This document shows, piece by piece, positions 1 through 58,648 of a stretch of 58,648 bases of DNA (position 1 is the first letter of the stretch; each line of letters opens with the position of its first letter). The notes beneath the pieces were generated by a model. That model was given only the letters and a program-made list of their open reading frames with translations, was not told the origin of the DNA and ran no database searches. The stretch lies in assembly GCA_947389015.1 (NCBI GenBank), contig CANDVA010000018.1, positions 1-58,648 of the forward strand, in the 5' to 3' direction. The translations under genes and the position numbers were made by a program. The DNA comes from an uncultured Clostridia bacterium (GTDB lineage Bacteria > Bacillota > Clostridia > Oscillospirales > Ruminococcaceae).

Positions 1-1
1 G

Positions 2-706
2 TCAATACTATTTATACATGGAATGGCTTCCACAGCAATGCTTTGCTATGAACCAATTTTGAAACATTTGTCAGATTATTATGTGATATTAGCAGAAGTG
101 GATGGTCACAGTGAAAGAACAGATGAACTTGTCAGTCTTAAGAACAATTGCAACGAGATAGAAAATTACATCATAAATAATCTATCTGGTAATTTGTATT
201 GTCTGTCTGGATTTTCTATGGGGGCGACAATGGCTGTTGAAATTATTGGAAGAGGCAATGTTAATGTTGCTAAAACACATTTGGATGCGGCATTTCTGAC
301 AAAGATGGGCTTGTTGACAAAGCCATATGAATATATGTTCTGCAAAGCGGTCAAGCGGATTCAAAACGGAAAAGCAATCCCTAAATATATGATGGACGCC
401 GTTATGGGAAAAGATAACAACAGTATTATCGAAATGCTTTATATGGGCATCACCTCAAATACTATAAAAAAAGCGTGTGAATTTGTGTATAGGTATCATA
501 TTCCTGAGAGTATAAGAAATTACAAGGGGGTTATTTTGTTCTGGAGAGGCTCCAATGAGCAATATCCAAAGAAGAGCGTTGCTTTGTTAAAGAAATATCT
601 GCCCGCTATAATAGATATAGAGATTGAATATATGGGACATGGGCAGTATTTACACGAACATAGCGATGAATATGCAAATAAGCTGATTGAATATCTGCAA
701 AGCTGA
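2..706 (+). CDS. Alpha/beta hydrolase family protein (5' end outside the window)
   Basis: The reading frame is already open at base 2 and runs without a stop into the first ATG (base 23). The residues before that ATG read SILFIHG, the strand and HG oxyanion-hole motif of alpha/beta hydrolases, so the true start lies upstream of the window. The nucleophile elbow GFSMGA (Ser in a G-x-S-x-G context) is present, and a C-terminal GHGQY segment could hold the catalytic His. The substrate cannot be told. No neighbour in the window forms an operon with it: about 125 bases later an independent promoter begins. Family is fairly secure, function is not. Confidence 0.75.
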   Translation, partial: SILFIHGMASTAMLCYEPILKHLSDYYVILAEVDGHSERTDELVSLKNNCNEIENYIINNLSGNLYCLSGFSMGATMAVEIIGRGNVNVAKTHLDAAFLTKMGLLTKPYEYMFCKAVKRIQNGKAIPKYMMDAVMGKDNNSIIEMLYMGITSNTIKKACEFVYRYHIPESIRNYKGVILFWRGSNEQYPKKSVALLKKYLPAIIDIEIEYMGHGQYLHEHSDEYANKLIEYLQS

Positions 707-831
707 TACAGATTCAGTTTATCGGGCAGTGTGCCATCATTGCTCGCTGCCCATTCCCTCATTTTGACGACGGGAGAATTTTATAAGCGTTTTTCAACAC
801 GAAAGAGAAAAGGGACTTTTGAAATACCCGC

Positions 832-860
832 TTGACAAATCGGAAAAAGTGTGATATAAT
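832..860 (+). promoter_or_regulatory. Promoter of the tyrS T-box leader
   Basis: TTGACA at 832-837, exactly 17 bases, then TATAAT at 855-860: a full sigma-A consensus directly upstream of the T-box leader. Confidence 0.85.
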
Positions 861-866
861 ACAAGC

Positions 867-1145
867 AATATGTTAAAAGCGTTGACGGGAAAGCAGTAGC
901 AAAACGGGAATGCCCTTTCAGAGAGTTGTCGGCAGGTGCGAGACAGCGGGCGCGTTTTATGAATTACCTCCCCGAGCGGCTTCGCGAACGGAACAAAACG
1001 GGAACAAGTAGCGGGCACGGGTAAGCCCGTTAAAGCTGTTTAAGGCGGTCTGTCGTTGCGATAATGCCGCAAATTGAGGTGGTACCGCGTTGTACGAATT
1101 TCAGCGCCCTCTCGGAGCTTCGGCTCGGAGAGGGCTTTTTGTTAT
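867..1145 (+). promoter_or_regulatory. T-box riboswitch leader, probably tyrosine-specific
   Basis: The leader carries Stem I landmarks (CAGAGAG around 918 and GGTGCGAGA around 935), the conserved antiterminator T-box sequence GGTGGTACCGCG ending near 1089, and a terminator hairpin at 1106-1135. A UAC codon at 965-967 sits where the ilvA leader of this window has its ATC, with the same number of bases to the following stem, so Tyr is the best specifier reading. A UUA (Leu) reading one base earlier cannot be fully excluded. Uncharged tRNA would stabilise the antiterminator and allow reading into the acetyltransferase gene and tyrS. Confidence 0.9.
1106..1140 (+). terminator. T-box-controlled intrinsic terminator of the tyrS leader
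   Basis: GCCCTCTC pairs with GAGAGGGC, the stem continues with GAGC/GCTC around a TTCG loop, and a run of T follows. It lies directly behind the T-box sequence. Confidence 0.9.
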
Positions 1146-1230
1146 TTTTTTGAAAGGGGGTGTTATCCGTGAGATGTCAACATCTCATCGGCTATGTGCG
1201 GACTTTCCGAAAATTTTCAGGAGGTTTGGC

Positions 1231-1689
1231 ATGATCAGAATTGCAGATATCAATGATCGCGAACGGCTGACGGAACTGTTTATACAGCTTCACCACCGCC
1301 ATGTTGAAATAAAGCCCGAGACGTTCAGAATGCCCGAACGCGAGTGGTTCTCGGAACGGATAACCGAAATACTGAACGACAACGGGCAGACCATTCTCGT
1401 ACACGATAGCGGCGTTATCGACGGCTACGCGGTCGTGAAGATAACAGACGTGAACGCCGAGGAGAAAAAGCCGCGCCGAGTGTGCTATATCGACTGCTTT
1501 GCGGTCGCGGAGGACTGCCGTCGTCAAGGTATCGGCACGGAGCTTTTCGGCGCGGTGAAAGCGTTCGGAAAGGAGCGCGGCTGCACGAGCGTACAGCTCG
1601 GGGTGACTGCGTGCAATACGGACGCGGTCGCGTTTTACAATGAAATGGGGCTTGCTCCCCGTACTATAATAATGGAGGAAAAAATATAA
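1231..1689 (+). CDS. GNAT family N-acetyltransferase
   Basis: A 152-residue protein starting at the ATG at 1231, chosen because AGGAGG lies 7-8 bases upstream; the frame is open further upstream but only through the leader. The acetyl-CoA binding motif A is visible as RRQGIGTEL around residue 100, followed by the typical C-terminal FYNEMGL segment. The acceptor is unknown. It is transcribed behind the tyrosine T-box and ends two bases before tyrS, so it should be made when charged tRNA-Tyr is scarce. That position might point to a substrate linked to tyrosine or to tRNA, but nothing in the sequence proves this. Confidence 0.85.
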   Translation: MIRIADINDRERLTELFIQLHHRHVEIKPETFRMPEREWFSERITEILNDNGQTILVHDSGVIDGYAVVKITDVNAEEKKPRRVCYIDCFAVAEDCRRQGIGTELFGAVKAFGKERGCTSVQLGVTACNTDAVAFYNEMGLAPRTIIMEEKI

Positions 1690-1691
1690 CG

Positions 1692-2897
1692 ATGGAATTA
1701 TATGATGAACTTATTGCAAGAGGACTTATCGCCCAAGTGACTAACGAGGACGAGATACGCAAGATGATAAACGCGGGCAAGGCTACGTTTTACATCGGCT
1801 TCGACCCCACGGCGGATTCGCTGCACGTCGGTCATTTTATGGCGCTCTGCCTTATGAAGCGGCTGCAAATGGCGGGCAACAAGCCGATAGCGCTGCTCGG
1901 CGGCGGCACGGGAATGATCGGCGATCCGTCGGGAAAATCCGATATGCGCAAAATGCTCACGAAAGAGGATATCGACCATAACATCGCGTGCTTCAAAAAG
2001 CAGATGAGCCGCTTTATCGACTTCTCGAACGACAAGGCTATTATGGTAAACAACGCGGACTGGCTGCTCGATCTGAACTACATCGACGTGCTCCGCGAGG
2101 TCGGAGCCTGCTTCTCGGTCAACAAAATGCTGACGTTCGAGTGCTACAAGCAGCGTATGGAGCGCGGTCTGACATTCCTCGAATTCAACTACATGATAAT
2201 GCAGAGCTACGACTTCTATAAGCTGTTCAAGGATTACGGCTGCAATATGCAGTTCGGCGGCGACGACCAGTGGGCGAATATGCTCGGCGGTACGGAGCTT
2301 ATCCGCAAAAAGCTCGGCAAGGACGCTCACGCAATGACCATTACCCTGCTGCTCAACTCCGAGGGCAAGAAAATGGGCAAGACCGAAAAGGGCGCGGTAT
2401 GGCTCGACCCCGAAAAGACCTCGCCGTTCGACTTCTTCCAGTACTGGAGAAACGTCGACGACGCGGACGTTATCAAATGCTTAAAAATGCTCACGTTCCT
2501 GCCTGTCGAGCAGATACTCGAAATGGAGAAATGGGAGGGCGCGCAGCTCAACAAGGCAAAAGAGATACTCGCGTTCGAGCTTACCAAGCTGGTTCACGGC
2601 GAAGAAGAGGCGCAGATGGCTCTCGACGGTGCGAAGTCGCTGTTTGGGGGAGCGGGCAACACCGACAATATGCCGTCCGCGGCGGTAGAGGCTCCCGACG
2701 GAAATATCGGCATACTCGATCTGCTCGTGAATACCAAGCTCGCGCCGTCCAAGCGCGAGGCGAGAAATCTTATCTCGGGCAAAGGTATCGCGGTCGACGA
2801 CGTGGTCATCGACGACCCCAACGCACAGATAGACCTTGCGAAAGAGGTCATCGTCCGTAAGGGCAAAAAGGTGTTCTTAAAGGTCACAAAGGCGTAA
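1692..2897 (+). CDS. tyrS: Tyrosyl-tRNA synthetase
   Basis: Class Ic aminoacyl-tRNA synthetase, 401 residues, the usual bacterial length. The HIGH signature reads HVGH at residues 45-48, preceded by YIGFDPTADSL, and the KMSKS-type loop reads KMGKT at 227-231. The C-terminal 80 residues form an S4-like RNA-binding domain with KREARNLISGKGI. It attaches tyrosine to tRNA-Tyr in the cytoplasm. It follows the GNAT gene with two bases between and is controlled by the upstream T-box. A weak bidirectional hairpin separates it from convergent thrH. Confidence 0.98.
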   Translation: MELYDELIARGLIAQVTNEDEIRKMINAGKATFYIGFDPTADSLHVGHFMALCLMKRLQMAGNKPIALLGGGTGMIGDPSGKSDMRKMLTKEDIDHNIACFKKQMSRFIDFSNDKAIMVNNADWLLDLNYIDVLREVGACFSVNKMLTFECYKQRMERGLTFLEFNYMIMQSYDFYKLFKDYGCNMQFGGDDQWANMLGGTELIRKKLGKDAHAMTITLLLNSEGKKMGKTEKGAVWLDPEKTSPFDFFQYWRNVDDADVIKCLKMLTFLPVEQILEMEKWEGAQLNKAKEILAFELTKLVHGEEEAQMALDGAKSLFGGAGNTDNMPSAAVEAPDGNIGILDLLVNTKLAPSKREARNLISGKGIAVDDVVIDDPNAQIDLAKEVIVRKGKKVFLKVTKA

Positions 2898-2902
2898 AAA
2901 AT

Positions 2903-2936
2903 CGGCTGCTCGTTAATGACGGGCAGCCGTTGTTTA
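2903..2936. terminator. Bidirectional terminator between tyrS and thrH
   Basis: CGGCTGC pairs with GCAGCCG across a 13-base loop; T-rich sequence follows on the plus strand and A-rich sequence precedes it, which suits both converging genes. Confidence 0.65.
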
Positions 2937-2937
2937 T

Positions 2938-3543
2938 TTACTTCGCAAGGCACTCTTTAAGGAACTTCATAAGCTCGCCGTACTCCTCGAATGCGGGGAG
3001 TTCGGGGTAATCCTTTTTAATCTGTTCGGTTGAGCGGAACAGGAAACCGAACTTCGACGCCTGTATCATTCCGAGATCGTTGAAGCTGTCGCCGCCCGCG
3101 ATAGTCTCAAAGCCGATAGACTGCAAAGCCTTGACTGTGGTGAGCTTGGACTTCTCGCAGCGCATTTTGTAGCCCGTGATCTCGCCGTTATCCGCAACCT
3201 CGAGCGAATTGCAGAAGATAGTCGGCAGACCGAGCTTCTTCATAAGCGGACCCGCGAACTGCGCGAACGTATCGCTGATAATGATGACCTGCGAAAGCGT
3301 TCTCAGCTCGTCGAGAAACTCCTTTGCGCCGGGCATGGGGTCGATCTTCGCGATAGTGTCCTGAATTTCCTTTAATCCGAGACCGTGCTCTTTAAGTATT
3401 CCGAGACGCCACTTCATCAGCTTGTCGTAATCGGGTTCGTCGCGCGTCGTGCGCTTCAGCTCGGGAATACCGCTCTCCTGCGAGAACGCGATCCATATTT
3501 CGGGGACGAGTACGCCCTCCAAGTCCAAACAGGTTATATACAT
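2938..3543 (-). CDS. thrH: ThrH-type phosphoserine phosphatase / homoserine phosphotransferase
   Basis: A 201-residue HAD-superfamily enzyme whose N-terminus CLDLEGVLVPEIWIAF matches the ThrH family, in which motif I is DLEGV rather than the usual DxDxT. Motif II appears as IIISDTFAQF and motif IV as GGDSFNDLGM. Known ThrH enzymes dephosphorylate phosphoserine and can pass the phosphate to homoserine, linking serine and threonine synthesis. It is divergent from ilvA, which consumes threonine, and has its own promoter. Which activity dominates here cannot be told from sequence. Confidence 0.88.
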   Translation of the reverse strand: MYITCLDLEGVLVPEIWIAFSQESGIPELKRTTRDEPDYDKLMKWRLGILKEHGLGLKEIQDTIAKIDPMPGAKEFLDELRTLSQVIIISDTFAQFAGPLMKKLGLPTIFCNSLEVADNGEITGYKMRCEKSKLTTVKALQSIGFETIAGGDSFNDLGMIQASKFGFLFRSTEQIKKDYPELPAFEEYGELMKFLKECLAK

Positions 3544-3576
3544 AACTTTGTCTCCTTTTGTTGTTTTTTCCTTTAT

Positions 3577-3605
3577 ATTTTAACACATTCGGACGGGTTT
3601 GTCAA
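3577..3605 (-). promoter_or_regulatory. Promoter of thrH
   Basis: On the minus strand TTGACA (3600-3605), 17 bases, TAAAAT (3577-3582), about 35 bases before the thrH start, which has AAAGGAG as ribosome binding site. Confidence 0.75.
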
Positions 3606-3646
3606 TACGCCTGAATTGCCTCGGAGAAATTTTCCCGAAAAAACTA

Positions 3647-3675
3647 TTGACAAGCAGTGACGTTTGGTGTATAAT
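3647..3675 (+). promoter_or_regulatory. Promoter of the ilvA T-box leader
   Basis: TTGACA (3647-3652), 17 bases, TATAAT (3670-3675). The leader of about 365 bases begins just behind it. Confidence 0.85.
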
Positions 3676-3682
3676 AATTTTA

Positions 3683-4012
3683 TAAATGTGATGATGAGTG
3701 CGCAAAACTTATCCCCATTTTGATTACCTTTTTGTTCGCGGATCGTTTTACAAGGTCGTCCGTAGTTTTGTAAAAAAATTTCAGCGGGATAAGTATTTAA
3801 GGCGCCGTATGGGAATAAAGTCCTTTCAGAGAGCCGACGGTTGGTGAGAGTCGGTAAGACTTTTCTTATATGATCCGCTCGGAGCAGACCGCCCGAACCG
3901 TTATGCGAAGTAAGGCTGTACGGAGTTCCACCGTTAGAGGGAAGTGCATTGACGGATGTACAGGCTGAATTGTATGTTATGACCTTATTCCGTTGGAGTG
4001 GGGTCTTTTTTA
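3683..4012 (+). promoter_or_regulatory. T-box-type leader of ilvA, probably isoleucine-specific
   Basis: Stem I is clear: the base AGCGGGAT around 3782 pairs with ATCCGCT around 3873, the distal part reads CAGAGAGCCGACGGTTGGTGAGAG, and the specifier position holds ATC (Ile) at 3873-3875. That fits threonine dehydratase, the entry step of isoleucine synthesis. A terminator follows at the 3' end. I do not find the usual TGGNACCGCG T-box sequence, so the antiterminator is either diverged or unusual. Paired segments CTGTAC (near 3915) and GTACAG (near 3960) enclose the region where it should lie. Confidence 0.75.
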
Positions 4013-4013
4013 A
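3981..4013 (+). terminator. Terminator of the ilvA leader
   Basis: GACCTTATTCC pairs with GGAGTGGGGTC (11 pairs including wobbles) around a three-base loop, followed by a T tract. It lies about 35 bases before the ilvA start. Confidence 0.85.
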
Positions 4014-4047
4014 TCTCCTGTGCAGCGAATAATTAGGAGGAAAAATT

Positions 4048-5250
4048 ATGTTGACTTTGGACACGATCTACAAGGCTTCGCACGTACTTAAAGAGGTTAT
4101 CCGAAAGACGGACTTGATTAAAGCGCCGAAGATAAACCCCGACGCGGACGTTTACCTTAAAACCGAAAATTTGCAGGTAACCGGCTCGTTTAAGGTCCGC
4201 GGCGCGTACTACAAGATCTCCACGCTTTCGGCGGAGGAACGCGAAAAGGGAGTTATCGCGTGCTCGGCGGGAAATCACGCTCAGGGTGTCGCGCTCGCGG
4301 CTACCAAGGCTGGGATAAAATCGCTGATTTGTCTGCCCGACGGCGCGCCTATCTCAAAGGTCGAGGCTACAAAGGGCTTCGGCGCGGAGGTATGCCTTGT
4401 TCCGGGAGTGTACGACGACGCGTATAATAAGGCGCTTCAGCTCCGCGACGAAAAGGGCTACACGTTCATTCATCCGTTCGACGACGAAAACGTTATCGCG
4501 GGTCAGGGAACTATCGGTCTTGAGTTGCTGGAGCAGCTTCCCGATATGGACGCAGTGGTCGTGCCTATCGGCGGCGGCGGACTTATCTCGGGCGTGGCGT
4601 TTGCGATAAAGTCGCTGAACCCGAATATCAAGGTGTACGGCGTTCAGGCGGCGGGCGCTCCGTCAATGTACAACTCCGTCAAGGACGGCAAGATCGGGCG
4701 TCTGGATAGCGTAGCAACGATTGCGGACGGTATCGCGGTAAAAGAGCCCGGTGAGAATACGTTTGAGCTGGTGAGCAAGTACGTCGATGAAATAGTCACC
4801 GTCACCGAGGACGAGATATCGGGCGCGATACTCTCTCTTATAGAACAGCAAAAGCTGATAGCGGAGGGCGCGGGCGCTGTTTCCGTGGCGGCGGTGATGT
4901 TTGACAAGGTACCCGTCAAGGGCAAGAAAGTGGTTTGTCTGGTATCGGGCGGCAATATCGACGTTACGATACTCAGCCGCGTTATCCGTCGCGGTCTTGT
5001 AAAGAGCGGACGTGCTTCCCTGCTGACTATCGAGCTTGTGGACAAGCCCGGTCAGCTTGTGGGAGTATCGAAGATAATCGCGGACTTGGGCGGCAACGTC
5101 ACCGCGGTTCATCACGAACGCGCCGACGCGAACGACAATGTCAACGGCTGTTTCCTGCGTATTCAGCTCGAAACGCGCAACTTCGAGCATCTGGAACAGA
5201 TAAGAGCCGCGCTGAAAAACGCGGGCTTCAAGGTCTTGGATAACGCGTGA
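4048..5250 (+). CDS. ilvA: Threonine ammonia-lyase (threonine dehydratase)
   Basis: Fold-type II PLP enzyme of 400 residues that converts threonine to 2-oxobutanoate and ammonia, the first step toward isoleucine. The PLP lysine is K49 in TGSFKVRGA, and the glycine-rich phosphate loop GGGGLISG lies near residue 176. Residues about 325-400 form an ACT-like domain, as in the short allosteric class rather than the long two-ACT IlvA. The start has AGGAGG eight bases upstream. Control by an Ile-type T-box supports a biosynthetic role. It precedes ridA, which removes the reactive enamine this enzyme releases. Confidence 0.95.
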   Translation: MLTLDTIYKASHVLKEVIRKTDLIKAPKINPDADVYLKTENLQVTGSFKVRGAYYKISTLSAEEREKGVIACSAGNHAQGVALAATKAGIKSLICLPDGAPISKVEATKGFGAEVCLVPGVYDDAYNKALQLRDEKGYTFIHPFDDENVIAGQGTIGLELLEQLPDMDAVVVPIGGGGLISGVAFAIKSLNPNIKVYGVQAAGAPSMYNSVKDGKIGRLDSVATIADGIAVKEPGENTFELVSKYVDEIVTVTEDEISGAILSLIEQQKLIAEGAGAVSVAAVMFDKVPVKGKKVVCLVSGGNIDVTILSRVIRRGLVKSGRASLLTIELVDKPGQLVGVSKIIADLGGNVTAVHHERADANDNVNGCFLRIQLETRNFEHLEQIRAALKNAGFKVLDNA

Positions 5251-5289
5251 TGCTATATATTCAGGAGATAGTTCTGCAATACACCAAAG

Positions 5290-5421
5290 ATGAACGTCGG
5301 TTTCAACAGTGTGCTGCATATTATTCCGCCGCAGTGGAGCGCGGAGTTTAAAACCGAAAAGCACGACGTTCGCACGATAGATATTTACGAGCATTACAGG
5401 CTGAATTTTTTACAGTCTTAA
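5290..5421 (+). CDS. Possible 43-residue peptide between ilvA and ridA
   Basis: An ATG-to-TAA frame of 43 codons fills most of the ilvA-ridA gap. It begins MNVGFNSVLHIIPPQW and ends shortly before the ribosome binding site of ridA. A purine-rich AGGAGA lies about 20 bases upstream, too far for a good ribosome binding site. No family is recognised. It could be a real small protein, the tail of a decayed gene, or chance; the frame closes upstream at 5269. Confidence 0.3.
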   Translation: MNVGFNSVLHIIPPQWSAEFKTEKHDVRTIDIYEHYRLNFLQS

Positions 5422-5439
5422 CCGAAAGGAGAAATCACA

Positions 5440-5811
5440 ATGAAAGACATTTACACCAACAATGCGCCGCAGGCGATAGGTCCGTACACGCAGGCGAAGA
5501 TAAGCGGCAATATGCTGTTTACATCGGGACAGATACCAATCGACCCCGCGACGGGAAACCTCGTGGAGGGCGGTATCGAGGAGCAGACAAGACGCGTCTG
5601 CGAAAACCTCAAGGCTGTTCTCGGGGCAGCGGGCACGTCGCTCGATAAGGTGGTCAAGACCAACTGTTTCCTAAAGGATATCGGCGATTTCGCGGCGTTC
5701 AACGCGGTGTACGCGGAGTATTTCACGGGAAAGCCCGCGCGCTCCTGCGTAGGCGGCTTGCAGATACCCAAGGGCGCTCTGGTCGAGGTCGAGCTTATCG
5801 CGGAGATATAA
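5440..5811 (+). CDS. ridA: RidA family reactive-intermediate deaminase
   Basis: A 123-residue YjgF/YER057c/UK114 protein. It contains the N-terminal IGPYTQAK, the central FTSGQIPIDP and the C-terminal ARSCVGG segment, whose arginine binds the substrate carboxylate in known RidA proteins. RidA hydrolyses 2-aminoacrylate and 2-aminocrotonate made by PLP dehydratases, protecting other PLP enzymes. It sits downstream of ilvA, the source of such enamines, with AAAGGAG before its ATG. Its stop overlaps the next start (TAATG). Confidence 0.93.
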   Translation: MKDIYTNNAPQAIGPYTQAKISGNMLFTSGQIPIDPATGNLVEGGIEEQTRRVCENLKAVLGAAGTSLDKVVKTNCFLKDIGDFAAFNAVYAEYFTGKPARSCVGGLQIPKGALVEVELIAEI

Positions 5812-6347
5812 TGAAACGGGCAGCTTGCGCGTTATCGGCGGCGCTGGTTCTGCTGACGGGGTGTGCGCGGAATGAACCTGCCTTTCCCGACGAGAACGGC
5901 GCTTACCACGCCGAAATGCTGTTCGACTACTCGGACGATATGCCGTGGGGCGAGACCAAAGAGTTTGAAGTTCCCGAATATCCCGATGTGAAATTTCAAT
6001 GGAGCGACCTTGACGTCACGGCGATAGATGACGGAGAAGAAACCTCGCTTTATTGGGGTATGCCCGTCTGGAACGTATACCTTGCAGACCTTAACGGAGA
6101 CGGCAAACGGGAGATATGCTCCGCCGTCAGCATGGGCTCGGGATTTGTAGACGAGCGCATTTACGCTTACGATTTCGCAAACGGAAAGCTGTACGAGCTT
6201 AGTGACCGTTTCAGTTACAACTATAAATTGGAATTACGAGACGAAGTGCTCGTTTACGTGAAAACTCCTGAGACCGCCGAGGAAAAGGAGATGAGCGAGC
6301 CGCTGACTATCGACAAGATGACCGAGATAGACGAATCGCAGATATGA
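5811..6347 (+). CDS. Putative lipoprotein of unknown function
   Basis: A 178-residue protein with a short signal peptide ending in the lipobox LLTGC at residues 15-19, so it should be lipid-anchored outside the membrane. A segment reading LADLNGDGKREI resembles the Asp/Asn-rich loops of FG-GAP or calcium-binding repeats. The start codon overlaps the ridA stop, which makes it the last gene of the ilvA unit, followed by a hairpin terminator. I do not recognise the family. Confidence 0.7.
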   Translation: MKRAACALSAALVLLTGCARNEPAFPDENGAYHAEMLFDYSDDMPWGETKEFEVPEYPDVKFQWSDLDVTAIDDGEETSLYWGMPVWNVYLADLNGDGKREICSAVSMGSGFVDERIYAYDFANGKLYELSDRFSYNYKLELRDEVLVYVKTPETAEEKEMSEPLTIDKMTEIDESQI

Positions 6348-6348
6348 G

Positions 6349-6390
6349 CTTTAACGGCAGATGTTCTCGGATATCTGCCGTTAAATTTAA
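6349..6390 (+). terminator. Terminator behind the ilvA-ridA-lipoprotein unit
   Basis: TTTAACGGCAGAT pairs with ATCTGCCGTTAAA around an eight-base loop, followed by a short T-rich stretch. The reading of the next gene opens directly behind it. Confidence 0.75.
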
Positions 6391-7935
6391 GCGCCGCGAA
6401 CGGAGGGAAAATATACGGTATCATTCAAGTACACGCCCCTTGACAACGGATCATATTCGGTAAAGGTCTACGGAAAGCACGGCACCGCAAGCTCGGAAGT
6501 CGCTATCCCGGAAAGCCATAACGGCGTGCCCGTGACCGAGATCACGTTTGGCAGAACGCTTGACGCGAATTTCAGCAGTCTGCATATCCCCGCCACGATC
6601 AGGCGGATCAACATGACAAACACCACGTTCGGCATATTTGCGGCGAATATCATTGTCGACGATAACAATCCTTATTTCAGCTCAGACGGCAAGGCGCTTT
6701 ACAGCAAGGACGGAAAAATTTTGTACAGACTTTTTCCGCGCTATATTAAGGAATACGCCATCAAAGACGGAACCGAGATACTTGAAGAAAAATCGTTTTC
6801 AGGTCATAACGATTTAAAGCGTATCGAGTTTCCCGACGGTGTTCGGGAAATAAAAAAGCTCTGCTTTAACCTATGCACAGGCATTGAGGAATTGATCATT
6901 CCAAACAGCGTTACCGAAATCGGCGAAATGCCGTTTATGGATATGCGGAGCCTGAGGTCGCTGCATCTGCCCGATAGTATCAAAACGCTCGGATTTATGC
7001 TTTTGAGAAAGCTTAAACTGGCGGAGCTTTATATTCCCGCGTCAGTGGAGCATATATCGGAGTATATGGCTGCCGACTACATGGACAGTATCGGCAAATA
7101 TACTGTATCCGAAGAAAACCGCTTTTTCCGCTCCGAAAACGGCGTTATTTACAATAAGGATATGACAGTGCTTGTCAGAGTACCGAGGGTCGTACCGTCG
7201 GTTTTTGACGTTCCGGAGAGCGTCCGCACGATCGCCGAAAACGCGTTCAACGGGTGTGAGGGGCTTAACAAGATCGTTCTTCATGACGGCTTGGAGTATA
7301 TCGGAAAGAAAGCATTTTCAAGCTGTCGTTTGCAGGACGTGACCATTCCGAAAAGCGTCAAGGATATAGGAGAGAACGCGTTCTGCCCGCTGCGAAGCAT
7401 TACCGTTTACGATACTCTAAAAGCCGACACGGATTTTCTTTTCCGGCCGTTGGTAATACACATTCACAAAGAAGAGCTGATCGTCAGAAGCGCGGAAACA
7501 GGTGAGATAAGGCACAGAATATGGCTCGATCTCAACACCATGGAAACGCGGGATATTTTCCGCAGCTGCTTTGATAAGGACTGGAATTTTGACTATGATC
7601 GTTTTGACCGTTTTTTACCACAGATAAAAAACCCTATAAAAATGACGCTTTGCGCCGCGTACAGATTGAAAAATCCACCCACGCCCAAGCCTGATGCACA
7701 GAGGAGATTTACCGATATTTTGCAAAAAAACGGAAAGGATATTATCACACGATATATCGAAGCGCGTGATTTTGAAAATTTTGCGCGGATCGCTGAATTT
7801 GTGCTGATGGAGGATAACATAACCGAGATCGCCGATTACGCCGCAAAGAAGAACGCCGTCGAATTCACGGCTTTTCTGCTCAATTTCCGCAATGAGCATT
7901 TCAGCGATTTGCCGGATAATATTAAATTGGATTAA
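6391..7935 (+). pseudogene. BspA-type leucine-rich-repeat protein with no usable start codon
   Basis: The frame encodes BspA-like repeats, for example SLRSLHLPDSIKTLG and DVTIPKSVKDIGENAF, followed by about 130 residues of alpha-helical sequence rich in ankyrin-like AAKKNAVEFTAFLLN. The first canonical start is GTG at 6526, but clear family sequence (YTPLDNGSYSVKVYGKHG, then VAIPESHNG) extends about 38 codons further upstream in the same frame. No ATG, GTG or TTG occurs between the stop at 6388 and 6526. A GGAGGG lies at 6402-6407. Either the 5' end was lost, which is why I mark it as possibly broken, or an unusual start is used. No signal peptide is seen. Such repeats bind proteins or surfaces in known cases. 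Confidence 0.6.
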
Positions 7936-7937
7936 AA

Positions 7938-7968
7938 AACGGGAGCGTTTCACTCCCGTTTTATGTTT
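7938..7968. terminator. Bidirectional terminator between the LRR gene and recN
   Basis: ACGGGAG pairs with CTCCCGT around a seven-base loop, with A-rich sequence before and T-rich sequence after; it lies between two converging genes. Confidence 0.75.
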
Positions 7969-7973
7969 TACGG

Positions 7974-9620
7974 CTATTTTTTTAGCATTTCCTCGGCTGC
8001 GGCAAGCGCACGCTCGCTCTCTCCGCTGCCGTCTATGATACGCGCAAGCTCGCGCGTTCTTCCGTCGAAATCGAGCTCGGTAATGTGCGTAAACGTCCGT
8101 CCGTCCTCCGTCCGCTTTTCAATAAGCAGGTGCGTGTCGGCTTTGGCGGCGATCTGCGCGAGGTGCGTAATGCACAAAACCTGCCGCTTTGCCGCGGTCT
8201 CGGAGAGCTTTACGCCGACTTTCTGCGCGGCGCGTCCGCTGATACCCGCGTCCACCTCGTCGAATATAAGAGTCGGGATATTGTCGTGGTCGGCGAGAAC
8301 GCTCTTGATTGCGAGCATAATGCGCGACAACTCGCCGCCGCTCGCGATCTTGTTCAACGGACGCATCTCCTCGCCCGCGTTCGCCGATATCAGCAGTTCC
8401 ACGCTGTCCTTACCGTTAATGGCGATCTTTTCCGCGTTCAGCGCGAAGATTATCCGCACGTTCGGCATATCCAGAAAGCTGAGCTGTCTGCATATTTCCT
8501 CGGAAATCTCGTCGGCAGCCTTTTTTCGGCGCTCGGAAAGCCCCTCCGCAAGCGACTTTACCTCCTCGGCGAGCGAGCGCTTTTTCTCGGCGAGCAGCTC
8601 GATCTCATCGTCGGCGGTGGACAGCTCCGCAAGCTCGTCGCGACATTCGCCGAGATAGTCGACAAGGTCGTCCGCATCCATATTGTACTTACGCTTGGCG
8701 TGCTTTATCGCGGAGACCTTATCGGTAAGCTCCTGCATTTGCAGCTCCGTATCGTCGCCGCCGAGCGAAAACACCTCGTCCGCGATATCGTTCACCTCGG
8801 GAATGACCGCCATAAGCCGCTCGTAAAGCTCCCTTGCCCTCGGTTCAACGTCCGAGATACCGGCCAGCAGCTTTGCCGCGCTTTGAAGCATATCGCATGC
8901 CGCGGGCTCGCCGTCGGAGCTCAGGCAGTTATACGCGCCTATCCCCGCCTTTACGATATCCGCATTGCGCTGCGCTCGCGCCAGCTCCTGCTCCAGACGC
9001 TCGCCGTCGCCCTTTTCAAGCTCCAGCGACTTCAGATCCTCGATAACGGCGGTAAGGTGCTCGATCTTCAGAGCGCGTGTGTCGGCTTCGTTCTGCAAGA
9101 TCTTAAGGCGCTTTGAAGTCCTCGCGAACTCCCGATACTTCACTCGGTATTCCTCCAGCTCGCCCGACAGCCCCGCGTAATTATCAAGAATATCGCGCTG
9201 ATTGTCGTTTGACATCAGAATACGGTTCTCGTGCTGACCGTGAACGTCCACAAGCATACTGCCGATCTCTTTGAGCATAGACGCGGTCGCCGTGCGCCCG
9301 TTTATGCGCGCGGCACTTTTTCCGTCCGCGAATATCTCACGAGACAGCAGCAGATCGTCCTCTGCCGAAAAACCAAGCTCCGAAAGCTTGCTTCTGACCT
9401 CGTCCGACAGCTCGTCAAACAGCGCGGTGATGACCGCCTTCTGTGCGCCCGTGCGGACTATATCTTTCGTGGTTCGCTGACCGAGTATAGCGTTGATACC
9501 GCCTATAAGAATACTTTTACCCGCGCCCGTCTCTCCCGTGAATACGTTAAAGCTCTCGCCGAAACGCGCGGACGCTTTTTCTATAACGGCGAGATTTTCA
9601 ATTGAAAGTTCCCTTAACAT
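7974..9620 (-). CDS. recN: DNA repair protein RecN
   Basis: SMC-like ATPase of 548 residues (usual length 550-575) for double-strand break repair. Near the N-terminus it has the Walker A GETGAGKSIL, in the middle long charged coiled coils, and near the C-terminus the ABC signature ASGGELSRIMLAI and the Walker B TLIFDEVDAGISG. ATG at 9620 is preferred over an in-frame TTG nine bases upstream because GAGG precedes it. It is the last gene of the asp23-recN operon and follows argR directly, a conserved Firmicutes pairing. Confidence 0.96.
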   Translation of the reverse strand: MLRELSIENLAVIEKASARFGESFNVFTGETGAGKSILIGGINAILGQRTTKDIVRTGAQKAVITALFDELSDEVRSKLSELGFSAEDDLLLSREIFADGKSAARINGRTATASMLKEIGSMLVDVHGQHENRILMSNDNQRDILDNYAGLSGELEEYRVKYREFARTSKRLKILQNEADTRALKIEHLTAVIEDLKSLELEKGDGERLEQELARAQRNADIVKAGIGAYNCLSSDGEPAACDMLQSAAKLLAGISDVEPRARELYERLMAVIPEVNDIADEVFSLGGDDTELQMQELTDKVSAIKHAKRKYNMDADDLVDYLGECRDELAELSTADDEIELLAEKKRSLAEEVKSLAEGLSERRKKAADEISEEICRQLSFLDMPNVRIIFALNAEKIAINGKDSVELLISANAGEEMRPLNKIASGGELSRIMLAIKSVLADHDNIPTLIFDEVDAGISGRAAQKVGVKLSETAAKRQVLCITHLAQIAAKADTHLLIEKRTEDGRTFTHITELDFDGRTRELARIIDGSGESERALAAAEEMLKK

Positions 9621-9625
9621 TTTCC

Positions 9626-10075
9626 TCAATCCTTATCTATCAGCCGCGCGAGCTGAGATATTAACTGCACGGCGTGATTTTCCGATCTTGTGACGATAAA
9701 AACGGTATCGTCGCCCGCGATAGTCCCGACGACCGCGCCGAACTCCTGCTCGTCTACTACCTTGCACGCGGCGTTAGCAAGTCCCGCGTGACATTTCAGC
9801 ACGACCATATTCTGCGCGTAGTTCATTGAGATGACCGACTGCGCGAAAATGCTGCTGTATTCAATATTCCCCGCGCTCATTCCCAAAAAGTAGCGGCTGA
9901 CCTCATCGTCCGAAACGCTCTTCTTGATACTCAGCTCGCGCATATCGCGGGAGAGCGTCGCCTGTGCGACGGTTATCCCATTGCGCTCGAGAAGCGCTTT
10001 CAGCTCGTTCTGTGTTTCGATCTCGTTCTCGGAGATAAGCCGCACAATAGCCGCCTGCCGTTCCTTTTTCCTCAT
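9626..10075 (-). CDS. argR: Arginine repressor ArgR/AhrC
   Basis: A 149-residue protein with an N-terminal winged helix (QNELKALLERNGITVAQATLSRDMREL) and a C-terminal arginine-binding oligomerisation domain containing GTIAGDDTVFIVTRS. In the family it binds ARG boxes as a hexamer when arginine is present. It lies between nadK and recN, as in many Firmicutes. No ARG-box-regulated gene is evident in this window. Confidence 0.95.
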   Translation of the reverse strand: MRKKERQAAIVRLISENEIETQNELKALLERNGITVAQATLSRDMRELSIKKSVSDDEVSRYFLGMSAGNIEYSSIFAQSVISMNYAQNMVVLKCHAGLANAACKVVDEQEFGAVVGTIAGDDTVFIVTRSENHAVQLISQLARLIDKD

Positions 10076-10095
10076 AACCGACCTCTTTGATAATA

Positions 10096-10941
10096 TTACT
10101 TAAACGGTGTCATAAGCTTGTTATGGATAGCGCCGTAAAAACCGCTGCCCGTTTCAATAAGCCCAAGCGACAGCCGCGAACGCATAATTTGCAGTATATC
10201 GCCCTCCAGCAGCGGGATACCGCTGCCGCCATCCACGCTGAACGTCGCCTTTGAGTTTTGATAATGATTGACCCGCGCGGTGATTATCTGCTTGTCCGAA
10301 AACAGCATCGGACGGTTAAACAGCGTATGCGGACACAGCGCCATGAACTCAATGCACTCCAGGTCGGGCGACAAAATAGGACCTCCCGCCGACAGCGAAT
10401 ACGCCGTCGAGCCCGTGGGCGTGCTGAAAATTATACCGTCCGCGCGCACTCTCGAGACCTCCGCGTCTCCGCAGTTCACCACGTATTCCGGAAGCTTCGA
10501 GACGCTTGAGCGCGACAGAATAACATCGTTCAGCACATGTTCCGAAAAAATCTCCCGCTCCTCGCGGAACACCTTGCACTCAAGCATAATACGCCTGCTC
10601 ACCGAAAAATCACCGCTCAGCAGCTCGGGAATACAAGAAATTTCGTGAGGCTCTAGCGTCGCCATAAATCCGAGCCTGCCCATATTCACGCCGAGCAGCG
10701 GAATGTCGTATTCCGCGGCGACTTTTCCCCATTTAAGGATAGTGCCGTCGCCGCCGACTGTCACCGCAAAATCGCATATACTCGGCGTTTCGATCATATC
10801 CGCACCGATAACTTTTGCGTTCTCCGAATCATTGCCGTAAACGCACGGCGCAAACCCGCTTTTTTTCAGCAGCGCTACAAGCTCCGCGGCAAGCTCCGCC
10901 GAGCCTTCCTTTCTGATATTGCAGCCTATCAATACTCTCAT
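10096..10941 (-). CDS. nadK: NAD kinase
   Basis: ATP-dependent kinase making NADP from NAD, 281 residues from the ATG at 10941 (GAGGGG lies just upstream; the frame extends further only into tlyA). Signature motifs: VTVGGDGTILKWGK with the GGDG core, and PTGSTAYSLSAGGPI. It acts in the cytosol. It sits between tlyA and argR in the long minus-strand operon. Confidence 0.95.
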   Translation of the reverse strand: MRVLIGCNIRKEGSAELAAELVALLKKSGFAPCVYGNDSENAKVIGADMIETPSICDFAVTVGGDGTILKWGKVAAEYDIPLLGVNMGRLGFMATLEPHEISCIPELLSGDFSVSRRIMLECKVFREEREIFSEHVLNDVILSRSSVSKLPEYVVNCGDAEVSRVRADGIIFSTPTGSTAYSLSAGGPILSPDLECIEFMALCPHTLFNRPMLFSDKQIITARVNHYQNSKATFSVDGGSGIPLLEGDILQIMRSRLSLGLIETGSGFYGAIHNKLMTPFK

Positions 10942-10955
10942 TGCCGCTCCCCTCC

Positions 10956-11684
10956 CTACTTTTTCAGCGCAAGCAGATACTCGATGTTCCCGTCGCCGCC
11001 AGTTATAGGCGAGACCTCCGTGCCAATCACCTCGAAACCGCACTGCTCCGCAAAACTTTTAACTTCGTCAACGCACCGCAGACGCGTTTTTTCATCGCGG
11101 ACTATTCCCTTTTTTGACAAGCTCCCGCGCCCCGCCTCAAACTGCGGCTTTATCAGCGCGACAGCTTGTCCGTCCTCCGCAAGAAGTCTGTAAATGTGAG
11201 GCAGTACAAGCTTTAACGAGATGAACGAAACGTCCGTACCGATAAAATCCGCCGCCGTAATATCGTAATCATCAAACGAGAAGTCGCGGATATCCGTCCG
11301 CTCCAGCGATATCACACGGCTGTCAGCGCGGAGCTTTTCCGCAAGCTGCCCACTCCCCACGTCCACCGCGAACACCCTCGCCGCGCCGTTTTGCAGCATA
11401 CAGTCGGTAAATCCGCCGGTTGATGCGCCTATATCAAGGCAGGTCTTTCCGCTAAGATCAACGCTCCACAATCCGAGCGCCTTTTCGAGCTTTTGTCCGC
11501 CGCGCCCCACATACCTCGGGAGCTTCGGTTCCGCGATAACGACATTATCCGTATCGACGATATCAAGCGAATTCTTGACGGCGGTCTTTCCGTTTACGGT
11601 CACGCCGCCGATATTTATAAGCTGCTGCGCAACGCTTCGGCTGCGGCATATTCCCCTTTCGGTCAAATACACGTCCAGACGCAT
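10956..11684 (-). CDS. tlyA: TlyA family rRNA (cytidine-2'-O)-methyltransferase
   Basis: A 242-residue protein beginning MRLDVYLTERG, the S4 RNA-binding domain, followed by an FtsJ-like Rossmann domain with CLDIGASTGGFTDCML as the SAM motif and LIKPQFEAGR near the end. Known members methylate C1409 of 16S and sometimes C1920 of 23S rRNA. The ATG at 11684 was chosen because the conserved S4 sequence starts there. It follows dxs in related genomes; here a 168-aa gene is inserted between. Confidence 0.92.
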   Translation of the reverse strand: MRLDVYLTERGICRSRSVAQQLINIGGVTVNGKTAVKNSLDIVDTDNVVIAEPKLPRYVGRGGQKLEKALGLWSVDLSGKTCLDIGASTGGFTDCMLQNGAARVFAVDVGSGQLAEKLRADSRVISLERTDIRDFSFDDYDITAADFIGTDVSFISLKLVLPHIYRLLAEDGQAVALIKPQFEAGRGSLSKKGIVRDEKTRLRCVDEVKSFAEQCGFEVIGTEVSPITGGDGNIEYLLALKK

Positions 11685-11686
11685 AA

Positions 11687-12193
11687 TTATCCTCTCAAAT
11701 AGATACCCATACCGTCGCCGTCGCCGCAATAGCAAACAACCCAATCAAAGCGCGGGCGCTTCGGCAGTATGTAAAAGTCCTCGACCATACCCGAACAGTC
11801 GCCGAGGACCCGAATTATCTCAGGCAGCTTTCCCTCGTAGACCCAGCCGCAGTCGTTTATGTAATAATACTCGGAAGGGCGGTTATCCTGCGGAATAAGC
11901 TCGTCGATTTTCCCGACAAACTCCACCCAGTTCGCCGCGTGAACTCCGTTTTGAATATGCCCCGTGTAGATCAGGTTTTCGCGGAAGTGCAGCCATAAAT
12001 AATGCAAATGTATTTTCGGTTGTTTCTCATAGTCGATAAACGTGTAGTAAAACCGCTTGATAACCCGCTCCCATTCATTTTTGGGCGCTTCGTGAAAAGT
12101 CGCGCGGTCTATGTTCAAGTCCTTTACAGACTGCTCCGCTTCATTGCGCACCTCATAGCGGAAACGACGCTCCTCATCACTGTATTTTGACAT
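11687..12193 (-). CDS. Hypothetical protein inserted between dxs and tlyA
   Basis: A 168-residue soluble protein rich in aromatic residues (VIKRFYYTFIDYEKQ, SEYYYINDCGWVYEG) with no signal peptide or membrane segment. I do not recognise the family. It ends two bases before tlyA and starts two bases before the end of dxs, so it is co-transcribed. The conserved order is usually dxs-tlyA without it, which suggests a lineage-specific insertion. Its codon use looks like that of its neighbours. Confidence 0.75.
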   Translation of the reverse strand: MSKYSDEERRFRYEVRNEAEQSVKDLNIDRATFHEAPKNEWERVIKRFYYTFIDYEKQPKIHLHYLWLHFRENLIYTGHIQNGVHAANWVEFVGKIDELIPQDNRPSEYYYINDCGWVYEGKLPEIIRVLGDCSGMVEDFYILPKRPRFDWVVCYCGDGDGMGIYLRG

Positions 12194-12195
12194 TT

Positions 12196-14058
12196 TTATA
12201 CCCTCAATATCTCGGTCATTCCGTCAACGTCAAGCCCGTACATCACAAGCTGCTCTTCAACGTCAGCCGCGGGGACAAACCCGTCCGCAACTCCGACACA
12301 CTCCGCGCGACCGCGGTAACCGCGCCGCGCAAGCTCCGCAAGAAATCCCTCGGCAGCGCCGCCGCGAATCGATCCCTCCTCAAAGAACACTATCTTTTTA
12401 TAGCCGAGTGCGATACCGAAAATCCCCTCGGGAAACGGGTTTACCGTCACGAGACGCAGCATATCCGCTCCCGTTTTCTCGCAAGCCTTCGCCAGGTTGG
12501 CGGATATCCTTCCGTAGGTTATCCCGAGAACGTCCGACGACCTCCCCGACCAATAAAAATCCACTACGGGCTCAAACGCCGTTCTAAAGCGCTCCGACCT
12601 TCCCATGATATCGGGCTCGCCGCCCTTGGGATAGCGCACCGCCGCGATACCCTCGGTGCGGTAGATCGCCTCGGACAGGCAACGCCGCAGTTCCTCAAAC
12701 GTCGCAGGGCAGTAAATTACGGTATTCGGTACGGCGCGGAGCATGGGCACGTCAAAAACTCCCTGATGAGTTTCGCCGTCCGCTCCCACGAAGCCCGCGC
12801 GATCAATACAGAGCGTGATGTGCGTTTTCTCAATGGCGCAGTCGTGGATAATCTGATCGAAGCCGCGCTGCAAAAACGTCGAATACACCGCGAACACGGG
12901 CAGCATTCCCTGAACCGCCAACCCCGCCGCGAACGTCACCGAATGCTGCTCGGCAATACCCGTATCGAAAAATCTCGGAGCGCAGCTGTTCTTAAAGTAG
13001 TTCAAACCCACCGCGTACTTCATCGCCGCCGTTATCGCGCAAATTCGGCTGTCCGCTTTGCCGAGCCGCTCCAGCTCGCGACCGAACGCCTCCGAAAAGC
13101 TCCCGTCGCTCTGCGCGGGAAGATCGTCGTAAACGAACTCCTCCACAACGCCGTTCCGAGCGACCGCGTGATACTCCCCGGGATTCTCCTCGGCTGGCTT
13201 GTAGCCCCTGCCCTTGCGAGTGAAAACGTGTACCACGCACGGGCGCTTCATAAGCTTAGCGACCGACAGCGCCTCGGTCAGGTCCTCAATATTGTGACCA
13301 TCCACGGGACCGATGTACGCAAAGCCCAGATTTTCAAACAGGTTACTGCTGTCGTACAGCGCCTCCTTGACGAGCGTTTTCGTCGCCGCAATGGCCTTTT
13401 CGAGCGACCGGCCCACCAGAGGCACCGCCGAAAGCACGGTCTTAACGCGCTCCTTCGCGCAATAGTACTTCCTTGTCGAGCGTATCTGCGCCAGATATCT
13501 CGCTAGAGCGCCCGTGCTCTTGCTTATCGACATTGCGTTATCGTTAAGTATAAGCGTGAGGTTGGACGCGGTTTTTCCCGCGTTGTTAAGCCCCTCGTAA
13601 GCCATTCCGCCCGTAAGCGCTCCGTCGCCGATAACAGCCGCCACCGCGCCGCTCTCGCCTTTCAGCCTCATTGCCGTGGAAATACCGTAAGCCGCCGAGA
13701 CGGAAGTGCTGCTGTGACCCGAAATGAACGCGTCTGCTGGCGACTCCGTGCGGCGAGTAAAGCCCGAAATCCCGTCCTTTTTCCGAAGCGTCTCAAAACG
13801 TGAAAATCTACCCGTAAGCAGCTTATGAGCATACGCCTGATGACCCACGTCCCAGATGACCTTATCACCACCGAAAACGTCGTAAACATAATGAATGGCG
13901 ACTCCAAGCTCCACCGTTCCCAGATTTGAGGACAAATGCCCGCCGTTTTTCATTACCGTGCGCATAATACAACTCCGCAGTTCCCTGCAAAGCGCTTTAA
14001 GCTGCGGAGCGGTCATATTTGAAATAATGTCGTGATTTATATTGTCATTAAGAAACAT
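12196..14058 (-). CDS. dxs: 1-deoxy-D-xylulose-5-phosphate synthase
   Basis: Thiamine-diphosphate transketolase-like enzyme of 620 residues joining pyruvate and glyceraldehyde-3-phosphate, the first step of the MEP isoprenoid pathway. Seen: the HQAYAHKLLTGR segment, the ThDP motif GDGALTGG with the downstream LNDNAMS, and DTGIAEQHSVTFAAGLA in the pyrimidine-binding domain. ATG at 14058 has GGGAGG six bases upstream; an earlier in-frame start at 14088 would lie in the preceding gene's end. It is close to ispA, which uses the pathway's products. Confidence 0.97.
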   Translation of the reverse strand: MFLNDNINHDIISNMTAPQLKALCRELRSCIMRTVMKNGGHLSSNLGTVELGVAIHYVYDVFGGDKVIWDVGHQAYAHKLLTGRFSRFETLRKKDGISGFTRRTESPADAFISGHSSTSVSAAYGISTAMRLKGESGAVAAVIGDGALTGGMAYEGLNNAGKTASNLTLILNDNAMSISKSTGALARYLAQIRSTRKYYCAKERVKTVLSAVPLVGRSLEKAIAATKTLVKEALYDSSNLFENLGFAYIGPVDGHNIEDLTEALSVAKLMKRPCVVHVFTRKGRGYKPAEENPGEYHAVARNGVVEEFVYDDLPAQSDGSFSEAFGRELERLGKADSRICAITAAMKYAVGLNYFKNSCAPRFFDTGIAEQHSVTFAAGLAVQGMLPVFAVYSTFLQRGFDQIIHDCAIEKTHITLCIDRAGFVGADGETHQGVFDVPMLRAVPNTVIYCPATFEELRRCLSEAIYRTEGIAAVRYPKGGEPDIMGRSERFRTAFEPVVDFYWSGRSSDVLGITYGRISANLAKACEKTGADMLRLVTVNPFPEGIFGIALGYKKIVFFEEGSIRGGAAEGFLAELARRGYRGRAECVGVADGFVPAADVEEQLVMYGLDVDGMTEILRV

Positions 14059-14084
14059 TGTATCCTCCCTGAAATTCACAGAGA

Positions 14085-14579
14085 TCATTTAAGCGGAAAT
14101 ACCAGAGCTATCAATATCCCGAGCAGCGACCCCGCGAGCACCTCTATCGGAGTGTGACCGAGGAATTCCTTAAGATCCTTCTGGTTGACGAGCTCGTCTA
14201 TGTCGGGATCCTCGTCGCCGCCGCTTAACTGCGATATCTCGTCGTCGAGGTTATCGACGATATGCCGCAGCTTGTTAAGCTCCTTAGCGTGCAGTCCCGC
14301 ATTGTACCGCACGCTCATAGCGTCGTAGATGACGATAGCCATAAGCAGTGCCGCAAACGCAAATTCGGTGCTTGTAAAGCCTTTCAGCCTCAGCGTATAT
14401 ATCGCGACCGATACCACCAGCGACGAATGCGACGACGGCATACCGCCCGCGCCTGTTATTCTTTCAGGATTGAACGACTTGAATTTTATCGAATAATGAA
14501 CGGTTTTCAGTATCTGCGCCGCTATCCACGATATAAATCCCACCGAGATAATGGGATTCAGCATTAACAATTTCATCAT
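14085..14579 (-). CDS. Divergent PAP2 family protein (DUF212, YuiD-like)
   Basis: A 164-residue membrane protein with about four hydrophobic segments. The conserved motif GAGGMPSSHSS near residue 42 and YDAMSVRYNAGLHA near 95 identify the divergent PAP2 group, and GHTPIEVLAGSLLG near the C-terminus is the last family motif. Relatives are thought to be phosphatases acting on lipid phosphates. Its place between ispA and dxs would fit an isoprenoid-phosphate substrate, but that is inference. Confidence 0.88.
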   Translation of the reverse strand: MMKLLMLNPIISVGFISWIAAQILKTVHYSIKFKSFNPERITGAGGMPSSHSSLVVSVAIYTLRLKGFTSTEFAFAALLMAIVIYDAMSVRYNAGLHAKELNKLRHIVDNLDDEISQLSGGDEDPDIDELVNQKDLKEFLGHTPIEVLAGSLLGILIALVFPLK

Positions 14580-14599
14580 TTTTTAAGCAATATCCTCCG

Positions 14600-15487
14600 T
14601 CAATATTGACGATTTAAAAGCAAATTTGTAAATCCGATAAGGAATTCATTGTCGTCGAAACCGGCAAGCAGCTCCACTGCCTGCGCCGTCAGCGACCGCG
14701 CCTGTTCACGCGCCTTTTCGAGACCTATCGCGGTAACATAGGTATACTTTCCCTCCGCCTTATCGCTGCCGACGGGCTTTCCAAGCAGCTTTTCGTCGGC
14801 GGTCACGTCAAGGATATCGTCGACTATCTGAAACGCCAGTCCCAGCCGCTGACCGTAGCTCCCCGCCGAAAGCTGCTTATCAGCTCCCGCACCCGCCGCG
14901 ATACACCCCGCCTTGCAACAGAATTCGAGCAGAGCGCCCGTTTTCATTCGGTACATTTCGAGGATAACGCCGACAGGCGGCTGCTTTCCCTCGTTTTCGA
15001 GGTCGACGGTCTGACCGCCTATCATTCCCGAAATCCCGGAAAGCTCCGCGAGCAGCTTTGTTATCTTCAGCGCCGCGTCTGGCGATAACGTTTTCTTCAA
15101 GCCCGCCTCGGCGATCAACTGAAACGGAAGTATCGCCAGCGCGTCGCCAGCGAGCACCGCAGCCGCCTCGCCGTATGCTTTATGACAGGACGGCTTTCCG
15201 CGGCGCATATCGTCGTCGTCCATACACGGTAAGTCGTCGTGGATAAGCGAGAACGTATGCATCATCTCAATAGCGCACGCGACGGGAAGAGCTGTTTCGG
15301 GCTCTCCCCCGCACACGCGGCAGAACTCCATAACGAGCGCGGGACGGATACGCTTTCCGCCCGCGGACAGACTGTACCGCGCCGCGTCCGCAACGCTTTT
15401 TTGCAGACAATCCACCTCGGGGAGGTATTTTTTCAGCGCCTCCTCGGTCATTTCCGCGTATTCCGCGAGCACTTCCTTAACGTTCAT
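14600..15487 (-). CDS. ispA: Polyprenyl synthetase (farnesyl diphosphate synthase)
   Basis: All-helical trans-prenyltransferase of 295 residues condensing isopentenyl and dimethylallyl diphosphates to C15 (possibly longer). The first aspartate-rich motif reads DDLPCMDDDDMRRGKP and the second DDILD. The start overlaps the xseB stop by one base (TAATG). Position after xseA-xseB and before dxs is the standard Firmicutes order. Confidence 0.95.
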   Translation of the reverse strand: MNVKEVLAEYAEMTEEALKKYLPEVDCLQKSVADAARYSLSAGGKRIRPALVMEFCRVCGGEPETALPVACAIEMMHTFSLIHDDLPCMDDDDMRRGKPSCHKAYGEAAAVLAGDALAILPFQLIAEAGLKKTLSPDAALKITKLLAELSGISGMIGGQTVDLENEGKQPPVGVILEMYRMKTGALLEFCCKAGCIAAGAGADKQLSAGSYGQRLGLAFQIVDDILDVTADEKLLGKPVGSDKAEGKYTYVTAIGLEKAREQARSLTAQAVELLAGFDDNEFLIGFTNLLLNRQY

Positions 15488-15663
15488 TACCGCTCCTCTA
15501 ATTTCTCAACGGTGAGTTTTGCTCCGTCGATGTATTCCTTGAGCTTCTTGGTAAGCTCGACAGCCTCCGTATACAGCTTCATAGACTCGTCAAACGGCAG
15601 ATCGGCGGCCTTCATTTTTTCCGATATATCCGCTAGTCTTTTCATTTCCTTCTCAAAGTCCAT
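15487..15663 (-). CDS. xseB: Exodeoxyribonuclease VII small subunit
   Basis: A 58-residue protein beginning MDFEKEMKRLADISEKM and containing LPFDESMKLYTEAVEL, the conserved pattern of XseB. It is almost wholly helical and binds in several copies to XseA, forming the nuclease that digests single-stranded DNA. It starts five bases before the end of xseA on this strand and overlaps ispA by one base. Its small size makes it easy to miss. Confidence 0.95.
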   Translation of the reverse strand: MDFEKEMKRLADISEKMKAADLPFDESMKLYTEAVELTKKLKEYIDGAKLTVEKLEER

Positions 15664-15667
15664 AATA

Positions 15668-16888
15668 TCAGTCCTTTACTTCCTTTACGGCAGCCAAAAC
15701 ACTGCCTTTATCGAACCTTACGTCGATTATATCGCCGACCGTAAGCTCGCCGGCGCTTTTTATCATCTTCCCGTTGTGCTTTGCAGCCGAATATCCTCGC
15801 GACAATATCGACATCGGATTAAGGTCTGACACCGACTGCGCATTCTTTTGCAACGCGAATTCGGCATTGTCGAGCTTTCTGTGTATCGACTGCGAAATAC
15901 TCTCCGAAAATTGAGATAAACTCTGCTCCCACCGCAGTATACGGTTCTTCGGGGAGTTGAGCCGAACATCCTTTTCGAGCAGCACGAGCTGTCTCTCGCG
16001 GCGGTCGATAAGCTTTTTCATCTCGCTGTGAAAATACTGCTCTATCCCGTCCAGTCTTGCCGCTTCCATTGCAGCCTCATGAGTTACGATGACCGCAGCC
16101 GACGTAGGCGTAGAAGCGCTTACGTCCGCGACGTCATCCGAAAGCGAATGGTCGACCTCGTGACCCACGGCGCTCACAGTCGGTATCGCCGAAGCGTATA
16201 TCGCTCTCGCAAGCTCCTCCGAGTTGAAGCAGTCCAAGTCCTCTTTTGAGCCGCCGCCGCGCGCGATAATAATCACATCCGCGCCTATCGTCTGCGCCCT
16301 TTGCACCGCCGCCACCAGCGACGGCACGGCCGTGGCGCCCTGAACCTGCGCGGGAACGCACACAAGCGTCACCGCGGGAAATGTAGCCGCGACCTTGTCG
16401 CATATATCGTGCCACACCGCGCCCGTAGGGGAAGTCACCACCGCTATTCTCTTGGGGAAACGCGGCAGAGGACGGTGTTGATTGAACAGACCCTCGCCGC
16501 GAAGCCGCTCCGTCAGAAGCTGCAAAGCCGCCGCTCTCGCGCCCTCGCCGTACGGGATAATATCCTCGCCCTTTATCTGATACGAGCTTTGCTTACGGCT
16601 TATCGACACGCTCCCGAGCACGATGACCTCGTCGCCCTCCTGCGGAAGATAAGTAAGCCTTGCCGCGCTCTTAAACACCGCAACGCGCAGGGAACATTCT
16701 TCCCTGCCCTCGCCCTCGCGCAGCGAAAAGAATATCCAGTCCATATACGCGCTTTTATGCTGCACCGTGATCTTAGTTACCTCGCCGCACACACCGATAC
16801 CGCACAACGACGGACAGCCCGTCAGCGCGTCCTCGACCTGCTCCGTAAACTCCTTTACGGATAAAACCTCAATACCGTTGTCAAGCAT
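15668..16888 (-). CDS. xseA: Exodeoxyribonuclease VII large subunit
   Basis: Catalytic subunit, 406 residues. An N-terminal OB-fold begins with EVLSVKEFTEQVEDAL, then the nuclease core contains RIAVVTSPTGAVWHDI, IIIARGGGSKEDLDCFN and VSAVGHEVDHSLSDDVAD, all family signatures, followed by coiled coil and a C-terminal RGYSAAKHNGK segment. ATG at 16888 is preferred over an in-frame TTG six bases earlier. The start overlaps the end of nusB by eight bases, indicating coupled translation. Confidence 0.96.
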   Translation of the reverse strand: MLDNGIEVLSVKEFTEQVEDALTGCPSLCGIGVCGEVTKITVQHKSAYMDWIFFSLREGEGREECSLRVAVFKSAARLTYLPQEGDEVIVLGSVSISRKQSSYQIKGEDIIPYGEGARAAALQLLTERLRGEGLFNQHRPLPRFPKRIAVVTSPTGAVWHDICDKVAATFPAVTLVCVPAQVQGATAVPSLVAAVQRAQTIGADVIIIARGGGSKEDLDCFNSEELARAIYASAIPTVSAVGHEVDHSLSDDVADVSASTPTSAAVIVTHEAAMEAARLDGIEQYFHSEMKKLIDRRERQLVLLEKDVRLNSPKNRILRWEQSLSQFSESISQSIHRKLDNAEFALQKNAQSVSDLNPMSILSRGYSAAKHNGKMIKSAGELTVGDIIDVRFDKGSVLAAVKEVKD

Positions 16889-17291
16889 TTTCAAGCTCCC
16901 TCATATATGAATTGAGAATTCCGTTTATAAATCCGCTGTCCGCCTTAAGCGAGTACTTTTTCGCCAGCTCGACCGCCTCGTTTATCGCGGCGGCGTTCGG
17001 AACTTTCTCACAATATTTCATCTCGTAAACGGCAATTTTAAGTATTATCATATTCACCTTGGCGATACGCGACACGGATCTCGACGTCGAAAACCTCGCG
17101 ATTATATCCCGCAGCTCCTCGTCGTGCTCGAGAACTCCCTTTACGATCTCGTCCGTCTGTTCGTTTTTCGCCATATCGAACGCCTCGGCGTTCAGCTCGT
17201 CGATCTCCTCGAGAGTCGTACCGAAAAGCAGCTGATACAACACCAGAAACGCCCCCTCGCGAATCTCGGGGCGGCTAAGCTTTCCACTCAT
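16881..17291 (-). CDS. nusB: Transcription antitermination factor NusB
   Basis: A 136-residue all-helical RNA-binding protein that, with NusE (S10), binds boxA of rRNA transcripts. Seen: REGAFLVLYQLLFG near the start, RIAKVNMIILKIAVYEMKYCEKVP in the middle, and AAINEAVELAKKYSLKADSGFINGILNSY at the end. The ATG at 17291 has GGAGGAAAA just inside the end of the preceding gene. Confidence 0.95.
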   Translation of the reverse strand: MSGKLSRPEIREGAFLVLYQLLFGTTLEEIDELNAEAFDMAKNEQTDEIVKGVLEHDEELRDIIARFSTSRSVSRIAKVNMIILKIAVYEMKYCEKVPNAAAINEAVELAKKYSLKADSGFINGILNSYMRELENA

Positions 17292-17292
17292 C

Positions 17293-17664
17293 TTAATTTT
17301 CCTCCGCGTCGGGGCTTTCATTTTCCTTATTATAGCTTATTCCCGCGATATTAACGTCCACCTTTGTCACCGTAAAGCCCGTCATATTCTGCACGGCGCT
17401 CTTTACGCTGCGCTGTATGCTCTCCGCAACCTTTACGGCGTTGTACCCGTCCATAACCGAGATATCGAACCTTATTACCGCCGCTTCGCCGAGTATCCTC
17501 GCGCGGACGGGACCCCTGAACTTCGACATAGCCGACGGCGCCTCAAGCCGCTGACCCTTTACGGCAACGCCCTCGATCTCGCACGCGGCGGTCTCCGCGA
17601 TCTTCAGAATTACCTCCTCGGAGACCTTTATGCTCCCCGGTGTATGCTTTTTAGATGCTTCCAT
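17293..17664 (-). CDS. Asp23/Gls24 family envelope stress response protein
   Basis: A 123-residue protein of the DUF322 family, with IKVSEEVILKIAETAACEIEGV at the N-terminus and VKVAESIQRSVKSAVQNMTGFTVTKVDVNI at the C-terminus. The ATG at 17664 follows AGGAGG. Relatives associate with the membrane through a partner and respond to cell-wall stress. First gene of the operon leading into nusB, as in Bacillus (YqhY). Confidence 0.92.
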   Translation of the reverse strand: MEASKKHTPGSIKVSEEVILKIAETAACEIEGVAVKGQRLEAPSAMSKFRGPVRARILGEAAVIRFDISVMDGYNAVKVAESIQRSVKSAVQNMTGFTVTKVDVNIAGISYNKENESPDAEEN

Positions 17665-17835
17665 ATTTCCTCCTGATTTAAAAGCTCCGCAATTTCGGCG
17701 TACCACGCTTCGCCACCCTGCTTGTCGCCAAAAGACTTTTGCCCGCACACCTATTTGAGCCCTATTGACAAACAGTCACGCAACACAGCGGTTGCCGGCG
17801 TTCAGCCGACAATCGACACACTTTTCCTTATACTT
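17665..17835 (-). promoter_or_regulatory. Long 5' leader of the asp23-recN operon
   Basis: About 170 bases lie between the promoter and the first ATG on the minus strand. It can form hairpins, for example GTCGGCTGAACGCCGGC near 17800, and holds GGGTGGCGAAGCGTGGTACGCC near 17700. I could not match it to a riboswitch class that I know. It may simply be an untranslated leader. Confidence 0.3.
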
Positions 17836-17839
17836 TACT

Positions 17840-17868
17840 ATTATACCACAAATGCCAATAATAAACAA
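17840..17868 (-). promoter_or_regulatory. Promoter of the asp23-nusB-recN operon
   Basis: On the minus strand TTGTTT (17863-17868), 17 bases, TATAAT (17840-17845). Confidence 0.65.
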
Positions 17869-17958
17869 GTCCTTTTTTAAAGAAAACTGTAACCAAATTC
17901 ATTTTTAGGAATAAAATGCGATTAGAACAGGCAAAATCAGTTGAAAGGGGTGAACGGT

Positions 17959-18132
17959 ATGCGCGGACCGAAAAGACGAAGAAAACGCTGCGGCGCGGGA
18001 GCGGGCGTTGTGCTTGCCATTGCGGCGTTTCTGGGAGCGCTTATGTGTCTGTCGTTCTTTTCGCTCAAGGTAATGCTGTTCGTTATCGCCGTTCTGCTGA
18101 TAGTGCTGGGGATCTTCCTTTTAAAACTGTGA
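17959..18132 (+). CDS. Small basic membrane protein upstream of spoVM
   Basis: A 57-residue protein with a strongly basic start (RGPKRRRKRC) and two hydrophobic stretches, roughly residues 13-33 and 35-56, so probably a two-span inner membrane protein. The ATG at 17959 follows AAAGGGGTG; an in-frame TTG at 17941 has no ribosome binding site. The spoVM-like peptide follows 14 bases downstream and the spoIIIA operon faces it, so a sporulation role is likely but unproven. I do not know a named family. Confidence 0.65.
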   Translation: MRGPKRRRKRCGAGAGVVLAIAAFLGALMCLSFFSLKVMLFVIAVLLIVLGIFLLKL

Positions 18133-18146
18133 GAGGAGCGTTACAT

Positions 18147-18233
18147 ATGAAAGTAGTAGTAGTGAAAAGCCCGAAAATGTTTGTCGGCTTTTTGAGGCTG
18201 ATGTTTGGCATAAAAAAATCCGAGATGACATAA
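18147..18233 (+). CDS. spoVM: Stage V sporulation protein M-like peptide
   Basis: A 28-residue frame with GAGAGGAGCG just upstream. The sequence MKVVVVKSPKMFVGFLRLMFG lines up with Bacillus SpoVM, sharing the MK start, the IK-LPK-like VKSPK segment, the glycine, R-x-M/L-G and a Lys-rich tail. SpoVM is an amphipathic helix that senses the curved forespore membrane and anchors SpoIVA at the start of coat assembly. It is far below usual gene-calling limits. The recognition rests on pattern similarity over a very short length, helped by the sporulation neighbourhood. Confidence 0.8.
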   Translation: MKVVVVKSPKMFVGFLRLMFGIKKSEMT

Positions 18234-18254
18234 TGACAGTAAAACGCAAGCCGC

Positions 18255-18281
18255 AGCCCCGTACAGGCTGCGGCAAATGTT
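18255..18281. terminator. Terminator between spoVM and spoIIIAH
   Basis: GCCGCAGCC and GGCTGCGGC pair around CCGTACA between the two converging genes; T-rich sequence on the minus strand is modest. Confidence 0.55.
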
Positions 18282-18823
18282 TATTTCACCTCAACGATAG
18301 TGATATTGTCATTCGCGACCTCGACCTCCGACAGCAGCGTCGACTTTATCTTCGCCGCGCCCGCCGCGTCAAGTCCGTCTGTCTTGACGATAATATTCGC
18401 GCCGCTGTCGCTGAGATAGCACAGCGCGTCCGCAAAGCCCTGCGCCTTCAGCAGCGTTTCGATCTTGTTTTCACTTTCAATGACGCTGCTCAGATTTTGC
18501 GCGTTCGTCTCGACTACCGTCAACTCGTCCTTGGTCATATCTCCGCCGTTGTACATACTCGCGATCACCTGCGCCGCCTCGTCGCGGGTCTGCTGCTTAT
18601 CCAGCCTTGCCTGAGCGAAGTATGCGTCTCCGCCCGCGTCGTTGGACACAAACGACGTATCCCCGTAGTTCGCGCTGCCGCCGACCTGCGTCGCGGGCGG
18701 CGTGACCTCGTCCTTTTTCGCCGACGACACGATAAAGTTTACCGCAACCGCCGCACCAAGCAGCACTGTCAGCGACGCTATCGCTATCTGCTTCTTCCCG
18801 ATGATCAAATTCAATCTCTTCAT
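18281..18823 (-). CDS. spoIIIAH: Stage III sporulation protein AH
   Basis: A 180-residue protein with one N-terminal membrane helix (KQIAIASLTVLLGAAVAVNFI) and a C-terminal ring-building motif domain with ANIIVKTDGLDAAGAAKI. In Bacillus, SpoIIIAH in the mother-cell membrane binds SpoIIQ from the forespore, forming a channel. ATG at 18823 follows AGGAGG seven bases upstream. Last gene of the operon, separated from spoIIIAG by an unusually long structured spacer of about 200 bases. Confidence 0.92.
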   Translation of the reverse strand: MKRLNLIIGKKQIAIASLTVLLGAAVAVNFIVSSAKKDEVTPPATQVGGSANYGDTSFVSNDAGGDAYFAQARLDKQQTRDEAAQVIASMYNGGDMTKDELTVVETNAQNLSSVIESENKIETLLKAQGFADALCYLSDSGANIIVKTDGLDAAGAAKIKSTLLSEVEVANDNITIVEVK

Positions 18824-19030
18824 AAAAACCTCCTGATTTAAATGGCAAAAGCTCGTGGCGTTCGCGGGTGAGTCGGCTTGCTGACGCTTCGCGCTCACTT
18901 AGCCAAGCAATATTGCTTGCTCCCGGCCTTTGCCTCTGCGAATTTATTGCCTTGCATTTTATCGAACGCGTCTAAATTGTGACCCGTTTAGGTGAGTAAC
19001 TAAATGAATTAAAATCAAAGTTACTCGCGT
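18824..19030. other. Structured 207-base spacer between spoIIIAG and spoIIIAH
   Basis: No gene is seen. It holds several pairings: AAGCAATATTGCTT near 18910, GTGAG/CTCAC around 18870-18895, and a larger inverted repeat at 18979-19042 that reaches into the end of spoIIIAG. No promoter consensus is obvious. The other spoIIIA genes overlap or nearly touch, so this gap is exceptional within the operon. Confidence 0.6.
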
Positions 19031-19042
19031 CTAACAGGTCAC
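18979..19042. repeat. Imperfect inverted repeat at the spoIIIAG end
   Basis: GTGACCCGTTTAGGTGAGTAACT pairs with AGTTACTC(GCG)TCTAACAGGTCAC across an 18-base AT-rich loop; outer six and inner eight positions pair perfectly. It includes the spoIIIAG stop codon. There is no long T tract, so it may serve mRNA stability or processing rather than termination. Confidence 0.65.
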
Positions 19043-19567
19043 ATAAACCTTAGACAGCCCGATATTCAGCGCCTTTGCGACCGTATTCGCGACGCGCTCC
19101 TTGACTACGGGATCGCCCGCGCCCGAGCACACCACCGCCGCGCCGCGCACTCTCGGCTGCACCGTGCCGACCTGTAACGGCTCCTTGGCGCTCCCCGCGA
19201 GCACCACCTCCGTTTCGCTGCCCGCGCTCTGCGAGCTGCCGTCGGCGTCGCTTTTCGACGAGCTCTCCGACTTGGTGTCCTTTTCGTACACCCTCTGCGA
19301 GACCGTGTCCAGCGTCACCATGACCGTCACCTCGCCCGCACCGTCAATACGCGATATAAGACTTGCCAGCCGCTGTTCAAGCTCCCGCTCGATCTCGGCG
19401 GCGTTTTCGCTTGCGGCGTAAGGCTCGGCAGCGCTCTTTTTTCCGCCGTCGCCGCAGGAAACAGTACTCAGCAGCAACAACAGCATAACCGCGACCGCTC
19501 CCGCAACAACGATCCTTCTGCCCTTATCCCCGAGCAGAAACTCCTTTAATCGCTCCGATAACCTCAC
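19031..19567 (-). CDS. spoIIIAG: Stage III sporulation protein AG
   Basis: A 178-residue single-span membrane protein; the helix RRIVVAGAVAVMLLLLLS is near residue 17. The distal part reads ASLISRIDGAGEVTVMVTLD and ends with a ring-building fold (ANTVAKALNIGLSKVYVTC). SpoIIIAG forms a large ring in the mother-cell/forespore channel. The start is GTG, overlapping the spoIIIAF stop in GTGA, so translation is coupled. Confidence 0.93.
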   Translation of the reverse strand: MRLSERLKEFLLGDKGRRIVVAGAVAVMLLLLLSTVSCGDGGKKSAAEPYAASENAAEIERELEQRLASLISRIDGAGEVTVMVTLDTVSQRVYEKDTKSESSSKSDADGSSQSAGSETEVVLAGSAKEPLQVGTVQPRVRGAAVVCSGAGDPVVKERVANTVAKALNIGLSKVYVTC

Positions 19568-20031
19568 TCCTTTACCTCCGCCGTTATTTTGATATCCTCC
19601 GAAAGCTCGCGCGAGACAAGCTCCGCAGCCGCTGCTGCCGCCACATGCTCTCCCTCGCCGAAGACGAGCTTTACCTGTGTAATATTTATGCTGTACAAAC
19701 CCGAAATATTAACGATAACGTGAATTTCTTCGGGATAAATTTCGTGCTCTCCCAACAGCTTGTACAGCCTATCCGACATATCCCCGCTTATCTTTTTTTG
19801 AAGATTTTCGCTCACGTCGGCGGTCATGTCCGTATAGCCGCCGTATGTGTTCATATCATACTCCGGAACGCTGAGGTCAATTTCCGCGCCCGTTACCGCC
19901 GTTATCCCCGTAAGCAGGAACACCGCCGCGATAAGCAGCGATATCTGCTTGGCATACTTGTTTTCTGGTACCAGCATTCTGAACATCGCCGTACATATTG
20001 CGGAAATGCATATAGTCGACAAAAATTTCAT
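19564..20031 (-). CDS. spoIIIAF: Stage III sporulation protein AF
   Basis: A 155-residue protein with two N-terminal membrane spans (about residues 5-20 and 28-48) and a soluble domain containing EIHVIVNISGLYSINITQVKLVFG, as in the family. Part of the SpoIIIA channel complex. It begins two bases before the end of spoIIIAE. Confidence 0.9.
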   Translation of the reverse strand: MKFLSTICISAICTAMFRMLVPENKYAKQISLLIAAVFLLTGITAVTGAEIDLSVPEYDMNTYGGYTDMTADVSENLQKKISGDMSDRLYKLLGEHEIYPEEIHVIVNISGLYSINITQVKLVFGEGEHVAAAAAAELVSRELSEDIKITAEVKE

Positions 20032-20032
20032 T

Positions 20033-21139
20033 TTACACCGTCCCCGTTATCGCCAACAGCAGCGCCGCTGCCAAGGTATTCAGCAGCAGGAAGCACACCG
20101 TCACCGCAATTATTATCGTAACCGCCGCTCCGCAGCTTTTCAGCAGCGCGGTCAGTTCCTTAAGTCCGAACATCTCCGCCATGTATTCCGAGCAGGCAAG
20201 CGCCGCCCTGTAACATATCAGGCTTATCAGCGTCGGCAGTATCATCACCGCGACCGCTATTATACCGTATGTTCCCACGCTGCTTTTGAGCATAGTCAGG
20301 CTGCTGCCGAGCGTATTGACCGCGTCCGAAATAGTTCCACCGACTATCGGTACGCCCTGCGAGACCATAAACTTCGCCGCCTTTATCGCGGTATTGTCCG
20401 CCGCAGACGCCACCAGCGTCTGCGCCGAGAGTACACTCATAAACACCGTCATTATCAGCGTCAAGCCCCAGACCACGAACTTTTTTATCAGCTCGCCGAG
20501 CTTGTCCAGTTTCATCTGCGGGTGGACCGCTCCCGCCGTGGATACCCCGATTATCGTTCCGCAAAGCGGCGCTAAAAAGTTCACGGCTAACTGTGAAAAC
20601 AGCTGAGTTGCCGCAAGCGCCGCCGAGTTGACCGCCGTCGCGGTCGTGACGTGACCGAGCACCGCCGCTATCGCCGTAAACGCGGGAATAAACACCAGCA
20701 TAAAATTCGCCGCCGCGCTCAGCAGTCCGAGGGTACCGTCGAGAACCTCGTAAACCGCCGACGCGGCTATTCCCGCGCCGCACAACACTCCCACCGCCGA
20801 CAGCACTCCCTTCATGCTGCCCTCCTCGCACACGCTCTCGGCAACTGCACAGAATATGACCACTCCGCACAGCGAGCACAGAAGTGTAAACGGCTTTGTG
20901 ACGTTCGACCTGAACAGCTCCCATATCTCTCCGAGCACTCCGCCGAATGACAAATTCAGCGCACCCGAGTTATCGGGAGTTATTCCCTCGCTCTCCAGAG
21001 CGTCACGGGCGCTGTCGGGAAGAGCCTCCGCTATCTGCTCCCGACCAAAGTCGACAGACTCGGCGCTGACGGTCGGGGAAATTATCAATGTTAAGATAAC
21101 CGTTAAAACGGCAATGATAATTTTTTTTATTACTTTCAT
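20033..21139 (-). CDS. spoIIIAE: Stage III sporulation protein AE
   Basis: Polytopic membrane protein, 368 residues, with a signal-like N-terminus (IIIAVLTVILTLIISPTVSA) and about seven further hydrophobic segments. The family sequence VNFLAPLCGTIIGVSTAGAV and SDAVNTLGSSLTMLKSSVGTYG is present. Thought to be the membrane core of the channel. ATG at 21139 with AAGGAATG is preferred; a GTG at 21169 overlaps spoIIIAD and is an alternative. Confidence 0.93.
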   Translation of the reverse strand: MKVIKKIIIAVLTVILTLIISPTVSAESVDFGREQIAEALPDSARDALESEGITPDNSGALNLSFGGVLGEIWELFRSNVTKPFTLLCSLCGVVIFCAVAESVCEEGSMKGVLSAVGVLCGAGIAASAVYEVLDGTLGLLSAAANFMLVFIPAFTAIAAVLGHVTTATAVNSAALAATQLFSQLAVNFLAPLCGTIIGVSTAGAVHPQMKLDKLGELIKKFVVWGLTLIMTVFMSVLSAQTLVASAADNTAIKAAKFMVSQGVPIVGGTISDAVNTLGSSLTMLKSSVGTYGIIAVAVMILPTLISLICYRAALACSEYMAEMFGLKELTALLKSCGAAVTIIIAVTVCFLLLNTLAAALLLAITGTV

Positions 21140-21165
21140 TTTGTCACATTCCTTTATGATGAGCT

Positions 21166-21552
21166 TCACCCGATAAGCCCCGTAACCATATTCGCCAATT
21201 CGACAAATACGGGCAGCGACAGCATGGCGATAGATATCCTGCCGCCAAGCTCCAGTTTAGCCGCAACCGCGCTTTCTCCCGCGTCTCTCGCGCAATCCGC
21301 CGAGAGCGTAGTAATGTAACACACCGCAAGCGCCTTCAGCAGCACCTTCGTAAACTCCCCGCTGATACCCGCGTTCTCGGCAAGCTCCGATATCGCCCCG
21401 ACCGACGGCGCGGCGGCGGTCACGACCGCGGCGAGAATACCTATCCCCGCCGCGATCCCGACGAACACCGCGCTCTCGGGCTTTATCTGCCGCACGATAA
21501 CGCATAGCGCCGCCGCCAATATTCCAAATCCGCACAGCGTAACGATATTCAT
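21166..21552 (-). CDS. spoIIIAD: Stage III sporulation protein AD
   Basis: A 128-residue hydrophobic protein with about four spans. The segment VLLKALAVCYITTLSADCARDAGES is the family hallmark (Cys, Asp and Glu conserved). The ATG at 21552 follows a GAGTATATG-type site right after spoIIIAC. Together with AC it resembles small membrane subunits of export systems. Confidence 0.93.
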   Translation of the reverse strand: MNIVTLCGFGILAAALCVIVRQIKPESAVFVGIAAGIGILAAVVTAAAPSVGAISELAENAGISGEFTKVLLKALAVCYITTLSADCARDAGESAVAAKLELGGRISIAMLSLPVFVELANMVTGLIG

Positions 21553-21556
21553 ATAC

Positions 21557-21754
21557 TCACCACAGCCCGAAAACGTTCCGTATCGTCTCAAACAGCTCTT
21601 CGATCGCGGGAATGATCATCATAAGCACGATGATAAGCCCCGCCACCGTCAGCATTACCGCCTGCTCGTCATGGTCAGTCTTCTTGAGAATTAAATTCAG
21701 CACTGCCACGATAATGCCCACCGCGGCTATTCTGAAAAGCAGATCCAGTTCCAT
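21557..21754 (-). CDS. spoIIIAC: Stage III sporulation protein AC
   Basis: A 65-residue two-span membrane protein (family length about 68): LFRIAAVGIIVAVLNLILKKTDHDEQA, then a second span rich in Ile and Met. The conserved K-K-T/S-x-x-D/E-E between the spans is present. ATG at 21754 was chosen by family length. Confidence 0.94.
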   Translation of the reverse strand: MELDLLFRIAAVGIIVAVLNLILKKTDHDEQAVMLTVAGLIIVLMMIIPAIEELFETIRNVFGLW

Positions 21755-21762
21755 ATTATCCC

Positions 21763-22239
21763 TCAAATGATCATTATCGCGACAGCAACGCCGCACAGCG
21801 CTCCCACCTGCATGACCGCCTTTCCCTTGCGCGAATATGTCTCCCTCGCCTCGCGCTCAAGCTCTGAAAAGCGCTCCGCGTACAGCTCGACAAGACGCAG
21901 TGTGCCCTCTCTGTCAGACGTTCCGAAGCTATGCCCCAGTTCGGCAAGCAGCTCCGCTGCGCCGCTCTTTTTCGACAGCTGAGAGCAGGCGCGCTCCCAC
22001 GCGCTCCTCGCGTCCTCTCCGCCCTCGATATGTCCGCGCACAAGGTCCGCGAACCGACCGTCCGCACGGCTTATAAGCTCGTCCAGCGTAGACCCCGAGC
22101 AGCGTATCTCTATCAGAAACCCGCTCAGCATCTGCGATATCTCACCCAGAAGCACTGCACGGCTTTTCAGCTCCGCACGCCGCCGGTATCCCTCCAGCAT
22201 ACAGCACGCCAACGCAATAAGCGCCGCCAATAATCTCAT
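21763..22239 (-). CDS. spoIIIAB: Stage III sporulation protein AB
   Basis: A 158-residue protein with an N-terminal span (LLAALIALACCMLEGY), a charged helical middle, and a C-terminal span VGALCGVAVAIMII. The middle contains LLGEISQMLSGFLIEIRCSGSTLDELI and LAELGHSFGTSDREGTL, family patterns resembling GspF-like proteins. ATG at 22239 follows AAAGGGTG. Confidence 0.93.
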   Translation of the reverse strand: MRLLAALIALACCMLEGYRRRAELKSRAVLLGEISQMLSGFLIEIRCSGSTLDELISRADGRFADLVRGHIEGGEDARSAWERACSQLSKKSGAAELLAELGHSFGTSDREGTLRLVELYAERFSELEREARETYSRKGKAVMQVGALCGVAVAIMII

Positions 22240-22243
22240 ACGA

Positions 22244-23083
22244 TCACCCTTTTTCACGATAATCCAGAAGTCTGCCGCGCTCGCCTATAAGCGCGCAGCA
22301 GTCAAAAAACGGCGCTATACCGCGCGTCTGAGGACGTCTGTACAGCTCGTCGAGACTTGCCGCGTGAGCCGAGGCTATTATCTTCACGCCACAGAACAGC
22401 GCCTGCTCAACGGCGCTCCCGTCGTTTCCGATCTCGTCGCAGATAATGACCTCGGGGCTCAGCGTACGCAGCGCGAGCATTATCCCGTCGGTCTTTGAAC
22501 ATTCACACAGCGCGTCAGTGTTCAGACCTATGTCAAGCGTTGGAGTGCCGTGAAATGACGCGGATAGCTCGTTCCTGCTGTCGATAAGCGTTACCCTATG
22601 CTGTTCGCCGAGACGCCTTGCGAGGTCGCGGAGCACGGTCGTCTTGCCGCAGAGAGGCTTCCCCGCGATAAGCACGGAGCGCGTTCCTCCGGAAAAAAAA
22701 CGCGAATACACCTCGTCCGCACACCCCTTGATCTCGTGTGCGATACGTATATTCAGCCCCGAGATATCCTTGAACATCTCGATCTTTCCGCCGTTTGTGA
22801 CCGCCGTTCCGCATATCCCGACGCGGTGACCGCCGTCGAGCGTGACAAAGCCCTGCGCGATCTCCTCCTGAAAGCTGTGTATCGAATAGCGGCATATCTC
22901 CGCAAAGCAGTCCGCTATCTCCGCCGCCGAAAACGGCTCGGAGCATATCCGCATATCGCCGAGAATATTTACGCAGACGCTAGGTCTGCCCGCTCTGAGC
23001 CGAATCTCCGCAATGCCCGACATCGGCTCGGTTATGCGAATTTTCGCCGCCGACTTCAGCGGCAGTTTCATCGTGCTTATCAT
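22244..23083 (-). CDS. spoIIIAA: Stage III sporulation protein AA (ATPase)
   Basis: A 279-residue ATPase related to type II/IV secretion ATPases. The Walker A reads AGKPLCGKTTVLRDLAR and the Walker B area PEVIICDEIGNDG; GLNIRIAHEIKGCAD is also typical. It is thought to power assembly or transport through the SpoIIIA-SpoIIQ channel during engulfment. Start with GGAGG upstream. First gene of the operon; expected to be under sigma-E, but I did not find a secure sigma-E promoter in the short upstream gap. Confidence 0.95.
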   Translation of the reverse strand: MISTMKLPLKSAAKIRITEPMSGIAEIRLRAGRPSVCVNILGDMRICSEPFSAAEIADCFAEICRYSIHSFQEEIAQGFVTLDGGHRVGICGTAVTNGGKIEMFKDISGLNIRIAHEIKGCADEVYSRFFSGGTRSVLIAGKPLCGKTTVLRDLARRLGEQHRVTLIDSRNELSASFHGTPTLDIGLNTDALCECSKTDGIMLALRTLSPEVIICDEIGNDGSAVEQALFCGVKIIASAHAASLDELYRRPQTRGIAPFFDCCALIGERGRLLDYREKG

Positions 23084-23158
23084 TTCGACCTCCGCAGTAC
23101 TTGTCCGTCACTCGATAAATTCTATGTCGCCCGCTTTAAAAATAGAACACATACGCCG

Positions 23159-23187
23159 TTGACATATTTACCGATATATGGTATAAT
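23159..23187 (+). promoter_or_regulatory. Promoter of the AraC-type regulator gene
   Basis: TTGACA (23159-23164), 17 bases, TATAAT (23182-23187), about 105 bases before the start codon. Confidence 0.8.
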
Positions 23188-23292
23188 TACGTTAAAACGC
23201 GGCATTAACAAGCAATATACAGAAAAAACAGCAATACGGGTCAAGAAACGCTCCGATATTTGTGATATTATTGTTACAGGCGGTGAGGAGAA

Positions 23293-24216
23293 ATGAAAAA
23301 AAACGGTCATTCGGCTGCCGTGGTAAAAATGATGAATTACATCGACGAACATTTGCAGGAATCAATAACGGCAAACGAACTTGCGAAAGCGGCGGGATAT
23401 TCCCAATACCACGCGATCAGGATATTCAAAAAGGAGACAGGAACGTCGCCGTTTGAATATATCCGACAAAAAAGGCTGATCACGTCCGCTTTTGAGCTTC
23501 GCCGCAAGAAGCTAAGGGTCATTGACGTCGCGCTGGATTTCGTGTTTGACTCGCAGGAGGGGTTCACGAGAGCGTTTTCCAACGCTTTCGGGATCTCGCC
23601 GAAACGGTTCGCAAAGTTTCACGAGCCAAACGGATGGCATATTCCCTATCATTACCTTGACCGCCAAAAAAACAAATCGGAGGAACGCAGTATGGAAACA
23701 AAATCAACGGTAATATTCACGCAGATAATCGAACGTCCCGCACGCAAGCTGCTTGTATACAGAAGCAAGAACGCGTCGGAATACTTCGGGTACAACGAGG
23801 AGATCGCGAAGGAGCCGCCCGCAAGTCTTAACGGTATGCACCCGTGGGACTATCTTTGCGGCGTGAAGGAGGCGCTTTACGAACCCGTGGGAGTATGGCT
23901 GCCCGAGACAATGCGCCTTACCGAAAAGGGAATTTACGCTCACGCCGTCGAAGTGCCGACGGACTATTCAAAGGACATTCCCGAGGGCTTTGACCTGCTT
24001 GATTTGCCGCCCTGCAAATACCTGACATTTCAAGGCGAGCCTTACGACGACGAAAAGTACGGCGAGGCCGTCGGCGCTTGTATGGCGAATATTGAACGCT
24101 TTGACCCCAAGGTCTACGGCTATGCCTTTGACGACGATATCGCGCCGAGATTTCAACTCGCGCCAATGGGCTGGCGCGGATATATTGAGGGCAGACCGAT
24201 AAAAGAAATAAAGTAA
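23293..24216 (+). CDS. AraC family regulator with GyrI-like effector domain
   Basis: A 307-residue protein. Residues 8-110 carry two helix-turn-helix motifs (SITANELAKAAGYSQYHAIRIFKKETG and VIDVALDFVFDSQEGFTRAFSNAFGISP) of the AraC/XylS type. From residue 135 on a GyrI-like/SOUL ligand-binding domain follows (ERPARKLLVYRSKNA, DLPPCKYLTFQGEPYDDEKYGEAV). Such proteins sense small amphipathic compounds and often control efflux or detoxification. No target gene is adjacent; a terminator follows at once. RBS GAGGAGA. Confidence 0.9.
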   Translation: MKKNGHSAAVVKMMNYIDEHLQESITANELAKAAGYSQYHAIRIFKKETGTSPFEYIRQKRLITSAFELRRKKLRVIDVALDFVFDSQEGFTRAFSNAFGISPKRFAKFHEPNGWHIPYHYLDRQKNKSEERSMETKSTVIFTQIIERPARKLLVYRSKNASEYFGYNEEIAKEPPASLNGMHPWDYLCGVKEALYEPVGVWLPETMRLTEKGIYAHAVEVPTDYSKDIPEGFDLLDLPPCKYLTFQGEPYDDEKYGEAVGACMANIERFDPKVYGYAFDDDIAPRFQLAPMGWRGYIEGRPIKEIK

Positions 24217-24228
24217 ATAAGGCATAAC

Positions 24229-24266
24229 AAAAGCCGCATATGGTTCACATCCGTATGCGGCTTATT
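24229..24266. terminator. Bidirectional terminator
   Basis: AAGCCGCATA pairs with TATGCGGCTT around a 13-base loop, with T-rich sequence behind and A-rich sequence in front; it lies between the regulator and a converging gene. Confidence 0.8.
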
Positions 24267-24267
24267 T

Positions 24268-24882
24268 TTACAGCTTATTCCAGTATTTCAAAAATCCCTT
24301 CGACCAGTATTTACACGGCAGCACCATTATCGAAAAGCATTTCGTCGGCGCAGCGATTATCGGGATTATACTGCTTTTTAATACCTTTTTAGGCAGATGC
24401 TCGCGGAACACGAGAACGCTCTGCATGGTTAAATTCATAGAGAAATCGTCGCCGTCGTCCGCCTTGATGATAACGCGCGAACGGTCGATCTCGCCCGCAG
24501 CGACAGCAGCCGCATCGCGTATCCACTCCGGATTTTCCTCGGGCTTTTTCTCCTTGCACTCGAACAGATAATGCGCGAACGACTTCATTATCAGCGGGTC
24601 GGAAATTGAAGTTTTCGGACGCTTATGGTTGAACACCACCTCCGCGACGCTCGCCGATACGCTCCTCGAGGCGGGCTTGTTGAACAGCGTCCTGTTCGCC
24701 TGCACCAGACACGCGTAATAGACCTCGCCCCACTTCATCAGCACGGGCAGCTCCGTGTAAAGCTTGCTCAGCTCGTCGCCGCTGCCAAGCCACGGCGGCT
24801 CGGACGGAAGCCGTATTCTGCCCTTGTTCTTATGGAACGCCGCGCTCATCGTCTCAAGGTCGCCCTTGAAGTCCAGATCCAT
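24268..24882 (-). CDS. Hypothetical protein at the end of the remA-thiN cluster
   Basis: A 204-residue soluble protein with no recognised motif. It contains WGEVYYACLVQANRTLFNK and HYLFECKEKKPEE. ATG at 24882 follows GGAAAGTGAG; the earlier in-frame GTG at 24891 lies in that site. It overlaps or abuts the end of thiN, so it belongs to that transcript. No function can be proposed. Confidence 0.7.
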   Translation of the reverse strand: MDLDFKGDLETMSAAFHKNKGRIRLPSEPPWLGSGDELSKLYTELPVLMKWGEVYYACLVQANRTLFNKPASRSVSASVAEVVFNHKRPKTSISDPLIMKSFAHYLFECKEKKPEENPEWIRDAAAVAAGEIDRSRVIIKADDGDDFSMNLTMQSVLVFREHLPKKVLKSSIIPIIAAPTKCFSIMVLPCKYWSKGFLKYWNKL

Positions 24883-24887
24883 TATGC

Positions 24888-25520
24888 TCACTTTCCGTGA
24901 ACCTCCAGCACCAGCGCCGTACCCGAATGTACGGTTATCTCCGCTTTCTCGTCAACTATCTCGTTGCTTACGCCGACGGGAAGATCGTTTGTCAACGGGT
25001 GGTTGGTAATGGGATATTTCACGCCGTTCTCGGTGACGATAACGTTCTTCTCATACGCAAAAACAGACAGATATCCGTCGTATCTGGGTATCTCGACGCT
25101 CTCATCCGACATCAGAAAAAGCCTTGTGTCGTCGCCGAAAAGAACCCCGCTTATCCCGCGCATTTTGAAGTGATACAGCATCTGTATATTTGCGACGGTG
25201 TGATCTATCCTGCCGCCGAGCGCGCAGAAGAAACGCAGCTCGCTGCAGCCGTATTTCAGCGCGAAATCCGCCGCCAGCATAGCGTCGGTGTCGTCCTTTA
25301 CGGGTGAGACCTTCACGCACTCTACGCCCTCGGGAACCGCGGACTTTGCGCTGTCGAAATCTCCGACGACAAGATCGGGCGTTATCCCCGCCTCCAGCGC
25401 GATATCCAGTCCCCTGTCCGCGGCGATGACGAAGCCCTCCACAAGCTCCTTTTGCAGCCCGTTGCAGGGTGCTCCGCAGATTATCGAACAGATTTTTTTG
25501 TTTTTATCGTTCCCAGTCAT
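24888..25520 (-). CDS. thiN: Thiamine pyrophosphokinase
   Basis: A 210-residue enzyme transferring pyrophosphate from ATP to thiamine. The N-terminal part has FVIAADRGLDIALEAGITPDLVVGDFDS and PVKDDTDAMLAADFAL, the conserved Asp-rich active site; ALGGRIDHTVANIQML follows, and a beta-rich thiamine-binding domain closes the protein. The start overlaps the end of rsgA by 17 bases. In Bacillus rpe lies between rsgA and thiN; it is missing here. Confidence 0.94.
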   Translation of the reverse strand: MTGNDKNKKICSIICGAPCNGLQKELVEGFVIAADRGLDIALEAGITPDLVVGDFDSAKSAVPEGVECVKVSPVKDDTDAMLAADFALKYGCSELRFFCALGGRIDHTVANIQMLYHFKMRGISGVLFGDDTRLFLMSDESVEIPRYDGYLSVFAYEKNVIVTENGVKYPITNHPLTNDLPVGVSNEIVDEKAEITVHSGTALVLEVHGK

Positions 25521-26346
25521 TTATCTTGCTTGCCTCCTCAAACATTCTGAGATAGCTGTCATAGCGCGACCCCGCTATCTTTCCGTCCTCTACCGCCGCG
25601 CGCACCGCACAGCCCTTTTCCTTGACGTGAGCACAGTCCGCGAACGCGCAGTCTCCCAGATACTTTCCGAATTCGCGGAACGCGCCGTCCAGCTCGCCCT
25701 TTGGGATACGGCAGTATCGCTCCGTATCCACCGTTGAAAAGCCCGGGGTGTCCGCTATGTAGCCGCCTCCGCGTCTGAACAGCTCCACCTGACGCGTGGT
25801 ATGCCGTCCGCGCCCGAGCTTTTTACTGATATGCGCCGTCTCCAACGCCAACTCGGGATACAGCACATTCAGCAGGCTTGACTTTCCCACGCCGGAATTG
25901 CCGACAAACGCGGTTATTTTCCCCTCGATCAGCCCGCGCACCTCGTCCGCGCCCTCGCCCGTGAGATTGTCGACCGTGCAGACATCAATGCCGATACCGC
26001 GGTAGATATCCGGCAGATCTCCCGCGGTCTCAAGGTCGATCTTCGTGAACACGACAACGGGCTCAATTCCCTTGCTGTCCGCGATAGCGACGAGCTTATC
26101 CAGTATAAAGCGGTTCACCGCAGGCTCCGCGACGCTGTTCACGAACACTATCTTATCCAGATTGGCAAGCGGCGGTCGCACCAGAAAATTCTTCCGCTCG
26201 CGTATCTCGAAAATAACGGGCTCGGCGTTTTCTCCCGTCTCGACAAGCACTCGATCTCCCGCCACGGGGCTTATCCCTCTGTTGCGAAAAATGCCCCTCG
26301 CGGCGCATTTCACGCTTTCCTCCGCATAGCCGTCAAGGGCGTCCAC
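25504..26346 (-). CDS. rsgA: Ribosome small-subunit-dependent GTPase A
   Basis: Circularly permuted GTPase that checks 30S maturation. Seen: N-terminal OB-fold (GDRVLV), G4 VFTKIDLE, G1 AFVGNSGVGKSSLLNVL, G3 DTPGF, and the zinc-binding Cys-His cluster CAFADCAHVKEKGCAV near the end. The first canonical start is GTG at 26346, giving 280 residues, but family sequence (FEGIITKAVGGVYY) continues in frame for at least 13 codons upstream to about 26394-26403 without any ATG, GTG or TTG. The true start is therefore uncertain and may be non-canonical. Confidence 0.93.
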   Translation of the reverse strand: MDALDGYAEESVKCAARGIFRNRGISPVAGDRVLVETGENAEPVIFEIRERKNFLVRPPLANLDKIVFVNSVAEPAVNRFILDKLVAIADSKGIEPVVVFTKIDLETAGDLPDIYRGIGIDVCTVDNLTGEGADEVRGLIEGKITAFVGNSGVGKSSLLNVLYPELALETAHISKKLGRGRHTTRQVELFRRGGGYIADTPGFSTVDTERYCRIPKGELDGAFREFGKYLGDCAFADCAHVKEKGCAVRAAVEDGKIAGSRYDSYLRMFEEASKINDWER

Positions 26347-26426
26347 ATAGTAGACGCCCCCGACAGCTTTTGTAATTATTCCCTCAAAAGCTAAGGATAC
26401 TATTTCAATTACCCCCGATCGTCGGA

Positions 26427-28691
26427 TCAGTTCACACCCTGCAAAATGCTCGAGATGTTGCTGACGATATCGCTCTCGGTACGGCTGCTGCTTTCGTTCG
26501 GATCAACATAAACGGGACCCGAGCTTGATGATTCCGCAGGATTTGACGCGGGCTCGGATGTGGTAGTTGAGCTGCTCGACGAATTACCGCTATTCAGGAG
26601 CTCCGCAAACACATTCGGATTATATGCCGTCTGGCTCGGAGACTTCGGACCGTCATCGGTGAATACAACCGTTACCTCAATAAACAAATCCTCTCTGCTA
26701 GTTGCCGTAGACAACGCCTTGATAGACAGTACCTTAGTCTCTCCGGGCTTGCCCTTAACGTCGTATCTCAGAGTTTTCGAGCCGCTGAGACCGATATCCA
26801 TCGTAGCGGTGGAAGCCGCCTCGTCAAGCACGGAGTTAACGTAATACTTGAATTTGAACTCGCCCGAAGCGCCGTCGGGTATCTTTATCTCAACGGGCTG
26901 TGTAAATTCGGGAGTTTTACCCGAGCTTACCGTAAGCTTGATATCCTCGTTCTGATTGAGATAAGTGCCGACCTCCTTATCCTGCGCTATGACCTCTCCC
27001 TCGGGAGCGTCGCTGTCCTTCATCTCGATTATGGGATTTATCCTCAGCTCATCGCAGCGCTTACGTGCCTCATCAATAGGCAGCCCCACAAACTTTTCGA
27101 TATAAACGGGTGTGTTCTTCGGACCGAGACTTACGATTACTATTACCGTAGAATTTACCGGCGCGCGCTCGTGAGCGGCGGGGCTTGTTCTGATAACATA
27201 ATCCTTTGCGACTTCCTCGCTTTCCTCATAACGTATAGTGGGAATAAATCCGTCTCTGCGAAGCTGCTGATCGGCAGCGGTAACTGTCCTGTTAGTGAAG
27301 TCCTGTATCTCCTCCTGCTTAATGCCCTTGCTTACCTTAAGCGTGATAGTCGTACCCACCTTGACGCGTCTGCCCTCGGGCACCGACTGCTCGAATATCT
27401 GACCCTCCTCGTATTCGCTGAACTGCTGTACGGGTTCAAGGATGAAAAATTCGTTATCGGCGTACTTCAAGTAGATCTCATCCCAATCCTCTCCGAGAAA
27501 ATTCGGCATCGGGAACTCACCGTTCTGCGAAACAACTATCCCCAGACTGTTGTCACTCTCCGGCACGGAGGTGTTGGGCAGCAGATTGAGCCGATTTGAC
27601 ACAAGCGTCAGCACAAGGAATACCGTAGCGATAACAAACGCTGCACCCACTGCGAACAATATCGGTATGAGCGGACTGCGGCGTTCCTCGTACTCGTCGT
27701 CATCATCGTCATCGTCATCATATTCGTCGTCATCGTCGTAATAATCGGCGTTTTCCGCAACCTTTTTACGGCGCATCGTCTCCGTCTCAACGGCGGGATT
27801 GGCGCGGTCGGCATACTTCGCCGTGCCGTCGGTGGAGTTATATTTGTAGTCGAACACGATACCCGGATTCTTCTTGAAGTCCTCCAGATCGGTGATCATC
27901 TCGCCGGCAGTCTGATAACGCGCCGAGGGCTCCTTCTGCATAGCCCTGAGCACGATCTGCTCCAGTCCCTCGGGAATGGTCTCGTTTATCTCGGTAGGTC
28001 TCTTCGGGATGCTCTGCATATGCTTAAGCGCGATCGCGACGGGCGTATCGCCGTCAAACGGCTTTCTTCCCGTAAGCATTTCGTACAGCGCAACGCCCAC
28101 CGAATAAATGTCGCTTCTCTCGTCGGTGATATCTCCGCGAGCCTGCTCGGGACTGATATAATGAACCGAGCCGATAGTCTTCTCGGACATCGTCTTATTG
28201 TTCTCGCGGTTAAAGCGCGCAATACCGAAGTCCATGACCTTTATAGTGCCGTCACGCAGCAGCATGATATTGGAGCTCTTAACGTCGCGGTGAACGATAC
28301 CCCTGTCGTGGGCGTGCTGAAGAGCCTTCAGTACCTGCACGGTAAAATGCACCGCGTCGCGCCATTTCAGCACTCCCTGCTGCTCGATATAATCCGTCAG
28401 CGTTATCCCGTCGACATATTCCATAACGATAAACTGAACCTTATCGGTAAAGCCCACGTCGTAAATTTTCACAATATTCGGGTGGCTGAGTAGCGCGATA
28501 GCCTTGCTCTCGTTGCGGAAACGGCGCAGAAATTCCTCGCTGCCCGCAAACTCGGTTTTAAGAATTTTCACCGCGACGATCCTGTCCTCCTGAACGTCGC
28601 GCGCACGGTAAATATCCGCCATACCTCCGACGCCGATAAGCTCCAAAAGCTCGTAGCGTCCGTCCAGCTTTTTTCCGATGTTGTTATCCAT
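26427..28691 (-). CDS. prkC: Ser/Thr protein kinase with PASTA domains
   Basis: Eukaryotic-type membrane kinase, 754 residues. The kinase domain (about residues 8-275) has the P-loop GVGGMADIYRA, catalytic HRDVKSSNIML and DFGIAR. Then comes a run dominated by Asp and Glu, one membrane span (ILFAVGAAFVIATVFLVLTLV), three PASTA repeats that bind muropeptides in relatives, an Ig-like domain and a Ser/Thr-rich tail. It faces prpC in the same operon. Start ATG 28691 by family length; 28712 is an alternative. It has its own promoter with a leader of about 140 bases. Confidence 0.94.
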   Translation of the reverse strand: MDNNIGKKLDGRYELLELIGVGGMADIYRARDVQEDRIVAVKILKTEFAGSEEFLRRFRNESKAIALLSHPNIVKIYDVGFTDKVQFIVMEYVDGITLTDYIEQQGVLKWRDAVHFTVQVLKALQHAHDRGIVHRDVKSSNIMLLRDGTIKVMDFGIARFNRENNKTMSEKTIGSVHYISPEQARGDITDERSDIYSVGVALYEMLTGRKPFDGDTPVAIALKHMQSIPKRPTEINETIPEGLEQIVLRAMQKEPSARYQTAGEMITDLEDFKKNPGIVFDYKYNSTDGTAKYADRANPAVETETMRRKKVAENADYYDDDDEYDDDDDDDDEYEERRSPLIPILFAVGAAFVIATVFLVLTLVSNRLNLLPNTSVPESDNSLGIVVSQNGEFPMPNFLGEDWDEIYLKYADNEFFILEPVQQFSEYEEGQIFEQSVPEGRRVKVGTTITLKVSKGIKQEEIQDFTNRTVTAADQQLRRDGFIPTIRYEESEEVAKDYVIRTSPAAHERAPVNSTVIVIVSLGPKNTPVYIEKFVGLPIDEARKRCDELRINPIIEMKDSDAPEGEVIAQDKEVGTYLNQNEDIKLTVSSGKTPEFTQPVEIKIPDGASGEFKFKYYVNSVLDEAASTATMDIGLSGSKTLRYDVKGKPGETKVLSIKALSTATSREDLFIEVTVVFTDDGPKSPSQTAYNPNVFAELLNSGNSSSSSTTTSEPASNPAESSSSGPVYVDPNESSSRTESDIVSNISSILQGVN

Positions 28692-28839
28692 TTCTATCCG
28701 CCATTTCTCCATACTTCTCTGTCGGGAAATATCCCGCTGCGCCCGCCGTATGGTACAGACGCCGTTGTCCCCTTGCCGATGTTGGTTAAGCTTAATACTT
28801 GGAAATATAAAATAATGTTTGGAGAAAACCCCACATTAA

Positions 28840-28868
28840 ATAATACCACTATTTCAACAAATTGTCAA
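28840..28868 (-). promoter_or_regulatory. Promoter of prkC
   Basis: On the minus strand TTGACA (28863-28868), 17 bases, TATTAT (28840-28845). It gives prkC-rsgA-thiN an internal start. Confidence 0.8.
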
Positions 28869-28869
28869 T

Positions 28870-29023
28870 ACACATAAAATCCCTTGGCAGGAAAAATCGC
28901 CTCGAAAAATCACGGATTTTAAACAAAATGTGTATTATTTCAAAGAATTTTTAGCTGTTCTTCGCTTATTTTTCATAATATGAAAAGTAATATACAAAGG
29001 AAATTTGTACAAACTAACAAATT
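28870..29023. other. AT-rich stretch between prpC and the prkC promoter
   Basis: Within the 330-base gap between prpC and prkC only the promoter above is recognisable. The rest is AT-rich, without a reading frame, a strong hairpin or a repeat that I can defend. Confidence 0.5.
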
Positions 29024-29761
29024 TTAAGGTATCAGCAGCGCGACAGATACATTATCGTGACCGCCGTTCTCGTTAGCGTACTTAACCAGATTATCGCAGC
29101 ACTCCTCGGGATCGGAATCGAAGCAGATATCCAATAAGTCCATATCGTCGCCGTATGCCGAAAGTCCGTCGCTGCACAGCAGCACCATATCGTCCTTTCC
29201 CAGCGGAAGCTCGAAGTAGTCGGGAGTAACGTCGCTCTCCGCCCCGATCGCGCGGGTTATCTTGTTGCGCTTCGGGTGATTTCTCGCCTGCTCCTCAGTG
29301 ATCTCGCCGCGGTCGACAAGCTCACGCACGTGCGAGTGATCCTTGGTGATCTGCCGAATGCACTCGTTGTCCGCGTCCGCGAACAAATGATACCCCCTGC
29401 TGTCGCCGACGTTGACGATATAAGCCGTACCGCCGAACACGATACACGCGACGCAGGTCGTGCCCATTACCTCGTGAGCGTGCATTTTCGCGGTATCCCA
29501 AACCACGCTGTTCGCCGCGACGACGCTCGTTATCAGCAGATTTCTGACGGAGTTCCTGCTCATCTTCTCGGAGAAGTTCCGCTTTATCCTATCCGATATC
29601 AGGTCGACCGCGAGCTTGCTTGCGAGACCGCCCTCGCTCTCGCCGCCCATACCGTCGCACAGCACCGCCGCGCAGGCATTTTCGGTGAGCATTTCACCCC
29701 AAACGTTGTCCTGATTTTCCGTGCGTACAAGTCCTATATCCGTCTTAGTAAAGATGTTCAT
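29024..29761 (-). CDS. prpC: PP2C-type Ser/Thr phosphatase
   Basis: A 245-residue metal-dependent phosphatase that reverses PrkC phosphorylation. The PP2C motifs DIGLVRTENQDN, LCDGMGGESEGG, VNVGDSRGYHL, ITKDHS and GGHDNVSVALL are all present with their Asp residues. ATG at 29761 has GGGGTG upstream; an in-frame GTG nine bases earlier lies inside it. It lies between rlmN and prkC as in other Firmicutes. Confidence 0.96.
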   Translation of the reverse strand: MNIFTKTDIGLVRTENQDNVWGEMLTENACAAVLCDGMGGESEGGLASKLAVDLISDRIKRNFSEKMSRNSVRNLLITSVVAANSVVWDTAKMHAHEVMGTTCVACIVFGGTAYIVNVGDSRGYHLFADADNECIRQITKDHSHVRELVDRGEITEEQARNHPKRNKITRAIGAESDVTPDYFELPLGKDDMVLLCSDGLSAYGDDMDLLDICFDSDPEECCDNLVKYANENGGHDNVSVALLIP

Positions 29762-29811
29762 AAAACACACCCCATTTTAGTGTAAAGTCGACAGTCTGTT
29801 AATATTCAAAG

Positions 29812-30843
29812 TTAACTGTTATCCGTTCTGTCGTCGCGACGAAGCTGACCGCAGGCGGCGTTGATATCAGCGCCGAGCGTTCTGCGAACCGTCGCGTTTA
29901 TACCGGCTCCGAGGAGCTTTTTTCGGAAGCGCTCCACATAGCGACTTTTCTTGAATTCCCGTTCCTTTATCTCATTTATCGGTATAAGGTTTACATGGCA
30001 GTTTTTTCCGCCGAGCAGCCTTATCAGCTCGTCCGCGGACTCGTCCGTGTCGTTCACGCCCTCGATAAGCGAATATTCGAAGCTGATACGCCGCCCCGTC
30101 GCCGAAAAATAATCGTCGCAAGCCATCATCAGCTCCGCGAGGTTATAGCGGTTGTTTATCGGCATTATCGCGCTCCGCTTTTCGTCGGTCGCCGCGTGAA
30201 GAGATATCGACAGCGTGACCCCGAGCTTAAGCTCCGCGAGCCTGTATATCCCGTCCACCACGCCGCAAGTCGACAGCGACAGATGACGCAGGCTCATTCC
30301 GCTGCCCTCGGAGTTCAGTATTCGTAAAAATTTGACCACGTTATCAAAGTTATCCAGCGGCTCTCCGATACCCATAAGCACTATGCTGTTTACGGTTCTC
30401 CCGCTGTCGCGCTCGCTCTCGTATATCTGGAGGAGCATTTCGCTCGGCTCAAGATTGCGCACCCAGCCCGCTATCGTTGAGGCGCAGAACCTGCACCCCA
30501 TTTTGCAGCCTACCTGCGTTGAGATACACAGGCTGTTGCCGTGCTTGTACTCCATTAAGACCGATTCGACCGCCTCGCCGTCGAAAAGCCCATATAGATA
30601 TTTTACCGTATTATCTATCCGACTTACAAGTCTTTTTTTGATATTTAGTGACTTTATACAAAATTTTCTTGATAGCTCCTCTCGAAATTGTGCAGAAAGA
30701 TTACTCATCTGTGAAAATTCCGTTACTTTCTTCACGTGAAGCCAATCGTAAATCTGCTTCGCGCGAAAGCTCTTCTCGCCCATTGCGCATATCTCGCTCG
30801 TAAGCTCATCTCTGTCAAGGGACAGTATGTCAATTTTTTCCAT
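29812..30843 (-). CDS. rlmN: 23S rRNA (adenine-2503-C2)-methyltransferase
   Basis: Radical-SAM enzyme, 343 residues, methylating A2503 of 23S rRNA and A37 of some tRNAs. The 4Fe-4S cysteines are in CKMGCRFCAST, with IVLMGIGEPLDN, SLHAATDEKRSAIMP and a C-terminal cysteine near NAACGQL that completes the methyl-cysteine mechanism. Two overlapping functions of the N-terminus (FRAKQIYDWLHVK) also fit. Confidence 0.97.
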   Translation of the reverse strand: MEKIDILSLDRDELTSEICAMGEKSFRAKQIYDWLHVKKVTEFSQMSNLSAQFREELSRKFCIKSLNIKKRLVSRIDNTVKYLYGLFDGEAVESVLMEYKHGNSLCISTQVGCKMGCRFCASTIAGWVRNLEPSEMLLQIYESERDSGRTVNSIVLMGIGEPLDNFDNVVKFLRILNSEGSGMSLRHLSLSTCGVVDGIYRLAELKLGVTLSISLHAATDEKRSAIMPINNRYNLAELMMACDDYFSATGRRISFEYSLIEGVNDTDESADELIRLLGGKNCHVNLIPINEIKEREFKKSRYVERFRKKLLGAGINATVRRTLGADINAACGQLRRDDRTDNS

Positions 30844-30858
30844 AAATTCTCCAAAACG

Positions 30859-32178
30859 CTATCTGATACGCCTGAACGACGCGGTAAAGAACCCGTCGCC
30901 GCCGTCCTCCTCGGGAAAGAACGTTCTCATCGGGCTGTTATCCGCGCCCGCGTAAGGAATAGGCTGCACAATAGGCGAGAAATCGGGATGAGTATTTGCG
31001 AACTCCTGCGCCACCTCGTCGTTTTCCGCGCGGGACAGCGTACAGGTCGAATACACCAACGTGCCGCCCTTTTTTACATACTGCGCCGAGACGTCCAGAA
31101 TGGCTTTCTGAAGCCGTGGAAGCTCCTCAAATTCTTTCTCGTCCTTGTACTTTATCTCCGGCTTGCGGCGTATCACACCAAGTCCCGAGCACGGCACGTC
31201 GCACAACACCTTGTCCGCCTGCGGAAGCTCCTCGTTGAACTTTGCCGCATTGTTCTGCCGCGGCTCGATAATGCGCAGTCCGAGACGTTCCGCGCCCTTT
31301 GCGATAAGTCCCGCGCGCGCATCGTACAGATCCATTGAGATAACGCGCCCGTTGTTGCCCATAAGCTCCGCCATTGTAAACGATTTCCCTCCCGGAGCCG
31401 CACAGATATCCAGCACCGTCTCGTTGACTATCGGCTTGAGCGTCAGACAGCAGAGCTGGCTCGACACGTCCTGAACGTGGAAAAGCCCGTCCCTATACGC
31501 CGCGGATTTTTCGATATCGCCCGTTTTCTCCAATCTTACGCACCCCGAAAGACGCGGATTTACGGACGCTTTTATGCCCTCTTTTTTCAGCAGCTTCACC
31601 AATTCGTCGTCGGTGACCTTAGTATTATTTACCCTCGCGAATATCGGCGGCGCTCCCAGCGACGCCTTCAGCGCCTTAGCCGCGAAATCCTCACCGTACT
31701 CAACAGTCCACTTACGCGTTATCCACTGCGGACAGGAATACTCGATCGACAGTTTCTCGGCGGGGTCAAGCCCGTCGTAATCCACTTTTTTTCCGTTCCT
31801 GATAAAGTTGCGCAACATACCGTTTACAAAACCTTGAGCGCTGAATAAATGCAGCTTTTTGCACAGCTTGACGCTCTCGTTGACCGCGGCGCTCTCGGGC
31901 ACGGACGGCATATATAATATCTGATATAACCCAGCACGGAGTATCAAAACAGCCGTCGGGTCGATCTGGGAAAACGGCAGCCTGCTGTTCTGCGCGATAA
32001 TGTAATCCAGCGTCATTTTCCGCTCGGTCACGCCGTAGAACAACGCCGCCGCGAAAGCCTTGTCACGCTCCGACAAGCCCGATTCCGTCAGCGCGTTGTC
32101 CAGCAGGATATTGGAATATGATTCGCTGCTCTCCATTCTCAGCAGCAGCTTGATGACCGTAAGCCGAGCGTCAGCCAT
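30859..32178 (-). CDS. rsmB: 16S rRNA (cytosine-967-C5)-methyltransferase
   Basis: A 439-residue protein with an N-terminal NusB-like RNA-binding domain (FAAALFYGVTERKMTLDYII) and a C-terminal SAM methyltransferase domain. The SAM loop is DICAAPGGKSFTMAEL; the catalytic cysteines appear in CDVPCSGLGVIRRKPE and VYSTCTLSRAENDEV. It precedes rlmN by 15 bases. Confidence 0.96.
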   Translation of the reverse strand: MADARLTVIKLLLRMESSESYSNILLDNALTESGLSERDKAFAAALFYGVTERKMTLDYIIAQNSRLPFSQIDPTAVLILRAGLYQILYMPSVPESAAVNESVKLCKKLHLFSAQGFVNGMLRNFIRNGKKVDYDGLDPAEKLSIEYSCPQWITRKWTVEYGEDFAAKALKASLGAPPIFARVNNTKVTDDELVKLLKKEGIKASVNPRLSGCVRLEKTGDIEKSAAYRDGLFHVQDVSSQLCCLTLKPIVNETVLDICAAPGGKSFTMAELMGNNGRVISMDLYDARAGLIAKGAERLGLRIIEPRQNNAAKFNEELPQADKVLCDVPCSGLGVIRRKPEIKYKDEKEFEELPRLQKAILDVSAQYVKKGGTLVYSTCTLSRAENDEVAQEFANTHPDFSPIVQPIPYAGADNSPMRTFFPEEDGGDGFFTASFRRIR

Positions 32179-32409
32179 AGCATACCTCCGAAATTACTTG
32201 TGATCCGCCTCAAAAAAGCGGTATTTTCTGAACCGAAAACGAGGCATTTTTTAACACGTTAAAACCCAATAAAAAAGCAGTATATAAAAAGCTTCAAAAC
32301 CGCTTTACAACACAAAATACTAGCATTGCAAAACACGAAAAAAACCTTCAAAAATCCGCTCCGGAATCGACAGTAAAATTACGTAAAAAAAGCGGTAAAA
32401 AAACAGCCG
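32179..32409. other. A-rich gap between fmt and rsmB
   Basis: This 231-base stretch is strongly A-rich on the plus strand (U-rich in the operon transcript). No gene or clear terminator is seen; a few GCGG/CCGC pieces could pair. It is the largest gap within the otherwise tight remA-rlmN operon. Confidence 0.5.
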
Positions 32410-33363
32410 CTATTTTTCGCCCAAAACCATGCCCTCGGAAAGCTTCTTTCCGCGCAGGAACGCTTCGGTCCGCATACGTTTTCCGCCCTCGGGCTGAACC
32501 TCGGTAAGCTCCACGCAAACTCCGTCTCCGCATACTACCGCAAACGCTTTCGCGTCGGCGACAGCGCCCGCGGGCAGTCCGCTCGTCCTCTCCGTCAGCC
32601 GCGACCTATACACCTTGAGCCTCTTCCCATCGAGGAACGTATAACAGCACGGCACATCCGCCATTGCGCGGATAAGGTCATAGACCCGTTTCGCGGGCAG
32701 CGTAAAGTCGATATTCAGCTCCTCCTTGGTGATCATCTGCGCATAGCTAGGCTCGCGGCAGTAGGTCTGCGCCGACCGCACCGCGGTGCCGTTTTCAAGC
32801 CGTACAAGCGTCTCCGCCATAAGCTCTCCGCTGATTTTAGAGAGTATCGCCGCCAACTCCGTACCCGTCATCTCGGGCGTTATTACAACGTCCCGCCGCA
32901 TGATGATGTCGCCCGTGTCAAGCCCCTCGTCCATCATCATAGTGCATAAGCTCGTCTCGGTCTCGCCGTCCTGAATGCAGCGCTGTATCGGCGCCGCTCC
33001 GCGGTATTTCGGCAGCAACGAGGCGTGTGCGTTTATGCATCCGTACTTCGGCAGCTCAAGTATCTCCTTGGGCAGTATCTGCCCGTAAGCTACGACGATT
33101 ATAGCGTCGGGGTTTATCTCGCGAAGCACTCTCAGCGACTCCTCCGCGTCTTCGCCCTTACGCAGCGAGCGCGGCTGATATACGGGGATATCGTTCGCGA
33201 CAGCAAAGTCCTTGACGGGCGAGGTCATTATCTGCTTTCCGCGGTTTTTCGGCTTGTCGGGCTGCGTAAATACCGCGCATATCTCGTTTCCGACCGCTTT
33301 CAGCACCTCGAGTGTATTTACCGAAAACTCGGGAGTGCCCATAAAAACCAATCTCATATTCAT
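32410..33363 (-). CDS. fmt: Methionyl-tRNA formyltransferase
   Basis: A 317-residue enzyme that formylates initiator Met-tRNA. N-terminal Rossmann domain with MRLVFMGTPEFSVNTLEVL, the active-site region INAHASLLPKYRGAAPIQ (Asn, His) and DEGLDTGDII with the conserved Asp. The start overlaps the def stop (TAATG). Pairing with def is functionally logical, since deformylase removes the formyl group later. Confidence 0.97.
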   Translation of the reverse strand: MNMRLVFMGTPEFSVNTLEVLKAVGNEICAVFTQPDKPKNRGKQIMTSPVKDFAVANDIPVYQPRSLRKGEDAEESLRVLREINPDAIIVVAYGQILPKEILELPKYGCINAHASLLPKYRGAAPIQRCIQDGETETSLCTMMMDEGLDTGDIIMRRDVVITPEMTGTELAAILSKISGELMAETLVRLENGTAVRSAQTYCREPSYAQMITKEELNIDFTLPAKRVYDLIRAMADVPCCYTFLDGKRLKVYRSRLTERTSGLPAGAVADAKAFAVVCGDGVCVELTEVQPEGGKRMRTEAFLRGKKLSEGMVLGEK

Positions 33364-33827
33364 TATTCGTCGTCCTCCTCGTCCTCGACCCACTCAATAA
33401 CCTTATCCTCGTACAAAATTCCGTTCAGATGGTCTATCTCGTGACAGAACGCCCTCGCCAGCAGTTCCTTGCCGCGGTACTTCACGGGTCTGCCGAAACG
33501 GTCGAGCGCCTTTACGCGAACGTGCGCGGGGCGCTTTACAATACCGCGCTTACCCTCGCAGGAAAGACAGCCCTCGGGTTCGTATTGCCTGCCCCACATT
33601 GCCGTTATGACGGGGTTCACAAGCTCTATCTTACCGCTGCCCGTATCTATGACGACAACGCGCTTGAGCACGCCTATCTGCGGCGCGGCAAGCCCTATAC
33701 CTTCGGCGCTGCACATAGTCTCGTACATATCATCCAACAGGATACCGAGCTCCTTGTCGAATTCCGTGACCTCATCGCAGCGCTCGCGCAGTACGGGATC
33801 GCCGAATTGCAGTATATCACATATCAT
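33363..33827 (-). CDS. def: Peptide deformylase (copy 1)
   Basis: Metalloenzyme of 154 residues removing the N-formyl group from nascent proteins. All three family motifs are intact: GIGLAAPQIG, EGCLSCEG and HEIDHLNG, supplying Cys and two His ligands plus the catalytic Glu. Overlaps fmt by one base and copy 2 by four. A terminal acidic run (VEDEEDDE) is unusual for the family. Confidence 0.96.
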   Translation of the reverse strand: MICDILQFGDPVLRERCDEVTEFDKELGILLDDMYETMCSAEGIGLAAPQIGVLKRVVVIDTGSGKIELVNPVITAMWGRQYEPEGCLSCEGKRGIVKRPAHVRVKALDRFGRPVKYRGKELLARAFCHEIDHLNGILYEDKVIEWVEDEEDDE

Positions 33828-34300
33828 TTTCTCGCCTCCGCGCGTTCGGGAATATCCTGCTTCACCCTGTCGATGAACAGAATTCCCTCCAGATGATCAA
33901 GCTCGTGACAAAGCGCTCTCGCGAGCAATCCCTCACCCTTGACAGTGAACTCGCTGCCATGGCGGTCAAACGCCTTGACCGTGACCTTCATCGGGCGCTC
34001 CACCTCGCACCATTCCCCCGGCGCGGACAGACAGCCCTCGTTGCCGATCTGAACGCCGTGCTGCTCGACTACAACGGGGTTTACAAGCTCTATCGTTCCC
34101 TTTCCGTCGCGCACGTCGATAACGACCACTCTTCGGAGCAAGCCGACCTGCGGCGCGGCGAGACCCACCCCGTCCGCGCTCTGTAAGGTCTCCGTCATAT
34201 CGTCCAGCAATATGCCGAGCTTTTCGTCAAAGCTCGTGACATCTCTGCATTTTTTCCGGAGAATATCCTCCCCGAATTTAACTATCTCTCTTAAAGCCAT
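33824..34300 (-). CDS. def: Peptide deformylase (copy 2)
   Basis: A 158-residue paralogue directly upstream of copy 1, with intact motifs GVGLAAPQVG, EGCLSAPG and HELDHLEG. The two copies differ at many positions, so the duplication is old. ATGA overlap with copy 1 implies coupled translation. Both should be active; a division of labour cannot be read from sequence. Confidence 0.96.
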   Translation of the reverse strand: MALREIVKFGEDILRKKCRDVTSFDEKLGILLDDMTETLQSADGVGLAAPQVGLLRRVVVIDVRDGKGTIELVNPVVVEQHGVQIGNEGCLSAPGEWCEVERPMKVTVKAFDRHGSEFTVKGEGLLARALCHELDHLEGILFIDRVKQDIPERAEARK

Positions 34301-34325
34301 TTCGCTGTCCCCTTTTTAATTTATT

Positions 34326-36731
34326 CTAATCGGCATTTCCGTTTATATCCGCGTAAAACCCGACGTTCTCAAAAGCCTTGTCGCCGTAAGCCTGCTTTAA
34401 AGCCGCCTCGACGACGCTCCTGAGCGTCTTGCTGTTCCTGCATTTTATTATTAAATGATAGCGATACCGCCCGTTGATCCTCCCGACGGTATTGGGCGCG
34501 GGTCCGAGTATCCGCATTGGAACGCGGTCTCCATAAATTTTGGCACTCTCCGCGAGTATCCCCGCGAACTTCCTTGCCGCCGCGTGACAGCGCTCGTTCT
34601 CGAGCGACGAAAATCCGAACGTCACAAGGTCGCAGAACGGCGGATAAAACTGCGCCTCGCGCAGCGATATCTCCTCCGCGTAGAAATCGGGATAATCCTG
34701 ATGAGCCGCAAGATTTATCACATAGTGCTCGGGTGAAAACGTCTGCAAAAGCGCCCTGCCCTTTTTTCCGCTCCGTCCCGCCCTGCCGACGACCTGAGTT
34801 ATCAGCGAGAACGTTCTCTCATACGCGCGAAAATCAGCGGCATAAAGGGAATTGTCTATCTTCAATACCCCGACGAGCGTAACGTTCGGGAAGTCCAGTC
34901 CCTTGGCTATCATCTGTGTGCCGACCATAATGTCGTACTCGCCGTCCGAGAATGCCTTGAACTTTTTCTCGAACGCGTTCTTAGTGGACGTAGTGTCCGC
35001 GTCCATGCGCAGTATCCGAGCCTCGGAGAACATCTGCGACAGTTCGTCCTCAATAAGCTGCGTACCCTCGCCCTTCATATCGAAGAACCGCCCGCCGCAC
35101 TTTGGGCAAACCGCATCCACCCGCCGCATATAGCCGCAGTAATGGCATATAACGCAGCCGTTAGCCTTATGATATGTCAGCGGCAGCGCGCAGTTGGGGC
35201 ACTCTAGAGGCTTTCCGCAGGCAAGACAGCGTACGCTCGTGTGATAACCGCGCCTGTTCAGCAGCAGGATAGACTGCTCGCCGCGCTCGAGATTGCTCTC
35301 CAGCTCGCCGATAAGCGGCATCGAGAACGTCGACATATTGCCGTTCTGCCGCTCCTCCTGCATATTTATGATGTATACCTCGGGAAGCACCGCGTTGTTG
35401 TAGCGCTCATCGATCTCAAACAGAGAATACCGCCCCGTTTTCGCGAAATAGCAGCTCTCCAAAGACGGCGTCGCCGACGCAAGCAGCAGCAGCGAATTAT
35501 GCGCGAAGCAGCGCTGCTTCGCGATATCCCGCGCGTGATAGCGCGGAGAGCTTTCGGACTTATATGTCCCCTCGCCCTCCTCGTCAATAACGATAACTCC
35601 CAGGTTCTTTACGGGCGCAAACACCGCGCTGCGCGTTCCGATAACGATACGCGCCCTGCCGTCGCGGATACGGCGGTACTCGTCCGCGCGCTCCCCGACA
35701 GACAGCGAGCTGTGCATAACGGCGACCTCGCCGCCGAACAGCGCCCTGAACCTGTTCACCATCTGAGGCGTCAGCGATATCTCGGGCACGAGCATTATCG
35801 CGCTTTGACCGCTCTTGACGACTTCGTTTATCAGGCGAATAAACACAGAAGTCTTGCCGCTGCCCGTAACGCCGCGCAGCAGCGCGCATCTCGGCTCGCC
35901 GCACCGCATAAGCGCAAGCAGCCCGTCGAAGATCTCCTGCTGTTTCGGGGAGAACACAATGCTCTCGGGGCTTTCCGTTGCCTCAATGCCGCTCTCGGTG
36001 CGGAACACAACATTCTCGTACCGCTCGACGACGTTCTTCTCGACCAGCCGCTTAACGACCGCGGGAGTGACCGCGCACTCATAGCAGACCTCGTGGAGCG
36101 AAGCCGCCTCGGCAGCCTCCAGAAACGCAATGACCGCGCGCTGTTTTGCGGTAGGCTTTTCGAGCGCGTCAGCGTCGGAAAGCCGCAGCATAGTCACGCT
36201 TTCGTCGCCGATACGCCGCTTCGCGACGTTCTCCTCGACAAGCGCGCCCTTTTCGGCAAGGCTCCTGACAACGGCGGGATTGCCCGATATCAGCGCCGAA
36301 AACGCGTTTTTATCGGCGTTTTTCAGCAGCTTGACCAGCCCGCGCTCCTTGTCCGAAAGCTCTCCCGAAAGATCCTCCGCAAGCCTGTACCCGCTTTTCA
36401 GCGAGAACCCCAGCCCCGGCGGCAAAATCGCCCGAAACGCGTCGTAGTAGGTGCAGAACGTGTTCTCGCGAATCCACACGCACAAGTCCATAAGCTCGTC
36501 GGAGAGCACCGGCTCGCCGTCGATAACAAAGTCGACAGGCTTTATCTTATTCTCGGGAAGCTCCGGACTTATCCCGAAAACCACTCCGATACGCTTTCTG
36601 TTCCCGCGCCCGAACGGCACTACAACGCGCACCCCGCGAATCACCGTGCTTTCAAGCTCAACGGGAATTTCATACGAAAACAGCATATCAAACGCGTAGA
36701 GCGTATTCTCAACGGCTATCTGCGCTATCAA
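34326..36731 (-). CDS. priA: Primosomal protein N' (replication restart helicase)
   Basis: SF2 helicase of 801 residues restarting stalled forks. N-terminal DNA-binding region, then Walker A LLRGVTGSGKTSVFI, DEEGEGTYK (DEEx box), zinc-binding cysteine pairs (CLACGKPLECPNC, CHYCGYMRRVDAVCPKCGG) and GTQMIAKGLDFPNVTLVG plus QVVGRAGRSGKKGRALLQT. Its start overlaps the gmk stop. Usually rpoZ and coaBC lie between gmk and priA; here nothing does. Confidence 0.97.
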   Translation of the reverse strand: MIAQIAVENTLYAFDMLFSYEIPVELESTVIRGVRVVVPFGRGNRKRIGVVFGISPELPENKIKPVDFVIDGEPVLSDELMDLCVWIRENTFCTYYDAFRAILPPGLGFSLKSGYRLAEDLSGELSDKERGLVKLLKNADKNAFSALISGNPAVVRSLAEKGALVEENVAKRRIGDESVTMLRLSDADALEKPTAKQRAVIAFLEAAEAASLHEVCYECAVTPAVVKRLVEKNVVERYENVVFRTESGIEATESPESIVFSPKQQEIFDGLLALMRCGEPRCALLRGVTGSGKTSVFIRLINEVVKSGQSAIMLVPEISLTPQMVNRFRALFGGEVAVMHSSLSVGERADEYRRIRDGRARIVIGTRSAVFAPVKNLGVIVIDEEGEGTYKSESSPRYHARDIAKQRCFAHNSLLLLASATPSLESCYFAKTGRYSLFEIDERYNNAVLPEVYIINMQEERQNGNMSTFSMPLIGELESNLERGEQSILLLNRRGYHTSVRCLACGKPLECPNCALPLTYHKANGCVICHYCGYMRRVDAVCPKCGGRFFDMKGEGTQLIEDELSQMFSEARILRMDADTTSTKNAFEKKFKAFSDGEYDIMVGTQMIAKGLDFPNVTLVGVLKIDNSLYAADFRAYERTFSLITQVVGRAGRSGKKGRALLQTFSPEHYVINLAAHQDYPDFYAEEISLREAQFYPPFCDLVTFGFSSLENERCHAAARKFAGILAESAKIYGDRVPMRILGPAPNTVGRINGRYRYHLIIKCRNSKTLRSVVEAALKQAYGDKAFENVGFYADINGNAD

Positions 36732-37339
36732 GCTTTACCGCCCTCCGCGAAGCTGTTCAGCAGCTCGCCGCCGCGCGAACGTCTCAGCTTCTCCGCGCGG
36801 AGCACCGCCAACAGGTCGTCCACAGCCTCGTCCAGCTTATCGTTGACGATAAGGTAATCGTAATTTTTCGCGTATTCTATCTCGGTACGAGCCTGTTTCG
36901 TGCGCTCGGCGATCTTCTCCTCGGTCTCGGTGCCCCTGTCGCGCAGACGCTTTTCGAGAACCTCCCACGACGGCGGCAGGATAAACACCAGACAGGCTTC
37001 GGGAAACATACGTCTGATATTCATCGCGCCCTCCACCTCGATCTTAAGTATGGCGTCCTTGCCCTGCTTTATCAGGTCGTCGACGCTCTTGCGGAGCGTG
37101 CCGTAGTAGTTTCCGCAGTACTCGGTGTATTCGAGGACTTCCTTTTCGGCGATTTTCAGTATAAAATCCTCGCGCGTAAGGAAATGATAGTGAACGCCGT
37201 TGACCTCGCCCTCGCGCGGCGCGCGTGTAGTCGCCGAAACGGCATAGCCCGCCGTATCGGTTTTCTTGAAAAGCTCGTTAAGAATGGTATCCTTACCGCA
37301 CCCCGCGGGCGCGGAGACCACGAAAAGCAGACCCCTCAT
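36728..37339 (-). CDS. gmk: Guanylate kinase
   Basis: A 203-residue P-loop kinase converting GMP to GDP. P-loop [18 protein letters not shown]-binding [18 protein letters not shown], and [31 protein letters not shown]. The P-loop contains Cys-Gly-Lys-Asp where most have SGxGKST/S; this variant is known in clostridial GMK. ATGA overlap with remA. Confidence 0.96.
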
Positions 37340-37587
37340 GCGTTACCTCCGTTCTCCGTCTCGGTTTTTCCCGTAATGGTCTCGGGCTGGAGCGCCGAGA
37401 GAACAACGTGACCGCTGTCGCAGACGATAACGGAACGCGTTTTGCGCCCGCAGGTCGCGTCCACGGCGGTTCCGCCGTCCTTGGCAAGCTGAACGATCCT
37501 CTTTACGGGAGCCGCCTCGGGGCTTACCACAGCCACGATCTTGTCCGCGTTCACGGCGTTGCCGAAGCCGATATTTATCAGCCGCAT
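37336..37587 (-). CDS. remA: RemA/DUF370 family regulator
   Basis: An 83-residue protein starting [23 protein letters not shown], with RGKKT-like [20 protein letters not shown], matching the RemA family of ring-forming DNA-binding proteins that activate matrix and osmoprotection genes in Bacillus. Upstream of gmk as in Bacillus. ATG at 37587 follows GGAGGG. Confidence 0.93.
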
Positions 37588-37677
37588 TTTTCTCCCTCCT
37601 CCGTTTGTGAACATATATATAAATTATAACATAAACTCCTAAAAAAATCAATATAAAAAAATTTTTTTAAAAACCTA

Positions 37678-37706
37678 TTGACAAATTTCGAGTGCTGTGA
37701 TATAAT
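37678..37706 (+). promoter_or_regulatory. Consensus promoter of the tRNA-Thr repeat unit
   Basis: TTGACA (37678-37683), 17 bases, TATAAT (37701-37706). Transcription would begin near 37713 and run through the broken tRNA copies into the intact tRNA. Confidence 0.88.
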
Positions 37707-37726
37707 AATTACGTTGTGATAATTGT

Positions 37727-37761
37727 GCTGTTATAACAATGAGGTCACCACCGAAATAATT
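37727..37761 (+). repeat. Shortest tRNA-Thr-derived fragment (copy 0)
   Basis: GCTGTTATA, the first nine bases of the tRNA, is joined directly to a GAGGTCACCACCGAAATAATT-type segment, so the D-arm and anticodon parts are lacking. The GAGGTCACCA piece resembles GAGGTCATCA of the tRNA and of copies 1 and 2. Confidence 0.75.
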
Positions 37762-37847
37762 GCTGTTATAGCTCGGTTGGTCGTGTTGTCGCTTCGCGAC
37801 AACGCCGGCACATCCTTGGTAAGGATGAGGTCATCACCGAAATAAAT
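37762..37847 (+). repeat. tRNA-Thr-like 86-base tandem repeat, copy 1
   Basis: It repeats the tRNA from its first base through the D-arm half (GCTGTTATAGCTCGGTTGG), then holds GTTGTCGC/GCGACAAC, an 8-pair hairpin with three-base loop, in place of AGAG, then the full anticodon arm CATCCTTGGTAAGGATG with anticodon GGT and the start of the T-arm region (GAGGTCATCA). The remainder of the T-arm and the 3' acceptor half are missing; CCGAAATAAAT leads to the next copy. It cannot form a normal tRNA. Confidence 0.85.
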
Positions 37848-37933
37848 GCTGTTATAGCTCAGTTGGTCGTGTTGTCGCTTCGCGACAACGCCGGCACATC
37901 CTTGGTAAGGATGAGGTCATCACCGAAATAAAT
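37848..37933 (+). repeat. tRNA-Thr-like 86-base tandem repeat, copy 2
   Basis: Identical to copy 1 except for A instead of G in the D-arm (GCTCAGTTGG, as in the real tRNA). It keeps the GGT anticodon arm and the inserted hairpin and lacks the acceptor 3' half. The period to the intact tRNA is again exactly 86 bases. Confidence 0.85.
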
Positions 37934-38009
37934 GCTGTTATAGCTCAGTTGGTAGAGCACATCCTTGGTAAGGATGAGGTCATCAGTTCGACTCTGATTA
38001 ACAGCTCCA
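37934..38009 (+). tRNA. tRNA-Thr(GGT), CCA encoded
   Basis: Complete cloverleaf: acceptor GCTGTTA/TAACAGC, D-arm GCTC/GAGC, anticodon arm CATCC-TTGGTAA-GGATG with anticodon GGT (reads ACC and ACU, Thr), T-arm ATCAG-TTCGACT-CTGAT, discriminator T, then encoded CCA at 38007-38009. Body length is 73. It is the last of four copies of the same 5' sequence and the only intact one. Confidence 0.96.
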
Positions 38010-38011
38010 CT

Positions 38012-38044
38012 AGCCGTCGTGCATTTTGCCCGACGGCTTTGTGT
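38012..38044 (+). terminator. Terminator of the tRNA-Thr transcript
   Basis: AGCCGTCG pairs with CGACGGCT around an 11-base loop and is followed by a T-rich run. Confidence 0.85.
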
Positions 38045-38046
38045 TT

Positions 38047-38086
38047 TAAAACCGCCCTCTTAAATTCCAAGAGGGCGGTTTTTCAT
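38047..38086. terminator. Strong bidirectional terminator
   Basis: AAACCGCCCTCTT pairs with AAGAGGGCGGTTT around AAATTCC; A-rich on one side and T-rich on the other. It ends the converging minus-strand regulator gene. Confidence 0.85.
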
Positions 38087-38364
38087 TCCTTTGGTTTCTT
38101 GTTAAGTATCCCGTCAGAAAACAACGATGCGTTCAGGAGATCGGCGGGAGCGATCTCCAATGCGTCCGCAATATTAAAAAATACTTCCATTGAAAAACCG
38201 TTCGCCGTGTTGGGTGCTTCTATCAGACCAAGCAGCGAACGGCTTATATTCGCCTTTTCCGCAAGCTTTTCCTGTGATAGACCGCGTATTCGTCTTAAAG
38301 TCGATATGACAATACCAAGCTGAATAAAACGGTCACGGTTCTTAAAAGATACTTCTTTACCCAT
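38083..38364 (-). CDS. XRE family helix-turn-helix regulator
   Basis: A 93-residue DNA-binding protein with a Cro/C1-type HTH: IVISTLRRIRGLSQEKLAEKANISRSLLGLIEAPNTA, then SMEVFFNIADALEIAPADLL. Monodomain, no sensor. It is divergent from the SLOG-like gene with a shared 166-base gap, so it may control that gene and itself; this is inference. Confidence 0.88.
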   Translation of the reverse strand: MGKEVSFKNRDRFIQLGIVISTLRRIRGLSQEKLAEKANISRSLLGLIEAPNTANGFSMEVFFNIADALEIAPADLLNASLFSDGILNKKPKE

Positions 38365-38446
38365 TTCAAACCCTCTGCATATAGTGAATTTTATAATTTA
38401 ATTATACCCGTTACATAAAAAATATTCAGCATATAGATAAAAGCAC

Positions 38447-38475
38447 TTGACTAAATTCATAAACAATAGTATAAT
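38447..38475 (+). promoter_or_regulatory. Promoter of the SLOG-like gene
   Basis: TTGACT (38447-38452), 17 bases, TATAAT (38470-38475), about 55 bases before the start codon. Confidence 0.78.
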
Positions 38476-38530
38476 ATTATATGTAAAATGCTTATAATAG
38501 CAATCAAAAGTTTATGAAGGTGATAAAATT

Positions 38531-38959
38531 ATGACTTGTACATTTTTCGGACACAGCGACACACCGCCCACAGTGCGCGGACAGTTAAAGGACACGCTGA
38601 TAACCCTTATCGAGACACGAGGCGCAGACCTCTTTTACGTCGGCAATCACGGCGGCTTTGACCGAATGGCGGAGGGCGTTCTGCGCGAGCTGAGCGCCGA
38701 TTATCCGCACATAAAATATTATGTGGTCCTCGCCTACCTCCCCACCAAGCAAAGCAGTTCCCCCACCCTGTTCCCCGAGGGCGTCGAGACCGTACCGAAA
38801 CGCTTTGCGATCAACTTCCGAAACAAATGGATGGTCGAGAATTCCGACCTTGTTGTAGCATATGTAAACCGCTCATACGGCGGCGCGCAGCAATTTACCG
38901 CGCTCGCCGAAAGGAAAAAGAAGCCGATAATAAACCTCGCCCCGAACGCGCAGCAATAA
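38531..38959 (+). CDS. SLOG-like (DUF1273-related) nucleotide-binding protein
   Basis: A 142-residue protein starting TCTFFGHSDTP, resembling the TxxFTGHR start of DUF1273/SLOG proteins, with FYVGNHGGFDRMAEGVL (glycine-rich binding loop) and NSDLVVAYVNRSYGGAQQF. SLOG folds bind nucleotides or derived ligands, sometimes in stress or conflict systems. Monocistronic, ended by a hairpin at 38965-38986. The ligand is unknown. Confidence 0.75.
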   Translation: MTCTFFGHSDTPPTVRGQLKDTLITLIETRGADLFYVGNHGGFDRMAEGVLRELSADYPHIKYYVVLAYLPTKQSSSPTLFPEGVETVPKRFAINFRNKWMVENSDLVVAYVNRSYGGAQQFTALAERKKKPIINLAPNAQQ

Positions 38960-38964
38960 AAAAT

Positions 38965-38992
38965 GCCGCCCCTCCGAGCGGGCGGCTTATTT
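38965..38992. terminator. Bidirectional terminator
   Basis: GCCGCCC pairs with GGGCGGC around a loop of eight bases, flanked by A-rich and T-rich tracts, between two converging genes. Confidence 0.75.
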
Positions 38993-39303
38993 TATTTAAC
39001 ATTCCTCGCGGCAATGTCCTCAACGGTCACCGCGATATTTTTCGCGGCGGCTTTGTTCTGCACAAATTCAATGAACCTGTCCTTGTAGTTGTTGACGAGC
39101 GCGACCACCATTTCGTCCTTGATATCCTGCGGCAGAGCGTTTATCGCCTTTTTCGGCAGCTCTCCCGCCGCGTTCACCATACCGAGAAGCACTTTCACTG
39201 CCCTGTTTCCCGACGGCTCCGCTTTCTCCCTTATGACAGGCAGAAGCATTTCCGCGACAGCACCGTAGTCAAGCTCGCTGACCGCTATCCTGAACTCCAG
39301 CAT
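38992..39303 (-). CDS. Hypothetical protein
   Basis: A 103-residue, mainly helical, soluble protein (LDYGAVAEMLLPVIREKAE, DEMVVALVNNYKDRFIEFVQNKAA). No family is recognised. It follows the glycosidase gene by one base and may be co-transcribed with it, although one acts outside and the other probably inside the cell. Confidence 0.65.
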   Translation of the reverse strand: MLEFRIAVSELDYGAVAEMLLPVIREKAEPSGNRAVKVLLGMVNAAGELPKKAINALPQDIKDEMVVALVNNYKDRFIEFVQNKAAAKNIAVTVEDIAARNVK

Positions 39304-39304
39304 A

Positions 39305-40498
39305 TCAGCCCTCCCCGAGCGGGAATACCTTTTCGGGAATAAGCTCCGCCATTGCCGAGGTCGCTTCGCGTGTCAGCCCGTACTCATACCACACGGTCTC
39401 CTCGTTGGGATCCATCCATACCATTATCCCGTTCCAGCCGTTATCGTACACGGACTTGTACTTCTCGGTGAGCGTCATTCCGATCTCTTTCGCGTCGTCG
39501 TTGCCGGTTTCGCCGATAATGCACGGCTTAGCCTCCGCAAGACCGAACTCGGACGGCGATTTGTCGCACGGAAACCCGAAATGCTCTTTCATCCAATTGT
39601 AATAGTGCGTGCTGTAAAAGTCGAGATACGCGTTCTCGCTGCCCGTCAGCTCCTTAAGATACTCGTCCGAGACCTTGTTGCCCTGATATTTATCGGAATT
39701 GTACTTGATCATCGCAACTCCGACGGTAACGGGAAAATCGCTGTTTTCGTGAATTACCACAGCACATTTTCCGAGCAGATACGAAACATTATCCCACGGA
39801 ATCTTGCCGCATTCCGATTCCTCAAATACCCAGTCGGGCTCGTTCATCACGTCAATGGCGAAAATGCAGTTTCTGTCACGATAACGTTCGCAGAAAACCT
39901 GTACATATTTTTCAGCAAATCTGTCCGAATACTCCTTAGACTTTATCAGACCCTGCCACCGCTGTCCGCTCTTTACAGGCGCCTTGAAATGATCGAAAGA
40001 CAGCAGCGTCGGCATAATATAAATGCCGTGCTTGTCAGCGAGATCGAACAGCTTGTCGAGAGCCTCCCAGTGCGTTTCGTTGATATTTCTTACCTTTCCG
40101 TCGTCGGTGAGCCGAACGATACTCTCACCGTTGCAGTTCAGCCAGATACGCGTGCAGTTCACGCCGTCCGCGACAAGCCTTGCGAATTCGGTATTCCAGA
40201 ACTCCTCGTCCATTCCATCGGTAAAGTCGTTCCAGTGCTGCCACGGCGTATTTGTACCGTTTATCCACAATTCTTTCCCCCCGACCATAAACTTAGTTCC
40301 CTCGACACTGACGCGCCCGAGGAGCTTTTGGGGCTGTTCCGGCTCGGTTTCAACTGTCTGGTCGGACGACTCGGAATTACCCGTACTGTCCGAAATGTCG
40401 GAGGATACTCCCTGCTCCGATTTATCGCACCCCGCCAAGCCGCACAGTAAAGACAGTGATAAAGTCACCGCCGCAAACTTCTTAATGGTCTTTTTCAT
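39305..40498 (-). CDS. Secreted GH5-type glycoside hydrolase lipoprotein
   Basis: A 397-residue protein. The signal peptide MKKTIKKFAAVTLSLSLLCGLAGC ends in a lipobox, followed by a Ser/Thr/Glu linker. The catalytic barrel contains VNCTRIWLNC, IDVMNEPDWVFE, where the Glu of NEP is the predicted acid/base, and CIIGETGND, where the Glu is the predicted nucleophile. This is the layout of clan GH-A, family 5 mannanases and cellulases. Substrate unproven; plant mannan or glucan would fit a gut fibre degrader. ATG at 40498 chosen by the signal peptide. Confidence 0.82.
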   Translation of the reverse strand: MKKTIKKFAAVTLSLSLLCGLAGCDKSEQGVSSDISDSTGNSESSDQTVETEPEQPQKLLGRVSVEGTKFMVGGKELWINGTNTPWQHWNDFTDGMDEEFWNTEFARLVADGVNCTRIWLNCNGESIVRLTDDGKVRNINETHWEALDKLFDLADKHGIYIMPTLLSFDHFKAPVKSGQRWQGLIKSKEYSDRFAEKYVQVFCERYRDRNCIFAIDVMNEPDWVFEESECGKIPWDNVSYLLGKCAVVIHENSDFPVTVGVAMIKYNSDKYQGNKVSDEYLKELTGSENAYLDFYSTHYYNWMKEHFGFPCDKSPSEFGLAEAKPCIIGETGNDDAKEIGMTLTEKYKSVYDNGWNGIMVWMDPNEETVWYEYGLTREATSAMAELIPEKVFPLGEG

Positions 40499-40525
40499 AC
40501 TTCTCTCACTTTCGATTTTTTTAAT

Positions 40526-40554
40526 ATTATAGCATAATTCTCCGAAAAATGCAA
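40526..40554 (-). promoter_or_regulatory. Promoter of the GH5 gene
   Basis: On the minus strand TTGCAT (40549-40554), 17 bases, TATAAT (40526-40531), just upstream of the signal-peptide start. Confidence 0.65.
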
Positions 40555-40584
40555 CTGTTTTTTGGGCGCTTACACACTCATCTA

Positions 40585-40613
40585 TTGACAGAGTATTAAA
40601 TTTATGATACAAT
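40585..40613 (+). promoter_or_regulatory. Promoter of the divergent lipoprotein gene
   Basis: TTGACA (40585-40590), 17 bases, TACAAT (40608-40613). Confidence 0.78.
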
Positions 40614-40677
40614 AATATTAAGCTTTCATATTGAGAGCGGAACGATCAAATAAAGCCTGTCCGACGAGGTACCAACA

Positions 40678-41397
40678 ATGAAAAAAATCCTTATCTTTAT
40701 TATCTGCACAGTGCTCTTAACGGGCTGCTCGAACCAACGTGACGAGACGACCGACAGCAATCCGTCGTTGCTCCCCGTCGGGAATAACGATAACGCGCCG
40801 TTTGTTCTTACGGGCGATTTTACCGAGAACGGAATAATCGTCGATATGAGCGCCGAACAGGATTACACGGTAACGCTCGACTGCGCGTTCGGCACGGAGA
40901 ACCCGTGCTTCAGCGCCCCCGAACCTCCCGCGGACGAAAGTCTCGGCAAACAGGAGCGCTACAACGCGGGCGCGCTCGGAACGGTAACGCTTGAGAGCTG
41001 CAAGACCGTTTTCGCGTATTACTCGGGCTATTGCAAAAGCGTTTATCAGGAGGGCGTAATAACGGGCGATATCACGCTTAAAGGCATATTAAGCGCAAAG
41101 GGCGACGGCTCGCCGTATTTTTGCCCGTATCCCGAAAGCCTTAAAGAGACGGGAATACCGAGCTTTTACATAAGCCCCGTTTACGGCGGAAATATTTTCC
41201 CCGTAAAAATGCCCGACGGTACCGAAAAATATCTCAGCTCGATGATGATCTTCCTTGACGATACAGCCGAAAGCTACCAAAAGGACGCTCCCGCCGAAGC
41301 GGAGATAACGTTCAAAAGCCTTGCCTACGACACGGGCAGCGTAAATTCGTGGGTACGCGTACACGCCGCGCCCGAAACAATAAGCGTTAACGGATAA
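40678..41397 (+). CDS. Putative lipoprotein
   Basis: A 239-residue protein with signal peptide and lipobox LLTGCSN at residues 14-20. The body is beta-rich and has several cysteines (CAFGTENPCF, CKTVFAYYSGYCK, PYFCPYP) that might form disulfides. No family recognised. It is divergent from the glycosidase, sharing its intergenic region, which might mean joint control. Confidence 0.72.
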   Translation: MKKILIFIICTVLLTGCSNQRDETTDSNPSLLPVGNNDNAPFVLTGDFTENGIIVDMSAEQDYTVTLDCAFGTENPCFSAPEPPADESLGKQERYNAGALGTVTLESCKTVFAYYSGYCKSVYQEGVITGDITLKGILSAKGDGSPYFCPYPESLKETGIPSFYISPVYGGNIFPVKMPDGTEKYLSSMMIFLDDTAESYQKDAPAEAEITFKSLAYDTGSVNSWVRVHAAPETISVNG

Positions 41398-41401
41398 ATA
41401 A

Positions 41402-41434
41402 AGCAGCCCCCGTTTTTGGAATACGGGGGCTGCT
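41402..41434. terminator. GC-rich terminator hairpin
   Basis: AGCAGCCCCCGT pairs perfectly with ACGGGGGCTGCT around a nine-base loop, between the lipoprotein gene and converging acyl carrier protein gene. Confidence 0.75.
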
Positions 41435-41439
41435 ACTAA

Positions 41440-41516
41440 TCACCCGTTAAAAACTTGACATCTTTGCGCGATCTTACATCTATCGCTGCAAATCTTGTCA
41501 AGTTTTTTAACGGTGA
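41440..41516. repeat. Long imperfect inverted repeat next to the ACP gene
   Basis: The outer arm TCACCCGTTAAAAACTTGACA pairs with TGTCAAGTTTTTTAACGGTGA (one bulge on each side), and inside it TTTGCGCGAT pairs with ATCGCTGCAAA (one bulge) around a nine-base loop. The whole forms a nearly continuous stem of about 30 pairs. It directly follows the ACP stop on the minus strand. Candidates: miniature transposon remnant, or an mRNA-end structure. No terminal repeats of a known insertion sequence were recognised. Confidence 0.75.
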
Positions 41517-41527
41517 TCAGTATGAAA

Positions 41528-41773
41528 TTATTTTTTAGCGCGCTCGGCAACGATATTTATCATCTCGCCGACGTTCTTCATGCCGCTTACCTCTTTCATG
41601 GTAAACCGCATTTTGAACTCCTTCTCGACTGCCGAGATCAGCGTGATATGCTCCAAGCTGTCCCAAGCCTCGATATCGTCCGCGGTGGTTCCGTCCTTCA
41701 GCTCGATATCATCGTCGTCAAACACGTCGCGGAACACCTTTGTAAGCCTGCTTTTGACCGTTTCTCTGTCCAT
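41528..41773 (-). CDS. Acyl carrier protein of the FkbH locus
   Basis: An 81-residue carrier protein. The phosphopantetheine serine lies in EAWDSLEHI, the D-S-L signature, with acidic helices around it. ATG at 41773 lies next to the fkbH stop (TGAAATG); an in-frame ATG at 41791 inside fkbH is possible. It is a dedicated carrier here, not the fatty-acid ACP, judged by its coupling to FkbH and its D-D-D-D-rich early helix. In known FkbH systems such an ACP carries a glyceryl thioester. Confidence 0.92.
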   Translation of the reverse strand: MDRETVKSRLTKVFRDVFDDDDIELKDGTTADDIEAWDSLEHITLISAVEKEFKMRFTMKEVSGMKNVGEMINIVAERAKK

Positions 41774-41774
41774 T

Positions 41775-43565
41775 TCAATTCTCGCTTTCATTTATTTTTA
41801 TCGCCGTAGTCTTCGGCGTATAATTTGCCGTTTCAAGCCGCCAAACGGTATTTCCGGCGGCGTCCGCGGAGACTTGCGCAAATCCGAATTCCTCATATAG
41901 CTTTGCAACCATACCGTTCTTTTTGGTGGGATAATAATATCCGATTATCTCGTCGATACACGCCCTTTGACATTCCTCAACAAGCCTATCGAGCATTGCG
42001 AACTCCATTTCGCGCTTGAGTACGCGGCAGCTCATCAGCCACAGATCGATGTGCAGCGACTTGCCGTCCTTTCTGCCAATAACTACCGACACGATGCCGT
42101 TGTCGCCGAATTTGTCAACGAGCCTGCCGCACAGCCTGATATAGCCGTCGTCGGCAGCCGCAGCCTCCATTTCCGCCTGCGTGTAACGCTTTGTCGTCAG
42201 ATTGAACTGATTGCTCTTGTTGGTAAGCTGAGTGATACGCGGGATATGCACGGGATCGAAATCGCGTATATCCGCTCTCATTTCAAGGCTCTGCAAAAAC
42301 TCCCCGTAGCTCGCGAACTTCTTTTCGGCGGCGGCTCTTTCGGCGTTGGCGCGGTACATCTCGCTTCTCGCCGCGTCGTCCGCGGACAGCGAGGTCACCT
42401 CAAAGAACCCGCACTTGTCCAGCGCGCGGATACATTCCTCGGGGTTATCGAAGTCGATAACCGTGACCTCGGGGAGCTGCGTGCGGACTATCTCGCGCTC
42501 CGCGGGGTTATCGTCAACGAAAACAAAGCTTTCGGGCAGCAGATTAAGCTCCCGCGCCGTCTCCTCGAGATTTCTCCATTTCTCCTCCCAATTTGCCTTG
42601 ATACACGCGAAATCATCGGGGTGCAGCGCCGCGTCGGGGTGATTTAGCCCCTCGAGCGCGTTTTCATGATCGTTCTTCGAGCACACCGTCAGCAACACGC
42701 CAAGCTCCTTGTGCGCCTTGACGTACTGCTGCAAACGCAGGAAACTCTGTCCCTCGGAAGTCTCGCTGCCTATCTCGATACCCGACTGTCCGTCGTCGCC
42801 GATAACGCCGCCCCAGAGCGTGTTGTCAAGGTCGAGTGCGAGAACCTTCTTGTTCCGCCCCATGACCGAGCAGACGATATTCGCGAGACTGTACGCGAAT
42901 TCGGGTATCGCCGAAACGCTCATCGCGTACTTGTACAAATGCCAGTGCCGCAGCTCGTGCCAGCGCTCCAGACCGTAAGCCGCCGAAAGATAGTTGATAT
43001 CGTGGATATAGAAGTTTTTATGCGACCGAGCGTAGTCATAGAGCTTACAGTTGAGCCGCGTGATAAAGTCGATACGCCCGTATGCGCAGCCGACCTCGCG
43101 GTTGCCGAGAAGTCTCTCGCTCGGCAACTCAAAGTTATTCTGAATGATAACACACCCGAATTTCTCCGAAATCGCCGTCCACATACGCTCGTACCGCTCG
43201 TATTCGCGGCTGAGCTTGTCGGCGACCGACTGCGCGTCCTCGTTGACGCGCGGCTTTTCCTCGATATTGCGCGAGGTGGTGTGAATGAACACCAGCTCGG
43301 GCTTGAACTCGTCAAGCTCCTTGTTCCCGAAGACCGCGTCGCTCCAGTACTGCGCGTACTCCGACTCGTAAAAGCTCGGCGCTATCCCCCTGTCGCGCAG
43401 AAACAGCTCCAGTATCTTTATGATATCGGAGGTGGTAGACCCGCCGAGCACCGCTATCTTCAGCGGCACCGCGCCCTGCCCGCGCTCTTTCAGAACACGC
43501 AGCAGCTTTCTCTTGGTCTGCATTATCATATCCCCGTCAAAAGGACGGCTAAGCTCAGGCAGCAT
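41775..43565 (-). CDS. FkbH-like HAD-family glyceryl-ACP loading enzyme
   Basis: A 596-residue protein in three parts: an N-terminal SGNH-like region (LKIAVLGGSTTSDIIKIL, HTTSRNIEEKP), a HAD domain with DLDNTLWGGVIGDDG near residue 245, SFVFVDDNPAEREIV and KSNQFNLTTKRY, and a C-terminal GNAT-like region. Characterised FkbH-type enzymes take 1,3-bisphosphoglycerate, remove phosphate and pass the glyceryl group to an ACP. ATG 43565 follows GGAGG. It lies between a DHHW gene and the ACP. Confidence 0.92.
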   Translation of the reverse strand: MLPELSRPFDGDMIMQTKRKLLRVLKERGQGAVPLKIAVLGGSTTSDIIKILELFLRDRGIAPSFYESEYAQYWSDAVFGNKELDEFKPELVFIHTTSRNIEEKPRVNEDAQSVADKLSREYERYERMWTAISEKFGCVIIQNNFELPSERLLGNREVGCAYGRIDFITRLNCKLYDYARSHKNFYIHDINYLSAAYGLERWHELRHWHLYKYAMSVSAIPEFAYSLANIVCSVMGRNKKVLALDLDNTLWGGVIGDDGQSGIEIGSETSEGQSFLRLQQYVKAHKELGVLLTVCSKNDHENALEGLNHPDAALHPDDFACIKANWEEKWRNLEETARELNLLPESFVFVDDNPAEREIVRTQLPEVTVIDFDNPEECIRALDKCGFFEVTSLSADDAARSEMYRANAERAAAEKKFASYGEFLQSLEMRADIRDFDPVHIPRITQLTNKSNQFNLTTKRYTQAEMEAAAADDGYIRLCGRLVDKFGDNGIVSVVIGRKDGKSLHIDLWLMSCRVLKREMEFAMLDRLVEECQRACIDEIIGYYYPTKKNGMVAKLYEEFGFAQVSADAAGNTVWRLETANYTPKTTAIKINESEN

Positions 43566-43579
43566 TTGTTGTCCTCCAA

Positions 43580-44758
43580 TCAAAGTTTATCGGCGAGCTT
43601 GTATTGATTATCGCCCGTAGCACTGAACGAATTCATGCAGAACAGCACGTCGGTAAGTCCCTCGTCCTTTACGAGCTGCGAAATACTCTTCTCGAAGCCG
43701 CGCATATCGACCACCCAGATGTCCTCGAATGAATTTGCGAGACACGGCGCAAAAGCGTTTCCGTAGCTGTCCTTGACGATAACGAGCTTTCTCCCGTTGC
43801 CGACGTCTGTATGAATATGTGCGACCTCGCCGTCACCGCCGAAAAATACCAAGTACCACTGTACCACCGCGAGATTGTCAATCGTTTTAAGGAACATTCC
43901 CGCCTCATACGGATTTTCAAGGCTCTGCGTATAATAGGTGACCGTATATTCGTTCTTCGGCTTGTAATATGTGAACGTATCGGGATTGTTTTTTACAAGA
44001 GGATTATCGCCGCTGTAACCATACATAGTACCGACGTAGCCCTCCATTGTCACCGTCTCGTAATCGGACAGCGGAGCGAACGGCACCTGCGCGGTCTTGG
44101 CAAACTCCTCCGCGGCGTAATAAGCGCCGAGCGGCTGCCAGTGATGGTCTGTGCGAAAGTAGATATCCTCATCAACGTGCTGAGCCAAAGCCGAATAAGC
44201 GTCCACGGGGATAACGCCGTCCAGATAGCCGTTCAGATAGTCGATATTATCCCACTCGCTGCCCGACATATACGCAAGGTCGTCGGGAAGATAGAACGAC
44301 ACCGCCGTGGGAGCTACGAGCGAGAACACGTTTACGCCGTCGCCGACCATCTGCTTTAACTGATTGAGCGTCTCGGCGTAGTTCTGACCTCTTTCATAAC
44401 CGCCGCCGTAAAGGTCTATGGCGCGCCCGTCGTCCAGTACCAGAACCGAGCCGGACATCTCGCCGCCCTGATTATCGGTCGGAATTACAGGCTTATCGTG
44501 AGAGGTGCTCTCATCTGTGCTTTGAGTGCCCGTGCTCTCGGGAACGCTATCCGTGCTTTCGGAAGTGGCTGCGCTGTCCGAGCTGTTGGAGTTGTCCGCC
44601 TTGTCCGTGGTACTCGTGTCCGATTTATTATCGGTCGAGCCGCCCGAAGAAACGGGATTAGGCGCGGATATTCCCGAATTGCCGCCCTGTTCGTTATTGC
44701 AAGCCGTCAGCGACAACAAAACCGCCGTCATTACCAACACTGAAATTACCTTTTTCAT
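43580..44758 (-). CDS. DHHW family lipoprotein (AlgX/AlgJ-like), second intact copy
   Basis: A 392-residue protein with signal peptide and lipobox LSLTACNN near residue 20, then a Ser/Thr/Asp-rich linker to about residue 95. The body has RTDHHWQPLGAYYAAEEFAK (DHHW at 204-207) and VIVKDSYGNAF with the candidate nucleophile S331, so the Asp, His and Ser of the AlgX/AlgJ SGNH-type triad are all present. It ends LFCMNSFSATG. RBS CAGGGGG. It should act outside the membrane with the MBOAT protein. Confidence 0.88.
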   Translation of the reverse strand: MKKVISVLVMTAVLLSLTACNNEQGGNSGISAPNPVSSGGSTDNKSDTSTTDKADNSNSSDSAATSESTDSVPESTGTQSTDESTSHDKPVIPTDNQGGEMSGSVLVLDDGRAIDLYGGGYERGQNYAETLNQLKQMVGDGVNVFSLVAPTAVSFYLPDDLAYMSGSEWDNIDYLNGYLDGVIPVDAYSALAQHVDEDIYFRTDHHWQPLGAYYAAEEFAKTAQVPFAPLSDYETVTMEGYVGTMYGYSGDNPLVKNNPDTFTYYKPKNEYTVTYYTQSLENPYEAGMFLKTIDNLAVVQWYLVFFGGDGEVAHIHTDVGNGRKLVIVKDSYGNAFAPCLANSFEDIWVVDMRGFEKSISQLVKDEGLTDVLFCMNSFSATGDNQYKLADKL

Positions 44759-44818
44759 TATATATTCCCCCTGAAATATGTATAGTATAGCATAAGAATG
44801 CTGATTAAACCGAATTTA

Positions 44819-45168
44819 TCATATAATATTGACAAGATTTTTCCGCTCAATTCCCGCCGCGCCGAACGTATTCATACAAAACGGCGCGTCCGTCAGGATT
44901 ATCTCTCACAAGCAGATTTTCGCCGTCTCACAGTCGGAAAGCGGAACGAACGGCGTCAGCGCCTCTGCGTACTTTCGGCGCTGTTTTCGCCGCTGTTCCC
45001 GGGCGGACTTCTCCCGGGCTGCTCTTCCGAACAGCCGTCCGGAATATCCGTTTCTCTGATAAATACGCTCCGACCCGCATCCGAAACGTCCAGCTGCTCC
45101 GCGCCGCACGCGGTAAACGACAGCATAGCCGCCGTCAGCGCCCAAAGCGACCAAACGGTCTTTTTCAA
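44819..45168 (-). pseudogene. Remnant of a third DHHW gene
   Basis: Three recognisable pieces: a lipoprotein signal MKKTVWSLWALTAAMLSFTAC (TTG start at 45168, AAGGGGGAATAT upstream as in the intact neighbour); LTPFVPLSDCETAKI, matching FAPLSDYETVTM of the neighbour; and LTDAPFCMNTFGAAGIERKNLVNII with its stop, matching the C-termini of both intact copies. The first piece is in another frame from the other two, and a TGA at 44906-44908 separates the latter. About 70 percent of the gene, including the DHHW motif, is deleted. It lies between the two intact copies. Confidence 0.85.
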
Positions 45169-45315
45169 AACATATTCCCCCTTTTTGTTATTTACATATT
45201 TATTATAACATTAAAATGTCAATTTTGCATCAAAAAAGTCTGAAGTATTATATACAATATTCTTACGATTTTATGAAGATTAAAGGGTCGCCTCCTTTTT
45301 AAGGATGTTTTGGTC

Positions 45316-46788
45316 TCAGATTATATTGGAAAGATTTTCCTGATTAACGCCAGTAGCGCTCGACGGGTTCATTGCGAACAGCAGATCGGTAATTCCCTCG
45401 GACTTGCACAGCTCGGTCACGCTTCTCTCGAAATAGCGCATATCCACCACCCATATCTCCTCGAACGAGTTTGTGAGGAACGGCGGCAGCGCGTTGCCGT
45501 AGCTGTCCTTTACTATCATCAGTCTGCGACCGTTATGGCAGTCGGTGTTGACGTTGACCGCGTAATTGTCGCCGCAGATATTCACGAGATACCAGCTCAC
45601 CACGTCAAGACTGTCGATATCAAGCATAAGCGCGCCCGTATACTGATATTCCAGCGCGTGAGTGTAGAAATCGGTCGTGAATTCGTTCCGCGGCTTGTAA
45701 TAGGTGAACGTCTCAGGATTGTCCTTAATAAGCTGATTTTCGCCGCTGTATCCGTACAGCGTGCCAACATAGCCCTCGCGCGAGATCTTCTCGAAATTCT
45801 CATCGTTCAGCTTGGCAAAATCGACCTGCGCCACTTTCGCGAACTCCTGCGCCGCGTAGTAAGCGCCCAGCGACGACCAGTGATGATCGGTGCGCATAAA
45901 GATATTCTCGGAGGTGTGACGGTCAAAGACGGAATACGCGTCTATCGGAATAACTCCGTCAAGAAAGCCGTTGGTATAGTCGATAACGTCCCACTCGTTG
46001 CCCGCAAGGTCGGCGTGCTCCTCGGGCATATAGAACGACACCGCCGTCGGCGACACTAACGAATAAACGTTCACGCCGTCGCCGAGTATCTGCTTGTATT
46101 GGTTGATAGTCTCCGCGTAGTGCTGACCTCCCGAATAGCTGCCGCCCGAAAGCGCAAGAGCGCGTCCGTCGTTCAGCACAAACACCGTGCCCGACATCAT
46201 TCCGCCGTTGGGGTCGATATCGTTCGGCTTTTCGGAGCTTGTCGACGAGCTTGTAACGGTCGTACTTGATGAAGTCGTTGTGCCGGAGCTTGTCGACGAG
46301 GTCTCGGGAGGCGTAACAACGACGACGGGCGGCTTTTTCGACGACGAGCTTGAGTTGTCTGGACGATCGGGTCTGCTCTCGATATTCGGCAGCGGACCGT
46401 GAAGCGTCTCGCCGCTGCCGTACTTGATACCGAGATTAGCCCTGAACGCCGAGATCATAGACTTGAAAGTGCTCCTCATGGGCACGGTATCGTTGTAAAA
46501 TTCCGCAAAATCCTTGGTGAATTCACCCTTGAAGTAGCTTTCGAAAGTGAACGTCGGACACTTCGCAAGGTCGCGGTTTTCCTCCTCGGATATCTTCGGG
46601 CGCTCTCCGAATGTCATAAACAGAGCTCCAAACGCAAATATCGCGATAATAACGGCGATATTCAGGCTGAACAAATTGTTTTCACGCCGCCTTGTTTTTG
46701 CCAGAACGCGCCTTTTCCGGCGCTCGAGCCTGAGCTCGCGATCCTCCCTTTCAGCGGCAAGCTGTCTGCCGCTCTTTTTCTCTGCCAT
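45316..46788 (-). CDS. DHHW family membrane-anchored protein, first intact copy
   Basis: A 490-residue protein. Unlike its neighbour it is anchored by one membrane helix (LFSLNIAVIIAIFAFGALFMTFG, about residues 38-60) behind a very basic cytoplasmic start. A Ser/Thr linker follows, then MRTDHHWSSLGAYYAAQEFAK (DHHW near 301-304) and LMIVKDSYGNALPPFL. The extra N-terminal part DLAKCPTFTFESYFKGEFTKDFAEFYNDTVP is typical of longer DHHW and AlgX-like proteins. ATG at 46788 is 15 bases behind the MBOAT stop. Confidence 0.9.
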   Translation of the reverse strand: MAEKKSGRQLAAEREDRELRLERRKRRVLAKTRRRENNLFSLNIAVIIAIFAFGALFMTFGERPKISEEENRDLAKCPTFTFESYFKGEFTKDFAEFYNDTVPMRSTFKSMISAFRANLGIKYGSGETLHGPLPNIESRPDRPDNSSSSSKKPPVVVVTPPETSSTSSGTTTSSSTTVTSSSTSSEKPNDIDPNGGMMSGTVFVLNDGRALALSGGSYSGGQHYAETINQYKQILGDGVNVYSLVSPTAVSFYMPEEHADLAGNEWDVIDYTNGFLDGVIPIDAYSVFDRHTSENIFMRTDHHWSSLGAYYAAQEFAKVAQVDFAKLNDENFEKISREGYVGTLYGYSGENQLIKDNPETFTYYKPRNEFTTDFYTHALEYQYTGALMLDIDSLDVVSWYLVNICGDNYAVNVNTDCHNGRRLMIVKDSYGNALPPFLTNSFEEIWVVDMRYFERSVTELCKSEGITDLLFAMNPSSATGVNQENLSNII

Positions 46789-46802
46789 TCCCGAACACCC
46801 CC

Positions 46803-48206
46803 TTAATAGTTCCAGTACAGGAACGCGTTTGTGGTCGCGTCCACCATCAATATACTGCTCGTCACAAGCAATATCGCGCACACCGCCGTGCCCGATATCG
46901 ACAGCGCGGTCTTAGCCTCAAGCGAGCGAGCCGCGAGCTTCTTCCCGAGATCAATAAGCGGGAACGTACAGATAATAGCCGCGATAATAAGCCACAGATT
47001 TGAGCTCAGCGACATAGCCTCGAACGAGCTGCTCCAGCCGTTGGGATTTAGCGGCGTAATATTGCGGAAAAACAGCTTCAGCTGATCGAAATCTTCAAAG
47101 AAGAAAATACCGTAGCCGATAAATATTACAAGCTTGCTGTAAATATGCCGTATCACGATAGGTATCTTGTTCATGCGCTTTTTCCCGATGACCGTCTCCA
47201 ACACTATAAACGCGCCGTAATACAGTCCCCAGATAACGTAATTCCATGACGCGCCGTGCCAGACACCCGTACACAACCACACCAGAAACAGGCTGAAATA
47301 TTTGTTCCTGTGACCGAAAAACGTTATCGGCATAAGATAGTCACGGAAGAACGACCCGAGTGAGATATGCCACCTCTGCCAGAACTCCTGAATATCCTTG
47401 CAGATGTAGGGATGATTGAAGTTTTCGTTGAAGTGAAAGCCGAATATGCGACCCATTCCGATAGCCATGTCGGAATAGCCCGAAAAGTCAAAGTAGATAT
47501 AGAGTGAATATATTATGATACCGTACCATGTACCCGCGACGGTCAGTCTGTCAATGCTTTCGCCGATAGTGTTCTCGACGATCCTGTAAAGCTGATCGGC
47601 AAGCACGACCTTTTTCGCAAGTCCGACGACAAGTCTCGTCAGTCCCTCGCTGAGATCCTTCATGGTAGTCTTACGGTTATCGATCTCCTCCGCGATAGTA
47701 CTGTAACGCACGATAGGTCCCGCGATAAGCTGCGGGAACAGACAGATGTAGAGAAGTAATTTCGGGAAGCTTTTCTGCGGCTCGACCTTTCCCCAATAAC
47801 AGTCCACGATATACGAGATTATCTGAAACGTGTAAAAGCTGATACCCGCCATTATCGCTATCTCGGGCACTGGGAACTTTGCTCCGAATATAGCGTTGAC
47901 GTTCTCGACCAGAAAGCCGCTGTACTTGAACACAACGATCATTCCGATATTGTAGACCAGTCCGCCCCCCACGATCAGCTTTTGCAGCTTTTCACTCTTG
48001 ACCGCGCCGATACCTATTCCGACGAAATAATTTATCACCGCCGAAAGCAGCAAAAACAATATCCTCACGGGCTCTCCCCAGGCGTAGAACATCAGTGAAA
48101 AAACGATCAGCACAACGTTCTTGCCTTTAAGCGGCTTTACAAGTCCATACACGATAAGACAAAGCGGTAAAAAAAGGTACATGAAAATAAGGCTGGAAAA
48201 TATCAT
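46803..48206 (-). CDS. MBOAT family O-acyltransferase (AlgI/DltB-like)
   Basis: A 467-residue protein with about ten membrane spans. Family motifs: YAWGEPVRILFLL, FPQLIAGPIVRYSTI, DFSGYSDMAIGMGR, EFWQRWHISLGSFFRDYL and CTGVWHGASWNYVIWG with the catalytic His. It moves an acyl group across the membrane to an outer polymer. ATG at 48206 has GGGGAG upstream. First gene of the acylation operon; the DHHW, FkbH and ACP genes follow. Confidence 0.94.
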   Translation of the reverse strand: MIFSSLIFMYLFLPLCLIVYGLVKPLKGKNVVLIVFSLMFYAWGEPVRILFLLLSAVINYFVGIGIGAVKSEKLQKLIVGGGLVYNIGMIVVFKYSGFLVENVNAIFGAKFPVPEIAIMAGISFYTFQIISYIVDCYWGKVEPQKSFPKLLLYICLFPQLIAGPIVRYSTIAEEIDNRKTTMKDLSEGLTRLVVGLAKKVVLADQLYRIVENTIGESIDRLTVAGTWYGIIIYSLYIYFDFSGYSDMAIGMGRIFGFHFNENFNHPYICKDIQEFWQRWHISLGSFFRDYLMPITFFGHRNKYFSLFLVWLCTGVWHGASWNYVIWGLYYGAFIVLETVIGKKRMNKIPIVIRHIYSKLVIFIGYGIFFFEDFDQLKLFFRNITPLNPNGWSSSFEAMSLSSNLWLIIAAIICTFPLIDLGKKLAARSLEAKTALSISGTAVCAILLVTSSILMVDATTNAFLYWNY

Positions 48207-48460
48207 TTGTACACTCCCCAATTTTTTATATTTATATGTAAAGTATGTGCAGAAAAACAAACCCGAACGTTATTTATATTTATGCATAAGAATATTGTCG
48301 GCTCACGCGAGCCATTCCCCAAAATATTATCTCTGTATTATATATAACGTGCGCATAATACGCGGCGCACGGTAAGTCCGAGATCGCTTTTATATTCAAA
48401 TCATTCACACCCGAGAAATTATTTTTCGTACTCCCGAGCGGTACAAGAGAAAAATCTCCT
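48207..48460 (-). other. 5' leader of the MBOAT operon
   Basis: About 255 bases between promoter and start codon contain no gene. Two hairpins are visible: GTGCGC/GCGCAC at 48349-48370 and GGCTC/GAGCC near 48300. It is long enough for a regulatory RNA, but I could not match a known riboswitch class. Confidence 0.5.
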
Positions 48461-48467
48461 ATATAAC

Positions 48468-48496
48468 ATAATACTACATTTTCCCACGCTTGTCAA
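48468..48496 (-). promoter_or_regulatory. Promoter of the MBOAT-DHHW-FkbH operon
   Basis: On the minus strand TTGACA (48491-48496), 17 bases, TATTAT (48468-48473). Confidence 0.8.
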
Positions 48497-48550
48497 GGTA
48501 TTAACGCAATTTTCACCAAAAAACTTTTAGCGTCGGGAAAACACCAAAAA

Positions 48551-48578
48551 GCGCGGAGATATTGCTCTCCGCGCCGAT
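48551..48578 (-). terminator. Terminator of the sigma-factor operon
   Basis: GCGCGGAGA pairs with TCTCCGCGC around a six-base loop; on the minus strand a T run follows. Confidence 0.85.
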
Positions 48579-48582
48579 GTTT

Positions 48583-49086
48583 TTACAGTATCTCGGGGTA
48601 TATCTCCGTCTTATTGAGCAGCTTGGGCAGCTTGTTTATGCCAACGCCCTCAATATCGAAGATGTAGGTTCGCGCGAGGTCTTCTCTTGTGCCGTCCTCG
48701 AGCACCCCGTAACCCGCAAACTTTATCGTCAGCCGCGTCTTGGTGTACTCCACCTCGGGGTCGAGCCTTGCTCTGTTATTATAGCGGGCGGCAACATACT
48801 GCGCGTAGGACATCATCGGTTCCTGTACCTCTTCATAACAATACATAAGCTCATCCGCCCAGGTGTTCGCATACCAGAAGTCGGGATAATATACACCGTA
48901 TCCGTTTGCCGCCTGCATTTCCTCTATGCCTTCTTCAATACCGAAACGAATGGGATCGATGTCGTAATTGTCAAAATGCGGGATACTCGCGTTATACATA
49001 TACGCCCCGGCCGCTCCGCCGCCCAGCAGCAGCGCCGCACCGATAACCGTCGTCAAAACGAACAATACTATTTTCTTCATATTCAC
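48583..49086 (-). CDS. Membrane-anchored hypothetical protein of the sigma-factor operon
   Basis: A 167-residue protein with one N-terminal span (IVLFVLTTVIGAALLLGGGAAGAY) and an extracytoplasmic domain rich in Tyr and Glu (YGVYYPDFWYANTW). No family recognised. Start overlaps the end of the putative anti-sigma gene (ATGA), so the three genes form one transcript. Confidence 0.75.
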   Translation of the reverse strand: MNMKKIVLFVLTTVIGAALLLGGGAAGAYMYNASIPHFDNYDIDPIRFGIEEGIEEMQAANGYGVYYPDFWYANTWADELMYCYEEVQEPMMSYAQYVAARYNNRARLDPEVEYTKTRLTIKFAGYGVLEDGTREDLARTYIFDIEGVGINKLPKLLNKTEIYPEIL

Positions 49087-49844
49087 ACCCCCCTGACCCC
49101 GTAGAACGGTATTTCGCCGTCATAGACCTTAAGCGAGTTCGCCAGCTCCAGCGCTCTCTCCTCGGAAAAGCTGCCTTTGAGCGTGAAAATATAATTCTCA
49201 CTCTCCCAGAACAAATACGACTCCAGTCCGTAAAACCGCTCACGCGTAATAAAATACGCTTGACCGCCGTTTACCGTCAGCGTCTCGTAGGTAACGTATT
49301 CCATATCGGTATACTCAAATTTAAACGTTTCCTTGGTCTCCTGAAAAAGGTGTATCGTCTTTGGCAAATATAACTCGTCGTCCCATGGCATACGCATATT
49401 GCCTTCGTCGTCCGGTTTCCAAGGAGCGGGAAAATACATTGACGATACAAACGTTCCGTTCTTGTCGAAGTCCGAGATACTGATCTGATTATCGGGAAAA
49501 CCGTCAAGCATATATATCGTCTCAACGGTCGATGGACAGTCCTCCGTATCAGCCGCCGTAAACAACTTTGACGGCAGACCCATACGCACTCCGCTCACAA
49601 CCTTAAAACCGCTTGACACCGCCCCCGCCAGCGTTCCCGCGGCGAACAGCGCGACCGCGGCGGCAGCGGCGGCGATCACCCTGCCGATACGCATTCTCTT
49701 GGGGCGCTTTCTGCCCGAGACGTGTCTTGACAGCTCCGTCATATTTTTCTCGAACTCCGCCGAGAACTCGTGCTCCGCGCTGTTTTCAAAGCGTTCGATA
49801 TCCTTTTGCATAACGTTTTCCAGTGCAGTTTTAAAATTATTCAT
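49083..49844 (-). CDS. Putative anti-sigma factor with DUF4367-type domain
   Basis: A 253-residue protein: a cytoplasmic N-terminal helical part (residues 1-45) that could hold the sigma factor, a membrane span IGRVIAAAAAAVALFAAGTLAG (about 53-75), and an outer domain ending SFSEERALELANSLKV, the typical end of DUF4367 proteins. It overlaps the sigma-factor gene by eight bases. Anti-sigma role is inferred from topology and place. Confidence 0.8.
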   Translation of the reverse strand: MNNFKTALENVMQKDIERFENSAEHEFSAEFEKNMTELSRHVSGRKRPKRMRIGRVIAAAAAAVALFAAGTLAGAVSSGFKVVSGVRMGLPSKLFTAADTEDCPSTVETIYMLDGFPDNQISISDFDKNGTFVSSMYFPAPWKPDDEGNMRMPWDDELYLPKTIHLFQETKETFKFEYTDMEYVTYETLTVNGGQAYFITRERFYGLESYLFWESENYIFTLKGSFSEERALELANSLKVYDGEIPFYGVRGV

Positions 49845-50328
49845 AGCTTACCTCCTTCAGGAAGTCGGAAATCTTCTTCCGTGCGCGCTTTACGCGCGAC
49901 TTCGCATTCTCGTAGGTTATGCCGAGCAGCTTTGCCGCCTCGCGCAGGCTAAGCTCCTCGTAGACCGTAAGGTACAATATATCGCGATATTTTTCGGGAA
50001 GGCTCTCGAGCGCCCGTTCGAGCGTTTCAACGCCCTGCGCCGCGAGGAAATCGTCCTCGGCGCTATTGTCCGAGCACACGACCTCGTCGTCGATATCCAT
50101 CTCGATATGCCGCTTTTTGAGCATATTAAAGCAGATATTCCGCGTGACAACAACGGAGAAATTACGCGCCTGCGGACTGTCCGCGTCTGCTATCTTATCA
50201 ATATTGTCCGCCAACCTGATAAACGCCTCCTGAACGGCGTCCTCCGCGTCCTGCTCGTTTTTAAGGATATCGTACGCTATCCCGAACATAAGCCGCTTGT
50301 AGTTTTTGTACAGTCTGTCAAACTTCAC
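49837..50328 (-). CDS. ECF-type RNA polymerase sigma factor
   Basis: A 163-residue sigma-70 family member. Region 2: LMFGIAYDILKNEQDAEDAVQEAFIRLADN; region 4: LPEKYRDILYLTVYEELSLREAAKLLGITYENAKSRVKRAR, a helix-turn-helix. The start is GTG. It is followed by its probable anti-sigma factor. It likely responds to an envelope signal; no target promoters can be named. Confidence 0.93.
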   Translation of the reverse strand: MKFDRLYKNYKRLMFGIAYDILKNEQDAEDAVQEAFIRLADNIDKIADADSPQARNFSVVVTRNICFNMLKKRHIEMDIDDEVVCSDNSAEDDFLAAQGVETLERALESLPEKYRDILYLTVYEELSLREAAKLLGITYENAKSRVKRARKKISDFLKEVSYE

Positions 50329-50385
50329 CGTTTCATCACCCCTCGTATATTATAACACAGGAAAATCCGTTTGGGGGCAAAAAAA

Positions 50386-50507
50386 CAGACTGTCGATAAA
50401 CCCTCATCTGCAACTTTGCGAAGCAAAGTAGGTCAACCGCCTCGCGGCAGCCATTAAGGCTAGCCGCGAAACGGTTTCCTCGCATCTGAGGATTTCTCAA
50501 CAGTCTG
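50386..50507. repeat. Structured element with 26-base terminal inverted repeats
   Basis: CAGACTGTCGATAAACCCTC at the left pairs with the end GAGGATTTCTCAACAGTCTG with few mismatches. Two further hairpins lie inside: ACTTTGC/GCAAAGT (loop GAA) and AACCG-CGCGGC/GCCGCG-CGGTT. Together they would form a three-way junction of 122 bases. No gene lies within. A miniature transposon or a structured RNA are the two readings. Confidence 0.7.
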
Positions 50508-50539
50508 ATCCGCCGTTTCAAAAACGGCGGGCAAAATAT

Positions 50540-51763
50540 TCAGCCTATGCTCCACCTCCTGCAGAACTTGACCGCGCCCGTGCTGTGCAGAAAATCATAG
50601 TGATGTCCGTTAAGAGTATTGATATCGACGCGATACAGCTTTCCGTCATATTCGAGAACCAACCCGTCAGTCGTGGCGGTCTGCCATTTCAATACCGTAT
50701 CATAAGCGTATTTTGTGTAGTCCTCGTTTCCGTAAGCGTAGAGCTTTGTGCCGCTTTCAAGGGTATATTCCGCCTGAAGATAAACGTTTTCCACCTTATC
50801 CGTTTCGGTCAGCTCATACTCGTAGCAGCAGACCCTCGGAACGCCGAATCCCGAATCATTGAAGTAAACGAAATGCAGCTTTTTGTTATCGTAGTCGATA
50901 AACAACGTTTCCGACTTCACGCCGCCCGTATACGGAAGCAGCTCGTTGTCGTGATATATCAGCGTCTCCAACCCGCTGTCCTCAAGCGCGTAGATACTCT
51001 CCAGACAGGATTCAAAATCGAGATTTTCGGGAACGAAATGTGCGCCGAATACTTTTCCGTTATGCTCCACGGTAACGGCGCACGACCTTATCGACGGGCG
51101 CCGACTGTCGCCGTTGTTTTTGTCGTAATAGACCCTCACCTCGCCGCCGTCCTCCAGAGGATTTTTGAATTGCAGTATATGATCCTCGTCGGGAACAAAA
51201 CCGCCCTCAGAAAGCTCCACTCTCTTGTATATATCCCCACTCATTCTGTACAGAAAAGTGACGGTCATACCGTCATAGTCCAGCAGCATTGAGGTCCTTT
51301 TGATATCCGTATCGAACATACCGTCCATGTACTTATCTCCGGAATTCTCATAGCATATTATCTCGTCGGCTTGCCGGACATAAGCGTTCACCTTAGCGTC
51401 CGTCATCTTGTATTCGATAGTATCCTTATACGAGTAAAGAACGACCGCTCCGACTGCCAAAGCAATGACGGCAGCGGACTTTACCGCTCTTTTTGCCGTC
51501 CTTTTCGGCAGGCTTTTTTCAGCGGTGCTCTTGTCCTCGCCGATACGCGACAGCAGGATCGCCGCAAGAACGATAAGACTGATATTAAACGGCAGCAGGA
51601 ACATATAATCAAAGACCATCCAATATACGGGCGGCTTCGGGCGGAAAATGCTTCCCGACTGAAAAAGAACAATAAACCCCCACGCATACACGGAAAACCC
51701 GATAATTACCGCGATGACCGCGGCGCTGAAAATAAACAGCAGTATTTTTTTAAGTACTTTCAT
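50540..51763 (-). CDS. Hypothetical membrane protein
   Basis: A 407-residue protein with three hydrophobic segments in the first 120 residues (ILLFIFSAAVIAVIIGFSV, YMFLLPFNISLIVLAAILL, SAAVIALAVGAVVLYSY), then a large outer beta-rich domain with many Tyr and Asp residues (TLFIDYDNKKLHFVYFND). No family recognised. Single-gene transcript, so no help from context. Confidence 0.72.
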   Translation of the reverse strand: MKVLKKILLFIFSAAVIAVIIGFSVYAWGFIVLFQSGSIFRPKPPVYWMVFDYMFLLPFNISLIVLAAILLSRIGEDKSTAEKSLPKRTAKRAVKSAAVIALAVGAVVLYSYKDTIEYKMTDAKVNAYVRQADEIICYENSGDKYMDGMFDTDIKRTSMLLDYDGMTVTFLYRMSGDIYKRVELSEGGFVPDEDHILQFKNPLEDGGEVRVYYDKNNGDSRRPSIRSCAVTVEHNGKVFGAHFVPENLDFESCLESIYALEDSGLETLIYHDNELLPYTGGVKSETLFIDYDNKKLHFVYFNDSGFGVPRVCCYEYELTETDKVENVYLQAEYTLESGTKLYAYGNEDYTKYAYDTVLKWQTATTDGLVLEYDGKLYRVDINTLNGHHYDFLHSTGAVKFCRRWSIG

Positions 51764-51836
51764 GTCCCGCCTCCTTTTTGTACCGTTACGTTAATTATAG
51801 CATATAACGGCATAAAATGCAAGACGGAAACAAAAA

Positions 51837-51867
51837 ATCCCTCCGTGACAAAACGTCTCGGAGGGAT
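51837..51867 (-). terminator. Terminator of the NifU-like/GGGtGRT unit
   Basis: ATCCCTCCG pairs with CGGAGGGAT around a 13-base loop; on the minus strand TTTTTTG follows. Confidence 0.85.
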
Positions 51868-51887
51868 ATCGTCAATTTAACCGCGAA

Positions 51888-52886
51888 TTACTTGAGCGCC
51901 TCTTCAACTGCGACAGCGCAAGCAACCGTAGCACCGACCATAGGGTTGTTGCCCATACCGATAAGACCCATCATCTCAACGTGCGCGGGAACGGAGGACG
52001 ACCCCGCGAACTGTGCGTCGGAGTGCATACGTCCCATTGTATCGGTCATGCCGTAGGAAGCGGGACCCGCCGCCATATTGTCGGGGTGGAGGGTACGTCC
52101 CGTACCGCCGCCCGAAGCAACGGAGAAGTACTTCTTGCCCTTGTCGACGCACTCTTTCTTATAGGTACCCGCAACGGGGTGCTGGAAACGTGTGGGGTTG
52201 GTGGAGTTACCGGTAATGGAAACGTCAACGCCCTCTTTCCACATGATAGCAACGCCCTCGGTTACGTCATTCGCGCCGTAGCAGTTTACCTTAGCGCGCA
52301 GACCCTCGGAGTAGCTCTTGCGGAATACTTCCTTGACCTCGCCGGTATAGTAGTCCATCTCAGTCTCAACATAAGTAAAGCCGTTGATACGAGCGATGAT
52401 CTGAGCTGCGTCCTTGCCCAGACCGTTCAGGATAACGCGGAGCGGCTCCTTACGTACCTTGTTCGCCTTTTCCGCGATACCGATAGCGCCCTCGGCAGCC
52501 GCAAAGCTCTCGTGACCCGCCAAGAAGCAGAAGCACTTGGTCTCCTCCTCAAGCAGCATTTTGCCGAGGTTGCCGTGACCAAGACCTACCTTGCGCTGAT
52601 CCGCAACGGAGCCGGGAATGCAGAACGCCTGCAAGCCCTCGCCGATAGCGGCGGCAGCGTCCGCAGCGCGGGTGCAGCCCTTCTTTATGGCGATAGCACA
52701 GCCGACGGTATACGCCCACTTGGCGTTCTCAAAACAGATAGGCTGAATACCCTCTACGAGCTTGTAGATGTCGAGACCTTTAGCCTTGCACACCTCGGCG
52801 CATTCCTCAATGGAGTTTATGCCGTATTCCTTGATAACAGCGAGAATCTGCTTTTCTCTTCTGTCGTAAGATTCAAATAAAGCCAT
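51888..52886 (-). CDS. GGGtGRT family protein
   Basis: A 332-residue soluble protein with the name-giving motif SVASGGGTGRTLHPDNMAAGPASYG and a conserved glycine-rich end (MMGLIGMGNNPMVGATVACAVAVEEAL). Members are strict partners of a NifU-like scaffold protein in anaerobic Firmicutes and other anaerobes. Biochemical role is unknown. It lies 14 bases behind the scaffold gene. It has several conserved Cys (EECAEVCKAKG, CFCFLAGHE) that might bind metal. Confidence 0.93.
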   Translation of the reverse strand: MALFESYDRREKQILAVIKEYGINSIEECAEVCKAKGLDIYKLVEGIQPICFENAKWAYTVGCAIAIKKGCTRAADAAAAIGEGLQAFCIPGSVADQRKVGLGHGNLGKMLLEEETKCFCFLAGHESFAAAEGAIGIAEKANKVRKEPLRVILNGLGKDAAQIIARINGFTYVETEMDYYTGEVKEVFRKSYSEGLRAKVNCYGANDVTEGVAIMWKEGVDVSITGNSTNPTRFQHPVAGTYKKECVDKGKKYFSVASGGGTGRTLHPDNMAAGPASYGMTDTMGRMHSDAQFAGSSSVPAHVEMMGLIGMGNNPMVGATVACAVAVEEALK

Positions 52887-52900
52887 TCTTATGTACCTCC

Positions 52901-53593
52901 TTACTGCTTTCTCGGATCAATGAACTTGACCGCGTCCGCAACTCTGCCGTACTGACCGCGAGCCTTTTCAAGCGCGGTATTAGCGTCATCGCCGTTCTTG
53001 ATGAAGTCCATCATCTTGCCGAAGTTTACAAACTTGTAGCCGATGATCTCATCGTCGGCGTTAAGAGCGAGGTCGGTAACATATCCGTCCGTCATTTCGA
53101 GGTAGCGCGGTCCCTTTGCGAGAGTACCGTACATAGTGCCGAGCTGCGAACGCAGACCCTTTCCGAGATCCTCAAGACCCGCGCCGATAGCGAGACCGTC
53201 CTCGGAGAACGCGGACTGCGAACGTCCGTAAACGATCTGGAGGAACAGCTCGCGCATAGCGGTGTTGATAGCGTCGCAAACGAGGTCGGTATTGAGCGCC
53301 TCGAGAATAGTCCTGCCGGGAAGTATCTCAGCCGCCATGGCCGCTGAGTGGGTCATACCCGAGCAGCCTAAAGTCTCGACCAGAGCCTCCTGGATAACGC
53401 CCTCTTTAATGTTGAGCGAGAGCTTGCACGCACCCTGCTGAGGAGCGCACCAGCCCACGCCGTGTGTAAATCCCGAAATATCCTTGATTTCCTTTGCCTT
53501 TACCCACTTCGCCTCTTCGGGGATAGGGGCACAGCCGTGAGCCACGCCTTGTGCTACGGGGCACATAGCGTCAACTTCATGAGAATAAGTCAT
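52901..53593 (-). CDS. NifU-like iron-sulfur cluster assembly scaffold protein
   Basis: A 230-residue IscU/NifU N-domain-type protein. The scaffold cysteines are visible as ETLGCSGMTHSAAMA and in the N-terminal MCPVAQGVAHGCAPIP and GWCAPQQGACKL. It should hold a nascent Fe-S cluster. First gene of the pair with the GGGtGRT gene, with its own promoter. No cysteine desulfurase gene is nearby. Confidence 0.9.
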   Translation of the reverse strand: MTYSHEVDAMCPVAQGVAHGCAPIPEEAKWVKAKEIKDISGFTHGVGWCAPQQGACKLSLNIKEGVIQEALVETLGCSGMTHSAAMAAEILPGRTILEALNTDLVCDAINTAMRELFLQIVYGRSQSAFSEDGLAIGAGLEDLGKGLRSQLGTMYGTLAKGPRYLEMTDGYVTDLALNADDEIIGYKFVNFGKMMDFIKNGDDANTALEKARGQYGRVADAVKFIDPRKQ

Positions 53594-53667
53594 ACTTTTT
53601 TTCTCCTTTGTCGAAATTTAGCCGCAGTTTTTGTGCAATTCGCCAAATCTGCTAACCATACAAATAT

Positions 53668-53696
53668 ATTATACAATATATTGTTAATATTTTCAA
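53668..53696 (-). promoter_or_regulatory. Promoter of the NifU-like/GGGtGRT unit
   Basis: On the minus strand TTGAAA (53691-53696), 17 bases, TATAAT (53668-53673). Confidence 0.78.
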
Positions 53697-53728
53697 GAGG
53701 AAAAAGAAATTTTTTGTATATTTTTTAA

Positions 53729-53764
53729 CAAAAAAGTCGGGAGCGGTCTATGCCGCTCCCGACT
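53729..53764 (-). terminator. Terminator of the Ser-rich lipoprotein gene
   Basis: AGTCGGGAGCGG pairs with CCGCTCCCGACT around a six-base loop; T run on the minus strand. Confidence 0.88.
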
Positions 53765-53767
53765 CGG

Positions 53768-55051
53768 CTAATCGAGAACTATATTGTACAAGGGAAGCTC
53801 CGTCTCCTCTCCCATATCATACTGCCCGGTATTTTCTCCGATCTCCACACGATCAAAGAAACAACTTTTTGAATAATATATCATCGAATCGTTTTCTTCA
53901 AATCCGCGGTCGCTCACCGTGAATGTAACATCCCGACCCGCGAACGTAATGTATTTTCCGCCGACGATAAACAGCGTTCCGTTGTCATACTCCTTTTGCG
54001 CGTCGGGAACGCTCTCCAAAACGCTCTTATTTCCGCATATTATTTCGGCAAGTTCCCTGTCGGGCTTAACGCCCGATATGCCGCAGTATTCCTCGCCGTT
54101 CCAAAAAAACGGACTCCTTAAACTCCGATAAGGGCAGCTGTAAAATATTCCGTCCCCGCACAGAACGTAGTGTAAGAGCAGTTCACAATTGAGCTTGCCG
54201 TCCCTGAACGAGACTATATAGCAGCGCGACGTACCGTCGGTATGACCCGAACTCACCATTAAATGTATCGTTCCGTCCTCGTATTCTATCATATCTATCG
54301 AATAAAGCGTTTGTCTGCTCAGCGTTCCGATAAACGACGCTTCCCCGACGCCGTTTATATATACGACGGGATAGTACGCCATGCCTCCCGACCATTCAAA
54401 AAAACTTGACGGCATAAAGGATATGAGTATCACTATGCTTTCGTTGTTCACTCCGTCGAATTTTGCCGTGACGCCGCTTATTGCCTTTGTTTCTATATCT
54501 ATTTCATCGTTGTCGTTTACCGAAAGCCCGTATCCCCATATTGACAGATAGTCCGTTATATGCTCTGCATCTATGTCCACATTCGGAATAAGCTCTCCGT
54601 TTTCAACATGAAAACGCTCATATGCGGTCTCAAACGCTTCTTTGATATAAACGGAGCTCTCGTATGCTTCAATCGCCTTATCGATAACGGCTTGCCCGCA
54701 GGTATTGTCCGCGAGCGGGGTCACGGTATATCCCATAGGCTGAACATCGTCAAATCCCGACACATAATCGCCCAGCTTAAAGTTCTCGGGAAACGCAACT
54801 ATAATCGAAGCGCTATCCGAGGACGAGCTTGACGACGAGAACGGAGCGCTGCTTAAAGTGCTCGACGTGCTCGAAATGCTTGATACGCTTGTATCGGTTG
54901 ACGTACTCGTATCGGTTGACACAACAAAGCTGCCCGTGCCACCCGACGAAGATGAGTTTTCGCCTTTGGTCGGCGTGTTTTCGGAATTTCCGCTTGCCGC
55001 GCACCCCGTCAGCATAACAGCCGCAAGTGCGGCACAAATAATTTTTTTCAC
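53768..55051 (-). CDS. Putative lipoprotein with Ser/Thr-rich linker
   Basis: A 427-residue protein with signal peptide and lipobox VMLTGCAAS, a Ser/Thr/Asp linker of about 70 residues and a beta-rich outer domain. GTG at 55051 is the likely start because GGAGG precedes it; the ATG at 55066 lies in front of that site. The domain has some likeness to DUF4163/RsiV-type folds, but I cannot assign it. Confidence 0.72.
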   Translation of the reverse strand: MKKIICAALAAVMLTGCAASGNSENTPTKGENSSSSGGTGSFVVSTDTSTSTDTSVSSISSTSSTLSSAPFSSSSSSSDSASIIVAFPENFKLGDYVSGFDDVQPMGYTVTPLADNTCGQAVIDKAIEAYESSVYIKEAFETAYERFHVENGELIPNVDIDAEHITDYLSIWGYGLSVNDNDEIDIETKAISGVTAKFDGVNNESIVILISFMPSSFFEWSGGMAYYPVVYINGVGEASFIGTLSRQTLYSIDMIEYEDGTIHLMVSSGHTDGTSRCYIVSFRDGKLNCELLLHYVLCGDGIFYSCPYRSLRSPFFWNGEEYCGISGVKPDRELAEIICGNKSVLESVPDAQKEYDNGTLFIVGGKYITFAGRDVTFTVSDRGFEENDSMIYYSKSCFFDRVEIGENTGQYDMGEETELPLYNIVLD

Positions 55052-55185
55052 TCCATATTCCTCCAAAATCTATTACGTCTATATATATTTACAATATACT
55101 GTTAATTTTTTCAAGAATAAACCGAATTTTTTTGCATCCATTTTGACAAAAGTATCTGGAGCGGAATTGCACCACTCCCGTGGTG

Positions 55186-55650
55186 TTATTTAATTGTGAA
55201 TTCGGCGGGAAGCCTCTCTCTTTCATTGCCGACCCATATTCGATACCTTCCGGGTAGCAGCGGGAGTTTGACATATTCCTTCAGACCAAATTCCAGCGGC
55301 ATAGTAGAGCACTCCGACATATAACGCGCAACGAGATCGTATACCTCTTTTATTATCCTTATCGGTCTCCACACGCCGTCAACATCTTTTTGAAGCGAGA
55401 TGTAATAATCAAACAAAAAACGTTCGTCTCTGTCATTCGTTATAAATACAACGATCGATTCCGTATCTCCGTCATATTCGTCAAATTCGGTCTTTGCAGA
55501 TACATTTTCGACAGGCGGATATTCGACAATCTTATAATCGTCAAAATCGTCCTTCGGAGAGCAGCCGGTCAGCAGCAAAAGCACCGCTGAGAGAAAAACT
55601 AAATACCTAATTTTAAATATAACCCTCCTACTTATCGAAGATACGCGCAC
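55186..55650 (-). CDS. Lipoprotein with bacterial Ig-like domain
   Basis: A 154-residue protein with signal peptide and lipobox LLLTGCSP. The remainder (KDVDGVWRPIRI, LKEYVKLPLLPGRYRIWVG) resembles a bacterial Ig-like domain with its closing PGRYRI motif. The first canonical start is GTG at 55650 without a ribosome binding site; a strong AGGAGG lies inside the frame and is followed only by ATA or ATT codons, so the start is uncertain. Confidence 0.72.
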   Translation of the reverse strand: MRVSSISRRVIFKIRYLVFLSAVLLLLTGCSPKDDFDDYKIVEYPPVENVSAKTEFDEYDGDTESIVVFITNDRDERFLFDYYISLQKDVDGVWRPIRIIKEVYDLVARYMSECSTMPLEFGLKEYVKLPLLPGRYRIWVGNERERLPAEFTIK

Positions 55651-55671
55651 ATATTTTTTGCATAAGGGTTC

Positions 55672-56622
55672 TTACTTGAATTTCTGAATAATATTCATCA
55701 GTACACCAACCCCCGCCGCCAACGCGACGCTTAACGCTATCGGGAACCAGACGTTCGCAAGCGGCAGACCGTTCGCCGCGTCGCCGAGGTTCATTCCGTA
55801 AAAGCTGAACACGATAGTCGGCATAGTAAGGATTATCGTAATGGTCGTCATACGTTTCATTATTATATTGAGGTTGTTGGAGATAATGCTCGCAAACGTG
55901 TCCATCGTTCCGTTCAGGATATTCGAGTAGATATTAGTCATCTCGATCGCCTGCTTGACCTCGATAAGCACGTCGTCGAGCAGATCCTGATCCTCCTCGT
56001 AGAGCTTAAGATAACGTCCGCGCATAAGCTTTTCGAGCACCGCCTCGTTTGATTTGAGCGAGGTGGAAAAATAAACCAGCGACTTCTCCAGACCCAGCAG
56101 CTGGATGAGCCCCTTGTTTTTCATCGAAAGATACATCTTTCCCTCGACGTAGTTGGACAGCTTGTCGATCTGTTTCAGATATTGCAGATACCGCGCAGCA
56201 ATGCGCAGAAGTATCGTAAACACGAACCGCGTGCGAAGATTCGGCTGTATACCCTTGACGATACCCTTTGACAGCTCGTCAAGTACGGCGTTTTCCTTGG
56301 CGCTTACCGTTATGACGTTCTTGTCGGTAATGATTATCGACATAGGAGTCGTGTAATATTGCAGCGTATTGTCGTGATTATCGTCCTGCTGCTCCGCCAC
56401 GGGATAGTCGACTACTATCAGCGTAACGCCGTCGTCGCTCTCAATACGCGAAGGCTCCTCCTCGTCAAGCGCGGCGCGGATATAATCGCGGTCGATACCC
56501 ATATCGTCCTCGATATCGGATATCTCCGTCTCGGTCGGATTTATCAGCGAGATCCAGCAGCCCGCCTCGGCGTTCTCGATCTCGCGTATTTTTCCATCAA
56601 TGCTCCTGTAATAATTTACCAA
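55672..56622 (-). CDS. corA: CorA family magnesium transporter
   Basis: A 316-residue protein: a long cytoplasmic domain (GCWISLINPTETEISDIEDD) and two C-terminal spans, the first ending in the signature YGMNLGD. It forms pentameric Mg2+ channels in the family; some members carry Co2+, Ni2+ or Zn2+. The start is TTG at 56622 with AGGAG upstream. The M-box-like leader in front fits Mg2+ uptake. Confidence 0.93.
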   Translation of the reverse strand: MVNYYRSIDGKIREIENAEAGCWISLINPTETEISDIEDDMGIDRDYIRAALDEEEPSRIESDDGVTLIVVDYPVAEQQDDNHDNTLQYYTTPMSIIITDKNVITVSAKENAVLDELSKGIVKGIQPNLRTRFVFTILLRIAARYLQYLKQIDKLSNYVEGKMYLSMKNKGLIQLLGLEKSLVYFSTSLKSNEAVLEKLMRGRYLKLYEEDQDLLDDVLIEVKQAIEMTNIYSNILNGTMDTFASIISNNLNIIMKRMTTITIILTMPTIVFSFYGMNLGDAANGLPLANVWFPIALSVALAAGVGVLMNIIQKFK

Positions 56623-56639
56623 ATAAGGTCACTCCTCTG

Positions 56640-56745
56640 CTTTACGCGGAAAAGCTCAAGCTATGAACGCATAAGCCCTCTGCGGTATTTATTCGACATC
56701 GGCAACTGCCCGGGTCTGCGTTCATAAAATCTCACCTCTTATTAA
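56640..56745 (-). promoter_or_regulatory. M-box (ykoK-type) Mg2+ riboswitch-like leader
   Basis: On the minus strand the leader begins AGAGGTGAG, then TTTTATGAACGC, GTTGCCGATGTCGAATAAATACCGC and GCGTTCATAGCTTGAGCTTTTC. AGGTGAG, GTTGCC and the TATGAACGC/GCGTTCATA closing stem match the layout of M-box leaders in front of Mg2+ transporters. It is shorter than the Bacillus type. The downstream expression platform is not evident, as no clear terminator is seen. Confidence 0.6.
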
Positions 56746-56762
56746 ACATATTTAACTTTATA

Positions 56763-56791
56763 ATTATACCACATTTTGCGGAAAATTTCAA
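56763..56791 (-). promoter_or_regulatory. Promoter of the corA leader
   Basis: On the minus strand TTGAAA (56786-56791), 17 bases, TATAAT (56763-56768). Confidence 0.8.
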
Positions 56792-56810
56792 GTATTTTCG
56801 AGCAAATAAT

Positions 56811-57680
56811 TCACTTCGCTTTTCTGTTATTATACCTGAACATCGCGAATGCCGCGCCGACAATAATAAAATAGCCGATAAAGCTCCACAAGTCGGGCAC
56901 CTGACCCATCACGGCAAACCCGAGGACAGCCGCGAAAATTATCTGCGAATAGTCGTATATCGAGACCTCCCGAGCGGGCGCGAATGTATAAGCGGCGGTT
57001 ATCGCGAACTGTCCGCCCGCGGCAGCCGCGCCCGCTCCGAGCAGGCACAGAAGCTGTCCCCACGACATCGGCGAGTAGCCGAATAATATCACGGGCAGCG
57101 TACACAGCGTTGAAAACGCACTGAAAAAGAACACGATATAATAACCCTTAGTACCGCCGCCCGTAAGCTTTCTGACAAACGTATATGCCAGTCCCGCGCA
57201 CGCTCCGCCGAGAAATCCCGCGCAGGACGGCAGCAAGTCGGCGTTTTGAAAGCTCGGCTTGAGCACAAACATCGCACCGAAAAAAGCCGTAAGTATACAC
57301 GCGATCTGCACCCTGTCGGGGCGCTCTTTCAGCAAAACCGCCGAGAAGATTATCGCGAAGAACGGCGACATCTTATTGAGCAGCGACGCGTCCGCGACCG
57401 CCAGCCGTGACAGCGCGTAAAAATTGCCGAACATTCCCAGTAAGCCGAACAGTGAACGCAGAAAAATCCCCATGCGCTCGCCTTTTTTCGGCAATATATA
57501 GTGACGGTTCTTTATCATCGCGCCGCTTGCGATAAGCATTGCGAAAAGGTTTCGGAAAAAAGTTTTCTGCACGACGGGAACGTTTCCCGAAAGCGACACA
57601 AACATATTCATCAGCGCGAAGAAAAATGCCGACAGTATTATCAGCAAAATGGCTTTGCCGAGGCGTTTATTGCGCTCCAT
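56811..57680 (-). CDS. EamA family (DMT) transporter
   Basis: A 289-residue protein of ten membrane spans in two EamA halves. The first half contains RNLFAMLIASGAMI and NKMSPFFAIIFSAVLLKERPD, the second YSQIIFAAVLGFAVMGQVPD. Such proteins export metabolites or amino acids; the substrate is unknown. It starts one base behind the end of pdxY, so both form one transcript. Confidence 0.9.
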   Translation of the reverse strand: MERNKRLGKAILLIILSAFFFALMNMFVSLSGNVPVVQKTFFRNLFAMLIASGAMIKNRHYILPKKGERMGIFLRSLFGLLGMFGNFYALSRLAVADASLLNKMSPFFAIIFSAVLLKERPDRVQIACILTAFFGAMFVLKPSFQNADLLPSCAGFLGGACAGLAYTFVRKLTGGGTKGYYIVFFFSAFSTLCTLPVILFGYSPMSWGQLLCLLGAGAAAAGGQFAITAAYTFAPAREVSIYDYSQIIFAAVLGFAVMGQVPDLWSFIGYFIIVGAAFAMFRYNNRKAK

Positions 57681-57681
57681 A

Positions 57682-58506
57682 TCAACTCTCCAGCAGCCTT
57701 ATCAGATACGGTATCGCCTGCTCGAAGTTCACGCCGTAGAACGGTCTGTCGGGGTCTGCTGCGGTCAGCCGCGCCGCCTCGGCGGTAAATTCCACGGCGA
57801 TCTCGAGCGCCCTTTCAAAGCACTTGTCGCGGAGTATCGCGCTCAGCAGCACCGACGAAAATATATCTCCCGTGCCGCTGCAGAAAACGTCCTGCCGTTT
57901 GCGGTACACCTCGCAGAAATCTTTGCCGTCGAAGGCGGCGCAGCCTATCTTGCCGCCGCGAAGTATTCCGGTAATGACAACGTTCTTTGCGCCGAGCTCC
58001 GACAATCCTTTCAGCATATCGTGCAGCTCCCCGCTGTCAGGATTGTCACGGTAAGGTCTCCCGAGCAGCATATACGCCTCGGTAAGGTTAGGCGCGATAA
58101 TGTCGGCGTGAGCGCACAGTCCGCGCATTTTTTCGGCGTACTGCTCCGTTATCTGCGAGTACAGTCTGCCGTAGTCGCCCATTACAGGGTCGATGAACAC
58201 AAGCGTATTTTCACCGCGGAACTCGCGGATAAACTCTCCGATAAGCGACATCTGGGAAATGCTTGCTATGTAGCCCGTCGAAATAGCATCGAACGTTATC
58301 TTATGCGTGCTGAGCTGTTCGCAGATCCTCGGGATATCCTCGGTGAGGTCGTGCGAGTAGAAGCTCGGGAAGCCCGTATGATTGGACAGTACCGCGGTCG
58401 GTATACCGCAGCACTCGATCCCCATCGCCGAAATGATAGGCAGTGCGACGGTAAGACTGCACTTCCCAACACAGGAGAAATCCTGTATAGTTGCAATTCT
58501 TTTCAT
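57682..58506 (-). CDS. pdxY: Pyridoxamine/pyridoxal kinase
   Basis: A 274-residue ribokinase-family enzyme for B6 salvage. Seen: TIQDFSCVGKCSLTVALPI at the N-terminus, TGYIASISQMSLI, FIDPVMGDYGRLY, ITPN-type IAPNLTEAYMLLG, and GTGDIFSSVLLSAI with the catalytic Asp in the anion-hole motif. It supplies PLP, the cofactor of enzymes such as ilvA. Own promoter; leads the pdxY-EamA pair. Confidence 0.94.
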   Translation of the reverse strand: MKRIATIQDFSCVGKCSLTVALPIISAMGIECCGIPTAVLSNHTGFPSFYSHDLTEDIPRICEQLSTHKITFDAISTGYIASISQMSLIGEFIREFRGENTLVFIDPVMGDYGRLYSQITEQYAEKMRGLCAHADIIAPNLTEAYMLLGRPYRDNPDSGELHDMLKGLSELGAKNVVITGILRGGKIGCAAFDGKDFCEVYRKRQDVFCSGTGDIFSSVLLSAILRDKCFERALEIAVEFTAEAARLTAADPDRPFYGVNFEQAIPYLIRLLES

Positions 58507-58560
58507 TCTTTTGTCCTCTGTGTAAATTTCTAAAAATTAAGCGTATTGCGTACTAATACA

Positions 58561-58589
58561 ATTATAATTCCAAACAGCGCTTTTGTCAA
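58561..58589 (-). promoter_or_regulatory. Promoter of pdxY
   Basis: On the minus strand TTGACA (58584-58589), 17 bases, TATAAT (58561-58566). Confidence 0.85.
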
Positions 58590-58648
58590 GTATGGTAAAT
58601 CAGAATTTATATCAGTAAGGTGTTGCATAGAGCGCGGATCACTTTTTT

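Follow-up and report, generated by a model that had tools for sequence, protein, structure and literature searches.

An MBOAT–DHHW–FkbH–ACP cassette in Clostridia as a candidate carrier-fed surface acylation system

Introduction

The clostridial cellulose ccs MBOAT/DHHW pair and PatA1/PatB1 are both described as O-acetylation systems in passages of PMC9487903 and PMC7710045. The sequence blocks of the DHHW (PatB1) subfamily are named in part of PMC9487903, and a passage of PMC12148441 defines the acyl-shuttle motif FXYXXF, known from PatA and DltX. FkbH homologues transfer glyceryl from D-1,3-bisphosphoglycerate to discrete acyl carrier proteins (ACPs) in vitro, as described in a passage of PMC3625739. 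In searches of open-licence literature excluding bioRxiv, FkbH and MBOAT occurred together only in two papers on cyanobacterial aeruginosins or suomilides (PMC10143770 and PMC13122637). In the relevant passages of PMC10143770 the two act at separate steps of one peptide, and PMC9359912 is without FkbH. A carrier-fed glyceryl decoration of the cell surface is apparently undescribed as far as these searches reach. Here we analyse a cassette that combines these families. It lies in a contig of an uncultured Clostridia bacterium, and "the window" denotes the whole stretch of DNA analysed (58,648 nucleotides).

Overall architecture of the cassette

The features of the locus, in the order of transcription, are as follows.

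48468..48496, minus strand: sigma-70-like promoter TTGACA-17-TATTAT, 5′ of the cassette, 11/12 consensus matches
46803..48206, minus strand: MBOAT, 467 aa, catalytic His317 (WHG)
47298..47375, minus strand: MBOAT segment following RWH, residues 278-303, FFRDYLMPITFFGHR in place of ...IPLGGNR
46806..46823, minus strand: C-terminal acyl-shuttle motif FLYWNY (F-x-Y-x-x-aromatic), Tyr464 of MBOAT
45316..46788, minus strand: DHHW1, 490 aa, SGNH-type outer transferase, TDHHW + KDS + DMRY
44822..45168, minus strand: decayed third DHHW gene, a non-functional remnant
43580..44758, minus strand: DHHW2, 392 aa, lipoprotein-type signal (LSLTAC)
41775..43565, minus strand: FkbH-type enzyme, 596 aa
41528..41791, minus strand: ACP, 87 aa (or 81 aa from 41773), WDS serine
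41402..41522, strand unassigned: 27-nt inverted repeat (41434-41460 / 41496-41522) and G+C-rich hairpin (41402-41434)

The original prediction described one minus-strand unit of MBOAT, two DHHW proteins, FkbH and ACP, and both the open reading frames and the family matches agree with it. The promoter that it placed at 48468 (48496-48468) is the top scorer among 8 promoter-like sites in the region. The number of such sites is itself no evidence, because shuffled sequence gives 7.0 (sd 2.8). Judged from ribosome-binding-like sequence and the lengths of the relatives' proteins, the ATG starts of MBOAT (48206), DHHW1 (46788) and FkbH (43565) probably lie downstream of the longest-ORF starts. The remnant of the third DHHW gene, located between the other two, still has a start of lipoprotein type, and its three short matches fall in different frames.

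The inverted repeat and hairpin at 41402-41522 likely mark the end of the unit. The G+C-rich hairpin lies 3′ of the ACP gene and carries the tail TTTATTT; a terminator scan of the region did not list it. Two further candidates were rejected. One was a leader RNA: near relatives do not conserve the ~260-nt leader, and Rfam at gathering scores returned only one T-box and one tRNA in the whole window. The other was a downstream glycosidase (39305-40612) as a member of the unit. A plus-strand gene and the hairpin separate it from the cassette, and the 16 flank families that recur most often in relatives, as judged from sequence starts only, showed no glycosidase.

The MBOAT and DHHW proteins

The MBOAT scores 87.9 bits against PF03062 (cut-off 27). 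Its His317, within the WHG motif predicted to be catalytic, is present and invariant in an alignment of 44 sequences, as is the shuttle tyrosine in its alignment. The pattern F-x-Y-x-x-[FYW] is found at the C-terminus of 57/57 MBOATs, one of which (L094:2-769) belongs to a separate upstream pair and keeps PLGG. The final residue of the motif is Tyr in the window MBOAT, compared with Phe in FXYXXF.

DHHW1 and DHHW2 match PF14286 with 145.6 and 152.2 bits (cut-off 25) and share 57% identity over 353 aligned positions. DHHW1 possesses an N-terminal membrane anchor, as read from its sequence, and contains all of the blocks TDHHW, KDS and DxRY; block II of DHHW2 reads DMRG. The Asp, His, Ser and Arg residues are invariant in the alignment, in line with the expectation of an intact catalytic Asp, His and Ser in both proteins. 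Among the DHHW proteins longer than 350 aa, 71 of 75 contain all three searched motifs and the other 4 miss one.

FkbH and the carrier protein

FkbH exceeds the TIGR01686 cut-off (287.4 versus 146.65 bits) and is composed of an SGNH-like N domain, a HAD phosphatase domain with the motifs DLDNT and DDNP, and a GNAT-fold C domain, which bears out its identification as an FkbH-type HAD enzyme. Residues D245, D247, D351, D352 and C513 are invariant in 44 aligned sequences. The cysteine is a functional residue of FkbH enzymes; a pattern search did not see its motif in 2/116 FkbH rows (L051 and L075), neither of which belongs to a DHHW-bearing cassette. The specificity for glycerate is borrowed from polyketide relatives. 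The ACP scores 20.3 bits against PF00550, slightly below the cut-off of 20.8; all 18 aligned sequences, that of the window among them, share its WDS serine, consistent with the predicted carrier protein. Neither the cassette nor the four scanned neighbours contained tetronate-type partners (FabH-like, acyltransferase, dehydratase).

Conservation of the cassette among relatives

The order MBOAT-DHHW-FkbH-ACP is kept in 55/64 DHHW-bearing FkbH loci, with a median gap between FkbH and ACP of 1 nt. Contig ends cut 4 of the 9 loci lacking the full order, and at least two genomes occur in both collections from which the 64 loci derive. In addition, ACP adjoins FkbH in 54/61 stretches, namely the window and 60 others, out of 77 places at which FkbH exceeded its cut-off in 197 genomes of the family. 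Since relatives conserve this gene order, the grouping is more than chance; the loss of the grouping in relatives, which the original prediction named as evidence against itself, was not observed.

Some genomes contain DHHW-FkbH-ACP with no MBOAT at the locus. In 5/5 of them, one full-length MBOAT lacking the GG of IPLGGNR (GG-less) is encoded elsewhere, and these split genomes bear out the prediction of a GG-less MBOAT outside the locus.

The putative docking segment of MBOAT

DltB docks its carrier DltC at the segment corresponding to MBOAT residues 278-303, and AlgI-type acetyltransferases carry IPLGGNR. The DltB helix has ~9 extra residues at this segment, which makes the residue-by-residue equivalence unsure. 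The segment is GG-less in 55/56 cassette MBOATs, two of which are copies from genomes present twice; the remaining one reads PIGG (L138). Conversely, P[LM]GG is kept in 21/21 MBOATs from DHHW-centred stretches of 20 FkbH-negative genomes, hand-picked rather than random among the DHHW matches listed, and in 26/26 DHHW-paired MBOATs without adjoining FkbH. The FkbH-linked DHHW-type MBOATs form one clade (46 rows, SH-aLRT 100) in a tree group of 70 DHHW-type MBOATs. Moreover, MBOATs that have ACP and FkbH nearby and no DHHW partner are GG-less in 19/20 cases. A true DltB (L210) is also GG-less, as is the L221 MBOAT, which immediately adjoins a carrier and in whose stretch no FkbH was seen.

Several loci depart from the pattern or show it in part. 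L079 is GG-less with FkbH, and no ACP was seen; L188 is GG-less with its ACP on the opposite strand; the L151 MBOAT at 14547 keeps PLGG at 4.4 kb from an ACP; and no carrier gene was seen in the short stretch of L210.

On the tree, GG loss and carrier linkage changed 4 times each, some labels being hand-set. Only 3 independent pairs were obtained, and the association is not significant (sign test, p 0.5). With so few independent events, the correlation may be marking lineage. Carrier linkage was scored as a same-strand ACP within 8.5 kb; it was set by hand to 1 for L210 on account of its true-DltB score, and L151_14547 and L200 (contig end) were entered as unknown. GG loss was labelled 1 for L138 (PIGG) and 0 for L075 (SLGG). 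Two truncated MBOATs (L183, L175) were omitted; L105, L114 and L220 had been removed earlier as duplicates, together with 13 rows >90% alike.

Relation to Dlt and teichoic acid systems

The original prediction called the locus Dlt-like. The part of this that stands is the FkbH-ACP pair as the putative acyl-supply arm, in line with gene order, docking segment, shuttle motif and co-occurrence when split; an assignment to the Dlt of teichoic acid does not. Structure comparison (single-chain models of MBOAT and FkbH) showed that the MBOAT matches the DltB fold, though it scores 160 bits, below the DltB equivalog cut-off of 375. Family searches detected no DltA in the cassette and none over cut-off in the genome, the best match having 238 bits versus 560 and lying on a different contig. 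No NCBIfam model, DltD included, matched either DHHW protein at E <= 0.01. The Glyphos_transf (TagB/F-type) and Sulfatase/LtaS families gave 0 matches at E <= 0.001 in the genome, which is rated 96% complete. A canonical Dlt/teichoic system was therefore rejected, and the polymer that receives the group is probably not teichoic acid but a secondary wall polysaccharide or an exopolysaccharide.

Proposed mechanism and alternatives

The sequence evidence supports the view that FkbH-ACP feeds MBOAT-SGNH export acylation. We consider it probable that the cassette works as a self-contained system for carrier-fed acylation of the surface, with inferred chemistry and acceptor, in which glyceryl would pass from ACP through the MBOAT tyrosine and the DHHW serine to an ester on a glycopolymer. 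By analogy with its family, FkbH would take D-1,3-bisphosphoglycerate from glycolysis, its HAD domain would strip the phosphate, and glyceryl would be loaded onto the phosphopantetheine arm of ACP. Glyceryl-ACP may then dock at the cytoplasmic side of MBOAT on the IPLGGNR-less segment, a step favoured by the sequence signature. His317 would transfer the group to the protein's own Tyr464, as modelled on PatA and DltX. Finally, following PatB1, the membrane-anchored and lipid-anchored DHHW proteins would accept it on the serine of their KDS block and esterify with it a hydroxyl of an outer glycopolymer. Plain glycerate is the simplest product, because the cassette has no gene altering the acyl group.

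The same machine might carry another cargo: FkbH may use some other phosphorylated hydroxyacid, lactate-like or not, or enzymes from outside the cassette may alter the glyceryl-ACP before export. FkbH-ACP pairs elsewhere do adjoin MaoC, SDR and GNAT genes, so the pair is not acylation-specific and its glyceryl-ACP may be processed further; another pair (L053) sits inside a NeuB/cytidylyltransferase cluster. However, the MaoC, SDR and GNAT clusters occur in 0/19 DHHW-bearing stretches, and none of the 16 flank families recurring most often at the 64 loci looks like such an enzyme (sequence starts only), which leaves this reading unlikely. Still less likely is that MBOAT-DHHW forms an acetyl-CoA-fed O-acetylation pair like PatA1/PatB1 or ccs, next to an FkbH-ACP serving another pathway. 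The published link of such pairs to O-acetylation (parts of PMC9487903 and PMC7710045) and the many loci with FkbH-ACP and no MBOAT would fit it. Tight spacing and fixed order in the 55/64 loci argue against it, as does the MBOAT segment, altered in the FkbH-linked lineage but not in FkbH-less DHHW-type relatives. The GG-less MBOAT retained in 5/5 split genomes speaks the same way, and the source genome already holds a PLGG-type MBOAT-DHHW pair (L036).

A glyceryl group in the backbone or a glycosidic position of a polymer, instead of a decorating ester, seems very improbable. Residue M of the Clostridioides difficile lipoteichoic acid (LTA) does appear to carry glyceric acid on C1 (a passage of PMC10642750), but known MBOAT-SGNH pairs form O-esters (part of PMC12148441), and the genome search found no teichoic polymerase families.

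Beyond the carrier-fed glyceryl ester proposed for this cassette, a wider proposal is put forward tentatively, as one that we rate just short of probable. Clostridia may possess a widespread, undescribed O-glycerylation of a glycopolymer, for which FkbH-ACP supplies the group straight from glycolytic 1,3-bisphosphoglycerate and which needs no ATP-dependent ligase, and MBOATs may follow a donor code in which loss of IPLGGNR marks carrier-fed members (DltB, the cassette family and a second, ACP-adjoining lineage) as opposed to CoA-fed ones. If so, an envelope acyl group of gut and rumen Clostridia would come directly from a glycolytic intermediate, tying surface chemistry to glycolytic flux. Carrier-fed MBOATs would be far broader than Dlt, and carrier or CoA use could be tested from sequence. 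Glycerate may have gone unreported because, being base-labile, it could be lost in standard polysaccharide work-ups.

Comparison with known systems

The uncharacterised DHHW structure PDB 4NZK from Eubacterium siraeum (EUBSIR_00411, as named in a passage of PMC9487903) is identical over 352 residues to the DHHW of L089. This locus has the order DHHW-DHHW-FkbH-ACP in a stretch without MBOAT, and its genome encodes a GG-less MBOAT elsewhere with its own adjoining DHHW. If the proposal is correct, the Clostridia decorated in this way would include Ruminococcus flavefaciens 007c and, through this identity, E. siraeum, and 4NZK would gain a likely function.

As in the cassette, FkbH is encoded together with a discrete ACP in the pathways for abyssomicin (AbyA2/A3), tetronates and methoxymalonyl-ACP. 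The cassette differs in having no FabH, dehydrogenase or PKS partner, and would deliver instead to a membrane acyltransferase. Compared with Dlt (DltABCDX), FkbH stands in place of the AMP ligase and the DHHW proteins in place of DltD, whereas the shuttle motif, found on DltX in Dlt, is located on the C-terminus of the MBOAT itself. The PatA1/PatB1 system, which O-acetylates the secondary wall polysaccharide of Bacillus cereus, and the clostridial ccs pair have in common with the cassette an MBOAT and a DHHW-family SGNH transferase with the TDHHW, KDS and DxR blocks. The cassette adds to this pair a dedicated FkbH and ACP, and its MBOAT is without the IPLGGNR that the unlinked relatives examined have kept.

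The MBOAT-DHHW-FkbH-ACP unit in its own genome

Gene content confirms the locus of the original prediction, in which an MBOAT, DHHW proteins, FkbH and an ACP form one minus-strand unit. The features of the window are as follows.

48496 to 41402, minus strand: promoter-like site, MBOAT, DHHW1, decayed third DHHW pieces, DHHW2, FkbH, ACP and G+C-rich hairpin, in this order
44822-45168: remains of a third DHHW gene, flanked by both intact DHHW genes
41434-41522: 27-nt inverted repeat, 85% complementary, adjoining the strong hairpin 3' of the ACP gene
39305-40612, minus strand: glycosidase-like protein downstream of the unit (Apiosidase, 31 bits; weak GH5 match)
873-1114, plus strand: T-box leader (Rfam RF00230, 99.1 bits)

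The 2.9-Mb genome contains one FkbH, two MBOATs and three DHHW proteins. The second MBOAT-DHHW pair is located on another contig (C7, locus L036), and neither FkbH nor ACP was found next to it. Among near relatives, L127 and L128 each carry three full-length DHHW genes together with a short DHHW-like ORF, and L129 carries two full-length genes and one short ORF. These varying copy numbers, together with the decayed copy in the window, point to a seemingly fast turnover of DHHW genes in the lineage. In relatives, no glycosidase-like gene of this kind was noticed next to the cassette.

Conservation of the gene grouping

FkbH was found above the cut-off in 72 of 197 genomes sampled from the family (77 places), and its surroundings were examined in the window and at 60 of these places. 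ACP adjoins FkbH in 54 of the resulting 61 stretches, DHHW is present in 20, and all four genes in 18. Because DHHW genes number only a few per genome on average, their presence beside FkbH in 20/61 is far over chance (about 1/100 expected by rough arithmetic). Of 560 relatives confirmed in another scan, run on species genomes, the best 80 divide into loci with all four genes (37), FkbH, ACP and MBOAT without DHHW (20), FkbH and ACP only (13), DHHW, FkbH and ACP (5), and other sets (5).

The two sets pooled give 64 loci with DHHW and FkbH, counts that are not fully independent since at least two genomes are common to both (L054/L130 and L082/L147). The order MBOAT-DHHW-FkbH-ACP on a single strand is kept in 55 of them. 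The remaining nine are DHHW-FkbH-ACP (7), DHHW-FkbH (1) and MBOAT-DHHW-FkbH (1), four of them cut by contig ends (L060, L141, L157, L200). Carriers with a species or strain name include Neglectibacter sp. X58 (L160) and Ruminococcus flavefaciens 007c (L193).

FkbH-ACP pairs in other contexts

FkbH-ACP followed by a MaoC, SDR and/or GNAT-like gene forms a second recurrent context (L037, L038, L041, L046, L055, L065, L066, L068, L090 and others), and in L053 FkbH-ACP-SDR lies inside a NeuB/cytidylyltransferase cluster. Placed on a tree of FkbH sequences (116 rows), the four contexts require 19 changes, which argues that FkbH-ACP acts as a plug-in acyl supply.

The MBOAT segment after RWH, a candidate donor signature

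In PLGG-type MBOATs, the segment after RWH reads ...DY(V/L)YIP(L/M)GGNR or near it; in cassette MBOATs it reads ...FFRDYLLYxPIFGKR, and in the window FFRDYLMPITFFGHR. In the DltB structure 6bug, the RWHMS motif contains H289, and after it come M302, V305, I306, M309 and K312, residues in or close to helix HC that are reported to contact DltC (PMC11035591). The GG pair aligns to V305/I306 by ungapped offset, approximately, as DltB has ~9 extra residues there.

Cassette MBOATs are GG-less in 55 of 56 cases and PIGG in one (54 of the 56 are distinct). P[LM]GG is kept in all 26 DHHW-paired MBOATs without adjoining FkbH in an earlier set, and in 21/21 MBOATs of 20 hand-chosen, DHHW-centred stretches from FkbH-negative genomes, including one of the window's genus (G180); no FkbH or ACP was found beside these 21. 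Where ACP and FkbH are close by and a DHHW partner is missing, 19/20 MBOATs are GG-less; the sole exception, a second MBOAT in L151, lies 4.4 kb away from the ACP. Neighbours in L061, L063 and L067 resemble polysaccharide genes, judged on sequence starts only. In L061 (4387-4791) and L067 (7694-8095) an extra ORF separates ACP from MBOAT; the former matches glyoxalase families and the latter starts similarly.

A true DltB at L210 is likewise GG-less, as is the MBOAT of L221, which has a carrier gene immediately next to it and follows a PLP-decarboxylase gene. The L221 row (2-3731) also includes a protein having a weak, sub-cut-off GDSL match. No FkbH was seen in this short stretch, which may encode a carrier-fed MBOAT system, possibly with an amine-bearing cargo. 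FkbH-linked MBOATs without visible ACP mostly retain GG (L075, as SLGG, L080, L152 and L159; exception L079). In L152 (2-3266) and L159 (6289-9673), the FkbH gene overlaps the PLGG-keeping MBOAT gene and no ACP is seen; here FkbH perhaps feeds MBOAT by another route.

On a tree of 111 MBOATs, DHHW-type cassette members form one clade (46 rows, SH-aLRT 100). GG loss and carrier linkage take four changes each and give only three independent pairs, so their association is not statistically secured.

Split loci

Five loci (L089, L144, L169, L176, L180) contain DHHW-DHHW-FkbH-ACP without MBOAT in the stretch. Were a GG-less MBOAT their partner, one would be expected elsewhere in every one of these genomes. 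All five contain one full-length GG-less MBOAT (LLYVPIFGKR), about four independent cases since L176 and L180 are close kin, together with one or two full-length PLGG-type MBOATs. The L180 genome has two further short MBOAT fragments, neither of which extends to the segment, and in genome G132 a DHHW of its own adjoins the GG-less MBOAT. The uncharacterised E. siraeum DHHW protein of PDB 4NZK is identical over 352 residues to a DHHW of such a locus (L089:7752-12334).

Acceptor and relation to known systems

The window's genome contains one LCP protein above the cut-off, and neither DltA above the cut-off nor Glyphos_transf or Sulfatase-family matches were found in it. In relatives, the 16 flank families that recur most often showed no polymer-making gene. 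The likely target is a glycopolymer from a pathway encoded elsewhere; candidates include an exopolysaccharide and a secondary wall polysaccharide.

Of the Dlt-like acylation originally proposed, supply by FkbH-ACP and export by MBOAT-DHHW is well supported by the comparative evidence; teichoic acid as target and a strict Dlt reading are not supported, and the chemistry is a prediction. No paper found in the open-licence library searched describes FkbH as the supplier of an MBOAT that acts on a polymer of the cell surface. FkbH homologues are reported to transfer glyceryl from D-1,3-bisphosphoglycerate either to a discrete ACP or to a carrier domain (PMC3625739, PMC7489565, PMC8949500), and glyceroyl on bacterial surface sugars is reported in another form, a pseudaminic acid derivative of T. 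forsythia (PMC9912281).
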